Shown: piece after piece, positions 1-64,000 of the stretch
Numbering within the stretch: position 1 is the first letter of the stretch
Layout: every line of letters starts with the position of its first letter
Assembly (NCBI RefSeq): GCF_004403395.1
Contig: NZ_SOGN01000024.1
Span: forward strand, 37,620-101,619
DNA length: 64,000 bases
Source of the DNA: Cryobacterium cheniae
GTDB lineage: Bacteria > Actinomycetota > Actinomycetes > Actinomycetales > Microbacteriaceae
Direction of reading: 5' to 3'
Notes under the pieces: model-generated
Databases searched by the model: none
The model's input: only the letters and a program-made list of their open reading frames with translations
Told to the model about the DNA's origin: nothing
Position numbers and translations under genes: made by a program

Positions 1-469
1 CCTCGTCGAGGACCGTGGAGGCCTTCTCTTCGTCCGTTTTCTCGGCCAGGGCCAGCTCGGAGATGAGAATCTGACGGGCCTTGGCCAGCATCCGCTTCTC
101 GCCGGCGGACAGTCCGCGGTCCTGGTCTCGGCGCCACAGGTCGCGAACGACCTCGGACACCTTGATGACATCGCCGGAAGCCAACTTTTCCAGATTGGCC
201 TTGTACCGGCGGGACCAGTTGGTGGGCTCTTCGGTGAACGGCGCACGCAGCACCTCGAACACCTTGTCGAGGCCCTCCTTGCCGATCACGTCGCGAACGC
301 CGACCAGGTCGACGTTCTCGGCCGGCACCTCGATGGTCAAATCGCCTTGGGTGACATTGAGCTTCAGGTAGAGTTTCTCTTCACCCTTGATCATCCGCGT
401 CTTCACCTCGGTGATCGTCGCAGCACCATGGTGGGGATAAACGACGGTTTCGCCAACCTCAAAAAGCAT
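1..469 (-). CDS. carD: CarD-family RNA polymerase-binding transcription factor (3' end cut by window)
   Basis: CarD/CdnL binds the RNA polymerase beta subunit and stabilises open complexes at rRNA and housekeeping promoters. Reading leftwards from the ATG at 469 gives 156 residues starting [16 protein letters not shown], the conserved opening of the Tudor-like polymerase-interaction domain (about residues 1-60), followed by a helical DNA-binding half containing [20 protein letters not shown]. Family members are about 160 residues, so only a few C-terminal codons lie outside the window. The start is preceded by a short purine-rich stretch and a plausible -10 box 25 bp upstream. Identification is by the conserved N-terminus and overall length. 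Confidence 0.95.
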
Positions 470-493
470 ATGTGTATCCCTTCAGCAGCGTCT

Positions 494-499
494 ATAATA
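494..499 (-). promoter_or_regulatory. Possible carD promoter -10 box
   Basis: On the minus strand the hexamer TATTAT lies 25 bp upstream of the carD ATG, a normal distance for a -10 element. No convincing -35 hexamer is seen 16-18 bp further up. The same AT-rich patch reads TATAAT on the plus strand (493-498), 135 bp before the lipoprotein gene, so it could serve either direction. Confidence 0.35.
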
Positions 500-633
500 C
501 CACAGCTGTCGGTGGTAAGGTTCGCCGCGCCCGGGCGCGCGCTGCCCGTCCCGGCTGGAGCCAGTAGGCTGGGGCGAAAGCTAAATTTGCAGCGTTTGGC
601 CATCGGGCGGAACGGTGAACTGTTGGAGGCGTT

Positions 634-1110
634 GTGAGAGCTCGTATCATCGTGTCCGTCGTCGTGGCGGCCGGCATCCTGTTGGGGACCAGCGGCTGCA
701 ACCTGCTGGCACCGCAGTCGACGACCGCGAAGTATGACGCGAGCGACGGAGTCAGCGGCAACGTCGGCGACCTCGCCATCCGCAACGCCATGCTGCTGTC
801 GGACGACGGCGCCGTCGCCAACCTCGTCGTCACCGTGGTCAACTCGGGCGACTCGGCGCACAGCCTGAGCGTGCAGTACGACGACGGCACGGAGAAGGTC
901 ACCCAGGACGTGAACGTGGACGCGAACTCCAGCGTCACGCTCGGCACGCCTGAGGCCCCGACCGTCACCGTCACGGCCGACGTCACGCCGGGGTCGCTGT
1001 TCCCGGTCTTCTTCCAGTACGGCAACGAGACCGGCGCCGAGATTCTCGTTCCGGTGCTCGATGGAACGCTCAGAGAGTACTCGACGCTCCTGCCGACCTC
1101 GGCCCCGTAG
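634..1110 (+). CDS. Conserved secreted lipoprotein of unknown function
   Basis: A 158-residue protein with a GTG start and a GGAGG ribosome site 4 bp upstream. Residues 1-22 form a lipoprotein signal peptide: basic MRAR, a hydrophobic core, and the lipobox TSGC with the lipidated cysteine at 22. The mature part is polar and Asp/Val-rich with a likely beta-sandwich pattern (LVVTVVNSGDSAHSLSVQY), as in small extracytoplasmic Ig-like or PCu(A)C-like domains, but no Met/His copper motif is visible. It is divergent from carD and convergent with regX3. No specific function can be assigned. Confidence 0.8.
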   Translation: MRARIIVSVVVAAGILLGTSGCNLLAPQSTTAKYDASDGVSGNVGDLAIRNAMLLSDDGAVANLVVTVVNSGDSAHSLSVQYDDGTEKVTQDVNVDANSSVTLGTPEAPTVTVTADVTPGSLFPVFFQYGNETGAEILVPVLDGTLREYSTLLPTSAP

Positions 1111-1138
1111 GGCGAGAGCCTCAGCGCTCAGGCCTCAC

Positions 1139-1180
1139 CTCAGGCCTCAGGCCTCAGGCCTCAGGCCTCAGGCCTCAGGC
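1139..1180. repeat. Tandem repeat of six perfect 7-bp units (CTCAGGC)
   Basis: Six head-to-tail copies of CTCAGGC run from 1139 to 1180, with a further copy at 1127-1133 separated by a degenerate 5-bp unit. The repeat covers the regX3 stop codon (1175-1177) and fills the gap between two convergent genes. Each junction creates the palindrome TGAGGCCTCA, so the single strand could fold in many registers and may contribute to termination. Confidence 0.9.
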
Positions 1181-1855
1181 CTCGAAGCGGTAGCCCAGGC
1201 CACGCACGGTGACCAGCATGGTCGGATCCGACGGGGTGGCCTCGATCCGCGACCGGATCCGCTTGATGTGCACGTCGAGGGTCTTGGTGTCACCGAAGTA
1301 ATCGCTGCCCCAGACCCGGTCGATCAGCTGACCTCGGGTGAGTACCCGCCCGGCGTTGCGCAGCAGGAATTCCAGCAGCTCGAATTCCTTCAGCGGCAGG
1401 TTCACAATCTCGCCGGACACCGTCACGGCGTGCCGCTCTGTGTCCATGCTCACCGTACCCGCCGAGAGCAGGCTCGGGTCTTCCCCGGCCTCGTCGGTGC
1501 GGCGCCGGGAGACGGCCCGGATGCGGGCGAGGAGTTCCCGGGTCGAATACGGCTTGGTGACGTAGTCATCTGCGCCGAGCTCGAGCCCGACCACGATGTC
1601 GACCTCGGAGTCCTTGGCGGTCAGCATGATGATCGGCACCGACGACCGTGTACGGATCTCCCGGCACACCTCCGTGCCCGGGATACCGGGCAGCATGAGG
1701 TCGAGCAGGATCAGGTCAGCGCCGGTGCGGTCGAACTCGGTGACGGCGCTGGGCCCGTCTTCGGCAACGGTGACCTCGTACCCCTCCCGTTCGAGCAGGA
1801 AGCTCAGCGGCTCGCTGAGCGCGCTCTCGTCTTCGACCAGAAGGATATGGCTCAT
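1175..1855 (-). CDS. regX3: Phosphate-starvation response regulator RegX3 (OmpR/PhoB family)
   Basis: 226 residues. The receiver domain (about 1-118) carries the acidic pair ED near residue 8, the phosphoacceptor Asp in LILLDLMLPG, TAKDS and the lysine in VTKPYS. The C-terminal winged helix (about 128-224) ends with the usual VRGLGYRFEA. RegX3 is phosphorylated by SenX3 when phosphate is scarce and activates pst and phosphatase genes. It is co-transcribed with senX3: the ATG overlaps the senX3 stop by four bases (1852-1855). The stop codon lies inside a 7-bp tandem repeat. PHO-box-like repeats before phoU and pstS are its probable targets. Confidence 0.94.
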   Translation of the reverse strand: MSHILLVEDESALSEPLSFLLEREGYEVTVAEDGPSAVTEFDRTGADLILLDLMLPGIPGTEVCREIRTRSSVPIIMLTAKDSEVDIVVGLELGADDYVTKPYSTRELLARIRAVSRRRTDEAGEDPSLLSAGTVSMDTERHAVTVSGEIVNLPLKEFELLEFLLRNAGRVLTRGQLIDRVWGSDYFGDTKTLDVHIKRIRSRIEATPSDPTMLVTVRGLGYRFEA

Positions 1856-3006
1856 GGGGTGTCTCCTATCGCCGCCGGAGCGGGGTACGGCGCCTCCGGG
1901 AGGCGGATGGTGAAGGTCGACCCGCTGCCGGGCTGCGACCAGACGCGGATGTCGCCGCCGTGGATCTGAACGATGTGCTTGACGATCGCGAGGCCGAGCC
2001 CCGTGCCGCCGGTATGCCGGGAACGAGCCTGGTCCACGCGGAAGAAGCGTTCGAAGATCCGATCGAGATCGGCCTCCTCGATGCCCACGCCCTGGTCGGT
2101 GACGCTGATCTCGACGACTCCGGCATTCTTGCGCACGCCGACCCCGACGCGGGAGCCGTCGCCCGAGTAATTCACGGCGTTGGCCACGAGATTGTGCACG
2201 GCCATCACGAGGAGCCGTTCGTCGCCGCTCACCTCGGCACGGGACTTCTTGCCGAGGGCGATCGTGACCTGGGCGGCCTCCGCGGTGACCCGGCTCTGAT
2301 CCACCGCGGCGGCCACAATGGCGTCGACGTTGACGATCTCCGGCTCGGTGAGGGAATCCTGCGCCTGCAGGCGGGACAGTTCGATGATCTCCTGCGTCAG
2401 ACGGCTGAGCCTCCCGGACTCGGTGGTGAGGCGGGTCGCGAAGCGGCGTACCTGCAGCGGTTCGTCCGCCGCCTGGTTGAGCGCCTCGGCCAGCAGCCCC
2501 ACGGCGGCGATGGGCGTCTTCAGTTCATGGCTGATGTTGGCGACGAAGTCGCGGCGCACCTCGTCGAGTCGGAAAGCCTCGGTACGGTCCTCCGCCAGCA
2601 GAAGAACGTACCGCGTCCCCAGCCGGGCCAGGCGCACCCGCACCCGCATGCTGGCATCGCCGAAGGGTCCGCGGGAAAGAATCAGGTTCTCCGAGATCGG
2701 CTCGCCGGAGCGGCGCACCTGGCCGATCAGGTCCAGGAGCTCGGTGTGAACCAGCTGCCGGTTCCAGACCAGCCCCATCGACACCGCGGCCTGGGACGCC
2801 TTGATCACGTTGTTGGACGGGTCGACCACGGCGCCGGCCGTCTCGAGAGCATCGAGCACCTGGTCGACCCCGTCGGGGACGGCGGGGTTCACCACCTCGG
2901 CGGCGCGCCGGCCGTGATGTTCGGCCATGTGCAACAGCGTCATGAATCCGGCACCGACAGCGAGACCCAGTGCCAGAGCGACCAGCACAAGCCCTGTCGA
3001 TTCCAT
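1852..3006 (-). CDS. senX3: Phosphate-responsive sensor histidine kinase SenX3
   Basis: 384 residues. One N-terminal membrane helix (about 4-26) is followed by a PAS-like segment (about 40-135), a dimerisation/phosphoacceptor domain with the H-box FVANISHELKTP (His near 155), and an ATPase domain with N-box HNLVANAVNYS, DQGVGI and the GGTGLGLAIVKHI G2 box. This layout, with a single membrane segment and an internal PAS, is typical of SenX3 of actinobacteria. It is first gene of the senX3-regX3 operon and divergent from phoU, the protein that represses the kinase when phosphate is plentiful, as in mycobacteria. Confidence 0.93.
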   Translation of the reverse strand: MESTGLVLVALALGLAVGAGFMTLLHMAEHHGRRAAEVVNPAVPDGVDQVLDALETAGAVVDPSNNVIKASQAAVSMGLVWNRQLVHTELLDLIGQVRRSGEPISENLILSRGPFGDASMRVRVRLARLGTRYVLLLAEDRTEAFRLDEVRRDFVANISHELKTPIAAVGLLAEALNQAADEPLQVRRFATRLTTESGRLSRLTQEIIELSRLQAQDSLTEPEIVNVDAIVAAAVDQSRVTAEAAQVTIALGKKSRAEVSGDERLLVMAVHNLVANAVNYSGDGSRVGVGVRKNAGVVEISVTDQGVGIEEADLDRIFERFFRVDQARSRHTGGTGLGLAIVKHIVQIHGGDIRVWSQPGSGSTFTIRLPEAPYPAPAAIGDTP

Positions 3007-3078
3007 TTATCCAGATTACTGACACTTATAACCGGCAGGTGACCTGAGCGTTCCGGAGCGCAGGCTACTTTAGGTAGT

Positions 3079-3111
3079 GTTCAAGACCACGGCACCTGCC
3101 GTTAACCTCGC
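3079..3111 (+). promoter_or_regulatory. PHO-box-like direct repeats upstream of phoU
   Basis: Three imperfect 11-bp units in register (starting at 3079, 3090 and 3101) resemble the RegX3/PhoP box: GTTCAAG, a weak CGGCACCT and GTTAACCTCGC. The block lies about 77 bp upstream of the phoU ATG and about 75 bp from the divergent senX3 start, so it could control both. The weaker middle unit makes this less certain than the box before pstS. Confidence 0.5.
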
Positions 3112-3187
3112 TCCCCCACGCTTGTGTGGAGCCCAGGTGGGTCTCACGTGTCTGCGCGTTACGCGCGCCCAGGAAGGACCACACACC

Positions 3188-3844
3188 ATGCGTGAAGTAT
3201 TCCAGCAGGAACTCGCCGAAGTGCAGGATCGCCTTGTCGAGATCTCCCGTCTTGTGGCGATCTCCATCGAGAAGGCCACGCGCGCCTTCAACGAGTCCGA
3301 TGTCGGCCTGGCCGAGGAAGCGATTTCCGAAGACGAGAAGATCGACGAGCTGACCATCGAACTCGATGAGCTGGCCATCACGATCCTCGCCCGCCAGCAG
3401 CCGGTGGCACGCGACCTGCGGATCGTCGTCAGCGCCCTGCGGATCAGCGCATCGCTGGAACGGATGGGCGACCTGGCCACGCACATCGCCCAGTTGGCCC
3501 GCTACCGGTTCCCCGACAAGGTTGTGCCTAAGAGCCTGCGCGGTACGTTCGCGGAGATGGGCATACTCGTCACGGCGATCTCCCGCATGCTCACCGAGCT
3601 TCTGACGAATGAGGACATGGTCCTGGCCGAGACCATCCGCAACGAGGACGACAAGGTCGACGCGCTGCACCTCAGCGTGTTCGACGCCGTCCTCGGGGCG
3701 ACCTGGAAGGGCCAGGCGGCCGACACAGTCGACTCCACCCTCGCCAGCCGGTACCACGAGCGCTTCGCCGACCACGCGGTCTCGATCGCGAAGAAGGTGC
3801 AGTACCTCGGTACCGGCGCCTGGAAGCAGGACACGAACGCCTAG
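3188..3844 (+). CDS. phoU: Phosphate signalling regulator PhoU
   Basis: 218 residues from the ATG at 3188 (MREVFQQELAEVQDRLVEIS). An upstream in-frame start would add an unrelated 37 residues lacking family similarity, so 3188 is preferred. PhoU is a cytoplasmic all-alpha protein made of two three-helix bundles, each with metal-binding motifs of the E/D-xxx-D type; here DEKIDELTIELDE and NEDDKVDALHLSV are seen in the two halves. It connects the Pst transporter to SenX3 and keeps the Pho regulon off in high phosphate. It is divergent from senX3 and ends at a strong bidirectional terminator. Confidence 0.93.
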   Translation: MREVFQQELAEVQDRLVEISRLVAISIEKATRAFNESDVGLAEEAISEDEKIDELTIELDELAITILARQQPVARDLRIVVSALRISASLERMGDLATHIAQLARYRFPDKVVPKSLRGTFAEMGILVTAISRMLTELLTNEDMVLAETIRNEDDKVDALHLSVFDAVLGATWKGQAADTVDSTLASRYHERFADHAVSIAKKVQYLGTGAWKQDTNA

Positions 3845-3857
3845 CGTCCCGGCACCG

Positions 3858-3909
3858 CACGAACGAGAAAGCCCCGGAAGCGACTGCTTCCGGGGCTTTC
3901 TCGTTCGTG
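3858..3909. terminator. Perfect 24-bp inverted repeat, bidirectional terminator
   Basis: Arms 3858-3881 and 3886-3909 are exact reverse complements around a GACT loop. The lower stem carries GAGAAAG/CTTTCTC, giving short A and T tracts on both strands. The element sits between the convergent phoU and gpm stop codons, so it can end transcription from both sides. Confidence 0.9.
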
Positions 3910-3923
3910 GTGGGTGAGAGGAA

Positions 3924-4676
3924 CTACTTCTTGTTGCCCTGGGCCGCGACGGCCGCGGCACCGGCGGCGGCAGCCTCGGGGTCGAGGTAGCGGCCGGGGC
4001 CGAGCGGCATCATGTCGGCGCCGAGGCGGTAGACGAGCGGGATTCCGGTGGGGATGTTCAGCTCGGCGATGTCCACGTCGCTGATGCCGTCGAGGTGCTT
4101 GACCAGCGCGCGCAGCGAGTTGCCGTGGGCGGTGACGAGGACCGTCTTGCCCGCACGCAGGTCGGGAGTGATGTCGGACTCCCAGTACGGCAGCATCCGG
4201 TCGACGACGTCGCTGAGGCATTCGGTGCGGGGGAGGTCGGCGCCCAGTGCCGCGTAGCGCGGGTCATGCGCCTGGGACCAGGGGGAATCGTCGGCCAGCA
4301 CGGGCGGCGGCACGTCGAAGGAGCGGCGCCACAGCTGGAACTGCTCGGGCCCGAATTTGGCGAGGGTCTCCGCCTTGTCGAGGCCCTGCAGGGCGCCGTA
4401 GTGGCGCTCGTTCAGGCGCCAGGAGCGCTTCACGTCGATCCACAGCCGGTCGGCTTCTTCCAGCGCGATGTTCGCGGTCTGGATGGCGCGGGTAAGTAAT
4501 GAGGTGTGCAGGATGTCGGGCAGCAGGCCCGACTCGGCGAGGAGCTCGCCGGCGCGCTTGGCTTCACCCGCGCCCTGCTCGCTCAGCCTGACATCCACCC
4601 AGCCGGTGAAGAGGTTCTCTTGGTTCCATAGGCTTTGGCCGTGACGGAGAAGAATAAGATTGTATGCATCTGACAT
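3924..4676 (-). CDS. gpmA: 2,3-bisphosphoglycerate-dependent phosphoglycerate mutase
   Basis: 250 residues from the ATG at 4676 ([23 protein letters not shown]). It interconverts 3- and 2-phosphoglycerate in glycolysis. The catalytic RHG motif is at residues 11-13; NLFTGWVDV, the proton donor region (LNERHYG), RRSFDVPPP and the second catalytic histidine in VTAHGNSLR are all present. Length matches the dPGM family (about 248). Longer upstream reading would add a low-complexity Arg-rich segment that is antisense to the next gene, so it was not used. Confidence 0.95.
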
Positions 4677-4729
4677 GAGATCGATACTACCGACGTGGCG
4701 GGCGCACCGGGGCTGCGTCAGCAGCCGGG

Positions 4730-5902
4730 TCAGCGGCCGGGCGTGCGGATGCCGAGTCGGGGCAGGCGGGGGATGTCGGCGACGGAGCCGGCCGACTGAG
4801 GCACGATGACCTCCTGGGCGGCCGCGACGAGGATGCCCTGGGACGCCACGTAGAGGGTGACCGTGGCGGGCACCGTGCGCTTGACCGTGGCGAGCGCGAT
4901 CGGACCGAGTTCGTAGTGGATGGCGCTGGAGGTGATCTGACCGATTCCGCGGTGCTCGGTCGTCCCGTCCTGCAGCTGCTTCACCGCCTGCACCTCGTCG
5001 CCGTGCACGGGGAGCACCGCGTCGGAGCCGTCCAGGTGCAGCAGCACCAGCCGGCGCGGCGGATGCCCGAGGTTGTGCACCTTGGCCACGGTTTCCTGGC
5101 CGCGATAGCAGCCCTTGTTCAGGTGCACGGCGCTGCGGAGCCAGTCGAGTTCGTGCGGCAGGCTCTTTTCGTCGACCTCCGTGGCGCGGCGCGGGCGCCA
5201 GGCGGCGATCCGCAGGGCCTCGAGGGCGAGAAGCCCGGCCGCGGTGACCTGTTCGTTTCGTACGGCGTCGCTGAGGGCCGGCAGGGACGCGCGCGGCACG
5301 AGGGTCTCGGTCCAGTGCCACGAGGCGGCCGGGTGCGCCGGTCCGGGCGCGTACTGGTATCCGCCGTCGGCAACCTGGGTCCAGGGGTCGCGCCAGACCA
5401 GGGGCACGCCGTTGGGAGTGGCCGGAGTGAGCGGCAGCGCCGACGGGTCACCCATCGCCCCGATCACGGCGTAGGCGAGAGTGTGATCGACGACCTGCAC
5501 GCGCAGAGTGAAGCGCATCTTGTCGAGCCACGCGTGCAGCCCGGGCAGCTGGGCCGCTTCCACCAGCAGCCAGGTCTCCACCCCGTCGTCGATGACCTCC
5601 ATGGCGTACTCGACGTGGCCGTTCGGGTCGAGCAGGAGCGTCTCGGTGGACTCCCCCGGCGTCAGGCGGCGCAGCTCCTGGCTGGAAATGGAGTTGAGCC
5701 AGGTCAACCGGTCCGGCCCGGCCACGCTGAGCACGCCGCGGTGGGACAGGTCGACGACGGCTCCCCCGGCCAGGAGCCGGCGCTGCTCGGACAGAGGTGC
5801 GCCGTAGTGCGCGGCCACGCCGGCGTCGATACCCTCGGCCTGCACGGCGCCGTCGAGTTCGAGCAGTGGGGAGGGGGGAAGGGGCAGGGCTGCCGGGGTC
5901 AT
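4730..5902 (-). CDS. ygfZ: YgfZ/GcvT-like folate-binding protein
   Basis: 390 residues from the ATG at 5902 ([20 protein letters not shown]). It is a relative of the glycine-cleavage T protein and carries the YgfZ signature KGCYRGQE about two thirds along, with the cysteine needed for its role in tetrahydrofolate-dependent Fe-S cluster assembly/repair in bacteria. The early segment [25 protein letters not shown] matches the substrate-binding lobe. Start choice avoids an upstream extension that would run through the neighbouring nitrobindin gene. It probably shares a transcript with the next gene upstream (gap 43 bp). Confidence 0.9.
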
Positions 5903-5945
5903 GGGGACTCTTTTCAACGGACGGTTCGGCGTCGTGGCGCCCGGT

Positions 5946-6554
5946 TCATTCGACGCGCGCGAGGCGGCCGGACGCATGGGTGCGCAGGCTCTGGCCGAGG
6001 GCGGCGATGTCCCAGGCCCAGAGCAGATGGCTGTCGACCAGACCATAGAGCCTCGTCGCGGCCGAGTAGGGTTTAGCACCCTGGGTGCGCATCACGGCAT
6101 CCGTCGCCAGATCGATGCGCGGGCCCTTGACCTGGCCGAGGTAGATTTCCGCGACCCCGCCGGGGTGAACCAGGGTCACGTCGATGTCGAAGCCGTCGTC
6201 GGCGTTGCGGAGGGTTTCGACCGCCGCTGCGGTGACGAACGGATGCTCCCCCTCGGCCGGCAGCAGACCCGGACCCGGATCACCGATCCCCTGGGCGCGG
6301 CTCAGCCGCCAGTACCCGGTTTCCGTCATCAGCGGCGTCTTCTCACCGCCGGCGGAGTCGGGCTCGAGCCAGGTGTAGGAGCTGTAATTCAGGTGCGGCA
6401 GGCCGTCGTGGCTGAAGCTCAGCCGGTGCCCGAACTCGCGGCTGACCGACTCATCGCCGATCTGGTAGTCGATGACTCCCGAACCTTCCCACACCCCGAG
6501 GAGCCACGCCAGTGGCACGAGTTCGGAGGGGAGTTGAGTGGGGAGCTCAAACAT
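5946..6554 (-). CDS. Nitrobindin-like heme-binding beta-barrel (FABP/THAP4-like, DUF1794)
   Basis: 202 residues. The family hallmark GxWxGxG is present at residues 20-26 (GVWEGSG), and a histidine near the C-terminus (LRTHASGRLARVE) fits the axial heme ligand. These lipocalin-like barrels bind ferric heme and can isomerise peroxynitrite to nitrate in mycobacterial and plant homologues; that activity is inferred here. The gene lies between a tiny membrane-protein ORF and the YgfZ-like gene, all on the minus strand and closely spaced, suggesting one transcription unit. Confidence 0.88.
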   Translation of the reverse strand: MFELPTQLPSELVPLAWLLGVWEGSGVIDYQIGDESVSREFGHRLSFSHDGLPHLNYSSYTWLEPDSAGGEKTPLMTETGYWRLSRAQGIGDPGPGLLPAEGEHPFVTAAAVETLRNADDGFDIDVTLVHPGGVAEIYLGQVKGPRIDLATDAVMRTQGAKPYSAATRLYGLVDSHLLWAWDIAALGQSLRTHASGRLARVE

Positions 6555-6560
6555 CGAGGA

Positions 6561-6674
6561 CTACCGCTGCCCCCGGTACAGCTTGAACAGAACGATGCCG
6601 GACACCCAGGCGATCGACAGGCTCGCCAGCGCGAGCAGCCCCAGGAAGAAGATTTCGATAGCGAGGATAGACAT
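6561..6674 (-). CDS. 37-residue single-pass membrane protein
   Basis: Starts ATG at 6674, ends TAG at 6561. The peptide begins MSILAIEIFFLGLLALAS, continues with one hydrophobic helix of about 25 residues and ends in a basic tail, FKLYRGQR. The topology (short outside end, Tyr-Arg-rich inside end) is that of small conserved actinobacterial membrane proteins. It ends 6 bp upstream of the nitrobindin-like start and runs in the same direction, so the two are probably translated from one mRNA. Function unknown. Confidence 0.65.
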   Translation of the reverse strand: MSILAIEIFFLGLLALASLSIAWVSGIVLFKLYRGQR

Positions 6675-6760
6675 GTCCCATACTCTAGCCCGCTCGCAGG
6701 CGATAACCCCCCGGACCGTCCGATCAGAGCCAGGCAAGTCGGCGCAGAGCCGGTGCGGGG

Positions 6761-7024
6761 TCAGACGAGCCCGGTCAGAGCGAAGATTCCGGTGGCGGCG
6801 GCGAGCACGGTCACGGCCCCGACGAGACTAATCGTGACGCGGTCCACATAACCTTCTTTGCGGCCGGTCGCAAGCTGGACGCACAGGGTCCCGATCGTGC
6901 AACCGGCGAAGGCGAGGCTGATCCAGACCAGATGTTGGCCGGGCAAGGACAGCCATCCGGTCAGCACGGCGCACACGAGCGCGAACAACCACACGACGAC
7001 GACGCTCTTCCACTGCCAGCTCAC
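6761..7024 (-). CDS. Small integral membrane protein, unknown
   Basis: 87 residues with a GTG start. Three hydrophobic segments are seen (about 6-26, 33-52 and 64-84) separated by a basic loop GRKEGYVDR. Similar short three-helix proteins are common next to glnR/mshD-like loci, but no domain was recognised. It is divergent from glnR. The start is uncertain because the GAGAGG before it is too close for ideal ribosome binding. Confidence 0.7.
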
Positions 7025-7096
7025 CCTCTCATTCTGCCCTGCTCGGGACCCTTTCCGCGGCAGGCTAGGATTGGCACCGATCCTTGGAGGGTGCGC

Positions 7097-7789
7097 GTGG
7101 CCCAGTTGTTGATCCTGACCTCGGCGGACAACAGTGACGTTCTACCCGCCCTCGCCCTGCTGTCACACGGCACGCACGTCATCCCCGCACAGCCGGACCG
7201 GCTGGTGACCGCGCCCGACGCTGACCTCCTGCTCGTGGACGCCCGCTCCGATTTGATGGCGGCCAAGTTGCTCTGCCAGATTCTGCGCAGCACGGGAAGC
7301 ACCGTTCCGCTGCTCCTCGTGCTCACGGAGGGTGGCCTGGCCGCGGTGAGTCCGGACTGGGGCGTCGACGATGTCATCCTCGAGACGGCCGGGCCGGCCG
7401 AGGTGGATGCCCGCATCCGTCTCGCCGCCGGGCGCGTGCCGCGCCCGGAGGAATCCGCCACCATCCGCGCCGCCGGGGTCATCATCGACGAGGACAGCTA
7501 CTCCGCCAAGGTGCACGGCCGACCGCTCGACCTCACCTACAAGGAATTCGAGCTCCTGCGCTTCCTGACCGCGCACCCGTCGCGGGTCTTCACCCGGGAG
7601 CAGCTGCTCAGCGAGGTCTGGGGCTACGACTACTTCGGCGGCACCCGCACGGTGGACGTGCACGTGCGGCGGCTGCGGGCCAAACTCGGCGACCAGGAAT
7701 CCCTGATCGGCACCGTGCGCAACGTCGGTTACCGGTTCAATGTGCAGGAACAGGACGGTGCCCGTGGAATTCATCCGGTTCGCGCCTGA
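7097..7789 (+). CDS. glnR: GlnR-type atypical response regulator of nitrogen metabolism
   Basis: 230 residues from the GTG at 7097, chosen because GGAGG sits 6 bp upstream; an earlier in-frame GTG at 7091 abuts that site. Residues 1-115 form a receiver-like domain that is degenerate (LLVDARSDL in place of a clear phosphoacceptor pocket), and residues 130-225 an OmpR-type winged helix ([36 protein letters not shown]). The atypical receiver plus adjacency to mshD is the same arrangement as glnR-mshD in mycobacteria. GlnR activates or represses ammonium-assimilation genes without a partner kinase; its own targets are not in this window. Confidence 0.85.
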
Positions 7790-8672
7790 TCTGACGGATG
7801 CCGCCTTCGCGGCCGAGTTCCACCGGATCAGAGCCGCCGCCACCCGGGCCGACGGCTACCCACCCTTCAACGAGCAGTCCCTCTTCGATGCGGCAGCGGG
7901 TCACCGCTCCCCGTTCCTGGTCGCGGACGGGGACGTCGTCGTGGGCGCGGGCATCCTCGGTGCCGGTGAACTCGACCTCGTCGTCGCCCCGACAAGGCGC
8001 CGGCTCGGACACGGCGCGGCCGCCCTGGCCTCTCTCCTGGCCGACGCGTCCGGGGAGCTTCGCATCTGGTCGCACGGCGATCACCCCGCCGCCCGGGAGC
8101 TCGCCGACCGGTTCGGGTTCACGGCCGAGCGCACCCTGCTGCAGCTACGTCTGGACCTGGCGGGGGCGACGGCGATCGGCGTCCCGGCCGAGCCCCAAGA
8201 CCCGGCGCGCGCCGGCATCCGTGCCGACATTGAGATCGGCGCTTTCCGGCCAGGGCAGGACGACGCGGAGTGGGTGGCGCTCAACGCGCTGGTGTTCGCC
8301 GCGCACCCGGAGCAGGGGGCGCTCACCGCGGGGGATCTGACCGCACGCCTGGCCGAACCCTGGTTCGCAGCCGACGACTTCCTGGTGGCCCGTGACGCCG
8401 GCGACGGCCGGATGATCGGTTACAACTGGCTGAAGGTCGAGACGGGCTCCCCGGTGGGTGAGATCTACGTCGTCGGTGTTCACCCGGATGCCGCCGGTCG
8501 CGGCGTCGGCCGACGGCTCATGCTGGCCGGGCTCGACCGCCTCCGCGAGCGCGGCTGCGTAACCGCGGACCTGTACGTGGAGGCCGACAGTACGGCCGCG
8601 GTGGACCTGTACCGTTCGCTCGGTTTCACCGAGCGAACCATCGATGTGCAGTACCGCCGACGACCGCGTTGA
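7758..8672 (+). CDS. mshD: Mycothiol synthase MshD (acetyl-CoA:Cys-GlcN-Ins acetyltransferase)
   Basis: About 304 residues with two tandem GNAT domains (roughly 1-140 and 160-304). It catalyses the last step of mycothiol synthesis. The C-terminal domain shows the acetyl-CoA loop [17 protein letters not shown] and the ending [21 protein letters not shown], both typical of MshD. The gene overlaps the end of glnR by about 30 bp; GTG at 7758 or 7764 are both possible starts with an AGGA site upstream. The pair glnR-mshD is conserved across actinobacteria. Confidence 0.9.
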
Positions 8673-8728
8673 CCAGTGTTCATCTCAGATCGTCGCATTC
8701 GCGCGGTCGGCAGTGTCAAGATGGTCAA

Positions 8729-10903
8729 ATGGACGGCGATAACATTCAGACCGACTCGGGCCTGGGCAACGACTTTGACGATGATTTCGATCCCCTGATC
8801 GGCGAGAACGATCCGGCGCTCCCCACCGAGCGCTACCTCGACCGGGAGCTGAGCTGGCTGGCCTTCAACCAGCGGGTGCTCGAGCTCGCGGAGGATCCCG
8901 ATCTGCCGGTCCTCGAACGGGCGAACTTCCTGGCCATCTTCGCCAGCAACCTCGATGAGTTCTTCATGGTGCGGGTCGCCGGCCTGAAGCGACGCATCCT
9001 CACCGGGCTGGCCGTACCGACAAACATCGGGCGCGCCCCGCAGGACGCCCTCTCCGATATCTCCACCACCGCCCACGTTCTGCAGGACCGGCACGCCCAC
9101 GCCTTCCAAGACCTCGTCAGCCCGGCCCTGGCCGAAGCCGGGATCGACATCGTCAACTGGGACACTCTGGACGAAGCCGACCGCCGTTCCCTGCGGGACT
9201 ACTTCTCGAACCAGATCTTCCCGGTGCTGATGCCGCTCGCGGTCGACCCGGTGCATCCGTTCCCCTACATTTCCGGGCTCTCACTCAACCTCGCGGTCCG
9301 GGTGCGCAATCCGAAGACCGGCAAGCAGGAATTCGCCCGGCTCAAAGTACCCACCATGCTCCCCCGCTTCGTGCGCGTGGATCGCCGCGAGAAGGCCGAC
9401 AGTGTGCGTTTCATCACGCTCGAGGACCTGATCGCGAATCACCTCGGGGATCTCTTCCCGGGCATGGACATCCTCGAGCACCACATTTTCCGCGTCACCC
9501 GTAACGAAGACGTCGAGATCGAAGAGGACGAGACCGAGAACCTGATCAAGGCCCTCGAGAAGGAACTGCTGCGCCGCCGGTTCGGCCCGCCCATCCGGCT
9601 CGAGATCACCGAGGACATGGACGAGGTCACCCTCGGCCTGCTCGTGCGCGAACTGGACGTCACCGACCAGGAGGTGTACCGGCTGCCGGCGCCGCTCGAC
9701 CTGGGCGGGCTGTTCGACCTGCGGATCGACCGTCCGGACCTGCGCTACGTGAAGCACGTGCCGACGACGGCCGTGCAGCTGCTGGCACCGGAACCGAACG
9801 CGCAACCGGACATTTTCAGCGCCATCTCACGCCAGGACATCCTGCTGCACCACCCGTACGAGTCGTTCGCGACCAGTGTGCAGGCGTTTCTGGAGCAGGC
9901 CGCGGCCGACCCGGATGTGCTCGCCATCAAGCAGACCCTGTACCGCACCTCCGGCGACAGCCCCATCGTCGAGGCACTCATCGCGGCCGCCGAGTCGGGC
10001 AAGCAGGTGCTCGCCCTGGTGGAGATCAAGGCCCGCTTCGACGAGCAGGCCAACATCACCTGGGCCCGCAAGCTGGAGAAGGCCGGCGTGCACGTGGTCT
10101 ACGGTCTCGTGGGCCTGAAGACGCACTGCAAGCTGGCCCTCGTGGTGCGAAACGAAAACGGCGTGCTGCGCCACTACAGCCACATCGGCACCGGCAACTA
10201 CAACCCCAAGACCAGCCGGCTCTACGAAGACCTCGGGCTGCTCACGGCGGACCCGCAGGTCGGCAAGGACCTCACCCGTCTGTTCAACGAGCTCTCCGGC
10301 TACGCGATCGAGAAGAAGTTCAAGCGCCTGCTGGTGGCGCCGCTGCACCTGCGCCGCGGCCTGCTGAAAAGCATTGCGGCGGAGACCGCGGCCGCCCAGG
10401 CCGGAAAGCCGTCGGGCATCCGGATCAAGGTGAACTCCATGGTCGACGAGGCCATCATCGACGCGCTCTACCGGGCCAGCCAGGCCCGCGTGCCGATCGA
10501 GATCTGGGTGCGCGGCATCTGCAGCCTGAAGCCCGGCGTCCCCGGGATGAGCGAGACCATCAAGGTGCGCTCGATTCTCGGACGGTACCTGGAGCACTCC
10601 CGGATCTTCTCGTTCCACACCAATGGCGACCCGCAGGTCTACATCGGCAGCGCCGACATGATGCACCGCAACCTCGACCGCCGGGTCGAGGCGCTGGTGC
10701 GCCTCGTCGACCCTGACCACCTCGCCGAAATCGACGCCCTCTTCACCCGGGCCATGGACGACCGCACCTCATCGTGGTGGCTGGACAGCTCGGGCGAATG
10801 GACGCGCCACCACCAGGACGCCTCCGGCCACCCGCTCGACGACATGCAGGACCGGCTCATGCAGCAGATCACCCACCGCAAGCGCCCGACGGGCCGCCGA
10901 TGA
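8729..10903 (+). CDS. ppk: Polyphosphate kinase 1
   Basis: 724 residues from the ATG at 8729 ([11 protein letters not shown]). PPK1 polymerises the gamma phosphate of ATP into polyphosphate. The N-terminal domain begins [20 protein letters not shown], and the catalytic C-terminal halves contain [14 protein letters not shown] and [20 protein letters not shown] with the autophosphorylated histidine. It is followed without a gap by a Nudix gene (ATGA overlap at 10900-10903), as in mycobacteria, and is placed between mshD and the pst operon, consistent with a phosphate-storage role. Confidence 0.96.
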
Positions 10904-11838
10904 GTGAGCCCGCCGTCTACGCCGCGGGCGCCGTTTGCTGGCGCCTGATCGACGGCAAGATCCACGTTCTCCTGATCCACCGCACCGTGTACGGCGACGT
11001 GACCATCCCCAAGGGGAAGGTCGACCCGGGCGAGACCCTGCCGCAGACGGCCGTGCGCGAGATCGAGGAGGAGACCGGCCTGGCCGTGGCCCTCGGCGTG
11101 CCGCTGGGCGTCTCCGCCTATTCGCTGCTCAACGGCCGCGAGAAGATCGTGCACTACTGGGCCGCGGAAATCTCGGCCGAGGCCATCCAGCACTCGACCT
11201 TCGTGCCCAACGGCGAGGTCGCGGCGATCGAGTGGGTCACCATCAAGAAGGCCCGCAGCTATCTCAGCTACACGCCCGACGTGGACATCATCGATGCGTT
11301 CGCGAAGCTCGTCGACATGGGGGTCACCCGCACCTTCGCCCTGATCGCGCTTCGCCACGGCAAGGCCGTGCAACCCGGCCAGTGGTCGGGCCCGGACTTC
11401 AGCCGCCCACTGACCGAGCGCGGAGTCCAGCAGGCCGCCGCGATCGTGCCCACGATCACCGCCTGGCAGCCCCAGCGGATCGTGTCGAGCACGGCCACCC
11501 GCTGCGTGACCACCGTGGCCCCGCTCGCGGCGGCCACCGGCATCCAGATCAAGCGCACCGACCGCTACAGCCAGGATGCGTTCGAACAGGGTCTGGCGGA
11601 TGTCCGTTCCGGCATCGGCAAGCGGGTGCGGTCGCGCAAGACCGCCGTGATCTGCAGCCACGGGCCGGTTCTCCCCGAGATCCTGCACGAGATCGCCCTG
11701 GCCACGGGGAGCACCCACGGTGCGTACATCTCCGACGCGGCGGCCCTCGAAACGGGGTCTTTCTCGGTGGTGCACCTGTCCGCCGACAATCCGAGCGCGG
11801 GGATCGTCGCCATCGAGACTCATTCACCTGCCTACTGA
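10900..11838 (+). CDS. mutT1: MutT1-like Nudix hydrolase fused to a histidine-phosphatase domain
   Basis: 312 residues. Residues 1-135 are a Nudix domain with the complete box from GKVDPGETL to [11 protein letters not shown]. Residues about 145-312 form a phosphoglycerate-mutase-like domain with the RHG motif (LIALRHGKA) and a later catalytic histidine (VICSHGPVL). This two-domain fusion is that of mycobacterial MutT1, which removes 8-oxo-dGTP and hydrolyses diadenosine polyphosphates. The start overlaps the ppk stop, so the two are translationally coupled; the link suggests turnover of phosphate-rich nucleotides alongside polyphosphate. Confidence 0.92.
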
Positions 11839-11888
11839 CCAGGCATTTCACTGAGTCACCGGCTGCTTGTCCTGCCCTGCCCCGCCGC

Positions 11889-11933
11889 GTTCACCCGCCG
11901 TTAACCTTTTCGCAGGGGTGTCGTTAACCCGGC
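11889..11933 (+). promoter_or_regulatory. Tandem PHO boxes upstream of pstS
   Basis: Two adjacent 11-bp direct repeats, GTTCACCCGCC (11889-11899) and GTTAACCTTTT (11900-11910), are followed by a third, GTTAACCCGGC (11923-11933). This is the layout bound by PhoP/RegX3 in actinobacteria. The block ends 80 bp before the pstS GTG, in line with activation of pstSCAB by the RegX3 encoded at 1175-1855. Confidence 0.85.
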
Positions 11934-12012
11934 GGAATATGGTCATCCCGAGGCCAGCACCGGCCTCGAACTTGCAGTCACTTTTCTGAAAAAACCCTCG
12001 AAAGGGATCTCT

Positions 12013-13101
12013 GTGAATTTCACGCGTTTTGGCCGACCCGCGGTCATCGCCGTCGTCGCCGCTCTTGCTCTGTCTTCCTGCGCCGCGAATGAAGGCGCCG
12101 CACCGGAGTCCGACTCCGCCAGCGCCCTCACCGGCACGATCAACGCCGGCGGCGCCTCCTCCCAGGGCTCAGCCCAGGAAGCCTGGATCGCCGCCTTCCA
12201 GACTTCGAACCCCGACGTCACCATCAACTACGACCCGTCCGGTTCCGGCGCGGGTCGCGAGGCGTTCATCGCCGGTGGTCTGGACTTCGCCGGCTCCGAC
12301 TCCTACCTGAGCGATGAAGAACTCGCCGGCACCTTTGCTTCCTGCGCAGCGGACACCACCGCGGTAGACCTGCCCACGTACATTTCCCCGATCGCCGTGA
12401 TCTTCAACGTCGAAGGGGTCGACGAGCTCAACGTCGACGCCGACACGCTGGCCAAGATCTTCGCCGGCACCATCACCACCTGGAACGACCCGGCCCTCGT
12501 CGCGCTGAACGAGGGCGTCTCGCTCCCGTCGACCGCGATCACCGCCGTGCACCGCTCGGATGACTCGGGTACCACGAAGAACTTCGCGGACTACCTCGGC
12601 CAGAACGCCCCGGCCGTGTGGACCGAGAAGGCCTCCGACACGTTCCCGTTCCAGACCGGTGAGGGCGCCCAGGGCACCTCGGGTGTCGTCGACGCCGTCA
12701 CCAACGGCGTGGGCACCATCGGCTACGCCGACGCATCGCGTGCCGGCGACCTCGGGGTCGCCAAGCTCAAGGTCGGTGACGAGTTCGTCGCCTACACCGC
12801 CGAAGCCGCCGCCGCCGTCGTCGACGGTTCGCCCATGGTCGAGGGCCGCGAAGCCAACGACCTCGCGTTCGACCTCAACCGCACGACCACCAACCCGGAA
12901 GAGTACCCGCTCGTTCTGGTCAGCTACGCGGTCGTCTGCACCGAGTACGCCGACGCCGCCCAGGCTGAGCTCGTCAAGGCCTACGTCGGCTACATGGCCA
13001 GCGCCGAGGGACAGGCCGAGGCTGAGGCATCCGCCGGCGCCGCACCGATGACGACCGAACTGCAGGACAAGGTCGCAGCGGTTCTCGAGACCGTCAAGTA
13101 A
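12013..13101 (+). CDS. pstS: Phosphate ABC transporter substrate-binding lipoprotein PstS
   Basis: 362 residues with a GTG start after AAAGGGA. A lipoprotein signal ends with the lipobox LSSCAA (Cys near 23). The mature protein has the PstS phosphate-binding elements: INAGGASSQGSAQEAWIAAF, YDPSGSGAGREAFI, FAGSDSYLS and VHRSDDSGTTKNFADYL. It captures phosphate outside the membrane and passes it to PstC/PstA. First gene of pstSCAB; a 20-bp stem-loop separates it from pstC. Confidence 0.96.
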   Translation: MNFTRFGRPAVIAVVAALALSSCAANEGAAPESDSASALTGTINAGGASSQGSAQEAWIAAFQTSNPDVTINYDPSGSGAGREAFIAGGLDFAGSDSYLSDEELAGTFASCAADTTAVDLPTYISPIAVIFNVEGVDELNVDADTLAKIFAGTITTWNDPALVALNEGVSLPSTAITAVHRSDDSGTTKNFADYLGQNAPAVWTEKASDTFPFQTGEGAQGTSGVVDAVTNGVGTIGYADASRAGDLGVAKLKVGDEFVAYTAEAAAAVVDGSPMVEGREANDLAFDLNRTTTNPEEYPLVLVSYAVVCTEYADAAQAELVKAYVGYMASAEGQAEAEASAGAAPMTTELQDKVAAVLETVK

Positions 13102-13123
13102 CACCCGCTCCACCGCTTCTCCG

Positions 13124-13170
13124 CTGCCCGATCCGGTGCTCGCTTAGTCTGCGAGCACCGGGTCGGGCAG
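13124..13170 (+). terminator. Stem-loop between pstS and pstC (attenuator or mRNA stabiliser)
   Basis: Arms 13124-13143 and 13151-13170 pair over 20 positions with one wobble around a TTAGTCT loop. There is no run of T after it. In binding-protein-dependent transport operons such hairpins after the first gene protect the binding-protein mRNA and reduce read-through, giving more binding protein than permease. Confidence 0.75.
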
Positions 13171-13245
13171 ACTGGGGTTCGTGGCCTGTGACATGAACCT
13201 CTCCTTCCCCGCTTTCACCCTCACCCTCCCAGGGAGATTTACGGC

Positions 13246-14190
13246 ATGACGACCGCAGTCGAGCGCCCCACGCTCAAGGCCAAGGAACGCCCCGGCGACC
13301 GCATCTTCTCCACCAGCACGATCGTGTCCGGCAGCCTTATCCTGGCCATCCTCGCCGCCGTCGCCGCGTTCCTGCTCGTGCAGAGTCTGCCGGCCTTCGT
13401 GGCCGATCCGGAGGAGTTCAAGGGTGACGCCACCAACTTCTGGCAGTACGTCGGACCGCTCGCCTTCGGCACGCTCTGGTCGGCCTTCCTCGCCCTCCTC
13501 ATGGCCGTGCCCATCGCCATCGGCATCGCGCTCTTCATCTCGCACTACGCCCCCCGCAAGCTCGCGCAGGGTCTGGGCTACCTGATCGACCTGCTGGCCG
13601 CAGTGCCGTCCGTGGTCTTCGGGCTGTGGGGCATCGGCGTGCTCGCCCCGCTCGTGCAGCCGTTCTACACGAACCTGGTCGAGTGGTTCGGCTGGTTCCC
13701 GCTCTTCGCCGGCCCGGTCTCCGGCACCGGGCGCACCACGCTCACCGTCGCCATCGTGCTCGCCGTGATGGTGCTGCCGATCATCACCGCGCTGTCCCGG
13801 GAGATCTTCCTGCAGACCCCCGTGCTCTACGAGGAGGCGTCGCTGGCGCTCGGCGCTACCCGCTGGGAAATGATCACCATGGCCGTGCTGCCCTTCGGCC
13901 GCGCCGGCATCATCTCCGCCTCGATGCTCGGCCTCGGCCGCGCCCTGGGCGAGACCATGGCCGTCGCCATGGTGCTCTCACCGAGCCGGGACGTCATCTT
14001 CCAGCTGTTGACCTCGCAGAACCCCACCACGATCGCCGCGAACATCGCCCTTAACTTTCCGGAGGCGAACGGCGTCGGCGTCAACATCCTGCTCGCGACA
14101 GGCCTGATCCTCTTCGTCATCACTCTCGTGGTGAACATGATCGCCCGCGTCATCATCAACCGCCGTAAGGCATTCTCCGGAGCGAACTGA
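13246..14190 (+). CDS. pstC: Phosphate ABC transporter permease PstC
   Basis: 314 residues with six or so membrane helices; first helix about residues 28-50. The binding-protein-dependent transport signature is seen as EEASLALGATRWEMITMAVLPFGRAGI, which contacts PstB. PstC forms the membrane channel with PstA. An AGGGAG site is placed 8 bp before the ATG. The stop overlaps the pstA start (TGATG at 14188-14192), which indicates translational coupling. Confidence 0.95.
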   Translation: MTTAVERPTLKAKERPGDRIFSTSTIVSGSLILAILAAVAAFLLVQSLPAFVADPEEFKGDATNFWQYVGPLAFGTLWSAFLALLMAVPIAIGIALFISHYAPRKLAQGLGYLIDLLAAVPSVVFGLWGIGVLAPLVQPFYTNLVEWFGWFPLFAGPVSGTGRTTLTVAIVLAVMVLPIITALSREIFLQTPVLYEEASLALGATRWEMITMAVLPFGRAGIISASMLGLGRALGETMAVAMVLSPSRDVIFQLLTSQNPTTIAANIALNFPEANGVGVNILLATGLILFVITLVVNMIARVIINRRKAFSGAN

Positions 14191-15290
14191 TGAGCCTGAC
14201 GAGAACGACCGCACCCACGGCCGCGCCGCTGACGAACTCCCTCACCGCGGGCAAGCTCCCCCGGCACTCCCCACTCATCGTGCTGCTGGCCAGCTGGCTG
14301 GTCACCGGAGCGTTCTTCTTCGTGCTCATGCTCTCCGGGGCCGCCGAGGGATTCAACATCGTCGGAACGCTCTTCTTCGGTACCGTCGTCTACTGCGTCG
14401 CCATCTTCCTCCTCTCGTATTACGTCGAGGGTGTGCGCAAAGCCAAGGACCGCCTGGTCACCGCCCTCGTCACCGTGGCCTTCGTGGTGGCACTGCTGCC
14501 GCTCTTCTCCCTCGTGTTCACGACCCTGGTCAACGGGCTTCCGGCGTTCCTCACGCCGAGCTTCTTCACCCAGTCCCAGCGCAACGTCGTGGGCGAGGGC
14601 GGCGGTGCCCTGCACGCGGTCATCGGAACGCTCCTGATCACCGGTGTGGCCACGCTCATCTCGGTTCCGATCGGCCTGCTGAGTGCGATCTACCTCACCG
14701 AGTACGGCCGTGGCCGGCTCGCCCGGGCGATCACATTCTTCGTCGACGTCATGACCGGGATCCCGTCGATCGTGGCGGGACTGTTCGCCTTCGCCCTGTT
14801 CTCACTTCTGTTCAACGACCCCGGCATCCGCTTCGGGTTCGGCGGCGCCATCGCGCTCACGGTTCTGATGATCCCGGTCGTCGTCCGCTCCAGCGAGGAA
14901 ATGCTCAAGCTCGTTCCCAACGAGCTGCGCGAGGCGGCGTACGCCCTGGGTGTGCCGAAATGGCTGACCATCCTCAAGGTGGTGCTGCCGACATCCCTCG
15001 CCGGGATCGTGACCGGGATCATGATCTCGATCTCCCGAGTGATCGGGGAGACGGCCCCGTTGCTGATCATCTCCGGGTTCACGGCGAGCATGAACTACGA
15101 TCTGTTCAACGAGCGCATGATGACCCTGCCCGTGTTCGTCTACACCCAGTACGCCAATCAGGGCGCGGACACCCAGGCGTACCTCGACCGTGCCTGGGCC
15201 GGTGCCCTGACGCTCATCCTGATCGTGATGCTGCTGAACCTCGGCGCGCGCGTCATCGCCAGAATCTTCTCCCCCAAGCTCGGCCGCTAG
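14190..15290 (+). CDS. pstA: Phosphate ABC transporter permease PstA
   Basis: 366 residues, longer than E. coli PstA because of an N-terminal extension containing two additional hydrophobic segments (about 25-50 and 58-80). The core has the permease loop REAAYALGVPKWLTILKVVLPTSLAGI and VIGETAPLLIISG, both typical of PstA. It partners PstC as the inner-membrane pore. The next gene, pstB, begins 42 bp downstream. Confidence 0.94.
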   Translation: MSLTRTTAPTAAPLTNSLTAGKLPRHSPLIVLLASWLVTGAFFFVLMLSGAAEGFNIVGTLFFGTVVYCVAIFLLSYYVEGVRKAKDRLVTALVTVAFVVALLPLFSLVFTTLVNGLPAFLTPSFFTQSQRNVVGEGGGALHAVIGTLLITGVATLISVPIGLLSAIYLTEYGRGRLARAITFFVDVMTGIPSIVAGLFAFALFSLLFNDPGIRFGFGGAIALTVLMIPVVVRSSEEMLKLVPNELREAAYALGVPKWLTILKVVLPTSLAGIVTGIMISISRVIGETAPLLIISGFTASMNYDLFNERMMTLPVFVYTQYANQGADTQAYLDRAWAGALTLILIVMLLNLGARVIARIFSPKLGR

Positions 15291-15332
15291 GCTCCACCTC
15301 CCGGCCTTCGGCCGTCCGAACCAAAGGAATGC

Positions 15333-16112
15333 ATGTCCAAGCGCATTGAAGTCAACGACCTCAACGTCTACTACAGCAAGTTTCTCGCTGTCGAGGAGGT
15401 GTCGTTGGTGATCGAGCCTCGCACTGTGACGGCCCTGATCGGGCCCAGCGGCTGCGGCAAGTCCACGTTCCTGCGCACGCTGAACCGCATGCATGAGGTC
15501 ATCCCCGGGGCGTACGTCACGGGCGAGGTTCTCATCGACGGCAACAATCTCTACGGCCCGGGCGTCGACCCGGTGCTGGTGCGCCGGCAGGTGGGCATGG
15601 TGTTCCAGCGCCCGAACCCGTTCCCGACCATGTCGATCGGCGACAATGTCCTGGCCGGCGTGAAGCTCAACAACCGCCGGATGGCCAAGTCCGATGCGGA
15701 CGACCTGATCGAGAAGTCGCTGATGGGTGCGAACCTCTGGAACGAGGTCAAGGACCGCCTCGACAAGCCCGGCTCGAGCCTCTCCGGCGGGCAGCAGCAG
15801 CGTCTCTGCATCGCGCGTGCGATCGCTGTGCAGCCGGACGTCATCCTGATGGACGAACCCTGCTCAGCCCTCGACCCGATCTCGACCCTGGCGATCGAGG
15901 ATCTGATCGAGGAGATGAAGGCCGACTACACGATTGTGATCGTCACCCACAACATGCAGCAGGCATCCCGGGTCTCGGACCGCACCGGGTTCTTCAACAT
16001 CGCCGGCACCGGCAAGCCCGGCAAGCTGATCGAGTACGACGACACGACCACGATGTTCTCCAACCCGAGCGTGCAGGCCACCGAGGACTACGTCTCCGGC
16101 CGCTTCGGCTAG
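15333..16112 (+). CDS. pstB: Phosphate ABC transporter ATPase PstB
   Basis: 259 residues. It carries Walker A (GPSGCGKST, about 35-43), the Q-loop, signature [15 protein letters not shown], Walker [13 protein letters not shown] and the H-loop VTHNMQQA. The sequence [16 protein letters not shown] after the Q-loop is characteristic of phosphate importers. It energises PstSCA and closes the operon; downstream, PabC is transcribed towards it. Confidence 0.96.
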
Positions 16113-16152
16113 AGTTCAGCGCCCTGCTGGGGCGAGGCGCTGCCGCGGAACG

Positions 16153-17055
16153 TCAGGTGGTGCGGGCGAGCAGGGCGGCGTTGAGGGCGCGGGTGCGCTC
16201 GAGATCGACGGGCAGCGGCCTGCCGTCGAGTTCGGTCACGCTCACGGCCATACGAAGGCTGGAGAGCAGCCAGACGGCATCCGCCGCCCGCAGCTCGTCG
16301 ACGCGCACGTCACGGTACTCCGTGTGCTCCCCGGCCGCCCGCAGGTGCTCGAATGCGCTCTGCTGGGTGGTGCCGTGCAGGATGGCCCTGCTCGGGACGG
16401 GAGAGACGTAGACGCCGCCCGTGCGGAGCATCACGGTCGAGGTGGGGCCCTCGAGCACGAAGTCGTCGTGGGTGAGGAAGATGGCGTCGTCGGCGCCGCG
16501 GCGACGGGCTTCCCTCAGTGCGGCCATATTGACCGCGTAGCTGAGCGTCTTCGCGCCCATCAGAAGCCACGGCGCCTGATCGGCGACCCCGTGCGGGTAG
16601 CCACGGTCCAGGGTGACAGCTCGGATGCCGCCCTCGCGGACAGGGCCGAAGTCAGGCGCGGCGGTCGCGTGCAGCCAGGCCGTGGGTGCCGGGCCCGACT
16701 CGACGCCGCGGCTGTAGACGAGCTTCAGCACGATTTCGCCCTCATCCGGGACACGGTCGACCACGTGCGCGATCGCGGCCTGCCATTGGGTGGTGTTCGG
16801 CTCGGGCAGCTCGCAGATCGCGGCCGAGGTTCCCAGCCGGGCGAGGTGCGGGCCGACCGCCTGCGGGCGGCCGCCGATAACCCCGAGGGTCTCAAAGACG
16901 CCGTCGCCCCGCTGGGCGCTGAGCTCCCCCACGCGCAGCGCCGGGGCGCCGGGGTCCACCTCGTGGAAGGTGCCGCCGAAGGCCGTCTGCGGTGAATCCG
17001 CAGGGACCGGGTCGATGAGCAGGGTGAAGGGCAGCGTCCTCGGCCGAACAGTCAT
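16153..17055 (-). CDS. pabC: Aminodeoxychorismate lyase / class IV aminotransferase
   Basis: 300 residues of the PLP fold-type IV family. The catalytic lysine lies in LLMGAKTLSYAVNM (near residue 167), and the cofactor-binding segment is DDAIFLTHDDFVLEGPTSTVML. The N-terminal pattern RGDGVFETLGVIGG is the family substrate loop. PabC releases pyruvate from aminodeoxychorismate to give p-aminobenzoate for folate; a branched-chain or D-amino-acid aminotransferase cannot be excluded by motif alone, but size and actinobacterial annotation practice favour PabC. Confidence 0.82.
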   Translation of the reverse strand: MTVRPRTLPFTLLIDPVPADSPQTAFGGTFHEVDPGAPALRVGELSAQRGDGVFETLGVIGGRPQAVGPHLARLGTSAAICELPEPNTTQWQAAIAHVVDRVPDEGEIVLKLVYSRGVESGPAPTAWLHATAAPDFGPVREGGIRAVTLDRGYPHGVADQAPWLLMGAKTLSYAVNMAALREARRRGADDAIFLTHDDFVLEGPTSTVMLRTGGVYVSPVPSRAILHGTTQQSAFEHLRAAGEHTEYRDVRVDELRAADAVWLLSSLRMAVSVTELDGRPLPVDLERTRALNAALLARTT

Positions 17056-17088
17056 CCTTCGAGCCTAGAGGATCGGGCCGGGAACCGG

Positions 17089-18078
17089 TCAGGAACTCTG
17101 GATGGCGAGGATCGGGTCGCTGGTCGGCTGCTTCGAGCCGCCCTTGGGCTCGACCGTGACGCCGATCGTGTCGCCGGCGGTGAGGCTACCGTCGAGCACG
17201 CGCCACACGGTCCCGGAACCGGACGAGTCGAAGGTTCCGGCCGAAACCGCGCCCGAGCCGCCGATGTACCAGAGCTGGTAGTCCTGGTCGGACGACAGGG
17301 CCGGCAGGTCGTCGACCAGGAGCGCGGACAGGCCGCGCTCCTCGGACCAGACCAGGGTGGCCTCCTGACCGTCGGCGGTCGTCGCCGAGGCCCGTTGCGT
17401 GTCGGAGGCCGCCGTGATCTGCACCAGGCCGGCGGCCTGCTCCTGCGCGAACTGGTCCGACTCCAACGACTGTCCGACGAACGTCCCCCCCGCGAACAGG
17501 GCGACGGCTGCCGCGGCCGCCGCGAGCACGCTGGCGGGACGCTGGAACCAGCGCACCCGGGCGCGTTCGGCGGCGGTGCGTTCGGGGGCGGCGCGCTCGG
17601 GTGCCGTACCTGGGTTCGGTGCCGGATCGTTGGGCGGCGCGGGAGCATCCGTCGCCTCCGGCCACGACCGGGACGACTCGAGCTGCGGAGCCGGAGCGAG
17701 CCGGGGGGCTGCGGGCTCCTCGGATGCGGTGCCCGCTGCGGTTGCTGCTGCTGTGGCCGGCGGAGCGGCCGGTGCGGCGGCCGGTGCGGTCTGATCGCCC
17801 GGCAGGGGCGCGAGCTGCGGCGTGGAGGCGAGCCTGGCCATCAGGGAAGCCTTGAGCGCGGCCGGGGGCTGTACGGGGGCGACGGCAAGGCCCAGCGCCA
17901 CCGCGGTGTCACTCAGCTCGGCGGCCTCGATGCGGGCCTGCTCGGACGCTGCGAGGTGTTCCTCATAGTCGGCGGCGTCCTCCTCGCCCAGAGCGTGGAG
18001 GGCGTAAGCACCGGCCAGCTCGCCCGGGTTCTCCCCGGCGGTGTTGCGGGTTTCGTCATCCCGGGTGTTGTCGCTCAT
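17089..18078 (-). CDS. rskA: Anti-sigma-K factor RskA
   Basis: 329 residues. The cytoplasmic N-terminus (about 1-85) holds the anti-sigma helices (LAGAYALHALGEEDAADYEEHLA); a long Ala/Pro-rich linker (about 90-165) follows; one membrane helix (about 178-200, SVLAAAAAAVALFAGGTFVG); then an extracytoplasmic RskA_C domain. RskA sequesters SigK at the membrane until regulated proteolysis. Its start overlaps the sigK stop (18075-18078), so partners are made together. The linker is unusually rich in alternating Pro/Ala/Glu. Confidence 0.9.
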   Translation of the reverse strand: MSDNTRDDETRNTAGENPGELAGAYALHALGEEDAADYEEHLAASEQARIEAAELSDTAVALGLAVAPVQPPAALKASLMARLASTPQLAPLPGDQTAPAAAPAAPPATAAATAAGTASEEPAAPRLAPAPQLESSRSWPEATDAPAPPNDPAPNPGTAPERAAPERTAAERARVRWFQRPASVLAAAAAAVALFAGGTFVGQSLESDQFAQEQAAGLVQITAASDTQRASATTADGQEATLVWSEERGLSALLVDDLPALSSDQDYQLWYIGGSGAVSAGTFDSSGSGTVWRVLDGSLTAGDTIGVTVEPKGGSKQPTSDPILAIQSS

Positions 18079-18659
18079 GACGCCACTCCCAGTTCATCGC
18101 GCAGGCGGATCATTCCGTCGCGCAGCCTCGTTTTCACGGTTCCGAGAGGGATCTGCAACCGCTCGGCGACTTCACTCTGACTGAGGCCACCGTAGTAGGC
18201 GAGGCTGATCGCCTGGCGTTGCAATTCCGTCAATCTGGCCATCGCCTTCTCCACCCTCTCGTGCTCGATTCGTACTCCGACTGTCTCGGCCACCTCGTCG
18301 TAGGCCACCGCAAGATCACGGATACCGATTTTGATGTCCCGGTCGCGGCTGGCCTGCGACGACCGAATCCGGTCGATCGCACGGCGGTGCGCCATGGTCA
18401 GGATCCAGGTCGAAGCCCCACCACGCTGGGCCTCGTACCTCGTCGCCGTCTGCCAGATCTCCAGGAAAATCTCCTGGGTCACTTCTTCCGACTGCGAGGG
18501 GTCGACCAACAGGCGTCGGACGAGGCCGAGGACTCGGGGCGCCATCCGGTCATACAAATCCCCGAATGCTCCTTCGTCTCCCTGCGCCACCCGGCCCAGA
18601 AGTTCCTCCTGGGAAGCAGGAACGATCGACTCTCGGTCGACGTCGAATTCAGCACTCAT
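18075..18659 (-). CDS. sigK: ECF RNA polymerase sigma factor SigK
   Basis: 194 residues from the ATG at 18659; another ATG at 18671 would add four residues. Region 2 includes DLYDRMAPRVLGLVRRLLV, TQEIFLEIWQTA and the region 2.4 segment STWILTMAHRRAIDRIRSSQ. Region 4 (about 135-185) has LTELQRQAISLAYYGGLSQSEVA and IPLGTVKTRLRDGMIRLRDE, the -35-recognition helix-turn-helix. Paired with rskA immediately downstream, as in mycobacteria. Confidence 0.92.
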   Translation of the reverse strand: MSAEFDVDRESIVPASQEELLGRVAQGDEGAFGDLYDRMAPRVLGLVRRLLVDPSQSEEVTQEIFLEIWQTATRYEAQRGGASTWILTMAHRRAIDRIRSSQASRDRDIKIGIRDLAVAYDEVAETVGVRIEHERVEKAMARLTELQRQAISLAYYGGLSQSEVAERLQIPLGTVKTRLRDGMIRLRDELGVAS

Positions 18660-18912
18660 GAGAACAAGCATCTCAGGTCTTGTCCACGTCCATGACTCAT
18701 GGTTCGGCGCAGAGCCCGGATCGGATTGGTAGAGCACGAAAAGCCGAGGAAGAGTGTGGAGGCCGGACCGCAGAACGCCTCTCGGCGCGAGGCCGCTCAA
18801 AGCGGCGAATATTGGAGCCCGGGGTTACTGCGGCCCGACCAGAGTCCAGTGTAAACGACACGGATGCGGTTCGCGCACCGGCCCGGCCGACTCACGGCCG
18901 GTCCCGGTTCGG

Positions 18913-19542
18913 TCAGTCCAGGGAATCGCTGCGCCAGAGCCGGGCGCAGGAGCTGAACTCCTGGGCGGTGGTGGAGAACCGGAGGGCGCGGGTGGTCAGC
19001 TCACTGGACCGGAGCGGTTCCGTCATCTCCAGGTCGTCCGCGACGCTGGTGCACCCGACGGAGGTGACCCGGCAGAACGCCGCCGCACGGTCGAGCGCCA
19101 CGGCGAAGTCGCCGGTGAAGATTCCGCGCAGGATCTGGTCGGCCAGAACGATGATCTCGGCCGTGCCCGTGGGCACGGCGGCACCGGCGATGACCGGGTC
19201 GATCGCCACGGTGACCTCGGTTCCGCGCTGGTACAGGAACGCCGTACCCTCGGGATCCTGGCGGATGAGCAACCGCACCAGGTAGATCCGCCAGAGCGCC
19301 CCGGGCAGGCTCCGCGGGGTCGCCCGCGACCACAGTTCGGCCACCGCGTCGACGCCGTTCTCGTCGGTGTAGGCCACGAGCCGCTCGACGATGTCGGGGT
19401 CGGGGTCGCTGCGCACGCGAGCCAGGAGCGCGTGCGCGGTCTCGTGCGCCACCCGGCTGATCGACGCCGGGTCCTCGCCGCCCTGGAAGGACTCGAATTT
19501 GCTGCCCGAGAACTGGGTCGGCTTGTGGAAATTCTCGGCCAT
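18913..19542 (-). CDS. Conserved actinobacterial protein of unknown function
   Basis: 209 residues from the ATG at 19542, preceded by AGGAGG with 5 bp spacing. The opening MAENFHKPTQFSGSKFESF and the segment ELWSRATPRSLPGALWRIYL recur in homologues I recall from Microbacteriaceae and Micrococcales, where it is labelled hypothetical. No signal peptide or membrane segment. The first half is helical and acidic (SRVAHETAHALLARVRSDPD); the second half contains three cysteines. It sits between sigK and tRNA-Lys. Confidence 0.8.
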   Translation of the reverse strand: MAENFHKPTQFSGSKFESFQGGEDPASISRVAHETAHALLARVRSDPDPDIVERLVAYTDENGVDAVAELWSRATPRSLPGALWRIYLVRLLIRQDPEGTAFLYQRGTEVTVAIDPVIAGAAVPTGTAEIIVLADQILRGIFTGDFAVALDRAAAFCRVTSVGCTSVADDLEMTEPLRSSELTTRALRFSTTAQEFSSCARLWRSDSLD

Positions 19543-19660
19543 CGCGTCCTCCTGGTTTCGTCGCTCGTGTTCGCTGTGGGCACATCCGTCTTCTGCAGAA
19601 GACCCTCTCCCACGGTACCTAGAAAAACGGATCCGGAATCCCCTGTACATTATTAACCGC

Positions 19661-19733
19661 GGGCCTCTAGCTCAGTTGGTAGAGCAAAGGACTTTTAATC
19701 CTTGGGTCGTCGGTTCGAGCCCGACGGGGCCCA
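19661..19733 (+). tRNA. tRNA-Lys (anticodon UUU)
   Basis: 73 nt. The acceptor arms GGGCCTC and GGGGCCC pair with one wobble, discriminator A at 19733; the D-arm GCTC..GAGC, the anticodon arm AAGGA CTTTTAA TCCTT and the T-arm TCGGG-type stem with GTTCGAG loop are all present. The anticodon is TTT. CCA is not encoded. A 14-bp GC hairpin follows at 19758. Confidence 0.97.
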
Positions 19734-19757
19734 CTCTCAGAAGAAGTGTCGGCGCAT

Positions 19758-19793
19758 GCCCGGGGCCGTGATGCACGCGTCACGCCCCCGGGC
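19758..19793 (+). terminator. GC-rich hairpin after tRNA-Lys
   Basis: Arms 19758-19771 and 19780-19793 pair over 14 positions with one mismatch around an 8-nt loop. No T-run follows, as is common for terminators in GC-rich actinobacteria. It is 25 bp downstream of the tRNA. Confidence 0.6.
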
Positions 19794-19922
19794 CGCCCGA
19801 CCGCTGTTCCAGACTCCCGGCGCACACCCAGCGTTGATTCGGGCGCCGTTCGGGTAGCTGCTCCATACTTCACTGACGTGTTGCCGTCATGCCCGATGCC
19901 GGCGACAGCAGAAGGAGGCCCC

Positions 19923-20354
19923 GTGGGCAGAGTGAATGAAGAAGTCGAAATCGAGGCCGGGATCGTCACCCGATACCGGCGTCACCCGAACGGGCACGGG
20001 CTGGTCTCCCCCGGCGCGCGCGTCCACCCCGCGGCGTTCGTGTCCCGAACCGCCTACGTGGAGAGTGGCGCACGGGTCGGGGCGGAAGCCTGGATCGGCC
20101 CCGGCAGCTGGATCGACCAGGACGCAATCGTCGGGTCGCACGTGTTCATCGGCCAGAGCGTGCACGTGGGCGCGGACTCGGTCGTCGGCAGCGCTGCCCG
20201 GCTCGGCAGCTATGTGCGGATCGGTCGGCAGGCCCGGATCGACTCCGGAGCGGTCGTCGAACGCGACCGGCGCGTTCCGGAAAACGCTGTGATCGGCGCG
20301 GCTCCGCGCCTGTCGCCGGGAGCGGCACCCGCCGGGCTCGGCCACGGCGCCTGA
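19923..20354 (+). CDS. Left-handed beta-helix (hexapeptide-repeat) protein
   Basis: 143 residues from the GTG at 19923, chosen for its AAGGAGG site. From residue 28 onwards runs of [VIL]-G-x-x hexapeptides ([44 protein letters not shown]) predict a triangular beta-helix as in acyl/acetyltransferases of the LpxA/DapD type. No catalytic His or substrate motif identifies a reaction. The protein is short and may be only the scaffold domain. Confidence 0.75.
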
Positions 20355-20365
20355 ACGCGCGGACG

Positions 20366-20796
20366 CTACTCGGCGGTGACGGGGATCGCGCGTTCTCGCT
20401 GCACCATCAGCGCCAGCTCGCGCAGCAGCACGACGTCGACGATTTCTTGCCGACCGGGGCTTCGAATCAAACACGCAGAGCGCGCCGATGAACTCGCCGG
20501 ACGGTGACTCGATCGGGAATCCGGCGTAGAACCTGGCGCTGCGCCTCCCTCGTCCTCGCCTGGTGGTCGGTGGGAACCGGTTCGGTGTCCTGGGTCGCAA
20601 TCCGGTTCGCGTCCAGGAGCGGAGCCATCCGGGACGCCAGGCCGTCGGCCCAGTGCGCATACGATTCGGTGGATCGGAACCGTCCCTCCGGCGGTGGTGG
20701 CGGCGCACTGGAGGGCACGAAGATGACCCCGTCGCGGCTCTCAGCGGTGACCCGCTCCATGACCCGGTTCAGTTGCCGGGCGTGGTTGTCCGCCAC
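20366..20796 (-). pseudogene. GAF-domain gene disrupted by two frameshifts
   Basis: On the minus strand a reading frame opens at a GTG (20796) and gives [17 protein letters not shown] and later [20 protein letters not shown]. Near 20540 the coding signal moves to a second frame, which contains the GAF-domain core [19 protein letters not shown] followed by CVFDSKP. Near 20455 it moves again to a third frame ending [17 protein letters not shown] and a stop at 20366, the usual helical end of a GAF domain. No single frame spans the domain, so the gene looks inactivated (or the assembly has two indels). A GAF sensor or anti-sigma-type regulator is the likely ancestor. Confidence 0.6.
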
Positions 20797-20858
20797 AGTT
20801 CCGAGGGCGGAAGGTATCCCCCATTCGGGGCGCGGCCCGGTGTCGCGGCCCCGACTCG

Positions 20859-22259
20859 CTACGCCAGGCCCACAACGGCCTGGGCGAGCGCGAAAATGAC
20901 CAGTCCGGCCAGAGCGCCCACCACGGTTCCATTGATGCGGATGAATTGGAGGTCTTTGCCGATCTGCAGCTCGATTTTCTCGGCAGTCTCGGCCGCATCC
21001 CACCGCCCGACGGTTTCGGTGATCACCCCGGCGATCTCATGCCGGTACCGGCGCACGACGTAGCTCGCGCTGTCGGCCAACCACCGGTCGATGCGGGCGC
21101 CGAGGGCGGGGTCGGTGCGCAGGCGCCCGCCGACCTCCATGACGGACGAGCGGATGCCCGTGCGCAGGCCGCTCGCCGGATCGCTCAGCGCCGCCGCCAG
21201 GGACACCTTGACCGCCTCCCACGTCTCGCTCGCGAATTCGCGCAGCCGGGCGCTATCGAGCAGTTCCAGCTTGAGCGCCTCGACCCGCTCGATCATCGCC
21301 GGCTCGTGCTGCAGGTCTTCGGTCACCTCGACCAGGTAGCGGTCGATCGCCAGGCGGAGCGGATGTGCGACATCGGCCCTCACATCGGCCACAAAGGCGA
21401 GCACCTCCCGGTGCGCCTTGTCGTCGACCAGCTTGTCGACGAAGCCGGGCAGCCAGCCCGGCAGCCGCTGGGACACGGCCCGCCCGAAGGCCTCCGGATG
21501 CACCAGCAGCCAGCCCTCGGCCCGTTCGAGCAGCAGGTCGACGGCAGCGTGCTGCTGCCCGGACTCGACCAGCCGCGCCCCGACGCGCCCGATCGGCGGG
21601 CCCCACTCCGGCTTCAACAGGTTCTCCCGCGCCACGGTCTCGATCAGGTCCTTGATCGCGTCGTCGCTGAGCAGATTGAGCAGCCCGGCGCCCGCCACCG
21701 CGACCTCGTCGGTGAGCCGGCGCGCGTTCTCCTCCTCGGAGAGCCAGACGCCGAGCCGCCGGGACGCCCCCAGCGACTCGAGTTTGCCGCGGATGACCGT
21801 TTCGGAGAGGAAGTTCGTTTCGACGAACTCGCCCAGGCTCGCACCGATCTCGTCCTTGCGGCTGGCGATGATGTTCGTGTGCGGGATGCGCAGGCCGAGC
21901 GGGTAGCGGAACAGGGCCGTCACGGCGAACCAGTCGGCGATGGCGCCGACCATGCCGCCCTCGGCCGCGGCGCGCACATATTGCAGCCACGGGTAGGTCT
22001 CCTGCAGGGCGAACGAGGCCGCGAACACCACCGCCATCAGGAGCAGCAATCCGATCGCGAGGCGTTTCATGCGAATCAGGGCCGTCAGGCGCACGGCGTC
22101 CTGCGGGCTCAGCGGCGCCCGGGCGCCGGTTGCGGCCCGTGCTCGGGCCCGTGCTCGGGCCCGAGCTCCGCGGGAAACGGTTTCGGTCAGGTTCTGCCTC
22201 AGCTTCTCGGCCATCCTCCCAGACTGCCCGATCGGGGCCGGGGAGGGAAACTGCGGCAA
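20859..22259 (-). CDS. DUF445 family membrane protein (YjiN-like)
   Basis: 466 residues if translation starts at the TTG (22259) with GGAG 6 bp upstream; the ATG at 22214 is an alternative but abuts its GGGAGG. A membrane helix at about 68-88 precedes WLQYVRAAAEGGMVGAIADWFAVTALFR in two blocks, the DUF445 hallmark, then PLGLRIPHTNIIASRKDEIG. A second hydrophobic helix ends the protein (VVGALAGLVIFALAQAVVGL), with a long soluble helical middle. Cellular role unknown. The N-terminus has an Ala-Arg dipeptide run encoded by an imperfect 12-bp DNA repeat. Confidence 0.85.
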   Translation of the reverse strand: MPQFPSPAPIGQSGRMAEKLRQNLTETVSRGARARARARARAATGARAPLSPQDAVRLTALIRMKRLAIGLLLLMAVVFAASFALQETYPWLQYVRAAAEGGMVGAIADWFAVTALFRYPLGLRIPHTNIIASRKDEIGASLGEFVETNFLSETVIRGKLESLGASRRLGVWLSEEENARRLTDEVAVAGAGLLNLLSDDAIKDLIETVARENLLKPEWGPPIGRVGARLVESGQQHAAVDLLLERAEGWLLVHPEAFGRAVSQRLPGWLPGFVDKLVDDKAHREVLAFVADVRADVAHPLRLAIDRYLVEVTEDLQHEPAMIERVEALKLELLDSARLREFASETWEAVKVSLAAALSDPASGLRTGIRSSVMEVGGRLRTDPALGARIDRWLADSASYVVRRYRHEIAGVITETVGRWDAAETAEKIELQIGKDLQFIRINGTVVGALAGLVIFALAQAVVGLA

Positions 22260-22271
22260 GTGTCGCTCCGG

Positions 22272-22309
22272 CGGACAACTGTTGCCGGCGGCGCGGCAAC
22301 AGTTGTCCG
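22272..22309. repeat. Perfect 16-bp palindrome between amine oxidase and DUF445 genes
   Basis: Arms 22272-22287 and 22294-22309 (beginning CGGACAACTGTTGCC) are exact reverse complements around a 6-nt loop. On the minus strand it lies downstream of the tynA-like stop by 40 bp in the wrong order to be its direct neighbour's leader only, and just upstream of the DUF445 ribosome site; either a terminator for the oxidase transcript or an operator for DUF445. Confidence 0.75.
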
Positions 22310-22348
22310 TCTGGGGAACAGGTGCACGGTTGGGGGCCGTCCGTGCTC

Positions 22349-24265
22349 TCAGCAGTCGCAGTGGCCCTCCGGGGCGGGCGTCGACGCGGGCACATCGAGC
22401 ACGGGGCTGCGGTCGAAGAACCCATCGGGCTTCAGCTTGAAGCCGGCGGTGTCGACGGGCATGATCGGCCAGTCCTCGATGCGCGGATAGTGGGTGAGGC
22501 CGAACGTGTGCCAGAGCACGATGTCCTGGCCGTCGATGTCACGGTCGGCTTCGATGTAGGCCGGCAGGCCGGCGCCACCCGCGTGCTGGTTGACGAAGTC
22601 GCCGGTCGGGTAGCGCTCGTCCTCCGCGTACCGGGTCACCCACAGGTCTTTGGTTGCGAAGGTCGCCCGTCGGGCCACGGACGAGTTCTCGTCGGCCAGC
22701 AGAGTCGGCTGCCCTTCCGGGTAGAGCTTGTAGCCGACCGGTTCACCGAGTCGGTTGAGCACGTTCGGGTTGGACACGAGCCAGGTGCGCCCGCTCCGCA
22801 TGTCGGCCTCGCGAACCCCCTCGGACTCACGGGACAGGAGCGTGCGCCGGCGGGTGAACGCGTTCCCGCGCTCGTTGCCGGGCCCCATCGGGACGCGCAC
22901 GGCCTCCTCCTCCTCGACCCGGTTGGTGTTGCCGTCGAGGGCCATGTCCAGTCGGGCGCTGAACAGGTGCTGGTGGAACGGTGCGCCCAGGCCCGGGGCC
23001 AGCTCCGAAGCATACGGGTAACCCTTGCCGGGATAGGCGCTGGTGAATACGACGCCGGTGGCCTTGGCCTCGAACTCGATCGTGCCGTCGAGGTAGAGGT
23101 ACCAGTAGAAGCCGTAGTCGTAGTTGCCCACGGTGGTGAAGAAGGAGATCACGAGCCGGCGGTTGCGGCGGGTGTACTCGATGCCCGACCAGAGGTCACT
23201 GTGCTTGGCGAGGATGCTCCAGTCCTCCTCGTGCATGCAGATGCCGTTTTTGATCGTGCGCGGGTTGCCGAAGCCGTCCGTGATGGCCGGGCTGAGGTAG
23301 GTGATCTCGCCGAGGCAGTCGCAACCGAGTTCGAGCGAGTTCGCATACTGGCCGACCAGGTACTCGCCCGTGTCGAAGTAGTTCTGCCAGGACCGGACGG
23401 GCGCGGGGTCGCCGTAGGGCACGACCATCTCCGCGATCGACGCCCGGTTGATGATGGAACGTCGGGTGCCCTTGTCGTCGAAGCCGATGTTGTGCAGCAC
23501 GACCCCCTCGCGCACGTCGAAGCCCACGTCCAGGCTCCATTTCTCCCACTCGACGTGGTTGCCGCCGGACACGGTGAAGCTCGGTCCCTCCGGCTGGGTG
23601 ATCTCGATCGGCTTGAGGGTCTCGCGCAGCGGCCCGGTCAGCGTGGGATCGGTGTAATTACCGTGCTCGGCGGGGATCGGCACGACGCCGAAGTCGATCA
23701 CCTGGTCGACGGTCTTGCTGACGATGTCGACATAGGCGACCAGACCGTCGATGGGGTGCGCCCACGCGCTGTCCTCCGGAAAATTTTGCACGAAGGCGAG
23801 GCCGCGCAGGATGCGACGCCCCTTCTCCTCCGGGTATTCGAAGACGCCCGCGGACAGCGGCGCCACCCGCACGTCGGCCACGTCGAGGCCGCGATCGGTC
23901 AGGGCCTTCAACCAGCGCTCATCGTGCGTGAGGAGCTCTTCCACCGCGGCGAATTCCTCCTCGAGCACGGGCAGCTCACCCGTCTCCGCGGTGTCGAGCA
24001 CGACCACGGACTCGACCGTCTTTCGAGTCGCGGACACGGTGACGTCCCGGGGTGCGGTGCAACCTGACACGTCGTGCAGGAAGACCCGGAACCGCCGGTC
24101 GGGCTCCCCCGTGACGCCGCGGGGCGGGTCGAGCAAACCGAGATAGGCCACCCGGGTGCTCTCCCCGAGCAAACCGGCATCGGCCAGAAGACTGCGCACC
24201 GAGAGAATCTCCTCCGCCGACGCGAGGGCGTAAGCGGCGGTGGCTGCGAGCGAAACGGAGGTCAT
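22349..24265 (-). CDS. tynA: Copper-containing primary amine oxidase
   Basis: 638 residues. It oxidises a primary amine (tyramine, phenylethylamine or histamine) to aldehyde, ammonia and peroxide. The topaquinone-forming tyrosine is in TVGNYDYG at residue 382. A copper-ligand pair is in [12 protein letters not shown] and a third His in the C-terminal [11 protein letters not shown] region. Total length and the tyrosine position equal those I recall for Arthrobacter globiformis phenylethylamine oxidase. AAGGGA precedes the ATG. Divergent from the TetR gene; the adjacent AraC-type regulator and permease suggest an inducible amine-catabolic island, but no aldehyde dehydrogenase is next to it. Confidence 0.94.
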
Positions 24266-24320
24266 GGTTTCCCTTTCCGAGGGCTACAGGCGGCCGGACA
24301 AGAAGCATCCATCCGAACTC

Positions 24321-24346
24321 TTTTTTCTATAGTTGTAGAACCATAG
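24321..24346. promoter_or_regulatory. Putative operator 1 of the amine island
   Basis: A 26-bp AT-rich block starting with six T's and ending CCATAG, with the inner inverted repeat TTCTA/TAGAA (24325-24340). It sits in the divergent gap between tynA and the TetR gene. A related block (19 of 26 identical by eye) occurs at 25045 before the AraC-type gene, so both are probably bound by one regulator, most simply the TetR protein. Confidence 0.5.
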
Positions 24347-24405
24347 GCGGTCACTAAGCTCGCTGGCAAGGCTTTTATTTCGCCGGATTTCACCGGGAGG
24401 GCAGC

Positions 24406-25002
24406 ATGCCGAAGGTTGTCGATCACGACCAGCGCCGAGTCGAACTCGTCGAGGCGACCTGGCGGATCATCGCCCGCCACGGCATTGAGGGTGCCACCAT
24501 GCGTGACATCGCCGCCGAGGCTGGCTTCGCCAACGGCGCCCTGAAACCATATTTCTCCACCAAGGACGACCTACTGACCTTTGCGTTCAGCCACGTCTTC
24601 GGCCAGACCAGCCGGCGCATGATCGACGCCACGGTGGGCCGGTCAGGGCTGAGTGCGCTCCGGGCCTATTGCCTCGAGATCCTCCCGCTCGACGACAACC
24701 GGATCAGCGAGGCACGCATCGTCATCCCGTTCTGGCAGAAGGCCCTGACGGATGCCGCCAAGGCCGAGCTGCACGCCTCGGCCATGCTGCACTGGCGCGA
24801 CATCATCGTCGAGCAGCTGCGGGAGGGCCGGGCCGCCGGCGAACTCCGCACCGGCGCGCCGGACGAGGACATCGCGGGGCTGCTGATGAACCTGGTCCTG
24901 GGCGCCCAGATCACGGCCGTGCTCTCCCCGGCCGAGAACTCCCCGGACCAGCTCGTCGCCCAACTGGATGCGGCACTTCGGTTGATCAGCACGGGAGAGT
25001 GA
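24406..25002 (+). CDS. TetR family transcriptional regulator
   Basis: 198 residues. The DNA-binding domain (about 8-55) reads VELVEATWRIIARHGIEGATMRDIAAEAGF then YFSTKDDLLTFAF; the rest is the helical ligand/dimer domain (TetR_C_6-like). GGGAGG precedes the ATG by 6 bp. It is divergent from tynA and upstream of the AraC-type gene, and probably senses an amine, aldehyde or polyamine-like ligand and represses at the 24321/25045 sites. Confidence 0.9.
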   Translation: MPKVVDHDQRRVELVEATWRIIARHGIEGATMRDIAAEAGFANGALKPYFSTKDDLLTFAFSHVFGQTSRRMIDATVGRSGLSALRAYCLEILPLDDNRISEARIVIPFWQKALTDAAKAELHASAMLHWRDIIVEQLREGRAAGELRTGAPDEDIAGLLMNLVLGAQITAVLSPAENSPDQLVAQLDAALRLISTGE

Positions 25003-25044
25003 CCCGCCGGCATCCGCCCGGCCCCGAATCTCCGGCCCTGAATC

Positions 25045-25070
25045 TTTTTTCGACAACTGTGGAAAAATAG
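25045..25070. promoter_or_regulatory. Putative operator 2 of the amine island
   Basis: A 26-bp block with the same six T's plus C, central TGT and terminal ATAG as the site at 24321. It lies 74 bp before the AraC-type regulator's GTG, in the gap after the TetR gene. Confidence 0.5.
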
Positions 25071-25143
25071 TGACAGGAACTCCGATCTTCGGCTAAGTTG
25101 CAGGAAATATGTGTGTCCGATCACGTCGGCAAAGGAGCCACCC

Positions 25144-26112
25144 GTGACCATGGCGACCGTCCACGCCCCCTCCGCTGTTTCCCTCAACCCCGTGACGCGC
25201 GCCCAGGCGGACACCTTCGCCGAGTGGCGCACCCTGGTCTCGGACTCTTTCGTGCCGCTCGAGGTCCGCTCCGACGCGTCCGAATTCCGGGGCGTCCTGC
25301 GCTCGCGGGTGCTCGACGAGCTCTCCATCGTCGAGGTCACGGCCAACGGCCACCAGGTGCTGCGCACCCCCGCGCTGATCGCGCGCTCCGAGCGACGCTA
25401 CTTCAAGCTGAATCTGCAGCTCTCCGGGCACGGCATCCTGATCCAGGACAACCGCGAAGCGACCCTGCGGCCCGGCGACCTCGCCGTCTACGACACTCAC
25501 CGGCCGTACACCCTGGCCTTCGAGCGGGACTTCCGGACCCTGGTGCTGATGTTCCCGCACGAAGCACTCGACCTGCCGGCGGACTCCGTCGGCCAGCTCA
25601 CCGCTCGCCGGATGGCGGGGGACGAGGGGCTGGGCCGCCTGATCAGCCCATTCATGGCCCAACTGGCCGAGAATCTCGACGCGCTGTCGGGCACCACCGG
25701 CCACCGTCTGGCCTACAACGCCGTCGACCTGATCGCCACGATGTTCGAGAGTGAACTGAGCATCCGGCGCAATCCGACCCCCGGCACGCACGCGGAGCTG
25801 CTCACCAGCATCCGTCACTACATTGAAGCCGAACTCGGTGACCCCGAACTCTCCCCCGCCGGCATCGCCGCCGCGCACTTCATCTCGACCCGCCAGCTGC
25901 ACAAGGTATTCCACGAGGCCGACACGACGGTCTCCAGCTGGATCCGCATGCGCCGGCTCGAACGCTGCCGGCGTGACCTGCGCGACCCCATCCTCGGAGA
26001 CCGCTCCGTGGGCACCGTCGCCGCACGCTGGGGATTCCTGGATGCCGCGCACTTCAGCCGCATTTTCCGCACCGCATTCGGCGAGCCGCCCAGCACCTAC
26101 CGGCGGGGCTGA
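25144..26112 (+). CDS. AraC family regulator, FeaR-like
   Basis: 322 residues from the GTG at 25144 (GGAG 6 bp upstream; ATG 25150 is 12 bp away). Residues about 25-200 form an AraC_binding_2-type sensor (DAFAEW-like start TFAEWRTLVSDSF; VYDTHRPYTLAFERDFRTLVLMFP). Residues about 215-320 carry two helix-turn-helices with STRQLHKVFHE and the second-helix block AARWGFLDAAHFSRIFRTAFG. FeaR of E. coli has this architecture and activates tynA and feaB; the position here beside an amine oxidase suggests the same role. Confidence 0.88.
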   Translation: MTMATVHAPSAVSLNPVTRAQADTFAEWRTLVSDSFVPLEVRSDASEFRGVLRSRVLDELSIVEVTANGHQVLRTPALIARSERRYFKLNLQLSGHGILIQDNREATLRPGDLAVYDTHRPYTLAFERDFRTLVLMFPHEALDLPADSVGQLTARRMAGDEGLGRLISPFMAQLAENLDALSGTTGHRLAYNAVDLIATMFESELSIRRNPTPGTHAELLTSIRHYIEAELGDPELSPAGIAAAHFISTRQLHKVFHEADTTVSSWIRMRRLERCRRDLRDPILGDRSVGTVAARWGFLDAAHFSRIFRTAFGEPPSTYRRG

Positions 26113-26146
26113 ACGTCGTCGGTAGCCATGAGCCGTCCCGCTCCGG

Positions 26147-26176
26147 CAAGTTCCGTTCGTTGAAAGACAAGTTCCG
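26147..26176 (+). promoter_or_regulatory. Direct repeats 21 bp apart upstream of the permease
   Basis: CAAGTTCCG occurs at 26147-26155 and again at 26168-26176, exactly two helical turns apart and about 72 bp before the permease ATG. This spacing is that of AraC-family half-sites, so the FeaR-like protein encoded just upstream is the likely ligand. Confidence 0.45.
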
Positions 26177-26247
26177 GACCAGGCATTCGGCGAGAGTCAA
26201 CTCACCGGCTCCCCCGCCCGATCGTCAACTCAACGAGGAGTAAAACC

Positions 26248-27750
26248 ATGACGAGTACTCGCAGTACCCCCGAGACCGACTCAGCCACCCTGCGCAAGGG
26301 CCGCCTGGGCGTCATCGGCATCGTCTTCTTCGTGGTCGCGGCCGCGGCCCCCCTGGTCGGAATGACCGGCGCCGTTCCGGTCGCGATCGTTCTCGGCAAC
26401 GGCGCCGCCGCGCCGGGCGCCTACCTGGTGGTGGGCATCACCCTGCTTCTGTTCAGCGTCGGCTACGCCGCGATGAGCCAGCGCGTCACCAACGCCGGAG
26501 CGTTCTTCGCCTACATCGGCCGGGGGCTCGGCCGCCACCTGGGCAGCGCGTCGGCCTTCGTCTCTATCCTCGCCTACCTGGCCATCCAGCTGGCCATCTA
26601 CGGCTTCTTCGGCGGGCTGCTCGGCGCCCAGGTGGGCCTGCTGCCCTGGTGGGCCTGGTCGCTGTTGGCGTGGGCGGCCGTCACCCTGCTCTCGCTGCTG
26701 AGCGTCGACGTCGGTGCGAAGGTGCTCGGCGTGCTGATGCTGCTCGAGCTCCTGGCCCTGGTCCTCACCTCCGTCGCCATCCTCGCCGACGGCGGGCCCG
26801 AGGGCCTGAACTTCTGGGCCTCGTTCAACCCGGCCGCGATCCTGGCCGGCGGGCTGGCCGGCTCGGCCGGAATCGCGTTCGCCTTCGCGTTCGCGTCGTT
26901 CATCGGCTTCGAGGCCACCGCGATCTACGGCGAGGAGTCCAAGGACCCGAAGACGGTGGTCCCCCGAGCCACTTACCTGGCGGTCGGCGTGATCACGGTT
27001 CTGTTCGCCCTGACGGCGTTCGCCATGGTCACGGGGATGGGTGCGTCCCAGGTGGTCGAGAGGACCGTGGAGCTGTCCACGCTCGACGGGGTGCCCCTGG
27101 CCGACCCGGCCGCGGTGCTGTTCTCCCTCGCGACCGAGTACGTGGCGCCGTGGATGGCCACGGTGATGGGCATCCTGGTGCTGTCGAGTCTGTTCGCCGG
27201 ACTGCTGGCCTTCCAGAACGCGGCCAGCCGGTACCTGTTCGCGCTCGGCCGCGGCGGTGCCCTGCCCACGCCGCTCAGTCACGTCAACGGTCGCGGCGCC
27301 CCGAGCACCGCCTCGCTCACCACGTCGGTCGTCACGGGTCTCGTCATCGCGACCTTCGCCGTCTTCCAGCTCGACCCGGTGCTCAACATGTTCTACTGGT
27401 TCAGCGGTCTCGCCGTGGTGGCGATCGTGTTGATCGAGATCCTCGTCTGCATCGCGGTCATCGCCTTCTTCCGCCGCAACGCGGGAAGTGAGAACGCATT
27501 CCAAACCCTCATCGCCCCGGTGCTGGCGACCATCGGGCTGGTTCTCGGTGAATACCTGCTGATGAGCCGCTTCGGGCTTCTGGCCGGCACGGTCGCCGAG
27601 GGCGTGGACCCGACGGTGTCGTCGTGGGGGCTGAGCCCGATCGGCTGGGTCCTGGTGTCCCTGCCCTTCGTGCTGCTGCTCGTCGGCTACCTGCACTCGC
27701 TCTGGTCTCACACCGAGAACGAGGCCCTGGTCAAGGACGTGCTCTCGTAG
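26248..27750 (+). CDS. APC-family amino acid/amine permease
   Basis: 500 residues with about 12 hydrophobic segments. The APC opening is GVIGIVFFVVAAAAPLVGMTGAVPVAI, with FIGFEATAIYGEESKDPKTVVPRATY in helix 6-loop as in amino-acid/polyamine transporters. It imports a cationic or aromatic amine or amino acid by proton or sodium coupling. Strong ribosome site (GAGGAG). It directly follows the FeaR-like gene and is the probable uptake partner of the amine oxidase. Ends at a 16-bp hairpin (27765). Confidence 0.9.
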   Translation: MTSTRSTPETDSATLRKGRLGVIGIVFFVVAAAAPLVGMTGAVPVAIVLGNGAAAPGAYLVVGITLLLFSVGYAAMSQRVTNAGAFFAYIGRGLGRHLGSASAFVSILAYLAIQLAIYGFFGGLLGAQVGLLPWWAWSLLAWAAVTLLSLLSVDVGAKVLGVLMLLELLALVLTSVAILADGGPEGLNFWASFNPAAILAGGLAGSAGIAFAFAFASFIGFEATAIYGEESKDPKTVVPRATYLAVGVITVLFALTAFAMVTGMGASQVVERTVELSTLDGVPLADPAAVLFSLATEYVAPWMATVMGILVLSSLFAGLLAFQNAASRYLFALGRGGALPTPLSHVNGRGAPSTASLTTSVVTGLVIATFAVFQLDPVLNMFYWFSGLAVVAIVLIEILVCIAVIAFFRRNAGSENAFQTLIAPVLATIGLVLGEYLLMSRFGLLAGTVAEGVDPTVSSWGLSPIGWVLVSLPFVLLLVGYLHSLWSHTENEALVKDVLS

Positions 27751-27764
27751 CTGACCGACCACGA

Positions 27765-27800
27765 CAGCGGGGTGTCCGCCGCGAGGCGGGCACCCCGCTG
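27765..27800. terminator. Hairpin between permease and galM-like gene
   Basis: Arms 27765-27780 and 27785-27800 pair over 16 positions with one G-U type mismatch, loop GCGA. It lies between convergent genes and can act on both. Confidence 0.8.
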
Positions 27801-27843
27801 CGATCGCACGGCGTGCGGAGCGGACGCTGCGGTGATGCCCGGG

Positions 27844-28827
27844 TCACGGCCCGAACCCGGCGTGACGGATGCCCCAGCGCACCGACCAGGACTCCCCCGG
27901 TTCGACCCAGCGCAGGCCCGCACCCGAATTGAAGGCATTCGCGGGGGCGGTCATGGGCTCGATGGCCACCGCCAGCCCCAGGTAGGGGCCGCCCTGCCCC
28001 TCGAAGGGGAAGTTTCGCGGGGTGAAAACCTGGACGTTGCGGATGCTCTGGTCACCCCAGATCGTGACACTGCGGCCGTCGGGCGCGGTCAGCGAGGCCA
28101 CCCGGGGCGTGCCGGGCTCCTCGCCGGTCACGTCGGACCGCCCCTCGATGGACTCGGGCCCCACGCCGCCGAATCCGTCGTCGAGATCGATGTCGCCCAC
28201 CCGGCGCCCCGCGCGCAGATCGAACCGGGTGCCGACGACGGTGGATTCCCCGACCGGGTTCTGGCGGTCGTCGACGTCGATATGGGTGTGCGCCGCGATG
28301 GTGAGCACGAGGTCCTCGGTGGGGACACCGCCGATCTTCGGGTACGGATGCGCGCCGAGCGCGACCGGGGCCGTCTGCGGGCCCATGTTCCGCACCGTGT
28401 GGGTGACCTCGAGACCGTCGTCCGTGAGCGCGTACCGGACGGTGGTGTCGAGCAGGAACGGATAGCCGGCCTGCGGGAAGACCGTGGCGGCCAGTGTCAC
28501 CGAACCCGGGCTGCGTTCGAGCAGGCGGTAGGGCGAATACCGCAGGAGGCCGTGGATGGCGTTGGACAGTTCCGGCTCGGTGAGCGCCAGCCGCTGCACG
28601 ACGCCCTCGTGGTTCCAGCGGCCGTCCCGGATGCGGTTGGGCCACGGCATCAGCACGATACCCGCCCCCCACGGCGGGGTGGCCTCCGCCGCGAACGGCT
28701 CGACCAGGTCTATGCCGTCCACGGAATACAGGCGGATGCCGGCGGCCACCTCGGTGATGATCGCCCGGGCCGGACCACTCGGCGTGGCCGCCCTCAACTC
28801 ATATTGGACTCCCGTCGCAGCGCGCAT
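27844..28827 (-). CDS. galM: Aldose 1-epimerase family protein (galactose mutarotase-like)
   Basis: 327 residues. A beta-sandwich GalM-like enzyme that interconverts alpha and beta anomers of aldoses. The catalytic pair is recognisable: His in ALGAHPYPKIG and the general-base Glu in VAIEPMTAPANAFNSG. The segment FAAEATPPWGAGIVLMPWPNRI is a conserved sugar-binding strand. It lies 9 bp downstream of the DeoR gene on the same strand and near galT/galK, so it probably serves galactose use. Confidence 0.88.
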   Translation of the reverse strand: MRAATGVQYELRAATPSGPARAIITEVAAGIRLYSVDGIDLVEPFAAEATPPWGAGIVLMPWPNRIRDGRWNHEGVVQRLALTEPELSNAIHGLLRYSPYRLLERSPGSVTLAATVFPQAGYPFLLDTTVRYALTDDGLEVTHTVRNMGPQTAPVALGAHPYPKIGGVPTEDLVLTIAAHTHIDVDDRQNPVGESTVVGTRFDLRAGRRVGDIDLDDGFGGVGPESIEGRSDVTGEEPGTPRVASLTAPDGRSVTIWGDQSIRNVQVFTPRNFPFEGQGGPYLGLAVAIEPMTAPANAFNSGAGLRWVEPGESWSVRWGIRHAGFGP

Positions 28828-28836
28828 GGTGTCAAC

Positions 28837-29769
28837 CTACTCCGGTTGCAGAACGGTCAGGCCCGCCTCGCGGAGGGGCGCCAGCAGGGCCTCGTCGGCC
28901 GCGGCATCCGTCACCAGGGTGTCGAACGCGCGCAGGGGACCGACCTGCCCGAGGTGCACCTGGCCGAGCTTGGAGGCGTCGGCCACGGCGATCGCCCGGG
29001 TCGCGGCGGCGAGCATGAGCGTTTTGATCCCGGCCTCGGGGAGGTTGATGTTGGTGACCCCGTAGCCGGCATCGACGCCGTTGCAGCCGATGAAGGCGAG
29101 GTCGGCGTGCACCTGGCTGAGGACGGTCTGGGCGAGCGGCTCGACCAGGGAATGCTGCAGCGGGCGAAGCGACCCTCCCGTGACGATCACGGTGAACCGC
29201 GGGATGGCCGGTTCGAGGGCGAGGGCGATGCTCAGCCCGTTCGTGATGATGACGACGTCGGTCAGCTCGGTGCGGGCCAGTAGGGCGTGGGCGATCGAGA
29301 GGGTGGTCGTGCCGACATCGAGGATGATGCTCTGCCCGCTCGTGACGAGGGACGCGGCGAGCGCGCCGATCTGCTGCTTGGGCAGCACGGATGACGCGAG
29401 CGCCTCCTCGAAGGAGAACTCCCGCAGCGGGCGGCCGCTGGCGGGCACGGCCGGAACCGCCCCGCCGTGCACGCGCTGCAGCGCTCCGGCGGACTCGAGC
29501 AGGTCGAGGTCCGCCCGCGCCGTGACGCCGGACACCCCGAACGCCTCGCGCAGCTCACGCACCCGCACGAATCCGCGCTCACCGACGAGACGTTGGATCT
29601 GCTCCCGTCGCTGGTGTGCCGGGACGGTGTCGCGATCGGCAGACGCGTCGGTCAGGTCGGTCGGTTCGGTCGGTTCGGTCGGTTCGGTCGGTTCGGTCGG
29701 TTCGGTCGGTTCGGTCGGTTCGGTCGATTCGGTCGGTTCGGTCGATTCGGTCGGTTCGGGAGAAGCCAT
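28837..29769 (-). CDS. DeoR family transcriptional regulator with an EPT-repeat N-terminal tail
   Basis: 310 residues from the ATG at 29769 (a TTG six bases earlier is possible). The start is followed by eleven Glu-Pro/Ser-Thr tripeptides, an extension not found in usual DeoR proteins. The helix-turn-helix (about 50-105) reads RREQIQRLVGERGFVRVRELREAFGVS; the C-terminal DeoRC sugar-phosphate sensor has LDVGTTTLSIAHALL and VTGGSLRPLQHSL. It likely represses the divergent galTK and possibly galM, released by a galactose phosphate. The gap to galT is 84 bp with AT-rich direct repeats TTAGTTT. Confidence 0.88.
   Translation of the reverse strand: MASPEPTESTEPTESTEPTEPTEPTEPTEPTEPTEPTDLTDASADRDTVPAHQRREQIQRLVGERGFVRVRELREAFGVSGVTARADLDLLESAGALQRVHGGAVPAVPASGRPLREFSFEEALASSVLPKQQIGALAASLVTSGQSIILDVGTTTLSIAHALLARTELTDVVIITNGLSIALALEPAIPRFTVIVTGGSLRPLQHSLVEPLAQTVLSQVHADLAFIGCNGVDAGYGVTNINLPEAGIKTLMLAAATRAIAVADASKLGQVHLGQVGPLRAFDTLVTDAAADEALLAPLREAGLTVLQPE
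29659..29757. repeat. In-frame 9-bp tandem repeat coding for EPT tripeptides
   Basis: Eleven consecutive 9-bp units (plus-strand GGTCGGTTC) encode alternating Glu-Pro-Thr or Glu-Ser-Thr at residues 5-37 of the DeoR-type regulator. Because the unit is a multiple of three, copy-number change would lengthen or shorten the tail without frameshift. Confidence 0.92.
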
Positions 29770-29786
29770 ACCCAATCTTCACTTAG

Positions 29787-29806
29787 TTTGCTTTAGTTTT
29801 CAATCC
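29787..29806. promoter_or_regulatory. AT-rich direct repeat in galT/deoR divergent promoter
   Basis: The 78-bp gap between the DeoR and galT starts contains TTAGTTTGC followed by TTTAGTTTTC. AT-rich repeats in a divergent gap beside a DeoR gene are the natural candidate for its operator. No strong symmetric site is visible. Confidence 0.3.
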
Positions 29807-29853
29807 GAAGGATATGGTTTCACTTGCGCAAATCAGCTAGCATGGTTTTCGCC

Positions 29854-31068
29854 ATGAACACACCAGACTTCGTAGCCGACACCGGCATCATCCGTCACCG
29901 CCACACCCTCGCCGATGGTCGGGACCTCATCTACTTCGATGACCCGCAGACCACCCTGCCGCCGGAGCGCGCGGCCGACCTGCGCGAACTCGACCCGCGC
30001 CCCGCCACGGCCCGGATGCGCCAGGACCCCCTCACCGGCGAATGGGTCTCGATCGCCGCCGCCCGCCAGAACCGCGTGTTCCTGCCGCCCGCCCACCTGG
30101 ACCCGCTCGCCCCGTCGACGCCGGGGAACCCGTCCGAGGTACCCAGCAACTACGACGTCGCCGTGTTCGAGAACAAGTCCCCCTCGTTCGGGCCTCTGCT
30201 CACCGACGCGGACGCCCCCGCCGGTCTCGACGACCTGAACACCATCGGCCTGAACCGCATCCGCACCTCCGTCGGCCGCTGCGAGGTCGTCTGCTTCAGC
30301 CCCGAGAACGAGGGTTCGTTCGCGAGCCTGTCCGTCGTGCGGGCCCGCACCGTGATCGAGGCCTGGGCCGAGCGCACCCACGCCCTGTCGCAGCTGCCCG
30401 GCGTGGAACAGGTCTTCCCGTTCGAGAACCGCGGCGAGGCGATCGGCGTCACGCTGCACCACCCGCACGGCCAGATCTATTCCTACCCGTACGTCACACC
30501 GCGCACGCAGCGGGTGATCGCCTCCCTCGACCAGTACGGGCCGAACCTGTTCGCCGACATCCTCGCCAGTGAGCAGGCCGGCGGCCGCGTCATCCTCACC
30601 GGAGAGCACTGGACGGCGTTCGTGCCGTTCGCCGCCCGCTGGCCGATCGAGGTGCACATGCTGCCGCACCGCCACGTGCCCGACTTCGCCGCGACCAGCC
30701 TGGCCGAACGCGACGAGCTGGCCGTGCTCTACCGGCGTCTGCTGCGCGGCATCGACGCCCTCTACGACACCCCGACGCCGTACATCGCGGCCTGGCACCA
30801 GGCCCCGGTCTCGGTGCGCCGGGACGAGATCCGGCTGATGCTGCAGGTGACCAGCCCGCGCCGGGCCGCGGACAAGCTCAAGTTCCTGGCCGGGTCGGAG
30901 GCCGCCATGGGCGCCTGGATCGGCGACGTCACGCCCGAGCAGGCGGCGGACAACATTCGCCGCGCGGTCGAACGCTCCGCCGTGGCGGACGCGGCCGGCG
31001 AGCAGGCCGGCCCCGCAGCATCCGTTCCCACTATCAGCACCACGCTCGAAGGGCAGACCCGCGAATGA
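29854..31068 (+). CDS. galT: Galactose-1-phosphate uridylyltransferase
   Basis: 404 residues from the ATG at 29854 (ATG 29842 also possible; no clear ribosome site, so the mRNA may be leaderless). It exchanges UMP between UDP-glucose and galactose 1-phosphate. Motifs: RQDPLTGEWVSIAAARQNR, FENKSPSFG and the catalytic HHPHGQIYSYP with the uridylylated histidine. galK overlaps its stop by four bases (31065-31068), making a galTK pair. Confidence 0.95.
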   Translation: MNTPDFVADTGIIRHRHTLADGRDLIYFDDPQTTLPPERAADLRELDPRPATARMRQDPLTGEWVSIAAARQNRVFLPPAHLDPLAPSTPGNPSEVPSNYDVAVFENKSPSFGPLLTDADAPAGLDDLNTIGLNRIRTSVGRCEVVCFSPENEGSFASLSVVRARTVIEAWAERTHALSQLPGVEQVFPFENRGEAIGVTLHHPHGQIYSYPYVTPRTQRVIASLDQYGPNLFADILASEQAGGRVILTGEHWTAFVPFAARWPIEVHMLPHRHVPDFAATSLAERDELAVLYRRLLRGIDALYDTPTPYIAAWHQAPVSVRRDEIRLMLQVTSPRRAADKLKFLAGSEAAMGAWIGDVTPEQAADNIRRAVERSAVADAAGEQAGPAASVPTISTTLEGQTRE

Positions 31069-32225
31069 CCGACCTCAGCCAGACCGTGACGGAGGGCTTC
31101 ACGAGCCGCTTCGACGCCTCCCCGACCGGGCTGTGGTCCGCCCCCGGCCGCGTCAACCTGATCGGCGAGCACACCGACTACAACGACGGGTTCGTGTTCC
31201 CCTTCGCGATCAACCGGCGCACGGTCGTCGGGCTGGGCCTGCGCGGCGACCGCCTGCTGCGGGTGGCGAGCTCGTTCGCCGAGGAGACCGTGGAGCTGCC
31301 CCTCGACGACCTGACCCCGGAGAACCTGGCGGGCTGGTCGGCCTACCCGCTCGGCGTGGCCTGGGCCCTCGGCCAGTTCGGCGCCGACTTGTCCGCCCTG
31401 CCCGGCTTCGACGTGTTCATCGACTCGGACGTGCCGATCGGGGCGGGGCTGTCGTCGTCCGCCGCGATCGAGAGCGCGGTCGCCGTGGCCCTGAACGACC
31501 TCTGGCAGTTGGGACTCGACCGCCGCGTGCTCGCCCGGGTGGGCCAGCTGGCCGAGAACCGGGCCGTCGGAGCCCCCACCGGCATCATGGACCAGTCCGC
31601 GTCGCTGCTGGGCGAAGCCGATTCCGCCGTGTTCCTGGACTGCCGCAGCCTCGACGCCGAGGTGATCCCGCTCGGCTTCGACGTGGCCGGCCTCGAACTG
31701 CTGATCATCGACACCCGGGTGAGCCACGCCCACTCGACCGGCGGGTACGCGTCGCGCCGGGCATCCTGTGAGCTGGGTGCACGGATGCTGGGGGTCACCT
31801 CCCTGCGCGACCTCACCGTGGACGACCTGGCCCGGGCCCAGAAGGTGCTCGACGACGAGACGTTCCGCCGGGTGCGGCATGTGGTCACCGAGAACCAGCG
31901 TGTGCAGGACACCGTGCGCACCCTGCGCGAGCAGGGACCGACCGCGATCGGCGCCCTCCTGGACGCCTCGCACGTGTCCATGCGGGACGACTTCGAGATC
32001 TCGGTGCCCGAGCTCGACCTCGCCGTGGAGACCGCCCGCGGCGCCGGGGCCCTCGGCGCCCGGATGACCGGCGGCGGCTTCGGCGGCGCGGCCATCGCCC
32101 TGACCCCGCGTGCCCTGATCCCCGCGGTCACCGCGGCGGTCACGGCCGCGTTCGCGGCTCGGGGTTTCGCGGTCCCGGACCTGTTCGTGGTGCGCGCGGC
32201 CGATGGGGCAGCCCGGGAGCAGTAG
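31065..32225 (+). CDS. galK: Galactokinase
   Basis: 386 residues of the GHMP kinase family. It phosphorylates galactose for GalT. The sugar-binding motif GRVNLIGEHTDYNDG is near residue 27, the ATP-binding motif PIGAGLSSSAAIE near 125, and motif 3 MTGGGFGGAAIAL near 330. Start overlaps galT, implying coupled translation. Followed by a 12-bp terminator stem at 32260. Confidence 0.96.
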   Translation: MTDLSQTVTEGFTSRFDASPTGLWSAPGRVNLIGEHTDYNDGFVFPFAINRRTVVGLGLRGDRLLRVASSFAEETVELPLDDLTPENLAGWSAYPLGVAWALGQFGADLSALPGFDVFIDSDVPIGAGLSSSAAIESAVAVALNDLWQLGLDRRVLARVGQLAENRAVGAPTGIMDQSASLLGEADSAVFLDCRSLDAEVIPLGFDVAGLELLIIDTRVSHAHSTGGYASRRASCELGARMLGVTSLRDLTVDDLARAQKVLDDETFRRVRHVVTENQRVQDTVRTLREQGPTAIGALLDASHVSMRDDFEISVPELDLAVETARGAGALGARMTGGGFGGAAIALTPRALIPAVTAAVTAAFAARGFAVPDLFVVRAADGAAREQ

Positions 32226-32259
32226 CGCGGCGGGGGCCCCGCGAAGCCGGCTGATTCGG

Positions 32260-32303
32260 GCCGGCTCGGGCGGGCTCGGGTCGGCACCCCGGCCCGAGCC
32301 GGC
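32260..32303. terminator. 12-bp GC stem with 20-nt loop
   Basis: Arms 32260-32271 and 32292-32303 (GCCGGCTCGGGC and complement) between convergent galK and the binding-protein gene; a plausible terminator for either. Confidence 0.6.
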
Positions 32304-32321
32304 GCCCCGCGGCGGTGTTGT

Positions 32322-33233
32322 CTACCCCTTCCCGCCGGCGTTCAGGGTGATCGTGTCGAGGCCGCCGTCGGCGACGCCCCACTCGTCCAGGATCGCCCCG
32401 TAGGTGCCGTCGTCGACGAGGGACTGCAGCGCCGCCTGGACCGCCTCGGCCATGCCGGTGTCCTTCGCGACCGCGAGGCCGTAGGGCGCCGCGTCGAAGG
32501 TCTCCCCCGCGGGCTGCAGCTTGCCCTTCAACTGCGCGATCCCGTACAGGGTCACCGGGGAGTCGGCGCTGAAGGCATCGGCCTGGCCGAGCGCGACCGC
32601 GTTCGCGGCGGCATCCTGCGTGTCCAGGGCGAGTTTCTGGATCGGCGGCTTGCCGGCCGCGACGCAGGCGTCACTCTTGCCCGGGATCTCGTCGGTGTCC
32701 TGATAGGTCGTGGACTGAACGGCGACCTTGAGGCCGCACGCGTCGTCGGGGTCGACGGTGTTGCCCGTGGCTGAGGCCCACTGGATGCCGGCGACGTAGT
32801 AGTTCACGAAATCGACCTGCTTCTCCCGCTCCACGTTGTCCGTGAAGGAGGACTCGCCCACGTCGATCTTCCCGCCGAGGATGCCGGGGATGATGTTCTC
32901 GAACCGGGCCACCGTGTACTGGGCCTCGAGCCCGAGTTTGGCGGCGATCGCGTCGCTCATGTCGATCGCCCAGCCGATCGGTTCGCCGGCGTCGTTCTTG
33001 AATTCGTTCGGGGCGTAGTTGGGGCTGGTGCCGAAGACGAGCTTGCCCTTGACGGCGGTCGTGTCCGGGAGCAGCGCGGCGGCCGCTTCGTCCGTGGTCA
33101 CGCCGGCGACCGTGGATCCGGACGACGATCCGTCCGTGTCCTCGCTCGTCGTCGGCGTGGAGTTGTCCACGCAGCCCGTGAGCAGGAGGGCGGCCACGGC
33201 GGCCAGGGCCGGGAGTGCATAACGAGAGCGCAT
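32322..33233 (-). CDS. Amino-acid ABC transporter substrate-binding lipoprotein
   Basis: 303 residues from the ATG at 33233, preceded by AAAGG 8 bp upstream. A lipoprotein signal ends LLLTGC (Cys near 21). SBP family 3 features follow: KLVFGTSPNYAPNEFKN, GWAIDMSDAIAAKLG, VGESSFTDNVEREKQVDFVNYYV. It binds a polar amino acid or opine outside the cell. No permease or ATPase gene adjoins it, so it is an orphan, recruited by a transporter elsewhere or part of a chemosensing/uptake system. Confidence 0.9.
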   Translation of the reverse strand: MRSRYALPALAAVAALLLTGCVDNSTPTTSEDTDGSSSGSTVAGVTTDEAAAALLPDTTAVKGKLVFGTSPNYAPNEFKNDAGEPIGWAIDMSDAIAAKLGLEAQYTVARFENIIPGILGGKIDVGESSFTDNVEREKQVDFVNYYVAGIQWASATGNTVDPDDACGLKVAVQSTTYQDTDEIPGKSDACVAAGKPPIQKLALDTQDAAANAVALGQADAFSADSPVTLYGIAQLKGKLQPAGETFDAAPYGLAVAKDTGMAEAVQAALQSLVDDGTYGAILDEWGVADGGLDTITLNAGGKG

Positions 33234-33346
33234 GGGGCATCCTTTGTGAATCATTCGTCATCGAAGCAATCAGAGGTGCAGCTGTGCCGAGTCTATGGTC
33301 GGTGCCGGTTGCGCCCGGGGAGTGCCGCGCATCCGTCGCCGTACGC

Positions 33347-33410
33347 CGCCGAACTGTGACTTTCGCCCCGCTTCGCCGATCGTTCGGGAGGTCTTCTCAC
33401 AGTTCGGCGA
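33347..33410. repeat. Intergenic palindromic element, type 1, copy 1
   Basis: 64 bp with ends CGCCGAACTGTGA and TCACAGTTCGGCG forming 13-bp terminal inverted repeats. Its reverse complement matches the 64-bp element at 33989-34052 at the ends and in blocks such as GGGGCGAAA. Followed by short imperfect tandem CGAGAGCC units (33408-33440). Confidence 0.7.
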
Positions 33411-33488
33411 GAGCCCGAGAGTCCGAGAGCCCGAGATCCCGAGAGAATGCACAGGGGCGTTGCGGACGACGCGGGCGTCGCGGGCGGG

Positions 33489-33965
33489 TTACGTGGCGAC
33501 CGCGGTGGCCTCGCCGCCGGTGATCCGCACGAGCTCGTCGAAGGTGGTCGGGAACACGGTGTGCGCATGGCCCGCGGCGGCCCAGACGACCGGGAATTCG
33601 GCGAGCGCGACGTCCACCAGGGTGCGCAGCGGCGACGGATGTCCGAGCGGCGCCACCCCGCCGATCACCTGTCCGGTGGCCTGCTTGACCAGATCCTTCG
33701 AGGCAGGTCCGATCGTGCCGCCCAACCGGTCCCCCAGCCAGGCCGCATCGACCCGGTGCGCCCCCGAGGTGAGCACGAGCAGCGGCTCGCCGTCGAGGGT
33801 GAAGACGAGCGAATTCGCGATGGCGCCGACATCGACGCCGAGTGCTTCCGCGGCCGCGGCCGCGGTTGTGGCCGCATCGTCGAACCAGCGGATCTCCGGG
33901 TCGATCCCGTGGGCGCGGAGCGCGTCCCGAACCCGATCGACGGACGGATGCGCGGTATTCACCAT
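33489..33965 (-). CDS. YbaK/EbsC family aminoacyl-tRNA deacylase-like protein
   Basis: 158 residues. The fold is that of YbaK/ProX, which removes mischarged Cys or Ala from tRNA-Pro. Seen: TSGAHRVDAAWLGDRLGG, VIGGVAPLGHPSPLRTLVD and FPVVWAAAGHAHTVFPT, all family blocks. The catalytic lysine of YbaK (in a VFKTL-type motif) is replaced by Asn in GAIANSLVF, a variant seen in other actinobacterial members, so editing activity is uncertain. The gene is bracketed by two inverted copies of a 64-bp palindrome. Confidence 0.88.
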   Translation of the reverse strand: MVNTAHPSVDRVRDALRAHGIDPEIRWFDDAATTAAAAAEALGVDVGAIANSLVFTLDGEPLLVLTSGAHRVDAAWLGDRLGGTIGPASKDLVKQATGQVIGGVAPLGHPSPLRTLVDVALAEFPVVWAAAGHAHTVFPTTFDELVRITGGEATAVAT

Positions 33966-33988
33966 GCCGGAATTCTACGGCCCGTGGT

Positions 33989-34052
33989 CGCCGAGCCGTG
34001 AGAAACGCCCCTGAACACGCTCCGCGAAGGGGCGAAACTCACGGTTCGGCGG
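33989..34052. repeat. Intergenic palindromic element, type 1, copy 2 (inverted)
   Basis: 64 bp with ends CGCCGAGCCGTGAG and CTCACGGTTCGGCGG, inner CGCCCC/GGGGCG pair. It is in opposite orientation to the copy at 33347, on the other side of the YbaK-like gene. Confidence 0.7.
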
Positions 34053-34137
34053 AGGGCGGAGGGCGGATGGTGGACGGAATATCAGGAACAGTGGGAGGAG
34101 GCGGGCCCGGTGGAAACGGAACGCTAGGCTGACGCGT

Positions 34138-34686
34138 ATGACTGCCGACAGCGCCGCCCGCATCATCACCCTTCCCGACCGGCCGGCACCGGTCGTCGCC
34201 GAGAGCGCCTACGTCGCCCCGGGCGCCGTGCTCGTCGGCAACGTCACCCTGGCCGATCACGCCAGCGTCTGGTACAACGCCGTGCTGCGCGCCGAGGCGG
34301 AGCCCATCCGCATCGGCCCCGGCTCCAATCTGCAGGACAACGTCTCCTGCCACGTGGACCACGGGTTCCCGCTGCTCGTCGGCCGGAACGTCTCCGTCGG
34401 GCACGGGGCCGTGCTGCACGGCTGCACGATCGAGGACGGCTCGCTGATCGGCATGATGGCGACCGTGCTGAACGGCGCCGTCATCGGTTCCGGGTCGCTC
34501 GTCGCCGCTGGAGCCGTGGTGCTCGAGGGCACCATCGTACCGCCACGTTCGCTGGTCGCCGGGGTGCCCGCCAAGGTGCGGCGGCCCTTGACGGATGACG
34601 AGGTGGCCGGCCTCGGCCACAACGCCGAGGAGTACCTGCGCCACTCCGCGTTGCACGCTTCGGTGACCGCGCCGCCCGAGGGCTGA
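34138..34686 (+). CDS. Gamma-carbonic-anhydrase-like hexapeptide protein
   Basis: 182 residues. Hexapeptide repeats predict a left-handed beta-helix trimer. Metal-ligand histidines of the YrdA/CamH family are present in SCHVDHGFP and VGHGAVLHGC, followed by IGMMATVLNGAVIG and VAGVPAKVRR. Likely a zinc or iron gamma-class anhydrase or its non-catalytic relative; activity is not proved by motif. Followed by a palindromic element at 34702. Confidence 0.9.
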   Translation: MTADSAARIITLPDRPAPVVAESAYVAPGAVLVGNVTLADHASVWYNAVLRAEAEPIRIGPGSNLQDNVSCHVDHGFPLLVGRNVSVGHGAVLHGCTIEDGSLIGMMATVLNGAVIGSGSLVAAGAVVLEGTIVPPRSLVAGVPAKVRRPLTDDEVAGLGHNAEEYLRHSALHASVTAPPEG

Positions 34687-34701
34687 GCCGGGCGGTTTGG
34701 C

Positions 34702-34769
34702 TCGCGGCGCAGGTTACGGCCCGCGGCGCAGGTTAGAACGTGCGCCGGCTTCCACAGCGTGCGCCGCGA
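34702..34769. repeat. Intergenic palindromic element, type 2, copy 1
   Basis: 68 bp beginning TCGCGGCGCA and ending GTGCGCCGCGA. Its sequence is about 82 percent identical (56 of 68 positions by hand) without gaps to the reverse complement of the element at 59620-59687, 25 kb away. It lies between the gamma-CA gene and folD, outside any gene. Confidence 0.8.
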
Positions 34770-34830
34770 CGACATCGGCATCGGCATCGAGCCCCGCCCG
34801 CACGGTGCTCCGAGAGGTGGCTGATCCGGG

Positions 34831-35715
34831 CTACCGGCTGAGTGACCGCTCCGCGGCCTTCACCACGTTGCAGAGCAGCATGGCGCGGGTCATCGGTCCG
34901 ACGCCGCGCGGGTTCGGGGACAGGAAACCGGCGACCTGGGCGACATCCGGGTGCACGTCACCGGTCAGGGCACCCTTGCCGGTGATCGGGTCGGTCACCC
35001 GGGTGATGCCCACGTCGAGCACCGCGGCGCCGGGCTTGACCCAGTCGGCCTGGATCAGGTGCGGCACGCCGACGGCCGCCACCACGATGTCGGCGCGGCG
35101 CACCTCGCCGGGCAGGTCGACCGTGCGGGAGTGGGTGAGGGTGACCGTGGCGTCCAGGCCCTTGCGGGTGAACAAAAGGCCGAGGGGGCGCCCGACCGTG
35201 AGGCCGCGCCCGACGACGACCACCCGCCGGCCGACGATGGGCACGTCGTAGCGGCGCAGCAGCTCGACGATGCCGGCCGGGGTGCAGGGCAGCGGCGAGT
35301 CCAGCTCGCCCTCGATGCCGAGCACCAACCGGCCGAGATTCGTCGGGTGCAGGCCGTCGGCATCCTTCGACGGGTCGATCAGTTCGAGCATGGCGTTGTC
35401 GCTGTGGCCCACCGGCAGCGGCAGCTGGATGATGTAGCCGGTCACCGCGCGGGCGGAGTTCAGGTCGGCGATGGCGGCGCGCACATCGGCGCTGGTCGCC
35501 GACCCGGGCAGGTCGACGCGGATCGATTCGATGCCGACCTCGGCGCAGTCGCGGTGCTTGCCCGCGACGTACGAGCGCGAACCCGGGTCGTCGCCGACCA
35601 GGAGCGTGCCGAGCCCGGGCACGATGCCGTGAGCGCGCAGCTCCGCGATGCGATCAATGAGCTCGGTCTTGACCGCTGAGGCGGTCTTGACTCCGTCGAG
35701 GGTGATTGCCGTCAT
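34831..35715 (-). CDS. folD: Bifunctional methylene-THF dehydrogenase / methenyl-THF cyclohydrolase
   Basis: 294 residues. It makes 10-formyl-THF from 5,10-methylene-THF. Family blocks: [29 protein letters not shown] with the catalytic lysine, [31 protein letters not shown], and the NADP-binding [16 protein letters not shown]. glyA lies 186 bp upstream on the same strand. The leader between them has a 7-bp tandem repeat and a palindromic element. Both belong to one-carbon metabolism and may share the ZTP riboswitch at 37247. Confidence 0.96.
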
Positions 35716-35738
35716 TGTGGATCCATTCGATCGTTCGT

Positions 35739-35766
35739 GCTGACTGCTGACTGCTGACTGCTGACT
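35739..35766. repeat. Tandem repeat of four 7-bp units (GCTGACT) in the folD leader
   Basis: Four perfect head-to-tail copies, 24 to 51 bp upstream of the folD start codon, in the region where a promoter or ribosome site would lie. Repeat-number change here could alter folD expression. Confidence 0.85.
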
Positions 35767-35790
35767 GCGGGGTGCCGCAGGTGCGTGCGA

Positions 35791-35866
35791 ATTCGACGGA
35801 GATTGTGGGCGAGACGTCGGTGACGGATGCCGTCAGCGGGTTTCCCACTCAGAATCTCCGTCGAAT
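35791..35866. repeat. Palindromic element between folD and glyA
   Basis: Terminal arms ATTCGACGGAGATT (35791-35804) and its exact complement (35853-35866) are 48 bp apart. Inside is a second hairpin TGACGG-ATG-CCGTCA (35821-35835). A large folded structure of unknown role; may act as terminator of the glyA message. Confidence 0.7.
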
Positions 35867-35901
35867 CCGTTCACATCCAGGGCGTCGGCGCGCGGCGGAC
35901 G

Positions 35902-37200
35902 CTACTGCTGCAGGCCCGGGTACAGCGGGAAGGCCTCGGTGAGCACCTTCACGCGGGCGCGGAGGCCCTCGATGTCGGCGTCGGGCTTGAGCGCCTCGGC
36001 GATGACGTCGGCGACGACGGTGAACTCCTCGTCGCCGAAGCCCCGGGTGGCCAGGGCGGGGGTTCCGATACGCAGGCCACTGGTGACCATCGGCGGACGC
36101 GGATCGAACGGCACCGAGTTGCGGTTGACCGTGATGCCGACCGCGTGCAGGGCGTCCTCGGCCTCCTGGCCGTTGATCGGCGAGTTGCGGAGGTCTGCGA
36201 GCACGAGGTGCACGTCGGTGCCGCCGGTGAGCACGTCGACGCCGCCGGCGCGCGAGTCATCCGCCATCAGCCGGTCGGCGAGGATGCTGGCCCCGCGCAG
36301 GGTGCGCTCCTGACGTTCCTTGAACTCGGGCTCGGCCGCGAGCTTGAACGCGGTCGCCTTGGCGGCGATCACGTGCATCAGCGGGCCGCCCTGCTGGCCA
36401 GGGAACACGTTGGAGTTGAGCTTCTTCGCCAGCGCCATGTCGCGCGAGAGGATCAGACCGGAGCGGGGACCGGCGAGGGTCTTGTGCACCGTGGTGGACA
36501 CGACATCCGCGTAGGGAACCGGGGACGGGTGCAGGCCGGCGGCGACGAGCCCGGCGAAGTGGGCCATGTCGACCCAGAGCATGGCGCCGACCTCGTCGGC
36601 GATGCTGCGGAAGGCCTCGAAGTCGAGGTGGCGCGGGTAGGCGGACCAGCCGGCGATGATGACCTTGGGCTTGGTCTCGAGGGCCTTCTCGCGCACGACG
36701 TCCATGTCGACCAGGAAGGTGGTCGGGTCGACGCCGTAGGCGACCGGGTTGTAGAGCTTGCCGGAGAAGTTGAGCTTCATCCCGTGGGTGAGGTGGCCGC
36801 CGTGGGCGAGTTCCAGACCGAGGATGGTGTCGCCGGGCGTCGCGATGGCCGAGAGCACGGCGGCGTTCGCGGTGGCGCCGGAGTGGGGCTGCACATTGGC
36901 GTACGCGGCGCCGAACAGGGACTTGGCCCGGTCGATGGCGAGCTGTTCGGCGACGTCCACGTATTCGCAGCCGCCGTAGTAGCGGCGACCCGGGTAGCCC
37001 TCGGCGTACTTGTTGGTGAGCACCGAGCCCTGCGACTGCAGCACCGCGCGCGGCACGAAGTTCTCGCTGGCGATCATCTCGAGGTAGTCGCGCTGGCGTC
37101 CGAGCTCCTGCTCGAGGACGGCGGCGATCTCGGGGTCGACGACTTCGAGGGGCTCGTTGAACGTGGATCGCAGAACGGTGGATGGCACGGATTCGGGCAC
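35902..37200 (-). CDS. glyA: Serine hydroxymethyltransferase
   Basis: 432 residues. PLP enzyme converting serine plus THF to glycine plus 5,10-methylene-THF. The cofactor lysine is in [15 protein letters not shown] (near residue 235), with [15 protein letters not shown] and [12 protein letters not shown]. It lies directly downstream of a ZTP riboswitch and upstream of folD, grouping the two enzymes that produce and use 5,10-methylene-THF. Start is the ATG at 37200. Confidence 0.97.
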
Positions 37201-37246
37201 GGGGTCTCCTCAGACTTCTTGATTAACGACGTGATGATCAATCGTC

Positions 37247-37325
37247 GTGGCCCAGGCGTGCGGTCACTAACCGTGTCAGTCGCTCCCCGATGGTGACCCA
37301 TCTTTCCTGCTACGCCAGTCGCGAC
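37247..37325 (-). promoter_or_regulatory. ZTP (pfl) riboswitch before glyA
   Basis: On the minus strand the leader contains, in order, GCGACTGGCG, a hairpin GATGGGTCACCATC, GGGGAGCGA, a variable spacer and CCGCACGCCTGGGCC. This order of conserved blocks (ACTGGC, GGGGAGC, CCG..CCTGGGC) is the pfl motif that binds ZTP/ZMP. ZTP accumulates when 10-formyl-THF is short and turns on one-carbon genes. It ends about 47 bp before the glyA ATG, leaving room for an expression platform (an imperfect ACGACGATTG...ACGTCGT hairpin). Confidence 0.82.
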
Positions 37326-37338
37326 AGGGTCGATCTTA

Positions 37339-37677
37339 TCAGTCGGGCCGGGTGCCCAGCTCATCGATTACGAGCACGTCGACGCGCACCCGGTGGCTGT
37401 CGTAGGCGGCCCGGCTCACCATGTGCGCCGCCACCGGCGCGGTCAGTGCCTGGAACACGACGATGGCGATGACGAGGGTGACGGTGCCCACGGTGAAGTT
37501 GTTCACGGCGACGTCGGCCGTGATCGCCATCAGCCCGAAGATCTGTGGTTTGGTGGCGGCGTGCAGCCGCGACAACACGTCGGGGAAACGGATGACGCCG
37601 ATCCCGGCCGCGAGGCACATCACGGCCCCGGTGAGCACCAGAACCGCCGAGATCACGTCCTGCAGTTCGTCACTCAT
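37339..37677 (-). CDS. mnhG: Na+/H+ antiporter subunit MnhG
   Basis: 112 residues with three membrane helices; GVIRFPDVLSRLHAATKPQIFG is the PhaG/MnhG signature. Last gene of the Mnh operon; overlaps mnhF by four bases. Together the subunits form a multi-subunit Mrp antiporter that exports sodium in exchange for protons. Confidence 0.93.
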   Translation of the reverse strand: MSDELQDVISAVLVLTGAVMCLAAGIGVIRFPDVLSRLHAATKPQIFGLMAITADVAVNNFTVGTVTLVIAIVVFQALTAPVAAHMVSRAAYDSHRVRVDVLVIDELGTRPD

Positions 37678-37937
37678 TCGGTGTCCCGAACGGGCAGGAA
37701 GCGGGCGACGCTCAGCGAGCCGAGCACGGCGAAGAGGGCGAGCACGAGCAGCACCGGCAGCGTGTCGGTGTGACGGTTGAACGCCATCTCCGCGCCCATC
37801 GCGCAGATCACGGTCGCGACCAGGACGTCAGAGGCGATGACCCGGTCCAGCACGGTCGGGCCCCGCACGATTCGATAGAGGGCGCACAGGGCACCGGCCC
37901 CGAACAACACCCCGGCAATGACGGCAACGATTTGCAT
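37674..37937 (-). CDS. mnhF: Na+/H+ antiporter subunit MnhF
   Basis: 87 residues, three membrane helices. The block YRIVRGPTVLDRVIASDVLVA is the MnhF/MrpF hallmark. Stop and start overlap the neighbours (mnhE ends at 37937; mnhG starts at 37677), as usual for Mrp operons. Confidence 0.93.
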   Translation of the reverse strand: MQIVAVIAGVLFGAGALCALYRIVRGPTVLDRVIASDVLVATVICAMGAEMAFNRHTDTLPVLLVLALFAVLGSLSVARFLPVRDTE

Positions 37938-38563
37938 CAGGTGCTTCCTTTCCGCTTCCGTTTCTCACGCGCATGCTGGTCCCGTGCGCGCTGGTTCTGC
38001 TCACTCCGGTCTTCGCCGCTGACCTGGCGGAGTCGTTCCACGTCCTCCCGTGAACCGAGGGCCATCACGATCCGGTGTTCCTCGGCCAGGACGCCGTTCC
38101 GGAACCGCTCCACCTGTTCCGGCCGATGCACGTTGAGCACGTGCAGGTACAGGGTGGACCGCACCCGGTCCACATCGACCACGATCGCCCCGGGAACGAT
38201 GGACGTCGACACCCCGGTCAGCGTCAGGATGAAGTCGCTTCGGGTGCGCAGGTGCACGGCGACGATGGCGTTGCTGGGCGTGTAGCGCGGGGAGAGCGCG
38301 AGGGCGGCCACCTGCAGCGAACCCCGGACGATGTCGAAGCCGAGCCGGGCGAGGTAGAGCAGGGTGAACCACGGGTTCAGGCGCAGTCCCAGTTGAACCG
38401 CGGGCAGGTAGAAGCCCACGGAGACCACCGCGGCGAGCAGGATGCCGGTGAGCACGTTGAGCCAGGAGAACGCCCCCCAGAGCAGCATCCAAAGCAGCAC
38501 CAGCCCCAGGAACAGGGGCACCTGGTTCAAGAAAGTGGTGAGACGCCGCTTCGGGGTGCTCAT
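37937..38563 (-). CDS. mnhE: Na+/H+ antiporter subunit MnhE
   Basis: 208 residues. Two N-terminal hydrophobic segments precede a soluble domain; LTLTGVSTSIVPGAIVVDVDRV and LYLHVLNVHRPEQVERF fit MrpE. C-terminus is very basic (REKRKRKGST). Overlaps mnhD by four bases. Confidence 0.92.
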   Translation of the reverse strand: MSTPKRRLTTFLNQVPLFLGLVLLWMLLWGAFSWLNVLTGILLAAVVSVGFYLPAVQLGLRLNPWFTLLYLARLGFDIVRGSLQVAALALSPRYTPSNAIVAVHLRTRSDFILTLTGVSTSIVPGAIVVDVDRVRSTLYLHVLNVHRPEQVERFRNGVLAEEHRIVMALGSREDVERLRQVSGEDRSEQNQRARDQHAREKRKRKGST

Positions 38564-40119
38564 GGCGTGCCGTTCGGGAAGACGGCGTCGATGTAGGTGG
38601 CGGGGGTCTCGATGTCGGCCGCGGCGCGGGCGGTGAGGGCGAATATCGGCCCGGCGAAGACGGTGAGTGAAACGGTCAGCAGCAGCAGCGCCGTCGTCGC
38701 CCCGGTCATCAGCGGCGAGATGGTGCGGGTTGTGACCGCGCCCTCGTCGTCCGGATCTTCCAGGAGCGCGTCGAGCATCGGCGACTCGTAATCCTCGACC
38801 TCACCCTCCCCGCGCCAGAACGCGATGTTCCAGACCCGGGCCAGGGCGTACAACGTGAGCAGCGACGTGGCGGCTCCGGCTCCCATCAGGACGTAGGTCA
38901 CCGGTTCGGCGATTTCCGCCCCGGCCTGGAAGAGGGCGATCTTGCCCAGGAATCCGGAGAACGGCGGGATGCCGCCCAGGTTGAGCGCCCCCACGAAGAA
39001 CAGGAAGGCCACGAAGGGTGCCGCCTTCAGCAACCCGCCCAGCCGGGCCAGCGAGGTGGTGCCGCCCACCCGTTCGATCAGCCCCGCGCAGAGGAAGAGG
39101 GTCGTCTGCACGGTGATGTGGTGAACGACGTAGAAGATGGTGGCCGTGATCGCCAGGGGCGTGCCCATCGCGATGCCGAAGATCATGTAACCGATGTGGC
39201 TCACCAGCGTGAACGACAGCATCCGTTTGATGTCCGCCTGCGCCAGTGCCCCGAGGATGCCCACGGTCATGGTCAGGAACGCCACCACCATCAGCGGGAC
39301 CGACAGCGGGCTCTCCGGGAAGAGCAGGGTCTGCGTGCGGATGATCGCGTAGATGCCGACCTTGGTGAGCAGACCCGCGAACACGGCCGTGACCGGGGCC
39401 GGAGCCGTCGGATAGGAGTCGGGCAACCAGAACGACAGCGGGAAGACCGCGGCCTTCACGCAGAATGCCAGCAGGAGCAGCAGGTTGAGGATCAGCTGCA
39501 CGTCGGGAGGGAGGTCCGCCACCCGGTCGGCGATCAGCGCCATGGTCACCGTGCCCGTGGCCCCGTAGATCAGCGCGATCGCGCTGAGGAACAGGATGGA
39601 GGAGACCAGGCTCACCACGATGTACGTGACACCGACCCGGATGCGCGCACCGGTTCCGCCGAGCGTCAGCAGCACGTAGCTGGCCGAGAGCAGCATCTCG
39701 AACCCGACGTAGAGGTTGAACAGGTCCCCCGCGATGAAAGCGTTGAACAGCCCGGCCGCCAGCACGAGGTAGGTGGGGTGGAAGATCGAGACCGGGGTTT
39801 CCCGGTCTCCGTCGACGATGCCCTGGCCCACGGCGAACAGCAGCACGCCGAGCAGCATCAGCGCCGAGACGAGGAGCATGATCGCGGCGAGACGGTCGAC
39901 GACGAGCACGATGCCCCACGGGGCAGCCCAGCCGCCGACCTGCACGACGGCGGGGCCGGTCTGGTCGATCTGCACCAGGAGCACGGCGCCGATGACAGCC
40001 ACCAGGGTCAGGGCGAGCACGCTGACCACGATCTGCAGCGGGCGGCGGCGACCCAGGGCGAGGGTCAGGGCGCTTCCGAGCAGCGGGATGGTCACGACCA
40101 GGGGCACGAGGAGATTCAC
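38560..40119 (-). CDS. mnhD: Na+/H+ antiporter subunit MnhD
   Basis: 519 residues with about 14 membrane helices, homologous to the NuoN/M proton-pumping subunits. Conserved: FEMLLSASYVLLTLGG with the helix-5 glutamate, FCVKAAVFPLSFWLPDSYPTAPAPVTAVFAGL with the helix-7 lysine, and DIKRMLSFTLVSHIGYM. Forms the proton or sodium channel with MnhA. Confidence 0.95.
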   Translation of the reverse strand: MNLLVPLVVTIPLLGSALTLALGRRRPLQIVVSVLALTLVAVIGAVLLVQIDQTGPAVVQVGGWAAPWGIVLVVDRLAAIMLLVSALMLLGVLLFAVGQGIVDGDRETPVSIFHPTYLVLAAGLFNAFIAGDLFNLYVGFEMLLSASYVLLTLGGTGARIRVGVTYIVVSLVSSILFLSAIALIYGATGTVTMALIADRVADLPPDVQLILNLLLLLAFCVKAAVFPLSFWLPDSYPTAPAPVTAVFAGLLTKVGIYAIIRTQTLLFPESPLSVPLMVVAFLTMTVGILGALAQADIKRMLSFTLVSHIGYMIFGIAMGTPLAITATIFYVVHHITVQTTLFLCAGLIERVGGTTSLARLGGLLKAAPFVAFLFFVGALNLGGIPPFSGFLGKIALFQAGAEIAEPVTYVLMGAGAATSLLTLYALARVWNIAFWRGEGEVEDYESPMLDALLEDPDDEGAVTTRTISPLMTGATTALLLLTVSLTVFAGPIFALTARAAADIETPATYIDAVFPNGTP

Positions 40120-40646
40120 AGGGTCATCCCCGTGCCCGGCGCGCCGGCGGTTTCGCCGCCCTCGCCCCCCTGTTGGTGTTGGTGTTGCTGGTCGGGTCCG
40201 GTCTCCGTCCCGCGCTCGCTCGCGTCGAGGTCTTCCTGGCTGGCTGCCTCGTCTTCGGAAACCGAGCGGAAGGACTCCTCCGTGCTTTCGACGGTCTCGG
40301 CCGCGTGCTCGTCGGTGACGGTGTCACCCTCGTCGCCCAGCCGGGCCAGCCACCAGGACCGGTAGATGAGCGCGAGGATCAGCGCCGTGATGCCGAAGTT
40401 GATCACGATGGCGGTGAGCATCAGCACCTGGGGCACGGGGTCGACCATGGCGGCGTCGGCGGACGTGCCGGTGACGATGGGCGAAGTGCCGGGGCGGCCG
40501 CTCATCAGGAAGATCAGCAGGTTCGTGGCGTTTCCCACCAGCAGGAATCCGATCAGCACCCGGGTGAGGCTGCGTTCGAGCATCACGTAGACCCCGGCGG
40601 CGTACATGACCGCCATCACGATCACGAGGGTGAGGGAGGCGCTCAT
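40116..40646 (-). CDS. mnhC: Na+/H+ antiporter subunit MnhC
   Basis: 176 residues from the ATG at 40646, overlapping the end of mnhA. The NuoK-like core (about 1-112, three helices, LIGFLLVGNATNLLIFL, PVPQVLMLTAIVINFGITALIL) is followed by an acidic, Gln/His-rich tail of about 60 residues that MnhC homologues usually lack; its role is unknown. Confidence 0.93.
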   Translation of the reverse strand: MSASLTLVIVMAVMYAAGVYVMLERSLTRVLIGFLLVGNATNLLIFLMSGRPGTSPIVTGTSADAAMVDPVPQVLMLTAIVINFGITALILALIYRSWWLARLGDEGDTVTDEHAAETVESTEESFRSVSEDEAASQEDLDASERGTETGPDQQHQHQQGGEGGETAGAPGTGMTL

Positions 40647-43558
40647 ACCGCTGCCTCCGCGCCCTGCTGCGACGGCGGGCGCGGCAGGGTCTCGCCGGCC
40701 TCCTGCTGCCGGTCCACCTCGCTGCCGAGGCTGCGCAGGATGTCGAGCACCAGGCCGACCACGACCAGGTACACGCCGATGTCGAAGATGGTCGAGGTGC
40801 CGAAGGAGAGGGGACCGAGCACGGGCACCGTGGTTTCGAAGTAGGCGGATTCCAGCGGGATACCGCTGAAGAAGAGGGAGACCATGGCCATCCCGACCGC
40901 CAGCACGATGCCCAGCCCGAGGATTTTTCCGGGGTCGACGGGCACCGCCTCGCCCAGCTCGTAACGGCCTCCCGCGAGGTACCGGGAGACGAGCGCGAGC
41001 CCGGCGATCAGCCCGCCGGCGAAGCCGCCGCCGGGCGCGTTGTGACCGGCGATGAGCAGGTACACCGAGACGATCATGGCCGGGTGGAAGAGCAGTCGCA
41101 CGAGCACCTCGAGCATGATCGAGCGGTCTTTCTCTGCGACCGTGCGACCGGCCAGCAGCCAGGACTGGCGGGTGACCGCATGCCCCTCGGAGGGAGCGGC
41201 CGGGTCGGCGACGACCTTGCGCCGGTGCGGCAGGGACCGGTGCTTCCGCGATTCCCGCAGCCGGGGCACCACCGTGTTCCTGCCCGAGACGAAGAGCAGG
41301 CTGGCCACGCCGGTGGCCACGACGATCAGCACGGAGATCTCGCCCATGGTGTCCCAGGCACGGATGTCCACGAGCATCACGTTCACGATGTTGCGTCCAT
41401 GCCCTTCCTCGACCGCGAGGCGGGGGAGCTCCGCCGCGATGCCCGGCGCCTGCCGTGCGCCGACCGCGATCACGCCGATGGTGCCCATCACGGCGCCCAC
41501 CAGCACGCCGATCACCGCGCGCCGCCGACGGTGCAGGGGCCGGTTGTGCTGGGCGATCTTCTGCGGCAGCCGGCGCAGCACCAGCACGAAGACGACGATG
41601 GTGATGGTTTCCACGAGGGCCTGGGTCAGGGCCAGGTCGGGGGCTCCGTGGAAGGCGAACAGGGCGACGAGGCCGTAGCCGGTGACGCCGGCCAGGAGAA
41701 CGGCGGTGATCCGTTCGGCGACGCGCGCCGCCATGACGGCGGCGATGCCCATGGTGAGGGCGACCGCCACCTGGCCGGGGTAGTCCCAGAGCACGACCTC
41801 GTCCGGCCAGCTGCGGTTGACGAAGGCCGCGAACCCGAGCGTCAGAACGAAGACGACGAGGATCGTGGACAGGTACTGCGGCAGTCCCCCGATCTGGGCG
41901 AAGTGGGTGATGCGGGCCGCCGCCCGGTCGATGCCGCGCACGGTGTAGCCGTAGCCCTGGCCGGCGTCGACGTAGGCCGGCACGGTGCCCTGCAGCCGGG
42001 CCACGGCCCGCCGCTTCCAGAAGAGCGCGGCACCGAGGAGCAGGATGCCGGCGCTCAGGGCCAGTGCCGGTTCGAAACCGTGCCAGAGCGCGAGGTGGTA
42101 GTCGCCGCCACCGGGCACGGTGTCGGCGTAGGAGGCCAGCGGCAGGTCGAGCAGGAAGACGAGCGGGCCGAGCAGGAGGGTGGCCACGGCCAGTATCCCC
42201 GGCGCCAGCTGGAAGTCCCAGCGGGCGGGGTGCAGTGCGGTGTCCGCGAGTTCGGGGCGGGTGCCGAAGGCCCCCCAGAAGAAGCGGGCGCTGTAGGCGA
42301 CCGTCAGCACCGAGCCGAGCACGGTACCGACCAGGGCGACCCAGCCCCATCCGTCACCGGCCAGGCCTGCTTCGATAAACGACGTGAAGCCGGCCTCCTT
42401 GGCGACGAAGCCGAGCAGCGGCGGGATGCCGGCCATGGAGGCGACCGAGATCAGGCCGATCGCGGCCAACACCCGCGCGTTGCGCCCCACGCCGGAGAGC
42501 CGGCGCCAGTCGCGGGTGCCGGCGCGGTGGTCGATGATGCCCACGGTCAAAAACAGCGCCGACTTGAACAGGGCGTGCGCGAGCAGCAGGGCCACCCCGG
42601 CGAGCGCGGCGTCCCGGGTGCCGAAGCCGACCACGACCATCAGGAACCCGAGCTGGCTGACGGTGCCGTAGGCGAGCACCAGCTTGAGGTCGTACTGGCG
42701 CAGCGAACGCCACGCACCGACCAGCATGGTGCCGACGCCGACGGTGACGAGCACCGGCATCCAGCCCGGCGTGTCGGCGTAGCCGGGTGCGAGGCGCGCC
42801 ACCAGGTAGATGCCGGCCTTGACCATCGCGGCCGCGTGCAGGTAGGCGCTCACCGGGGTCGGCGCCGCCATCGCCGCCGGCAGCCAGAAGTGGAAGGGCA
42901 CGAGCGCGGACTTCGACAAAGCGCCGACCAGGATCAGCAGCACCGCCCAGGTGGCGGCCGGTCCGGTGACGGGGTCGGCGACGATCACGGCGAGCGACGT
43001 GGTTCCGGCCTCCACCGCGAGGATGACGACCCCCACCAGCATGACCAGACCGCCGAAGGTGGTCACCAGCAACGCCTGCAGGGCGGCGCCGCGGCTGGCC
43101 CGCTTGAACGTGTAGTGCCCGATCAGAATGTAGGAGAGCACGCTCGTGACCTCCCAGAAGATGAACATGACGACGATGTCGTCGGATGTCACCAGGCCGT
43201 ACATCGCGCCGGCGAACGCCAGCAGGCCGGCCGCGAAACGGCCGAGCGCGGGTTCGTCGGCGCTGAAATAGCGGGCGCAGTAGACCAGCACAAGGGCGCC
43301 GACCCCGGTCACGACGAGGGCGAGCAGCCAGGCCAGCGTGTCGACCCGGAACGAGAGCGAGATGCCCAGCGCGGGAATCCACGGGACGCTTTCGGTGATC
43401 GCCCCGCCCGCCGAGACGGATGCGGTCTGGGTGAGCGTGTAGCCGAAGGCAGCCGCGGGGAGCAACGCGATCAGATAGAAGACGCGCAGCGACAGCCACC
43501 GGGTCAGGAGCGGGGTGAGCGCGGAAAGACCGGCAAAAACAAGGAGGATTGTCGCCAT
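40643..43558 (-). CDS. mnhA: Na+/H+ antiporter subunit MnhA fused to MnhB
   Basis: 971 residues. Residues about 1-770 are MnhA (NuoL-like), with FWEVTSVLSYILIGHY, LSKSALVPFHFWLPAAMAAPTPVSAYLHAAAMVKAG and the C-terminal MbhE/DUF4040-like region FHGAPDLALTQALVETI. Residues about 820-960 form MnhB: IMLEVLVRLLFHPAMIV, HNAPGGGFAGGLIAGLALV, FDIGVYLVVVGLVLDILR. Such A-B fusions are usual in actinobacterial Mrp operons. First gene of the operon mnhA(B)CDEFG. Confidence 0.95.
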   Translation of the reverse strand: MATILLVFAGLSALTPLLTRWLSLRVFYLIALLPAAAFGYTLTQTASVSAGGAITESVPWIPALGISLSFRVDTLAWLLALVVTGVGALVLVYCARYFSADEPALGRFAAGLLAFAGAMYGLVTSDDIVVMFIFWEVTSVLSYILIGHYTFKRASRGAALQALLVTTFGGLVMLVGVVILAVEAGTTSLAVIVADPVTGPAATWAVLLILVGALSKSALVPFHFWLPAAMAAPTPVSAYLHAAAMVKAGIYLVARLAPGYADTPGWMPVLVTVGVGTMLVGAWRSLRQYDLKLVLAYGTVSQLGFLMVVVGFGTRDAALAGVALLLAHALFKSALFLTVGIIDHRAGTRDWRRLSGVGRNARVLAAIGLISVASMAGIPPLLGFVAKEAGFTSFIEAGLAGDGWGWVALVGTVLGSVLTVAYSARFFWGAFGTRPELADTALHPARWDFQLAPGILAVATLLLGPLVFLLDLPLASYADTVPGGGDYHLALWHGFEPALALSAGILLLGAALFWKRRAVARLQGTVPAYVDAGQGYGYTVRGIDRAAARITHFAQIGGLPQYLSTILVVFVLTLGFAAFVNRSWPDEVVLWDYPGQVAVALTMGIAAVMAARVAERITAVLLAGVTGYGLVALFAFHGAPDLALTQALVETITIVVFVLVLRRLPQKIAQHNRPLHRRRRAVIGVLVGAVMGTIGVIAVGARQAPGIAAELPRLAVEEGHGRNIVNVMLVDIRAWDTMGEISVLIVVATGVASLLFVSGRNTVVPRLRESRKHRSLPHRRKVVADPAAPSEGHAVTRQSWLLAGRTVAEKDRSIMLEVLVRLLFHPAMIVSVYLLIAGHNAPGGGFAGGLIAGLALVSRYLAGGRYELGEAVPVDPGKILGLGIVLAVGMAMVSLFFSGIPLESAYFETTVPVLGPLSFGTSTIFDIGVYLVVVGLVLDILRSLGSEVDRQQEAGETLPRPPSQQGAEAAV

Positions 43559-43677
43559 GCGGCCTCCCGGATCCCGTGAAGTCAGAGTGTCGCCCCGAGT
43601 CTACCGGAGGCCCCGGGCCGCAGGCCCCGTCCGGGGGCCGCTAGGGTTGGACACATCCCCAACTATCAGAAGAGCCC

Positions 43678-45273
43678 ATGACGCGTGCAAGCCAGGGGAC
43701 TCGACTCCCCCAGAAACCCGATCACTCCGAGTACCACGGTCGTGGTGCGGAGACCCCCTTCGAGCACATCTCGGACGCCGTCAACGTGCACGAGGACGAG
43801 GGGCTGCACAAGGGCCTCAAGGCCCGCCAGGTGCAGATGATCGCCATCGGCGGGGCCATCGGAACGGGCCTCTTCCTCGGGGCCGGCGGACGCCTGGCCA
43901 CCGCAGGGCCCTCACTCGTCTTCGTGTACGCGATCTGCGGTTTCTTCGCGTTCCTGATTCTGCGCGCCCTCGGCGAGCTCGTGCTGCACCGCCCGTCGTC
44001 GGGCTCGTTCGTCTCCTACGCCCGCGAGTTCTTCGGCGAGAAGACGGCGTTCGTCACCGGCTGGCTCTACTGGCTGAACTGGGTGATGACCGCCATCGTC
44101 GACGTCACGGCCGTGGCGATCTACATGAACTTCTTCGCCAAGTACTGGGCCCCCTTCGGCGACGTGCCGCAGTGGCTGTACGCGCTCACCGCCCTCGCCG
44201 TCGTGCTCTCCCTGAACCTGCTGTCAGTGAGCGTGTTCGGCGAACTCGAATTCTGGTTCGCCCTGATCAAGGTGCTCGCCATCGTGGCCTTCCTGCTGGT
44301 CGGCACCTGGATGGTCATCTTCGGCACGCCGATCCCCGGCCAGGAAGCGGGATTCAGCCTGATCGGGGACAACGGGGGCTGGCTGCCGAACGGGCTGATC
44401 GCATCCGTTCTCGTGGTGCAGGGCGTCGTGTTCGCCTACGCCTCGATCGAACTGGTCGGCACGACCGCCGGGGAGACCCAGAACCCGGAGAAGGTGATGC
44501 CGAAGGCGATCAACACCGTCATCATCCGCATCGCCGTGTTCTACGTCGGGTCGATCCTTCTGCTCTCGCTGCTGCTGCCGTACACCGCGTACAAGGCCGG
44601 CGAGAGCCCGTTCGTCACGTTCTTCGGCACCATCGGAGTCGGCGGGGTCGACGTCATCATGAACCTGGTCGTGCTCACGGCGGCCCTGTCTTCCCTGAAC
44701 GCGGGGCTCTACTCGACCGGGCGCATCCTGCGGTCGATGGCGCTGGCGGGGTCGGCGCCGCGCTTCGCGGGCAAGGTGAGCCGCACGGGCGTGCCGTTCG
44801 GCGGCATCCTGCTCACCGGCGTGGTCACCCTGCTCGGCGTCGGCCTGAACGCCGTCGTGCCCGACAAGGCCTTCGAGATCGTGCTGAACATGGCCGCCAT
44901 CGGCATCATCAGCGCCTGGGGAATGATCGTGCTCTGTCAGCTGCGCCTGCACGCCTGGTCGAAGCTCGGCATCCTGCAGCGACCGGCATTCCGGTTGTTC
45001 GGGGCGCCGTACACGGGTTACGCCAGCCTGGCCTTCCTCGTCGCCGTGCTCGTGCTGATGGCCTTCGATTGGCCCGTCGGCACGCTCACGATCAGCTCGC
45101 TCGTGATCATCATCCCGCTGCTGATCGTGGGCTGGTATGCCTGCCGCGGCCGCATTCTCGAGATCGCGAGAGCTCGCGAGGGGTTCACCGGCCAGGTGCC
45201 GATCCTGCCCAACCGCCCGCTGTCGGACCAGCTGCGGGACGCCGATTCGAAGGATCCCGGCCGCACGGAGTAG
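43678..45273 (+). CDS. APC amino acid permease (GABA/AnsP/CycA-like)
   Basis: 531 residues, 12 predicted helices. The amino-acid transporter signature appears as [25 protein letters not shown] and later [34 protein letters not shown]. Closest known types are GABA permease, L-asparagine permease or D-serine/alanine/glycine permease; the substrate cannot be fixed from sequence. Divergent from mnhA. Confidence 0.9.
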
Positions 45274-45378
45274 CCGCCACGCCACCGATCGGCCTTGCCG
45301 CGTGCCGGCAGCCGGTGCGGATAGCATGGCCGATTGATCACTGCGGGGCTTCTCGCCTCGCGATTTACGGAGAACCTG

Positions 45379-45798
45379 ATGACCACCGAATCGGTGTGGA
45401 TGCCACCCCGCGCGCTCGCCCTGTTGATCGAGGAGCTCGCCGTTCTGGCCAGTCGCCCCAACCCCGACGCGGTCACGGCCGAGCGAATCCGGGAGCTGCG
45501 CAAAACCCTCAGTCAGGCCGAGGCCTCGATCAAACCGGACGACGGCCTGGTCGAGCCCGGAATGAGAATCACCGCGATGCTCTCCGGCGACACGCGGGCG
45601 ACCGTGTTCCTGCTCGGCGAGCGCGAACTCGTCTCCCTCGACCCGGCGGTGGAAGTCGACGTGTACTCCCCCTCGTCGCCGATGGGCCAGGCAATCATCG
45701 GCTCCCACGTCGGCGACACCGTCGCGTACACGACGCCGTCCGACGTCAGCATCCGGATCGAGATTCTCGCCGCCGTCCCGTACACCGGCGGTCGCTGA
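45379..45798 (+). CDS. GreA/GreB C-terminal-domain-like protein
   Basis: 139 residues from the ATG at 45379 (GGAG 6 bp upstream). The C-terminal half, VDVYSPSSPMGQAIIGSHVGDTVAYTTPSDVSIRIEILA, is the FKBP-like domain of transcript-cleavage factors GreA/GreB and Rnk. The N-terminal half is a short helical segment (about 10-50) too brief for the GreA coiled coil and lacks its acidic tip. It may bind RNA polymerase without promoting cleavage, like Rnk; this is inferred. Ends at a hairpin shared with the next gene. Confidence 0.82.
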   Translation: MTTESVWMPPRALALLIEELAVLASRPNPDAVTAERIRELRKTLSQAEASIKPDDGLVEPGMRITAMLSGDTRATVFLLGERELVSLDPAVEVDVYSPSSPMGQAIIGSHVGDTVAYTTPSDVSIRIEILAAVPYTGGR

Positions 45799-45850
45799 AC
45801 CGACAGCATCGAGGGGTGCGGATGCGTCCGCACCCCTCGATCGTGTCGGT
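45799..45850. terminator. Long hairpin between Gre-like and MFS genes
   Basis: Arms 45799-45822 and 45827-45850 pair over 24 positions with two mismatches around a TGCG loop. Located between convergent stop codons; bidirectional terminator. Confidence 0.85.
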
Positions 45851-45870
45851 TCGGCGACCCGACGGGCCGG

Positions 45871-47151
45871 TCAGGCCGCGCGTCGGCGCACAATCACGTC
45901 GCTGACGAGCACGAGCACGAACGCCAGCCCCAGGATCCCGACGTAGGCCAGCGGCACGGCCTTCATGCCCGCCGAGCCGAGCAGGGCGGCGCCGAGAAGG
46001 GCGCCGCCGCCGATCCCGGCGTTGAACGCGGTCGTGTAGATGGCGCTGGCGGTGTCGCGGATGCGGAGCGACGCCGTGTGCAGCAGCCGCGTCTGCAGCA
46101 GCGGCGGCAGCATGCCGAAGGCCAGACCCCAGAGCACGAAGGCGGTGATGGCCACCGGCAGCGTCGCCGCGAAGAGGGCCAGCACGGTGACGCTCAGGGC
46201 GGACACGGCGATGCCGATGACGAGCCCCAGCTGCGGCCTCGGGCCGAAGACCGTGCCCGAGAGCACCAGGCCGACCGCCCCGGCGATCCCGTAGGCGAAC
46301 AGGAGCGGTGCGACCGCGGCGGAGTCCACGCCCATCTCATCGATCAGGAACGGGGCGATGTAGGTGTAGAAGGTGTAGTGCCCGACCATGGTCAGGCCGG
46401 TGATCGTTGAGACCAGGATCACGGCGCGCATGGTCGGGTCGCGACGCTGCGGGACCACGGCGGCACCGGCGGCCGTCCCCGGGGCGGATGCCGCCGCATC
46501 CGTCACGCGGGCACCGGAGTGCGACACCGGTGGCAGGAACCGCCAGACGACGACCGCGCCGACCAGCATCAGGGCAGCGAGGGCCAGGAAGGACAGCCGC
46601 CAGCCGAGCAGGTGCCCGGCGGCGGTGGCCAGGGGAACCCCTAAGACGAAAGCGAGCGTGCCGCCCGAGACGGTGATGGCCACGGCGCGGCCGATCTGTT
46701 CCCGCGGCACGAGATGCGCGGCGTAGGCGCCGACGACCGACCAGAACAGGCCGTGGGCCATGCCTCCGATGATGCGCCCGCCCACCATGAAGGCGTAGCC
46801 GGGGGCGATGGCGGTGAGCACATTGCTGATCGCGAGCACCACGAGCACGAGCACGATCAGGCCGTGCCGGGGCAGACGGCGGGTGAGGTGGGCGAGCGTG
46901 GTGCTCGTGAGCACCACGGTGAACGCGAACCAGGAGACGAGCAGGCCGACCTGTCCCTCGGTCACCCCGAGCGCCCGGCTCATGTCGGGCAGCAGGCCCG
47001 TCGGCAGCATCTCGGAGGTGACGGAGAGGAAGACGGCGGCGGCCAGGGCGATCAGCCCGACCCAGGGGAAGGGACGGCCGGCGGCCTCGGCGCTCTCCGT
47101 CGAGTCCGGCGCCTCCCGAAAGGGCAGGTTGATGGGTGCGGTGAATGACAT
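45871..47151 (-). CDS. MFS transporter, DHA1-type efflux
   Basis: 426 residues from the ATG at 47151; upstream in-frame codons would add an unrelated Pro-rich stretch. Twelve hydrophobic segments, with the MFS motif A equivalent in LAHLTRRLPRHGLIV and motif near GGRIIGGMAHGLFWSVVGAYAAHLV, characteristic of AraJ/CmlR-like drug or sugar efflux. Substrate unknown. Confidence 0.9.
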   Translation of the reverse strand: MSFTAPINLPFREAPDSTESAEAAGRPFPWVGLIALAAAVFLSVTSEMLPTGLLPDMSRALGVTEGQVGLLVSWFAFTVVLTSTTLAHLTRRLPRHGLIVLVLVVLAISNVLTAIAPGYAFMVGGRIIGGMAHGLFWSVVGAYAAHLVPREQIGRAVAITVSGGTLAFVLGVPLATAAGHLLGWRLSFLALAALMLVGAVVVWRFLPPVSHSGARVTDAAASAPGTAAGAAVVPQRRDPTMRAVILVSTITGLTMVGHYTFYTYIAPFLIDEMGVDSAAVAPLLFAYGIAGAVGLVLSGTVFGPRPQLGLVIGIAVSALSVTVLALFAATLPVAITAFVLWGLAFGMLPPLLQTRLLHTASLRIRDTASAIYTTAFNAGIGGGALLGAALLGSAGMKAVPLAYVGILGLAFVLVLVSDVIVRRRAA

Positions 47152-47319
47152 GGCTCTGTGGCTCACAGACGGGAACAGTGGCAGCGCGGGCGATGCCGCG
47201 GGGCCGGTCCGGATTGACTGCGCGCCGACGTGCGCGCCCGGGGCCGACGTGCTGCGCCGACCGCATACCAGCATACCCGACGGGCGGAGTGCGCATCAGG
47301 GGGCCGGTAACCTAGTCCG

Positions 47320-48192
47320 ATGACCTCTTCCCTTGCCCCGAACCCGCGCCACCACTGGGTGATCACCCTCGTCTGCGTCGACCAGCCGGGTATCGTGCAC
47401 GCGGTCAGCGGCGCGATCGTGCGGGCGCGCGGCAACATCACCGAGAGCCAACAGTTCACCAGCGCCGACACGGGCCGGTTCTTCATGCGGCTGCAGGTGG
47501 AATCCGCGGCCAGCCAGTCGGAGCTCGAGGACGAGCTCGCCCCGGTCGTGCGCAGGTACGCCATGGAGTCCGTCATCGACGTCGTCGGGCGCCCCAAGCG
47601 CACCCTGATCCTGGCGTCGACCGCCGGCAACTGCGTCAACGACATGCTCTTCCGCCAGCGCGGCGGCCAGTTGCCCATTGAGGTGCCTCTGGTGCTGAGC
47701 AACCACGGCACGCTGCGCGACCTGGTCGGCTTCTATGGAGTGCCATTCGAGTCGCGCCCGGTGACGGATGCCGCCAGCAAGGCCGCCTTCGAGGCTCGCG
47801 TCATCGAGGCCATCACCGAGCACGACATCGAGCTGGTGGTGCTCGCCCGGTACATGCAGATCCTCTCCCCGGCCCTCTGCACGCTGCTGGAAGGCCGCGC
47901 CATCAACATCCACCACTCCTTCCTGCCCGGGTTCAAGGGCGCCAACCCGTACAAGCAGGCGCACGCCCGCGGCGTGAAGCTGATCGGGGCCACGGCCCAC
48001 TTCGTCACGGGCGACCTCGACGAGGGTCCGATCATCGAGCAGAACGTCGTGCGGGTGGACCACTCGCGCACCCCGGCCGAGCTCGTCGCCATCGGACAGG
48101 ACGAGGAGAGCCGCACCCTCACCCAGGCGGTCACCTGGTTCGCCGAGCACCGGGTTCTGCTGGACGGCGCCCGCACCATCATCTTCAGGTAG
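47320..48192 (+). CDS. purU: Formyltetrahydrofolate deformylase
   Basis: 290 residues. N-terminal ACT domain (about 10-90, VITLVCVDQPGIVHAVSGAI) and a formyltransferase-type catalytic domain with VLARYMQILSP, IHHSFLPGFKGANPYKQAHARGV and GATAHFVTGDLDEGPII. It hydrolyses 10-formyl-THF to THF and formate, balancing one-carbon units with GlyA and FolD encoded elsewhere in the window. Confidence 0.95.
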   Translation: MTSSLAPNPRHHWVITLVCVDQPGIVHAVSGAIVRARGNITESQQFTSADTGRFFMRLQVESAASQSELEDELAPVVRRYAMESVIDVVGRPKRTLILASTAGNCVNDMLFRQRGGQLPIEVPLVLSNHGTLRDLVGFYGVPFESRPVTDAASKAAFEARVIEAITEHDIELVVLARYMQILSPALCTLLEGRAINIHHSFLPGFKGANPYKQAHARGVKLIGATAHFVTGDLDEGPIIEQNVVRVDHSRTPAELVAIGQDEESRTLTQAVTWFAEHRVLLDGARTIIFR

Positions 48193-48221
48193 CCTCCCCC
48201 GCGCTCGGTAGGATGGGGCGA

Positions 48222-48572
48222 GTGACCGATACGAGCGCGAAGACCAGCCCCAATGACATCGTGCGATTCCTGCTCGAACTGTTCGCGTTCATCAGCCTGG
48301 GCATCTGGGGGTTCGCCGCGTGGCCGCTGCCCTGGCCGGGCGTGCTCGTGGGCATCCTCGCCCCCGCCTTCGCCATTCTGCTCTGGGCGCTGTTCCGCTC
48401 ACCCAAGGCGGTCTTCCGCCTTGACCCGTTCGGCAAGGCCATCATCGAGATCAGCGTCTTCGGGGCCGCCGCCCTGGCCTGGTGGGACCTCGGCCTGCCG
48501 CTGGTCGCCGTGATCTTCGCCCTGGTGGCCACGGTCAGCGGCGTCATCTCGGGCCGCGCGGAGCTGCGCTAG
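48222..48572 (+). CDS. Small four-helix membrane protein (DUF2568/YrdB-like)
   Basis: 116 residues from the GTG at 48222. Four hydrophobic segments; FLLELFAFISLGIWGFA is the typical DUF2568 opening, and the middle contains APAFAILLWALFRSPKAV. Function unknown. Follows purU by 30 bp and could be co-transcribed. Confidence 0.85.
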   Translation: MTDTSAKTSPNDIVRFLLELFAFISLGIWGFAAWPLPWPGVLVGILAPAFAILLWALFRSPKAVFRLDPFGKAIIEISVFGAAALAWWDLGLPLVAVIFALVATVSGVISGRAELR

Positions 48573-48617
48573 AACCACCGACGCAGCACTGCAGGCGCAC
48601 TGCCGGTTCGCCCCGGA

Positions 48618-48636
48618 GGTTGAGCCTGCCGAAACC
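48618..48636. repeat. Short intergenic palindrome GGTTGAGCC..GAAACC
   Basis: GGTTGAGCCTGCCGAAACC between convergent genes. A near-identical short palindrome (GGTTTCGACAGGCTCAACC type) is common in intergenic regions of Micrococcales as I recall it; here it appears once. Confidence 0.5.
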
Positions 48637-48675
48637 AGGGACCAGAGACCTGGAACCACGGGCCGAACCCCCTGC

Positions 48676-50136
48676 CTACAGCTCTGCCCGCTTGCTCGGC
48701 AGTGCGATCAGCGCCTGCTCCGAGTCGACCTCGCCCGGTGGCCGGAACCAATACTGCGTCCCGGTTCGGATGATCGTCCAGGGCTGGTTGTGCAGCAGCA
48801 GATGGTGCGGGTGGCAGAGCAACACTCCGTCGGCGAGGTCGGTGTGCCCGTTGTCTTTGAGCCATTCGTTGATGTGGTGCGCTTCGCTCCACGCCGGTGG
48901 TCTGTCGCAGTCGATCCAGAGGCATCCGCCGTCGCGAACGGCCATCGCGGCCCGTTGTGCCTCGGTGAAGAGGCGTTCGTTGCGGCCGACGTTGATGATC
49001 TGGCCGTTTCCGTCGAACGTGATGCCGCGGGAGCCGGTGTCGCAGAGCAGCCGGTCGATGCTCTCCTGCGAGATCGGGACCGGGCTGCCCTCGATCTGCC
49101 CGTGCGCGGCGGAAGCGGCGGGCTCGGCGGGCTTCGGGGCTCCCGCCTGATCCGTCTGACCGCTCTTGAGCGTCTTCTCGGTCACGATGACCCGCACCGC
49201 CGGACGGCGCCCGCCGAACATCCGGCCCGGGTCGGCCTCCCCGGCGATCTTGAGCAGCTGCACGAGTGAGTCCGCGGCGATCTGCTCGTTGCTGCGCGGG
49301 TCGTCCTGCATTTTCTTGGCCCAGGCGGCCCGCTCCGTGTCGACGAAGCGCACCGCTCCACGGCGGGGGCCGGTGATGGAGTCGAAGGTGGAGAGCACGA
49401 ACTCGCCATCTTCGGGCGAGAACAGCCCGTTCAGGCGCACATTGCCGTTGTTCAGCCGGTACACGCGCAGGACACGATCGTCGTAGGCCTGCTTCTCCCG
49501 GGCGGCGATGCCGGCCTCGTCGAGCACGTCGCGCATCCGCCTCGCCCGTCTGAAGACCTCGTCGGCGTTCAACGCCGACACCTCGGCCAGCAGCTCCGCC
49601 AGCGCCATCCCGAGCTTTTCGGCGGTGACTGCTGCATCGATCTGGCCGAGGCCGGCGCGGATCGACTCGGCCGCGTCGACCGAGAGGGTTCCCGCAGTGA
49701 CGGCGCGGGCGATCGGTGCCTGCCACGGCACCCTCGCGACGAACGCTGCGACTTCGGTAGCATCCGGGTCGGGCGCTGAGAGCGCCGCCTCGACCAGCTT
49801 CTCGGCCGCCTCGGTGTCGGCCATCATCGTGCCGACCGCGACGAGTTTGTAGGCGTCACCCTTGGAGGAGCCAATCGACTTCTGGACCAGAGCCTCCGGG
49901 GACAGGAACCCCTGCTGCGCGGCCAGCCCCGAGTGGCCGAGCTCCGGCCGGGAACGGCGAGCGATGGTGCCGGCCATCCACGCAGCGCGGGTATCGAGCA
50001 GGCGGCGCGCCGCGGCAATCTGCTTCTGACCAGCCAGCACGACCGCGTCGGGCAAGGCCTCGTAGTCGGCGCTGGACGACCCAAGTCGGGCGACGGCATC
50101 GGCCGCCTGCCTGAGGTCTTCCGCGAGGTCCGTCAT
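48676..50136 (-). CDS. DUF222/HNH endonuclease family protein (13E12-type)
   Basis: 486 residues. DUF222 helical domain (about 30-310), then a C-terminal HNH nuclease with CLWIDCDRPPAWSEAHHINEW and LCHPHHLLLH, the zinc-binding and catalytic histidines. This actinobacterial family is multi-copy in many genomes (13E12 repeats in mycobacteria) and may be mobile or associated with DNA metabolism. Nuclease activity is inferred from an intact HNH motif. Upstream is an AT-rich gap containing TGTCA/TGACA. Confidence 0.88.
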   Translation of the reverse strand: MTDLAEDLRQAADAVARLGSSSADYEALPDAVVLAGQKQIAAARRLLDTRAAWMAGTIARRSRPELGHSGLAAQQGFLSPEALVQKSIGSSKGDAYKLVAVGTMMADTEAAEKLVEAALSAPDPDATEVAAFVARVPWQAPIARAVTAGTLSVDAAESIRAGLGQIDAAVTAEKLGMALAELLAEVSALNADEVFRRARRMRDVLDEAGIAAREKQAYDDRVLRVYRLNNGNVRLNGLFSPEDGEFVLSTFDSITGPRRGAVRFVDTERAAWAKKMQDDPRSNEQIAADSLVQLLKIAGEADPGRMFGGRRPAVRVIVTEKTLKSGQTDQAGAPKPAEPAASAAHGQIEGSPVPISQESIDRLLCDTGSRGITFDGNGQIINVGRNERLFTEAQRAAMAVRDGGCLWIDCDRPPAWSEAHHINEWLKDNGHTDLADGVLLCHPHHLLLHNQPWTIIRTGTQYWFRPPGEVDSEQALIALPSKRAEL

Positions 50137-50176
50137 GCTTCAAGAATCCTTCGTTGCGCACATGAAGTCGAGTGTT

Positions 50177-50194
50177 TGTCACTAATAGATGACA
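50177..50194. promoter_or_regulatory. Inverted TGTCA/TGACA in AT-rich promoter gap
   Basis: TGTCA (50177-50181) and TGACA (50190-50194) spaced by 8 bp lie 41 bp upstream of the HNH gene, in an AT-rich stretch that contrasts with the surrounding GC-rich DNA. A promoter or operator is plausible; no factor is known. Confidence 0.35.
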
Positions 50195-50233
50195 TCAGTT
50201 TAGTAATTGCATTCGACTGATCTCAGGGCGGGA

Positions 50234-51451
50234 CTATGCCGCGCGAGCCTGCCGCGGCATCCGCAGCGCGTAGGCGGAGGTCGCGAAGAACAGCAGGGCG
50301 CCGACGCCGAAGGCCACCGGATAGGACACGCTGTCGACGAGGAACCCGGCCGCGAGCGGGCCGACGATGGCTCCCAGGTCGGAGAACATCGAGAACACCG
50401 AGACGGGACGCCCTCCCCCGGCGCCGGCGGCGTCACCGACGGATGCGGCCGGCGCGGTCCCCATGAACGCCGAGGCCACGCCGTAGACACAGAGCAGAGC
50501 CGTGAGCACGACGATATTCGGCGCGAACGGGACCGCGAGGATGGTGAGTCCGGCAACCAGGAATGCCCCGATGATGGCCGGGCGGCGTCCCACCGTGTCG
50601 ACGAACCGCGAAGCCGGCGCGAGCGCCACCGTCTGGGCGACGGCCGCGAAGGCGAAGGCGATGCCGGTCCATGCGGTCGGCCCCCGCAGCACCTCGACGA
50701 CGAGCACGGGGATCAGGGCGCTGCGCACGCCGAACGAGTTCCAACCGGTGGCGAAGTTGGCGAGGCACGCCGCCCGGAACCGGGTGTCCCGCAGTACCGT
50801 TCGGAACGGGATCCGTTCGGGCGGGGGGCCGGCCTCGGCGACCACGCCGCCCCGCACCGGGCGCAGCAGCACCAGGCCGAGAACGCCGGCAACGGCGAGG
50901 GTCGCGGCGTAGAAGAAGAAGGGCGCGGTGAGTGAGATCGTGGCGAGGAGCCCGCCGAGCGCGGGCCCGGCCATCCCTCCGAGCAGGAACCCGCCCTGGT
51001 AGAACCCGATGGCCCTGGCCCGGAATCCCGGCGCCGTGGAGCCCAGCAGGAGGGTCATGGCTGCCACCGTGAACATGGCCGAACCGACGCCGCCGGCGCC
51101 GCGCAGGAGCAGCAGCTGCGGATAGTTCTGGGCCACGCCGACCAGCCCGCTGGAGAGGGCGACGATCCCGATGCCGGAGGCCAGGATCACCCGTTCGCCG
51201 GCCCAGTCGATCAGGCGCCCGGTGAACGGGCTCGAGACGAAGCGCATCAGCGCGAATGCGGAGACGACGGCGCCGATCTCCAGGTAGCCGACCCCGAAGC
51301 TGCGCACATAGACGGGCAGCACGGGCACGACGACGCCGAAGCCCACCATGACGAAGAACGCGATCACGCCGAGTACGTAGACCTCTCGGGACAGCCGCGG
51401 TCGGCTCACGCCGGGGGTCTCGCCGCCTCGGCGGAATCGTGCGAATCGCAT
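50234..51451 (-). CDS. MFS transporter
   Basis: 405 residues from the ATG at 51451 with GAGGT just upstream; an earlier start would add an Arg-rich tail. Twelve hydrophobic segments; MVGFGVVVPVLPVYVRSFGVG and RFVSSPFTGRLIDWAGERVILASG are the DHA1-type opening and motif A. A drug efflux or tetracycline-resistance-like exporter; substrate unknown. Confidence 0.9.
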   Translation of the reverse strand: MRFARFRRGGETPGVSRPRLSREVYVLGVIAFFVMVGFGVVVPVLPVYVRSFGVGYLEIGAVVSAFALMRFVSSPFTGRLIDWAGERVILASGIGIVALSSGLVGVAQNYPQLLLLRGAGGVGSAMFTVAAMTLLLGSTAPGFRARAIGFYQGGFLLGGMAGPALGGLLATISLTAPFFFYAATLAVAGVLGLVLLRPVRGGVVAEAGPPPERIPFRTVLRDTRFRAACLANFATGWNSFGVRSALIPVLVVEVLRGPTAWTGIAFAFAAVAQTVALAPASRFVDTVGRRPAIIGAFLVAGLTILAVPFAPNIVVLTALLCVYGVASAFMGTAPAASVGDAAGAGGGRPVSVFSMFSDLGAIVGPLAAGFLVDSVSYPVAFGVGALLFFATSAYALRMPRQARAA

Positions 51452-51527
51452 TACCTCAGGGTAAGCCTTGGCTCGGCGCTCAGGCCGCCGTGCGCCCCGC
51501 CCCGCACCCCTGATCGATTCGACGACG

Positions 51528-51562
51528 AGAGGGCGACGGATGCCTCGCATCCGTCGCCCTCT
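51528..51562. terminator. Perfect 16-bp stem, 3-nt loop, after the subtilase gene
   Basis: Arms 51528-51543 and 51547-51562 (AGAGGGCGACGGATGC and complement) around CTC. It is 26 bp downstream of the subtilase stop on the minus strand; intrinsic-type terminator without a T-run. Confidence 0.85.
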
Positions 51563-51587
51563 GCTGCCGTTCCTCCGTCGGCGGCCG

Positions 51588-54500
51588 CTAGTTCTTCACC
51601 GCCACAACCGTCGAGAAGCCACTGTCGCCGTAGCGCACCAGGCCGAGGTAGTCGGTGCCCGCTGCCAGGCCGCTCCACGAGGCCGTGTAGGTCGCTTCAA
51701 CGCCCTGCACCCCGGGGAGGGGGTTCGGGGCGACGGTGAACGCTCCGGCGCCGACACCCGGCGCGACCGTGAAGGTGGTCAGGTCGTATCGGTCGGTGCC
51801 GCTGAAGACCGACACGATGACCTGGTAGTACCCGGCGGCCGGGTTCAGCAGGTCGACGTGTTCGTCCGTCGCCGCCGTGGCCGACTGCCAGATTTCGACC
51901 GGCGTGCCGCCCTTGCCGCTCAGCCGGTTGACGACCAGGTCCAGGTCGGCGGCGTCGGTCTGCGCATCGAGGTCGAAACGCTGCAGGGCCGTTCCCGCCG
52001 GAACCTGCACGGTGAAGACGATCTCTCCGCCGGGAAGCCCGGTTCCGGTGTATGCCTTGCCCGGGCCGCCCTTCTTCTCCTTGAGCAGCACGCCGGCCGC
52101 GAGGCCGTCGGTCTGCAGGGGGATGTCGGCGGTCGTTCCGGGCGTCACGCTGATGTTGACGGATCCGGCCACGCCGGTTCCGCCGGCGGCCACCGGCGAT
52201 TCGAGCGTGACGGGCTTGACCGCCACCGGACTCTGCACGACCGTCGCGTCGCTGGTCCAGCTGAGCGAGCCGGTCGCGAACGTGTCGACGGGCGCATCCG
52301 TTCGGGAGAACGTCGCCGTGTAGGACTGGGTCTCCCCTGCCGCGCCGAAGGTCAGTGTGGCGGGCTCGACCTTCACGTCGATGCCGACGAGACCGGACAC
52401 CGAGGCGGCGAAGGTGCCCGCCTGGGTCGACGTCACCGTGCGGGTGATCGTCTCCGGCGCGGTGAGCGAGCCGATGCCGATCGAGGGCAGGTTGAGGTTC
52501 GACGGGTCGACCGCGACCACATCGGCGTCGCCGTCCCAGGTGTACCCGGCGCCCTTGATGTAGGACATCCAGTCGCGCTCCCCGTTCAGGTAGACGAGCC
52601 CCGGTGTGAAGAACTTGGTCGGGTCGACGTGGCCGGCACCCTGCACGAACGGGTCGGTCATGGCGGCGCCGGTTTCGGTGACCGTGTCGTAGGCGGTCGT
52701 CATGAAGGCCGACTTCACCTCGGCCGGGGCGGCGTTCGGCGACTGGCCCAGGTAGAGGGCGGCGAGGCCCGCCACGTGCGGCGACGACATCGACGTTCCG
52801 GACAGGAACTTGTAGGTGCCGGCCGCGCCTGCGGCATTGGCGCCGCCGGCGAGAATGGCGACACCGGGCGCCGAGACATCCGGCTTGATGATGTCACTGC
52901 CGTCCGCCAGGACCGGTCCGCGCGAGGAGAACCCGGCGACCTGCGGGGCGGGCGGGGTGGTGCCGAGGGCGTTGCCCGGCGTCAGGGTCACGGTGGCGCC
53001 GGCGGTGCCGGCGTAGGCGAATGCCGGGTCGAACGCTTCGGCGTTGAGGTGCACCGTCGGCACCGAATGCTGGTCGAGGTCGAGCGAGCTCTTCGTCTTG
53101 TTCACCAGCACCATGCCGATTCCGCCGGCCCGCAGCACCTCGGCCGACTTGGCGACCCGGTCGTAGACGCCGCGCTGGCAGAACACGATCTTGCCGACAA
53201 CCTTGGCCGGGTCGAGCGAGTCCGGCGCGCAGAGCAGCGGGTCGTTGCCGCGGCGGGCGGCGACGAGGTCGCCGCGCACCAGGGCACCGGTCACGCCGGT
53301 CGCCGGGACCGTGATCGAGCCGCCGGCCCAGGCAGGGCCGCTGCCGAGGGTGGCGGTGGCCTCGTAGCTCGGGATGGTGCTCGCCGCCACGGTGGTGATC
53401 CACGGCGACGCGTTGTCCAGCGTGGAGGGGCCCGGGCCGGCGTTACCGGCCGAGGCCGCCACGAAGATGCCGGCGGATGCCGCCCCCAGGAAGGCGAGGT
53501 CGGTGGCGGAGACCGTGGTCTGGGCCGCACCGCCGCCGATGGAGAAGTTGATCACGTCGACACCGTCGGCCGTGGCCTGGTCGATCGCCGAGAGGAGGTC
53601 GCTGGTGGCGCATCCGTCGTCGTCCTGGCTGACCGGGTCGGGACCGGACCAGCACACCTTGTACGCGGCGATCTTCGCCGCGGGCGCAACGCCCGAGATG
53701 GCGCCGAAGTCGATGCCGCCGACCGACGCGGCGACGGCATGGTTGCCGACCGCGGTGCCGCCGGTGTGCGAGCCGTGGCCGTCGCCGTCGCGCGGCGAGA
53801 GGTACTCGCCGACGCTGTCGGCGCCGATCCGGGAAGCACCGAACCCGTCGACGTAGTACCGGGCCCCGACGATCTTGGTGCTGCAGTCCGCGGCGGTGAA
53901 CTGCACACCCACGACGCAGGCGCCGGTGAAGGTGCCGCCGTCGGCCTTGTCGAAACGGATGCCGCCGTCGGCCGTGCGATAGGGCGCGGCACCGGCGTCG
54001 GTGCCGAGCGGGTCGCCGGCGAAGGAAGCGTTCTCGGGGGCGATGCCGGTGTCGATGATGCCGACGACCACGCCGGCGCCCGCCGCCTCCACGCCGCCGA
54101 CAGCGTCCCAGACGCCGCCGGCGCCGGCGGCGTCGCCGAGTCCGAGGAAGTCGGTCGAGGACTGCGCCGTGATCTGGCGGAGCGAGTCCTTCTCGACGGC
54201 GAGAACCTCGCGGTCCGCGTAGAGCGCGGCGGCCTGCTCCGCGGTGAGGTCGGCGGCGAATCCGTTGAGCGCGGTCGTGTAGGAGACGCTGACGCTCACA
54301 CCGGCGGCCGCGGCGACCTTCCTCTGCTCGGCCGCGAGGTGCGCGGCGTAGGCGGTCGCATTCGTCGAGCTCGCGTCGAGCTGCCGGCCCGGGGCAGGCT
54401 GGGTGGCGTCGAAACCGGGGACGCCGCCGGAGTAGGTGGCGACGGCGCTGCCGGCCAGGGTGACGACGTACCGGCCAGGCTCGAAGGTCATCCCCGGTTT

Positions 54501-54692
54501 TCCGACGGCCGACTGTGTGCCCGATTGCGGCTGCGGCGCGGCTCCGGCGGCGACGGTTCCGCCGAGCAGGGCTGCGGTGGCAACCAGCCCGACGGTCAGG
54601 GTCACCGCGGTTGCCCGGCGGAGTCCGCGCGGAGGCCTGGGGTCGTGGGGTCGTGGTATGAAATGCCGATTTCGTGAGTTCACGTGCATCAT
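51588..54692 (-). CDS. Secreted subtilisin-like serine protease (S8) with PA domain
   Basis: 1034 residues. Signal peptide (about 1-51, ending AAGA). An I9-type propeptide follows (about 75-150, YTTALNGFAADLTAEQAAAL). Catalytic triad: Asp214 in GIIDTGIAP, His306 in GHGSHTGGT, Ser634 in SGTSMSSPHVAG, with oxyanion Asn in SAGNAGPGPS. The large His-Ser gap holds a PA domain (about 430-520). After it a fibronectin-type/Ig-like C-terminal region. No cell-wall sorting motif, so probably released. No related genes adjoin. Confidence 0.94.
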   Translation of the reverse strand: MMHVNSRNRHFIPRPHDPRPPRGLRRATAVTLTVGLVATAALLGGTVAAGAAPQPQSGTQSAVGKPGMTFEPGRYVVTLAGSAVATYSGGVPGFDATQPAPGRQLDASSTNATAYAAHLAAEQRKVAAAAGVSVSVSYTTALNGFAADLTAEQAAALYADREVLAVEKDSLRQITAQSSTDFLGLGDAAGAGGVWDAVGGVEAAGAGVVVGIIDTGIAPENASFAGDPLGTDAGAAPYRTADGGIRFDKADGGTFTGACVVGVQFTAADCSTKIVGARYYVDGFGASRIGADSVGEYLSPRDGDGHGSHTGGTAVGNHAVAASVGGIDFGAISGVAPAAKIAAYKVCWSGPDPVSQDDDGCATSDLLSAIDQATADGVDVINFSIGGGAAQTTVSATDLAFLGAASAGIFVAASAGNAGPGPSTLDNASPWITTVAASTIPSYEATATLGSGPAWAGGSITVPATGVTGALVRGDLVAARRGNDPLLCAPDSLDPAKVVGKIVFCQRGVYDRVAKSAEVLRAGGIGMVLVNKTKSSLDLDQHSVPTVHLNAEAFDPAFAYAGTAGATVTLTPGNALGTTPPAPQVAGFSSRGPVLADGSDIIKPDVSAPGVAILAGGANAAGAAGTYKFLSGTSMSSPHVAGLAALYLGQSPNAAPAEVKSAFMTTAYDTVTETGAAMTDPFVQGAGHVDPTKFFTPGLVYLNGERDWMSYIKGAGYTWDGDADVVAVDPSNLNLPSIGIGSLTAPETITRTVTSTQAGTFAASVSGLVGIDVKVEPATLTFGAAGETQSYTATFSRTDAPVDTFATGSLSWTSDATVVQSPVAVKPVTLESPVAAGGTGVAGSVNISVTPGTTADIPLQTDGLAAGVLLKEKKGGPGKAYTGTGLPGGEIVFTVQVPAGTALQRFDLDAQTDAADLDLVVNRLSGKGGTPVEIWQSATAATDEHVDLLNPAAGYYQVIVSVFSGTDRYDLTTFTVAPGVGAGAFTVAPNPLPGVQGVEATYTASWSGLAAGTDYLGLVRYGDSGFSTVVAVKN

Positions 54693-54857
54693 CCAATCCG
54701 TTCAGCGCTGAAAGGTTGGCCCCCGACGGAGGGACATGAACTTGAAGCTAGCCGAAACCGGCATCGGACAGTGCATCGTGCACGCGTTGACACCCGAACT
54801 GGGGGCATCCCGCACGTTTCGGTGTCGACGGATCGGGTCACGGCCACGCCGCGCGGC

Positions 54858-56771
54858 TCAGCGAGCGAGCGCACCCGCCGTGACCGGCTCACGGGCGGCG
54901 ACTTGGGCCCGCACCGCGGCGTCCCGGCGGCGGCCGATCGCCCGCAACGCATTGAGGATCGTGGCCAGGTCGACGAATTCCTGCAGCAGCGCCCCCGCGG
55001 TCGCGGGGATGAAACCGAACGCGGCCAGGAGCATCAGTCCGATGCTCAACACGATGCCGAGCCAGATGCTCTGCAGGGCGATCCGGATGGTGTCCTGCCC
55101 GATCGCGACCGCGCGGGCCGCGCGGGTCAGGTCGTCGATCAGGATGACCGCGTCCGCCGATTCACTGGCGGCCGTGGCCCCGCGGGCTCCCATGGCGATA
55201 CCGACGTCGGCGACGGCCAGCACGGGCGCGTCGTTCACCCCGTCACCGACCATGATCACCGGGCGGAGGGCCAGGGCGCGCACGGCGTTCACCTTGTCGA
55301 CGGGCAGGCAGTCCGCCTGCACCTGATCGATCCCCACCAGGGCGGCGATGTGCTCGGCGGTGGGCCGCGCGTCCCCGGTGAGCATCACGGTGTTCCGCAG
55401 GCCGAGGGCGCGCAGATCCGCCATGGTCTGCGGGGCGTTCGCGCGCAGCTTGTCGCTGGCGACGATGCTGCCGGCGAAGCGGCCGTCGACGGCGATGTAG
55501 ATGGCCAGTTCGCCGCCCTCGAGCGGGGCGGCCACGGCATCCGTCGCCCGCTCCCTGATGAACGAGAGCTTGCCCACCGTGACCTCGCGGGCCCCCAGCC
55601 GGGCCACGACGCCGTGCGCGGGAACCTCGTTCGCGGTCTCCGTGCCGGTCAGCTCGAGCTTGCGGGTGCGGGCCTCCGCGATCACGGATGCCGCGAGCAC
55701 GTGTGACGAGTACTGCTCCGCCGATGCGGCGAGCGCGAGCAGCTCGTCCTCGTCGAAGCCGGGTTCGGGGAGCACCCGGGCGATGGTCGGGGTGCCGTGG
55801 GTGAGCGTGCCGGTCTTGTCGAAGACCACGGTTTTGGCCCGGGAGAGCATCTCGAGCACACCACCGCCCTTGACGATGATGCCGTTGCGGGCAGCGCGGC
55901 TCATGCCGCCCATGAACGCGACCGGCGCGGAGATCAGCAGCGGGCAGGGGGTCGCCACCACCAGGACCTCGGCGAAACGGACCGGGTCGCCGCTGACGAT
56001 CCAGGCCAGGGAGGCAATGGAGAGCGACACCGCCGTGAATGGCACCGCGTAGCGGTCGGCGAGGCGCACCACCGGGGCCTTGCTGGCCGAGGCCTCCTCG
56101 ACCAACGCGATGATCTGCTGGTACTGGCTGTTCGCTGCGGTCGCGGTGGCCCGGATGGTGGCGGCAGCCTGGCCGTTGATCGACCCGCTGAGCACGGCGT
56201 CGCCGGCTTCCCGCTCCACCGGAAGGCTTTCCCCGGTGAGCGACGACTCGTCGAACGCGGCACTGACGGAGACGAGTTCGCCGTCGACCGGCACGATCTC
56301 GGCCGGGCGCACGAGGAGCAGGTCGCCCGGCCGCACGTCGGTGGCCGGGACGTCCTCGACCTCGCCGTTGCCGTTGCCGGCACCGGCACCGAGCCGGTGC
56401 GCGATCTGCGGGGCCCGCCGGAGCAGGGCATCGAGCTCGCGCTTCGCGCGGTTCACGGCGAAGTCTTCCAGGGCCGCACCTCCGGTGAGCATCAGCACGA
56501 TGATCAGGGTGGCGACGTATTCGCCCACCAGGACCGTGGCGATGATGGCCATGATCGCGAGGACGTCGATGCCGAGGGTGCCGCGGCGCAGCTGTCGCAC
56601 CATGCCGATCGCTTCGTAACCGGCGACGAGCAGGCCGAATCCGCTGAACAGCCAGCGCACGGCATCCGTCTGACCGAACAGGGCGAGAACCACGCCGATG
56701 AGTCCGAGGAGCACGGTCGTGGCGACAAGCGGGTAACGACGAACGAAGACGACCAGAGACGACATGGTCAT
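54858..56771 (-). CDS. Heavy-metal-translocating P1B-type ATPase
   Basis: 637 residues from the ATG at 56771 (MTMSSLVVFVRRYP). No N-terminal metal-binding domain. Membrane helices flank the actuator TGES (DESSLTGESLPVE), a TPCPLL motif in helix 6, phosphorylated Asp318 in FDKTGTLTHGTP, and GDGVNDAPVLAVADVGIAMG. The usual SEHPLA metal-specificity motif appears as YSSHVLAAS, lacking the Pro after His. Exports a soft or transition metal (Zn/Cd/Co class uncertain). Confidence 0.88.
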   Translation of the reverse strand: MTMSSLVVFVRRYPLVATTVLLGLIGVVLALFGQTDAVRWLFSGFGLLVAGYEAIGMVRQLRRGTLGIDVLAIMAIIATVLVGEYVATLIIVLMLTGGAALEDFAVNRAKRELDALLRRAPQIAHRLGAGAGNGNGEVEDVPATDVRPGDLLLVRPAEIVPVDGELVSVSAAFDESSLTGESLPVEREAGDAVLSGSINGQAAATIRATATAANSQYQQIIALVEEASASKAPVVRLADRYAVPFTAVSLSIASLAWIVSGDPVRFAEVLVVATPCPLLISAPVAFMGGMSRAARNGIIVKGGGVLEMLSRAKTVVFDKTGTLTHGTPTIARVLPEPGFDEDELLALAASAEQYSSHVLAASVIAEARTRKLELTGTETANEVPAHGVVARLGAREVTVGKLSFIRERATDAVAAPLEGGELAIYIAVDGRFAGSIVASDKLRANAPQTMADLRALGLRNTVMLTGDARPTAEHIAALVGIDQVQADCLPVDKVNAVRALALRPVIMVGDGVNDAPVLAVADVGIAMGARGATAASESADAVILIDDLTRAARAVAIGQDTIRIALQSIWLGIVLSIGLMLLAAFGFIPATAGALLQEFVDLATILNALRAIGRRRDAAVRAQVAAREPVTAGALAR

Positions 56772-56853
56772 ATTCTTGCCTCGCTTGCCGCGCTCCGCCA
56801 GCAAGGAAAGCCTCCCCTGAGAGGCCGGGTCCCGGGGCGGAATCCGGGCACGG

Positions 56854-56893
56854 AAAAGGGCGGCAGCCTCACCCGAAGGTGAGGCTGCCGCCC
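56854..56893 (-). terminator. Intrinsic terminator of icd
   Basis: Perfect 16-bp stem (56858-56873 with 56878-56893), CGAA loop, followed on the minus strand by TTTT (56857-56854). It lies 10 bp past the icd stop. Confidence 0.92.
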
Positions 56894-56902
56894 TGTCGCG
56901 GG

Positions 56903-58117
56903 TTACGCCAGGCGGGTCTGGAGGTTCTCCGCGATGGCCGCGAGGAACTCCTCGGTCGTCTGGAAACCCTGCTCCGGGCCCACGAGGAGCGCGAGGTCCT
57001 TGGTCATCTTGCCGCTCTCGACGGTCTTGATGACGACGTCTTCGAGCGTGCTCGCGAACTCGGCGAGCGCCGGGTTGCCGTCGAGCTTGGCGCGGTGCGC
57101 GAGGCCGCGGGTCCAGGCGTAGATCGAGGCGATCGGGTTGGTCGAGGTGGGCTTGCCCTGCTGGTGCTGACGGTAGTGACGCGTCACGGTGCCGTGCGCG
57201 GCTTCGGCCTCGACGACCTTGCCGTCGGGCGTGGAGAGCACACTGGTCATCAGGCCGAGCGAGCCGAAGCCCTGCGCGACGGTGTCCGACTGCACGTCGC
57301 CGTCGTAGTTCTTGCAGGCCCAGACGTAGCCGCCCTCCCACTTCATGGCCGAAGCAACCATGTCGTCGATGAGGCGGTGCTCGTAGGTGAGGCCGGCCGC
57401 GTCGTAGCGGGCCTTGAACTCGGCGTCGAAGATCTCCTGGAAGATGTCCTTGAAGCGGCCGTCGTACGCCTTGAGGATCGTGTTCTTGGTCGACAGGTAG
57501 ACCGGGTACTTGCGCTCGAGGCCGTAGTTGAGGGAGGCGCGGGCGAAGTCACGGATGGAGTTGTCGAGGTTGTACATTCCCATGGCGACACCGCTGCCGG
57601 GGGCCTGGAAGACCTCGAACTCCTGCGGGGCCGAGCCGTCCTTCGGGGTGAAGGTCATGCTGAGCGTGCCCTCGCCCTCGAAACGGAAGTTGGTGGCCTT
57701 GTACTGGTCGCCGAACGCGTGCCGGCCGATGATGATCGGCTTGTTCCAGCCCGGCACGAGACGCGGGATGTTCGAGATGATGATGGGCTCGCGGAAGATG
57801 GTGCCGCCGAGGATGTTGCGGATGGTGCCGTTGGGCGAGGCCCACATCTTCTTCAGGCCGAATTCCTCGACGCGGGCCTCGTCGGGCGTGATGGTCGCGC
57901 ATTTGACGCCGACACCGTGCTTCTGGATGGCGCGGGCCGAGTCGATGGTGATCTGGTCGTCGGTCTCGTCACGCTTCTGGATCGACAGGTCGTAATACTC
58001 GAGGTCGATGTCGAGGTACGGGTGGATCAGGGTCTCTTTGATCGCATGCCAGATGATGCGAGTCATTTCGTCCCCGTCGAGCTCGACGACAGTGCCTTCA
58101 ACCTTGATCTTCGCCAA
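56903..58117 (-). CDS. icd: NADP-dependent isocitrate dehydrogenase
   Basis: 404 residues with a TTG start at 58117, supported by AGGAGA 7-8 bp upstream and by the conserved opening [20 protein letters not shown]-cycle enzyme converting isocitrate to 2-oxoglutarate. The eukaryote-type, homodimeric class: [58 protein letters not shown]. An intrinsic terminator follows. Confidence 0.96.
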
Positions 58118-58293
58118 TAGAATTCTCCTCAGAATATCGGGGGGCATGAATAGCCACGTCGATTCTAGTGGAGAGCCGTAACTATCTTGACATCGAGACA
58201 GTTTCCGGATGTCCCGGCCGGGGTCGCCCACGCGCCCGGTCATCGAAAAAACCCGACTACCCGACCGGCTCCGCTGCACGTTAGCCTGTTCGC

Positions 58294-58746
58294 ATGGGTG
58301 AACTACGACTGGAAGATCTGTCCGCGCGCAACATCGTCGCGGCGAACGGCCTGAGTCTGAAACCGGGGCAGGAGCAGTTCATCGCCCCCGTCTCCTACGC
58401 GGTCGCGGCATCCGTCATCAACCCGGCCACCGCCTGGCAGCGCGTCGTTGTGCTCGACGACGTCGTCGTCGGCTTCATCCACGGCAACTTCGACCCGGAC
58501 TCACCGCACGAGGAGTTCCGCGCCTGCCTCTGGCGCATCAACGTCGATGCGGAAGCCCAGGGAAAAGGTGTCGGCAAATTCGCCGCCGACGCCCTGGCCG
58601 CCGAGGCCCGCAAGCGCGGCTTCGACCACATCACGGTGATCTGGGAGCCCGGCGAGGAGGGCCCGGAGGCGTTCTTCCACCACCTCGGCTTCAGCGACAT
58701 CGGCCAGACCGTCTACGGCGAGACCATCGGCGCGCTGCAACTCTGA
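58294..58746 (+). CDS. GNAT family N-acetyltransferase
   Basis: 150 residues. Acetyl-CoA loop [23 protein letters not shown] and the C-terminal [20 protein letters not shown] match GNAT. Substrate unknown. Followed within 11 bp by the alkyltransferase-like gene, suggesting co-transcription. Confidence 0.88.
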
Positions 58747-58756
58747 CCGTCACCCG

Positions 58757-59077
58757 ATGACGGATGCCGTCACCCCGGAGCCCGCGTTCGTCACGCACGT
58801 TCTCGGCATCGTGGAGTCGATCCCGCCGGGGCGCGTGATGACCTACGGTGACGTCGCGGCCGTGCTCGGTTCCCGCGGGGCCCGCCTGGTCGGGCAGATC
58901 ATGGCCCATCACGGCGCCGGCCTGCCGTGGTGGCGGGTGGTCCGGGCCGGCGGACACCCGCCGATCGGGCACGAGGAGCGCGCCCTCGCCCACTACAACG
59001 CCGAGGGCACCCCGCTGAAGACCGGGCCGCGCGGCTACCGGGTGGACTATGCGGCGGCGCGCTGGAGTCCGGCGTAG
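58757..59077 (+). CDS. Alkyltransferase-like (ATL) DNA-repair protein
   Basis: 106 residues of the MGMT C-terminal fold: VLGIVESIPPGRVMTYGDVAAVLGSRGARLVGQIM. The MGMT active-site PCHRV is replaced by PWWRV, so the cysteine that accepts methyl groups is absent. Such proteins bind O6-alkylguanine and recruit nucleotide-excision repair. Short length without an N-terminal domain is normal. Confidence 0.9.
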   Translation: MTDAVTPEPAFVTHVLGIVESIPPGRVMTYGDVAAVLGSRGARLVGQIMAHHGAGLPWWRVVRAGGHPPIGHEERALAHYNAEGTPLKTGPRGYRVDYAAARWSPA

Positions 59078-59142
59078 CGACCCCCGGCCGGGTTGCCCGG
59101 AAACCTTAGGTTCCGGACCATTCCGGGTGTTACCGTTTTTCC

Positions 59143-59589
59143 ATGGACAGCGAAAACTCAGCCGCACAGACCTCCCTCGATCCCCTCGTCACCGACCCCG
59201 GTGCCTACCGAGTACTGCTCGAGAACGACCGCGTTCGCGTGCTCGAGTTCCTCGACGCTCCCGGCGACGCGACCAAGCCCCACGCGCATCCCGACAGCGT
59301 CATGATCACGCTCAACGCCTACGCGCGGCGCCTGTCGTCGGAGGGCCGCGAAGTCGACGTCGAGCTGCCGGCCGGCGAGACCCGCTGGCTGCCGGCCCAG
59401 GAACACGCCGGCCTGAACATCGGCAGCACGCCGTCGCACGCGATCTTCGTCGAGCTCAAGCAGGCTCCCGTGACCCCCCGGGATCCCAGCGCGCACCCGC
59501 TCGGGCCGGTGGCCTCCAACCGCCCCCTGTCGGGCACGCCGCTCTCCGACGCGTCCAGCGACGAGGAGAAGGCCTGGGGGTTCGCCTAA
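59143..59589 (+). CDS. Cupin domain protein
   Basis: 148 residues. A small beta-barrel: RVRVLEFLDAPGDATKPHAHPDSVMITLNAYARR contains the HxH of cupin motif 1, and LPAGETRWLPAQEHAGLNIG motif 2. Metal binding likely; function unknown. Followed by a palindromic element at 59620. Confidence 0.82.
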   Translation: MDSENSAAQTSLDPLVTDPGAYRVLLENDRVRVLEFLDAPGDATKPHAHPDSVMITLNAYARRLSSEGREVDVELPAGETRWLPAQEHAGLNIGSTPSHAIFVELKQAPVTPRDPSAHPLGPVASNRPLSGTPLSDASSDEEKAWGFA

Positions 59590-59619
59590 CCGCTCACGGT
59601 TCCCCGCCCGGCACCGCTG

Positions 59620-59687
59620 TCGCGGCGCACCTTGCGGAAGTCGGCGCACGTTCTATCCTGCGCCTGCTACCGCAACGTGCGCCGCGA
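59620..59687. repeat. Intergenic palindromic element, type 2, copy 2
   Basis: 68 bp starting TCGCGGCGCAC and ending GTGCGCCGCGA (11-bp terminal inverted repeat); reverse-complement relative of the element at 34702-34769. Located between the cupin and ABC exporter genes. Confidence 0.8.
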
Positions 59688-59710
59688 GGCAGGTTCCGGT
59701 CCCGAGCCGA

Positions 59711-61516
59711 TCACACCAGTGAGTCGCGCCAGGCGGCGTGCAGCTGCGCGAACCGCCCAGTGCCGGCGATCAGCTGGTCGGGCGTACCGTCCTCCACGAT
59801 CCGCCCGTGCTCCATCACGAGCACCCGGTCGGCGATCGCCACGGTCGAGAGGCGGTGCGCGATGATCACGGCGGTCCGACCCCCGAGCAGCGTCTGCAAC
59901 GCCTGCTGCACAAGGCGCTCGCTCGGGATGTCCAGGCTCGACGTGGCCTCGTCGAGGATGAGCACCGCCGGGTCGGCCAAAAACGCCCGTGCGAACGAAA
60001 TCAGTTGGCGCTGCCCGGCGGAGACGCGCCCGCCGCGCTTGTTCACGTCGGTGTCGTACCCGTTCGGCAGACCCGCGATGAAGTCGTGCGCGCCGACGGC
60101 CTTCGCCGCCGCCACGATCTCGGCGGGCGTCGCATCCGGTTTGCCGATCGAGATGTTGTCGGCGACCGAGCCGCTGAACAGGTACGCCTCCTGGGTGACC
60201 ATGACGATCGCCCGGCGCAGGTCCTTGGGGTGCAGGTCGCGCAGGTCGACGCCGTCGAGTGTCACCCGGCCCTGGGACGGGTCGTAGAAGCGGGCCATCA
60301 GCTTGGCCAGGGTGGACTTGCCGGCCCCGGTCGACCCGACCAGGGCGATGGTCTGCCCCGCCGGGATCGACAGGTCGAAGCGCGGCAGGATGACCCGGTC
60401 GCTCTGGTATTCGAACTGCACGCTCTCGAAGGAGACCGCGCCCTTCGCCGCCCAGAGGTCGACCGGCGCCACCGGATCCGGCACACCGGGAAGTTCCTCG
60501 AGCACCCCGGAGATCTTCTCCAGCGCCGCGGCGGCCGACTGGTAGGAATTGTAGAACATCGCCATCTCCTCCATCGGGTCGAAGAACCGGCGGGTGTACA
60601 GCAGCGCCGCGAGCAGCGCGCCGATGGCGAGCTGGCCGTCGACGACGCGGAACCCGCCGACCAGGAGCACGACCGCGACGGCCACGTTCCCGATCAACAC
60701 GAGACCCGGGTCGAAGATGCCGAACAGCTGGATGACCCGCCCGTTGACCGTGCGGTAGTCCTCGACCAGCTCGCCGAACACCTTCTCGTTGCGCTTCTCC
60801 GCCCGGAAGGCCTTGACCGCGCGGATTCCGGTCATGGTCTCCACGAACTGCACGATCAGGCTCGCCGACGCCGTTCTCGACCGGCGGAAGAGCGTCTGCG
60901 AGCGCACCTGGAACCAGCGGGTGAGCAGCGCCAGCGGCACGATCGACGCGAGCAGCACGAGCCCACTGGTGCCGTCGAGCAGGAACAGGGCGATCGCGGT
61001 GAACACCATGTAGAGCAGCCCCTGCACGAGCTGGTTGATGCCGGAGTCCAGCAGTTCCCGGATGGCGTCGAGGTCGCTGGTCTGCCTCGAGATGATGCGG
61101 CCCGAGGTGTACGACTCATGGAACTCCAGGCTCAGCCGCTGCGTATGCAGGAAGACCCGTTTGCGCAGGTCGATCAACACGGCCTGGCTGATCCTGGCGG
61201 ACATGATCGTGTACCAGGCGATCAGCAGGGCGCCGAGCACGCCCGTGGCGAGGTAGACCACCCCCGTCGCGGCGAGCGGAACCCAGTCCTGCTCCATCAG
61301 CGCGGGCAGGCCCTGATCGATCCCGTAGGCGATCAGGGCCGGTCCGGCCACCTGCGCGGCCGTGGACACGACCACGATCAGCATCGCCGCCACGACCGGC
61401 CAACGCACCGGGCGCAACAGCGACCCGAGCAGGCGCAGCGACCGGCCCCGGATCTGCTTGCTCTCCGCGGCGGTGAAATTGCTGCGGTCTTCCCCCTCGA
61501 CACCGGTGACGCTCAT
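59711..61516 (-). CDS. ABC exporter half-transporter B (canonical ATP site)
   Basis: 601 residues: six-helix ABC membrane domain (about 25-320) and nucleotide-binding domain with Walker [10 protein letters not shown], signature VSAGQRQ, Walker [13 protein letters not shown] (catalytic Glu intact) and IIAHRLSTV. Starts at ATG 61516, overlapping the upstream half-transporter by four bases. With it this forms a heterodimeric multidrug-type exporter resembling BmrCD or TM287/288. Confidence 0.93.
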
Positions 61517-63387
61517 CGCGCCACCTCCTCTCGTGCGGACTCTCGTCGTTCTTCGTCTTCGAGGCTCGAGATCACGAACTTGTAATGCTCGCTCTCCCGG
61601 AGCAGGTCGGAGTGCCGTCCGACCGCGGTGACGCGACCGTTCTCCAGCAGCGCCACCCGGTCGGCGAGCATCACGGTCGACGGCCGGTGCGCCACGATCA
61701 GCGCCGTGGTCGCCGAGAGCACCTCCCGCAGCGCCGCCTCGACGAGGGACTCCGTGTCCACGTCGAGAGCCGACAACGGGTCGTCGAGCACCAGCACGGC
61801 CGGCTTCGCCGCCACCGCACGCGCCAGCGCGATCCGCTGCCGCTGGCCGCCGGAGAGGGTCATCCCCTCCTCGCCCACGAGCGTGTCCACGCCGTCCGGG
61901 AGGTCGTGGACGAAACCGGCCTGGGCGACCATGAGCGCTTCCTCGAGTGCGGCATCCGCTTCGGGTGAGCGCTCGGCCCACTCGGGGCGGCCGAGCAACA
62001 CGTTGTCGCGCACGGATGCCGAGAACAGCGTCGCATCCTCGAACGCCATCGACAGGTGGCGGCGCAGCTCCTCGCGGCCGAGGTGACGCACGTCGACCCC
62101 GTCGAGGGTCACCTGCCCAGCAGTCACGTCGTAGAGGCGGGTGGTGAGCGCCGTCAGGGTGGACTTGCCGGAGCCGGTCAGGCCGACCAGCGCCATGGTC
62201 TCCCCCGGTTCGAGCACCAGGTCCACGCCGTCGAGCAGGTCTGGGAAGCGGCCGGGCGAGTCGGGGTAGCGGAAGTGCACGTTCTCGAACGCCAGCCGGC
62301 CGCGGGGCGAGTCGATGGTGACCGGATGCTCGGGGTCGGTGATCGCGTTCGGCGCGTCGAGCACGTCGAAGAACCGGTCGGTCGCCGTGCGGGCGTCGAA
62401 GGTCATCGACAGCAGGAACCCCACCGACTCGATCGGCCAGCGCAGCACGGTGGCCGTCGCGAAGAACGCCACCAGCCCGCCGACGGTGAACTCCCCCTGG
62501 CTGGCCAGCCAGACGCCGGCCACGAGGCAGAGGGCGAAGGCCACATCCGGGATCATCAGCAGCCACAGCCAGATGCCGGCGATGGCGCGCGCCTTTTCGA
62601 TCTCGGTGCCGCGCAGGCTCTCGGCCTGGTCGGAGAAGTTCTGCAGCGCGAATTTGCCGCGCCCGAAGGCCTTGAGCACCCGGATGCCGTGCACCGACTC
62701 CTCGACGGCCGTCGCAAGGTCGCCGGCCTGGTCCTGGCTGCGGCGCGCGACGACGGAGTACTTCTCCTCGAACAGGTAGCCGACGATCCACAGCGGCACG
62801 GAGCAGACGAGGAAGATGACGCCCAGGATCCAGTTCATCGACACCAGGATGACGGCGCCGATCACGATGGTGACCACGTTGACGACGAGCAGCACGAGCC
62901 CGAACGAGATCCACCGGCGAATCAGGTTGAGGTCGCTGACTGCGCGGGAGAGCAGCTGGCCGCTCGGCCACTTGTCGTGGAACGTGACCGGGAGGTCCTG
63001 CAGCCGGGCGTACAGCGCGTTGCGCATCCGGGCCTCGATGTGGGTGCCGGGGCCGAGCACGAACCAGCGGCGCAGGGCGATCAGCACCGCTTCGATCACG
63101 CCGAGAGCGAGCACGACGATCACGGCCGGCCAGATCTGGCCGGCATCCTGCCGGGTCAGCGCCCCGTCGACGAGGCGTTGCAGCACCTGCGGGATGGCGA
63201 GCGCCACGAGCGCCGCCAACAGGGCGGCGAGCATGCCGAGGGCGAGCCGGGGCAGGGCCGGTCGGGCGAACGGGTAGAGGCGCAGCAGCACCTGGAGGGT
63301 GTTCCGGCGCGCGGGGTCTGTCGCAGAGTCGGTTCCCGCTGCGGGGTCGGGATCGGGCGGATGGCTGTGGTCTGTGAGCGTGGTCAC
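61513..63387 (-). CDS. ABC exporter half-transporter A (degenerate ATP site)
   Basis: 624 residues with a GTG start at 63387 (AGGAC upstream). Membrane domain about 45-345; Walker [10 protein letters not shown], signature LSGGQRQ, but Walker B is [12 protein letters not shown], with Asp in place of the catalytic Glu, the asymmetry seen in the degenerate subunit of heterodimeric exporters. The pair and a 29-codon ORF 200 bp upstream resemble attenuator-controlled drug efflux operons. Confidence 0.92.
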
Positions 63388-63419
63388 GAGTGAGTCCTGA
63401 GCAGTCTGGTTCCGGGCAA

Positions 63420-63437
63420 CGGCGCCACGGGGCGCCG
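63420..63437. promoter_or_regulatory. 7-bp GC hairpin in the exporter leader
   Basis: CGGCGCC-ACGG-GGCGCCG at 63420-63437, 33 bp before the GTG of the first ABC gene. Two more small hairpins (GGAAGC..GCTTCC and GGCAGC..GCTGCC near 63470-63507) lie upstream. Possible attenuator elements. Confidence 0.4.
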
Positions 63438-63587
63438 GGAAGCCGATGACGAACGAGTCGGTCGGCGGGGTGGAAGCCTTCGCTTCCGGTGGGCAGCGGT
63501 GCTGCCGGCCTGCGGTCGGCGGGGGCGCGCTGGTTTCAGCGGACCGGCGTCAGGCGCGAGGCGGGGCGAGAGGGCGCGGGTCGGTCG

Positions 63588-63677
63588 CTAAACGGCGCGC
63601 GGGAACGAGAGGGCTGCGCCGAAGCGGGCGCCGTCATTCGCGGCCGGTACGAGCGTGAACGGTGCTGTCTTTGTCAT
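63588..63677 (-). CDS. 29-codon leader ORF upstream of the ABC exporter
   Basis: ATG at 63677 with AGGAGG 6 bp upstream, stop TAG at 63588. The peptide starts MTKTAPFTLVPAANDG and ends SFPRAV. The strong ribosome site and codon-phased GC pattern suggest it is translated. It runs in the exporter direction and ends 200 bp before it, with hairpins in between. It may be a leader peptide that couples ribosome stalling to exporter expression. Confidence 0.5.
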   Translation of the reverse strand: MTKTAPFTLVPAANDGARFGAALSFPRAV

Positions 63678-63767
63678 GTCGGCCTCCTGAGCGCGTCGTG
63701 TCTGAGCTGTGCCCCCCTGATCAGGCAGCCTTTCAGGATACGGTTCCGGAGCCGCGCGCGCAACCGC

Positions 63768-63824
63768 CGAGTTGCGGACATAACACCTTCGCCGCGCGAT
63801 CGAGGGTGTTTTGTCCGCATCTCG
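63768..63824. repeat. Inverted repeat downstream of the ddaH-like gene
   Basis: Arms 63768-63787 and 63805-63824 pair at 18 of 20 positions (GCGGACATAACACC motif and complement) around a 17-nt loop. It lies 16 bp past the dimethylargininase stop on the minus strand; candidate terminator or third palindromic element. Confidence 0.65.
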
Positions 63825-63839
63825 CGGGGGTGGCGGGTG

Positions 63840-64000
63840 TCAGCGCACCCGCACGCTCAGGCAGGTGACGCAGCCCTCGAGCTTCTCGAACTCGGAGATG
63901 TCGACGGTGACCACCTGGTAGCCGAGGCCCGCGAACAGCGCGGCCGAGCGCGGCGCCGCGCTGGACATGAGCACGGTCCCGGCGTCGAGCACGACCACGG
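63840..64000 (-). CDS. ddaH: Dimethylargininase / arginine-deiminase-family protein (C-terminus; 5' end outside window)
   Basis: 53 residues visible, ending DISEFEKLEGCVTCLSVRVR. The GCVTCLS block contains the catalytic cysteine of N,N-dimethylarginine dimethylaminohydrolases, which convert methylated arginine to citrulline. The preceding GYQVVTVDISEFE is also typical. Exact family member cannot be fixed from the fragment. Confidence 0.8.
   Translation of the reverse strand, partial: VVVLDAGTVLMSSAAPRSAALFAGLGYQVVTVDISEFEKLEGCVTCLSVRVR

Follow-up and report, generated by a model that had tools for sequence, protein, structure and literature searches.

A nine-base in-frame repeat array in the N-terminal leader of a DeoR-family regulator beside the galactose genes of Cryobacterium cheniae

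A DeoR-family regulator gene, lying divergently from galT and galK in the 64,000-nucleotide stretch of the Cryobacterium cheniae genome analysed here (the window), carries 11 in-frame nine-base units close to its start. On the best reading, this array has expanded in an ordinary way, changes fast and is probably near-neutral, in a regulator leader that is disordered and under little constraint; we assign this reading a probability of roughly 77%.

The array occupies exactly positions 29659-29757 (99 bases, 33 codons, read on the minus strand), and the coordinates given for an 11-unit in-frame 9-bp repeat on a DeoR regulator by an earlier sequence-only reading proved correct to the base. That reading had taken all units as EPT, which holds for the nine GAACCGACC units and fails for units 2 and 4 (2/11), which are GAATCGACC and encode EST; a degenerate extra unit, GACCTGACC (DLT), comes directly after the 11. 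From the ATG at 29769-29767, the minus-strand product begins with MASP, runs through the 11 units (codons 5-37) and continues with DLTDASADRD, and the end of the array proximal to the helix-turn-helix (HTH) consists of seven identical units. Tandem units, a period that is a multiple of 3 and a location within the coding frame, all present here, are the marks of a variable in-frame tandem repeat. TRF called the array at 29648-29759 (period 9, 12.4 copies, 94% matches), and its score of 196 was the highest among 28 rows for the window. A 23-base array probe allowing up to 3 mismatches gave 11 matches in the window, all within the array, and 0 in 100 dinucleotide-preserving shuffles, while three copies of the degenerate pattern GARNCNACN gave 9 overlapping matches in the window's own genome, all at the array (reversed control, 0). 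Elsewhere in the window, the second-best tandem repeat (score 104) is a 7-bp unit, GCCTCAG, in 9.7 copies at 1118-1183, the period of which would shift the frame if it lay inside a gene. A perfect 7-bp tandem of TGCTGAC (4.4 copies) was also found at 35738-35768, just past position 35715, where a presumably FolD-like minus-strand ORF starts.

The regulator (28837-29769, minus strand) was delineated from the ORF list, Pfam and a structure model, and is 310 aa long. Pfam places HTH_DeoR (PF08220) at residues 54-105 (51.9 bits, cut-off 21), preceded by a leader of 53 residues, and DeoRC (PF00455) at residues 131-288 (144.9 bits, cut-off 31.8), which is the succession of DNA-binding and sensor domains found in the DeoR family. 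Its best NCBIfam model is AgaR (176.7 bits, under the equivalog cut-off of 260), and it falls below the cut-off for all 10 of the listed named equivalog families; a solved relative, the deoxyribose operon repressor 7l6l, corresponds to residues 129-293. Divergent from the regulator lie galT at 29854-31068 on the plus strand, encoding galactose-1-phosphate uridylyltransferase (Pfam GalP_UDP_transf and GalP_UDP_tr_C above cut-off; TIGR00209, 129.1 bits, cut-off 102.1), and galK at 31065-32225 on the plus strand, encoding galactokinase (Pfam; TIGR00131, 299.3 bits, cut-off 226.65). Downstream, on the strand of the regulator, is a gene for an aldose 1-epimerase family protein at 27844-28827 (Pfam Aldose_epim, 100.3 bits, cut-off 27). 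The short intergenic stretch between the regulator and galT (29770-29853, its end resting on a galT start taken as 29854) holds GAAACCA, ATTGAAAA and AAGTGAAGAT boxes on the regulator strand, which are conserved in 50 orthologues and may be operator or ribosome-binding elements. Gene neighbourhood and these upstream boxes are what mark the protein as a candidate galactose repressor, and it probably represses galT-galK, a target suggested by the neighbourhood. A wider operator pattern, GAAACCA-N0-12-TTTC, was tried and set aside: its two window matches (0.07 expected) lie outside the gal intergenic stretch, at 24252-24271 over the start of an ORF and at 24543-24555 inside a coding-like stretch. 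With Rfam at gathering thresholds, no known RNA element was found at the array site, and the window matches, one tRNA and one ZTP riboswitch, all lie elsewhere. The ZMP/ZTP riboswitch is at 37243-37332 on the minus strand (50.9 bits; gathering score 39).

Translation of the regulator very probably begins ahead of the array, because ATG, GTG and TTG are all absent between the array and the HTH and because the start in the orthologues is placed after a AAGTGAAGAT-like box. The ORF list opens the gene at a TTG at 29775, and the ATG at 29769 was preferred on the conserved position of the start. In the 50 orthologous loci, the upstream alignment shares the AAGTGAAGAT box together with GAAACCA and ATTGAAAA, and the best in-frame start (49 ATG, 1 GTG) lies 5 or 6 nt past the AAGTGAAGAT-like box, a regularity that is partly circular since the starts were chosen by that box; its mismatches number none in 22 loci, one in 15, two in 2, three in 8 and four in 3. 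The possibility that the array is untranslated and the protein starts closer to the HTH, which had been named in advance as the outcome that would overturn the sequence-only reading, was looked for and appears very improbable. It could draw on the standard DeoR models, which begin about 3 residues ahead of the HTH, and on a ribosome-binding site ahead of the ATG that looks weak by eye. However, the first in-frame candidate start after the array is a GTG within the HTH itself (RGFVRV), and a downstream start was rejected because the stretch from array to HTH offers no codon for it; the start follows the AAGTGAAGAT-like box in 50/50 orthologues, with at most two mismatches in 39 and three or four in 11, and both genomes with an array have it in a length divisible by 3.

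The translated leader is predicted to be disordered. In the AlphaFold2 model, pLDDT is below 50 for nearly all of residues 1-47, with block means of 37-44 over residues 1-40 and 52 over residues 41-50, and the first helix begins at residue 51; the input was a 39-sequence alignment, and a short alignment of the leader would also lower these values. This alignment combined the window protein with 38 of the 65 loci, among 80 fetched, that gave a scripted ATG start. The profile is as expected of a disordered tail, and the earlier proposal of about 33 disordered residues ahead of the DNA-binding domain agrees with the 33 residues added by the array, very low pLDDT values for most residues from 1 to 47 and a Pfam HTH starting at residue 54.

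Leaders of this kind are usual in the genus, and they differ widely. From 57 Cryobacterium genomes (collections with one genome per species), 50 orthologous loci were read; six genomes were dropped for distant matches (G006, G014, G019, G026, G043 and G050; best E 1e-29 to 1e-35) and one, G032, for a gene in two pieces. The orthologue matches as two overlapping pieces in G008 as well as in G032, a pattern that points to a broken frame or an error of assembly. Measured from the start to the RR ahead of the HTH, leader length in the 50 orthologues is 13-55 aa (median 20, SD 9.3), with 35 residues or fewer in 46/50 and more than 40 aa in four (46, 47, 55 and 55); a motif-based check of the spans succeeded for 29/50 loci and was set aside. 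Sequence and charge vary as well: the net charge runs from -12 to +3, is 0 in 25/50 and is positive in 14. The leader of the window protein, which adjoins the DNA-binding domain, has a net charge of -12. It had been stated that DeoR proteins normally begin at the HTH, and this is borne out by the NCBIfam DeoR-family repressor models, which start about 3 residues ahead of the point aligned to residue 51-52, but not by the Cryobacterium orthologues. The 53 residues ahead of the Pfam HTH thus depart from a trait that is usual for the family rather than defining, and the comparison of orthologue N-termini that the earlier reading called for shows a leader to be normal in Cryobacterium and that of the window protein to be extreme in length only.

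The array itself is present in 2/50 orthologues and absent from 48/50. The second copy, in Cryobacterium sp. M96 (G027, locus L002, the same as L051), comprises 6 pure GAATCGACC units at the same place, and the flanks can be aligned with those of the window genome (L001): both genes start with GGTATGGCTTCT, both have ATGGCTTCT upstream of the array, and a DRD..PAHQRR segment follows in both. C. sinapicolor (L005) has an 18-aa leader, MATPERTDPDILPAHQRR, without the array. These three loci form one clade in FastTree (support 0.977), within which the branching differs among the trees built from the core protein, from core DNA and from 3.4 kb of DNA (supports 0.72, 51 and 87), and the three disagreeing trees are compatible both with loss of the array in C. 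sinapicolor and with separate gains in the other two. At one and the same place, therefore, the copy number is 11 in the window, 6 in Cryobacterium sp. M96 and none in C. sinapicolor, and as judged from these sequences it has changed after the split of close relatives, so that length variants without frame loss, as had been predicted, do occur between related species. Moreover, in the sister pair L029 and L031 (support 1.0) the leaders are long and repetitive but of a quite unrelated composition, TRPVPS/Pro-rich in one and with AGTR-type repeats in the other, the leader of L029 being identical to that of C. psychrotolerans (L072); by this comparison, at least two lineages have come to carry lengthened leaders.

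Outside the leader, the regulator is under purifying selection, with dN 0.031, dS 0.235 and dN/dS of about 0.13 between the core regions of the window and Cryobacterium sp. M96 genes (259 codons). In the expansion favoured here, a nine-base unit would have been duplicated within a leader of little constraint, its copy number may then have shifted by replication slippage or unequal recombination, and changes of 9 bp would persist since they keep the frame and the protein downstream is needed, with the tail presumably having little effect on repression. The seven identical HTH-proximal units would fit recent local duplication, as would the relative's array of EST units alone. What the expanded clade retains is an Asp/Glu/Ser/Thr-rich array, not random sequence, as would also be expected under a selected role.

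Such a role could be that of a length-adjustable dial, in which 11 acidic residues beside the HTH reduce or adjust binding to the operator and copy number alters galactose-gene expression. The net charge of -12 next to the DNA-binding domain and the unequal copy number between close relatives would suit it, whereas leader charge and sequence are not conserved among the orthologues (neutral in half, positive in 14), L029 and L031 have long leaders with charges of +3 and 0, and 35 residues or fewer suffice in 46/50; we regard this explanation as unlikely. A more far-reaching form, in which acidic EPT/EST units are gained and lost in frame, so making the repression of the galactose genes evolvable, and lineages have reached different settings through independent expansions, seems slightly less likely still. 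The suggestion that length variants tune galactose regulation is thus held to be unlikely, because the leaders are unconserved, and nothing was found in its support.

The array might instead aid expression, with a hydrophilic N-terminal tail acting at the level of early codons, mRNA or solubility, without any part in regulation. Its beginning at codon 5 would be in keeping with this, as would other Cryobacterium genes with similar units right after the apparent start: among 20 fetched places with units of this kind, 14 read them in the longest frame, and 6/14 have them directly after the apparent start, in AroB-like, LysS-like (three), 3-hydroxyacyl-CoA dehydrogenase-like and PLP decarboxylase-like genes, four of them Pfam-checked. 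However, the mRNA start folds no differently from shuffles (z 0.63; 145/200 shuffles fold at least as well), which leaves a structured mRNA at the regulator start unsupported, and beyond the regulator gene the unit pattern barely exceeds its reversed control in frequency (24 matches, in 18/57 genomes, against 19 in 9/57), so that a genus-wide habit of EPT-type tails is weakly indicated at most; an expression aid is accordingly judged improbable. Hardly to be expected at all is a role of the DNA itself, whether as an operator array or through antisense coding in the plus-strand frames SVG or GRF: the array does lie close to the start of galT (within 100-200 bp) and two plus-strand ORFs cross it, but it is missing from all except two orthologues, in contrast to the conserved intergenic boxes. 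Among other repeat-bearing proteins of the genus, LysS-like proteins (L145, L148, L156, L160-L189) have length-variable N-terminal leaders, readable in 23/30 fetched loci, with small repeats (TEP, AEQ, DEIT) in some species. Two related proteins of G014 (L146 and L147), which we take to be HNH-type endonucleases, contain long internal ETT/ETI tandem arrays of unequal length.

The natural series of 0, 6 and 11 units in the same gene and start region makes it possible to ask whether a disordered tail beside the DNA-binding domain matters to how a bacterial repressor works. Should that be so, in-frame repeats would allow regulation to change by degrees, with no phase switching; the likelier lesson of the array is how freely a leader lengthens when the frame alone matters.

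Compared with known systems, the regulator resembles the DeoR/GlpR-family sugar repressors (AgaR, GlpR, SrlR, DeoR) in having HTH_DeoR and DeoRC above the Pfam cut-offs, and differs from them in about 47 extra residues ahead of the family start and in scoring below all the listed NCBIfam cut-offs. No repeat-bearing DeoR regulator was found in the literature searched, the coverage of which was partial. The array of Cryobacterium sp. M96 is its closest counterpart, with the same gene, insertion place and 9-bp period, but has 6 units, all EST, against 11 in the window, 9 of them EPT. With in-frame coding tandem repeats (minisatellites) in bacterial genes, the array has in common tandem units, a period divisible by 3, a copy number varying between relatives and an N-terminal location, and coding repeats favour the N-terminus, particularly in pathogenic bacteria, according to a review (PMC3899988). 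It differs in lying on a cytosolic transcription regulator, whereas the classic bacterial cases presented there involve either surface proteins or repeats that switch the frame (phase-variable). The array is a fresh example of an already known type of variation, the in-frame coding repeat.
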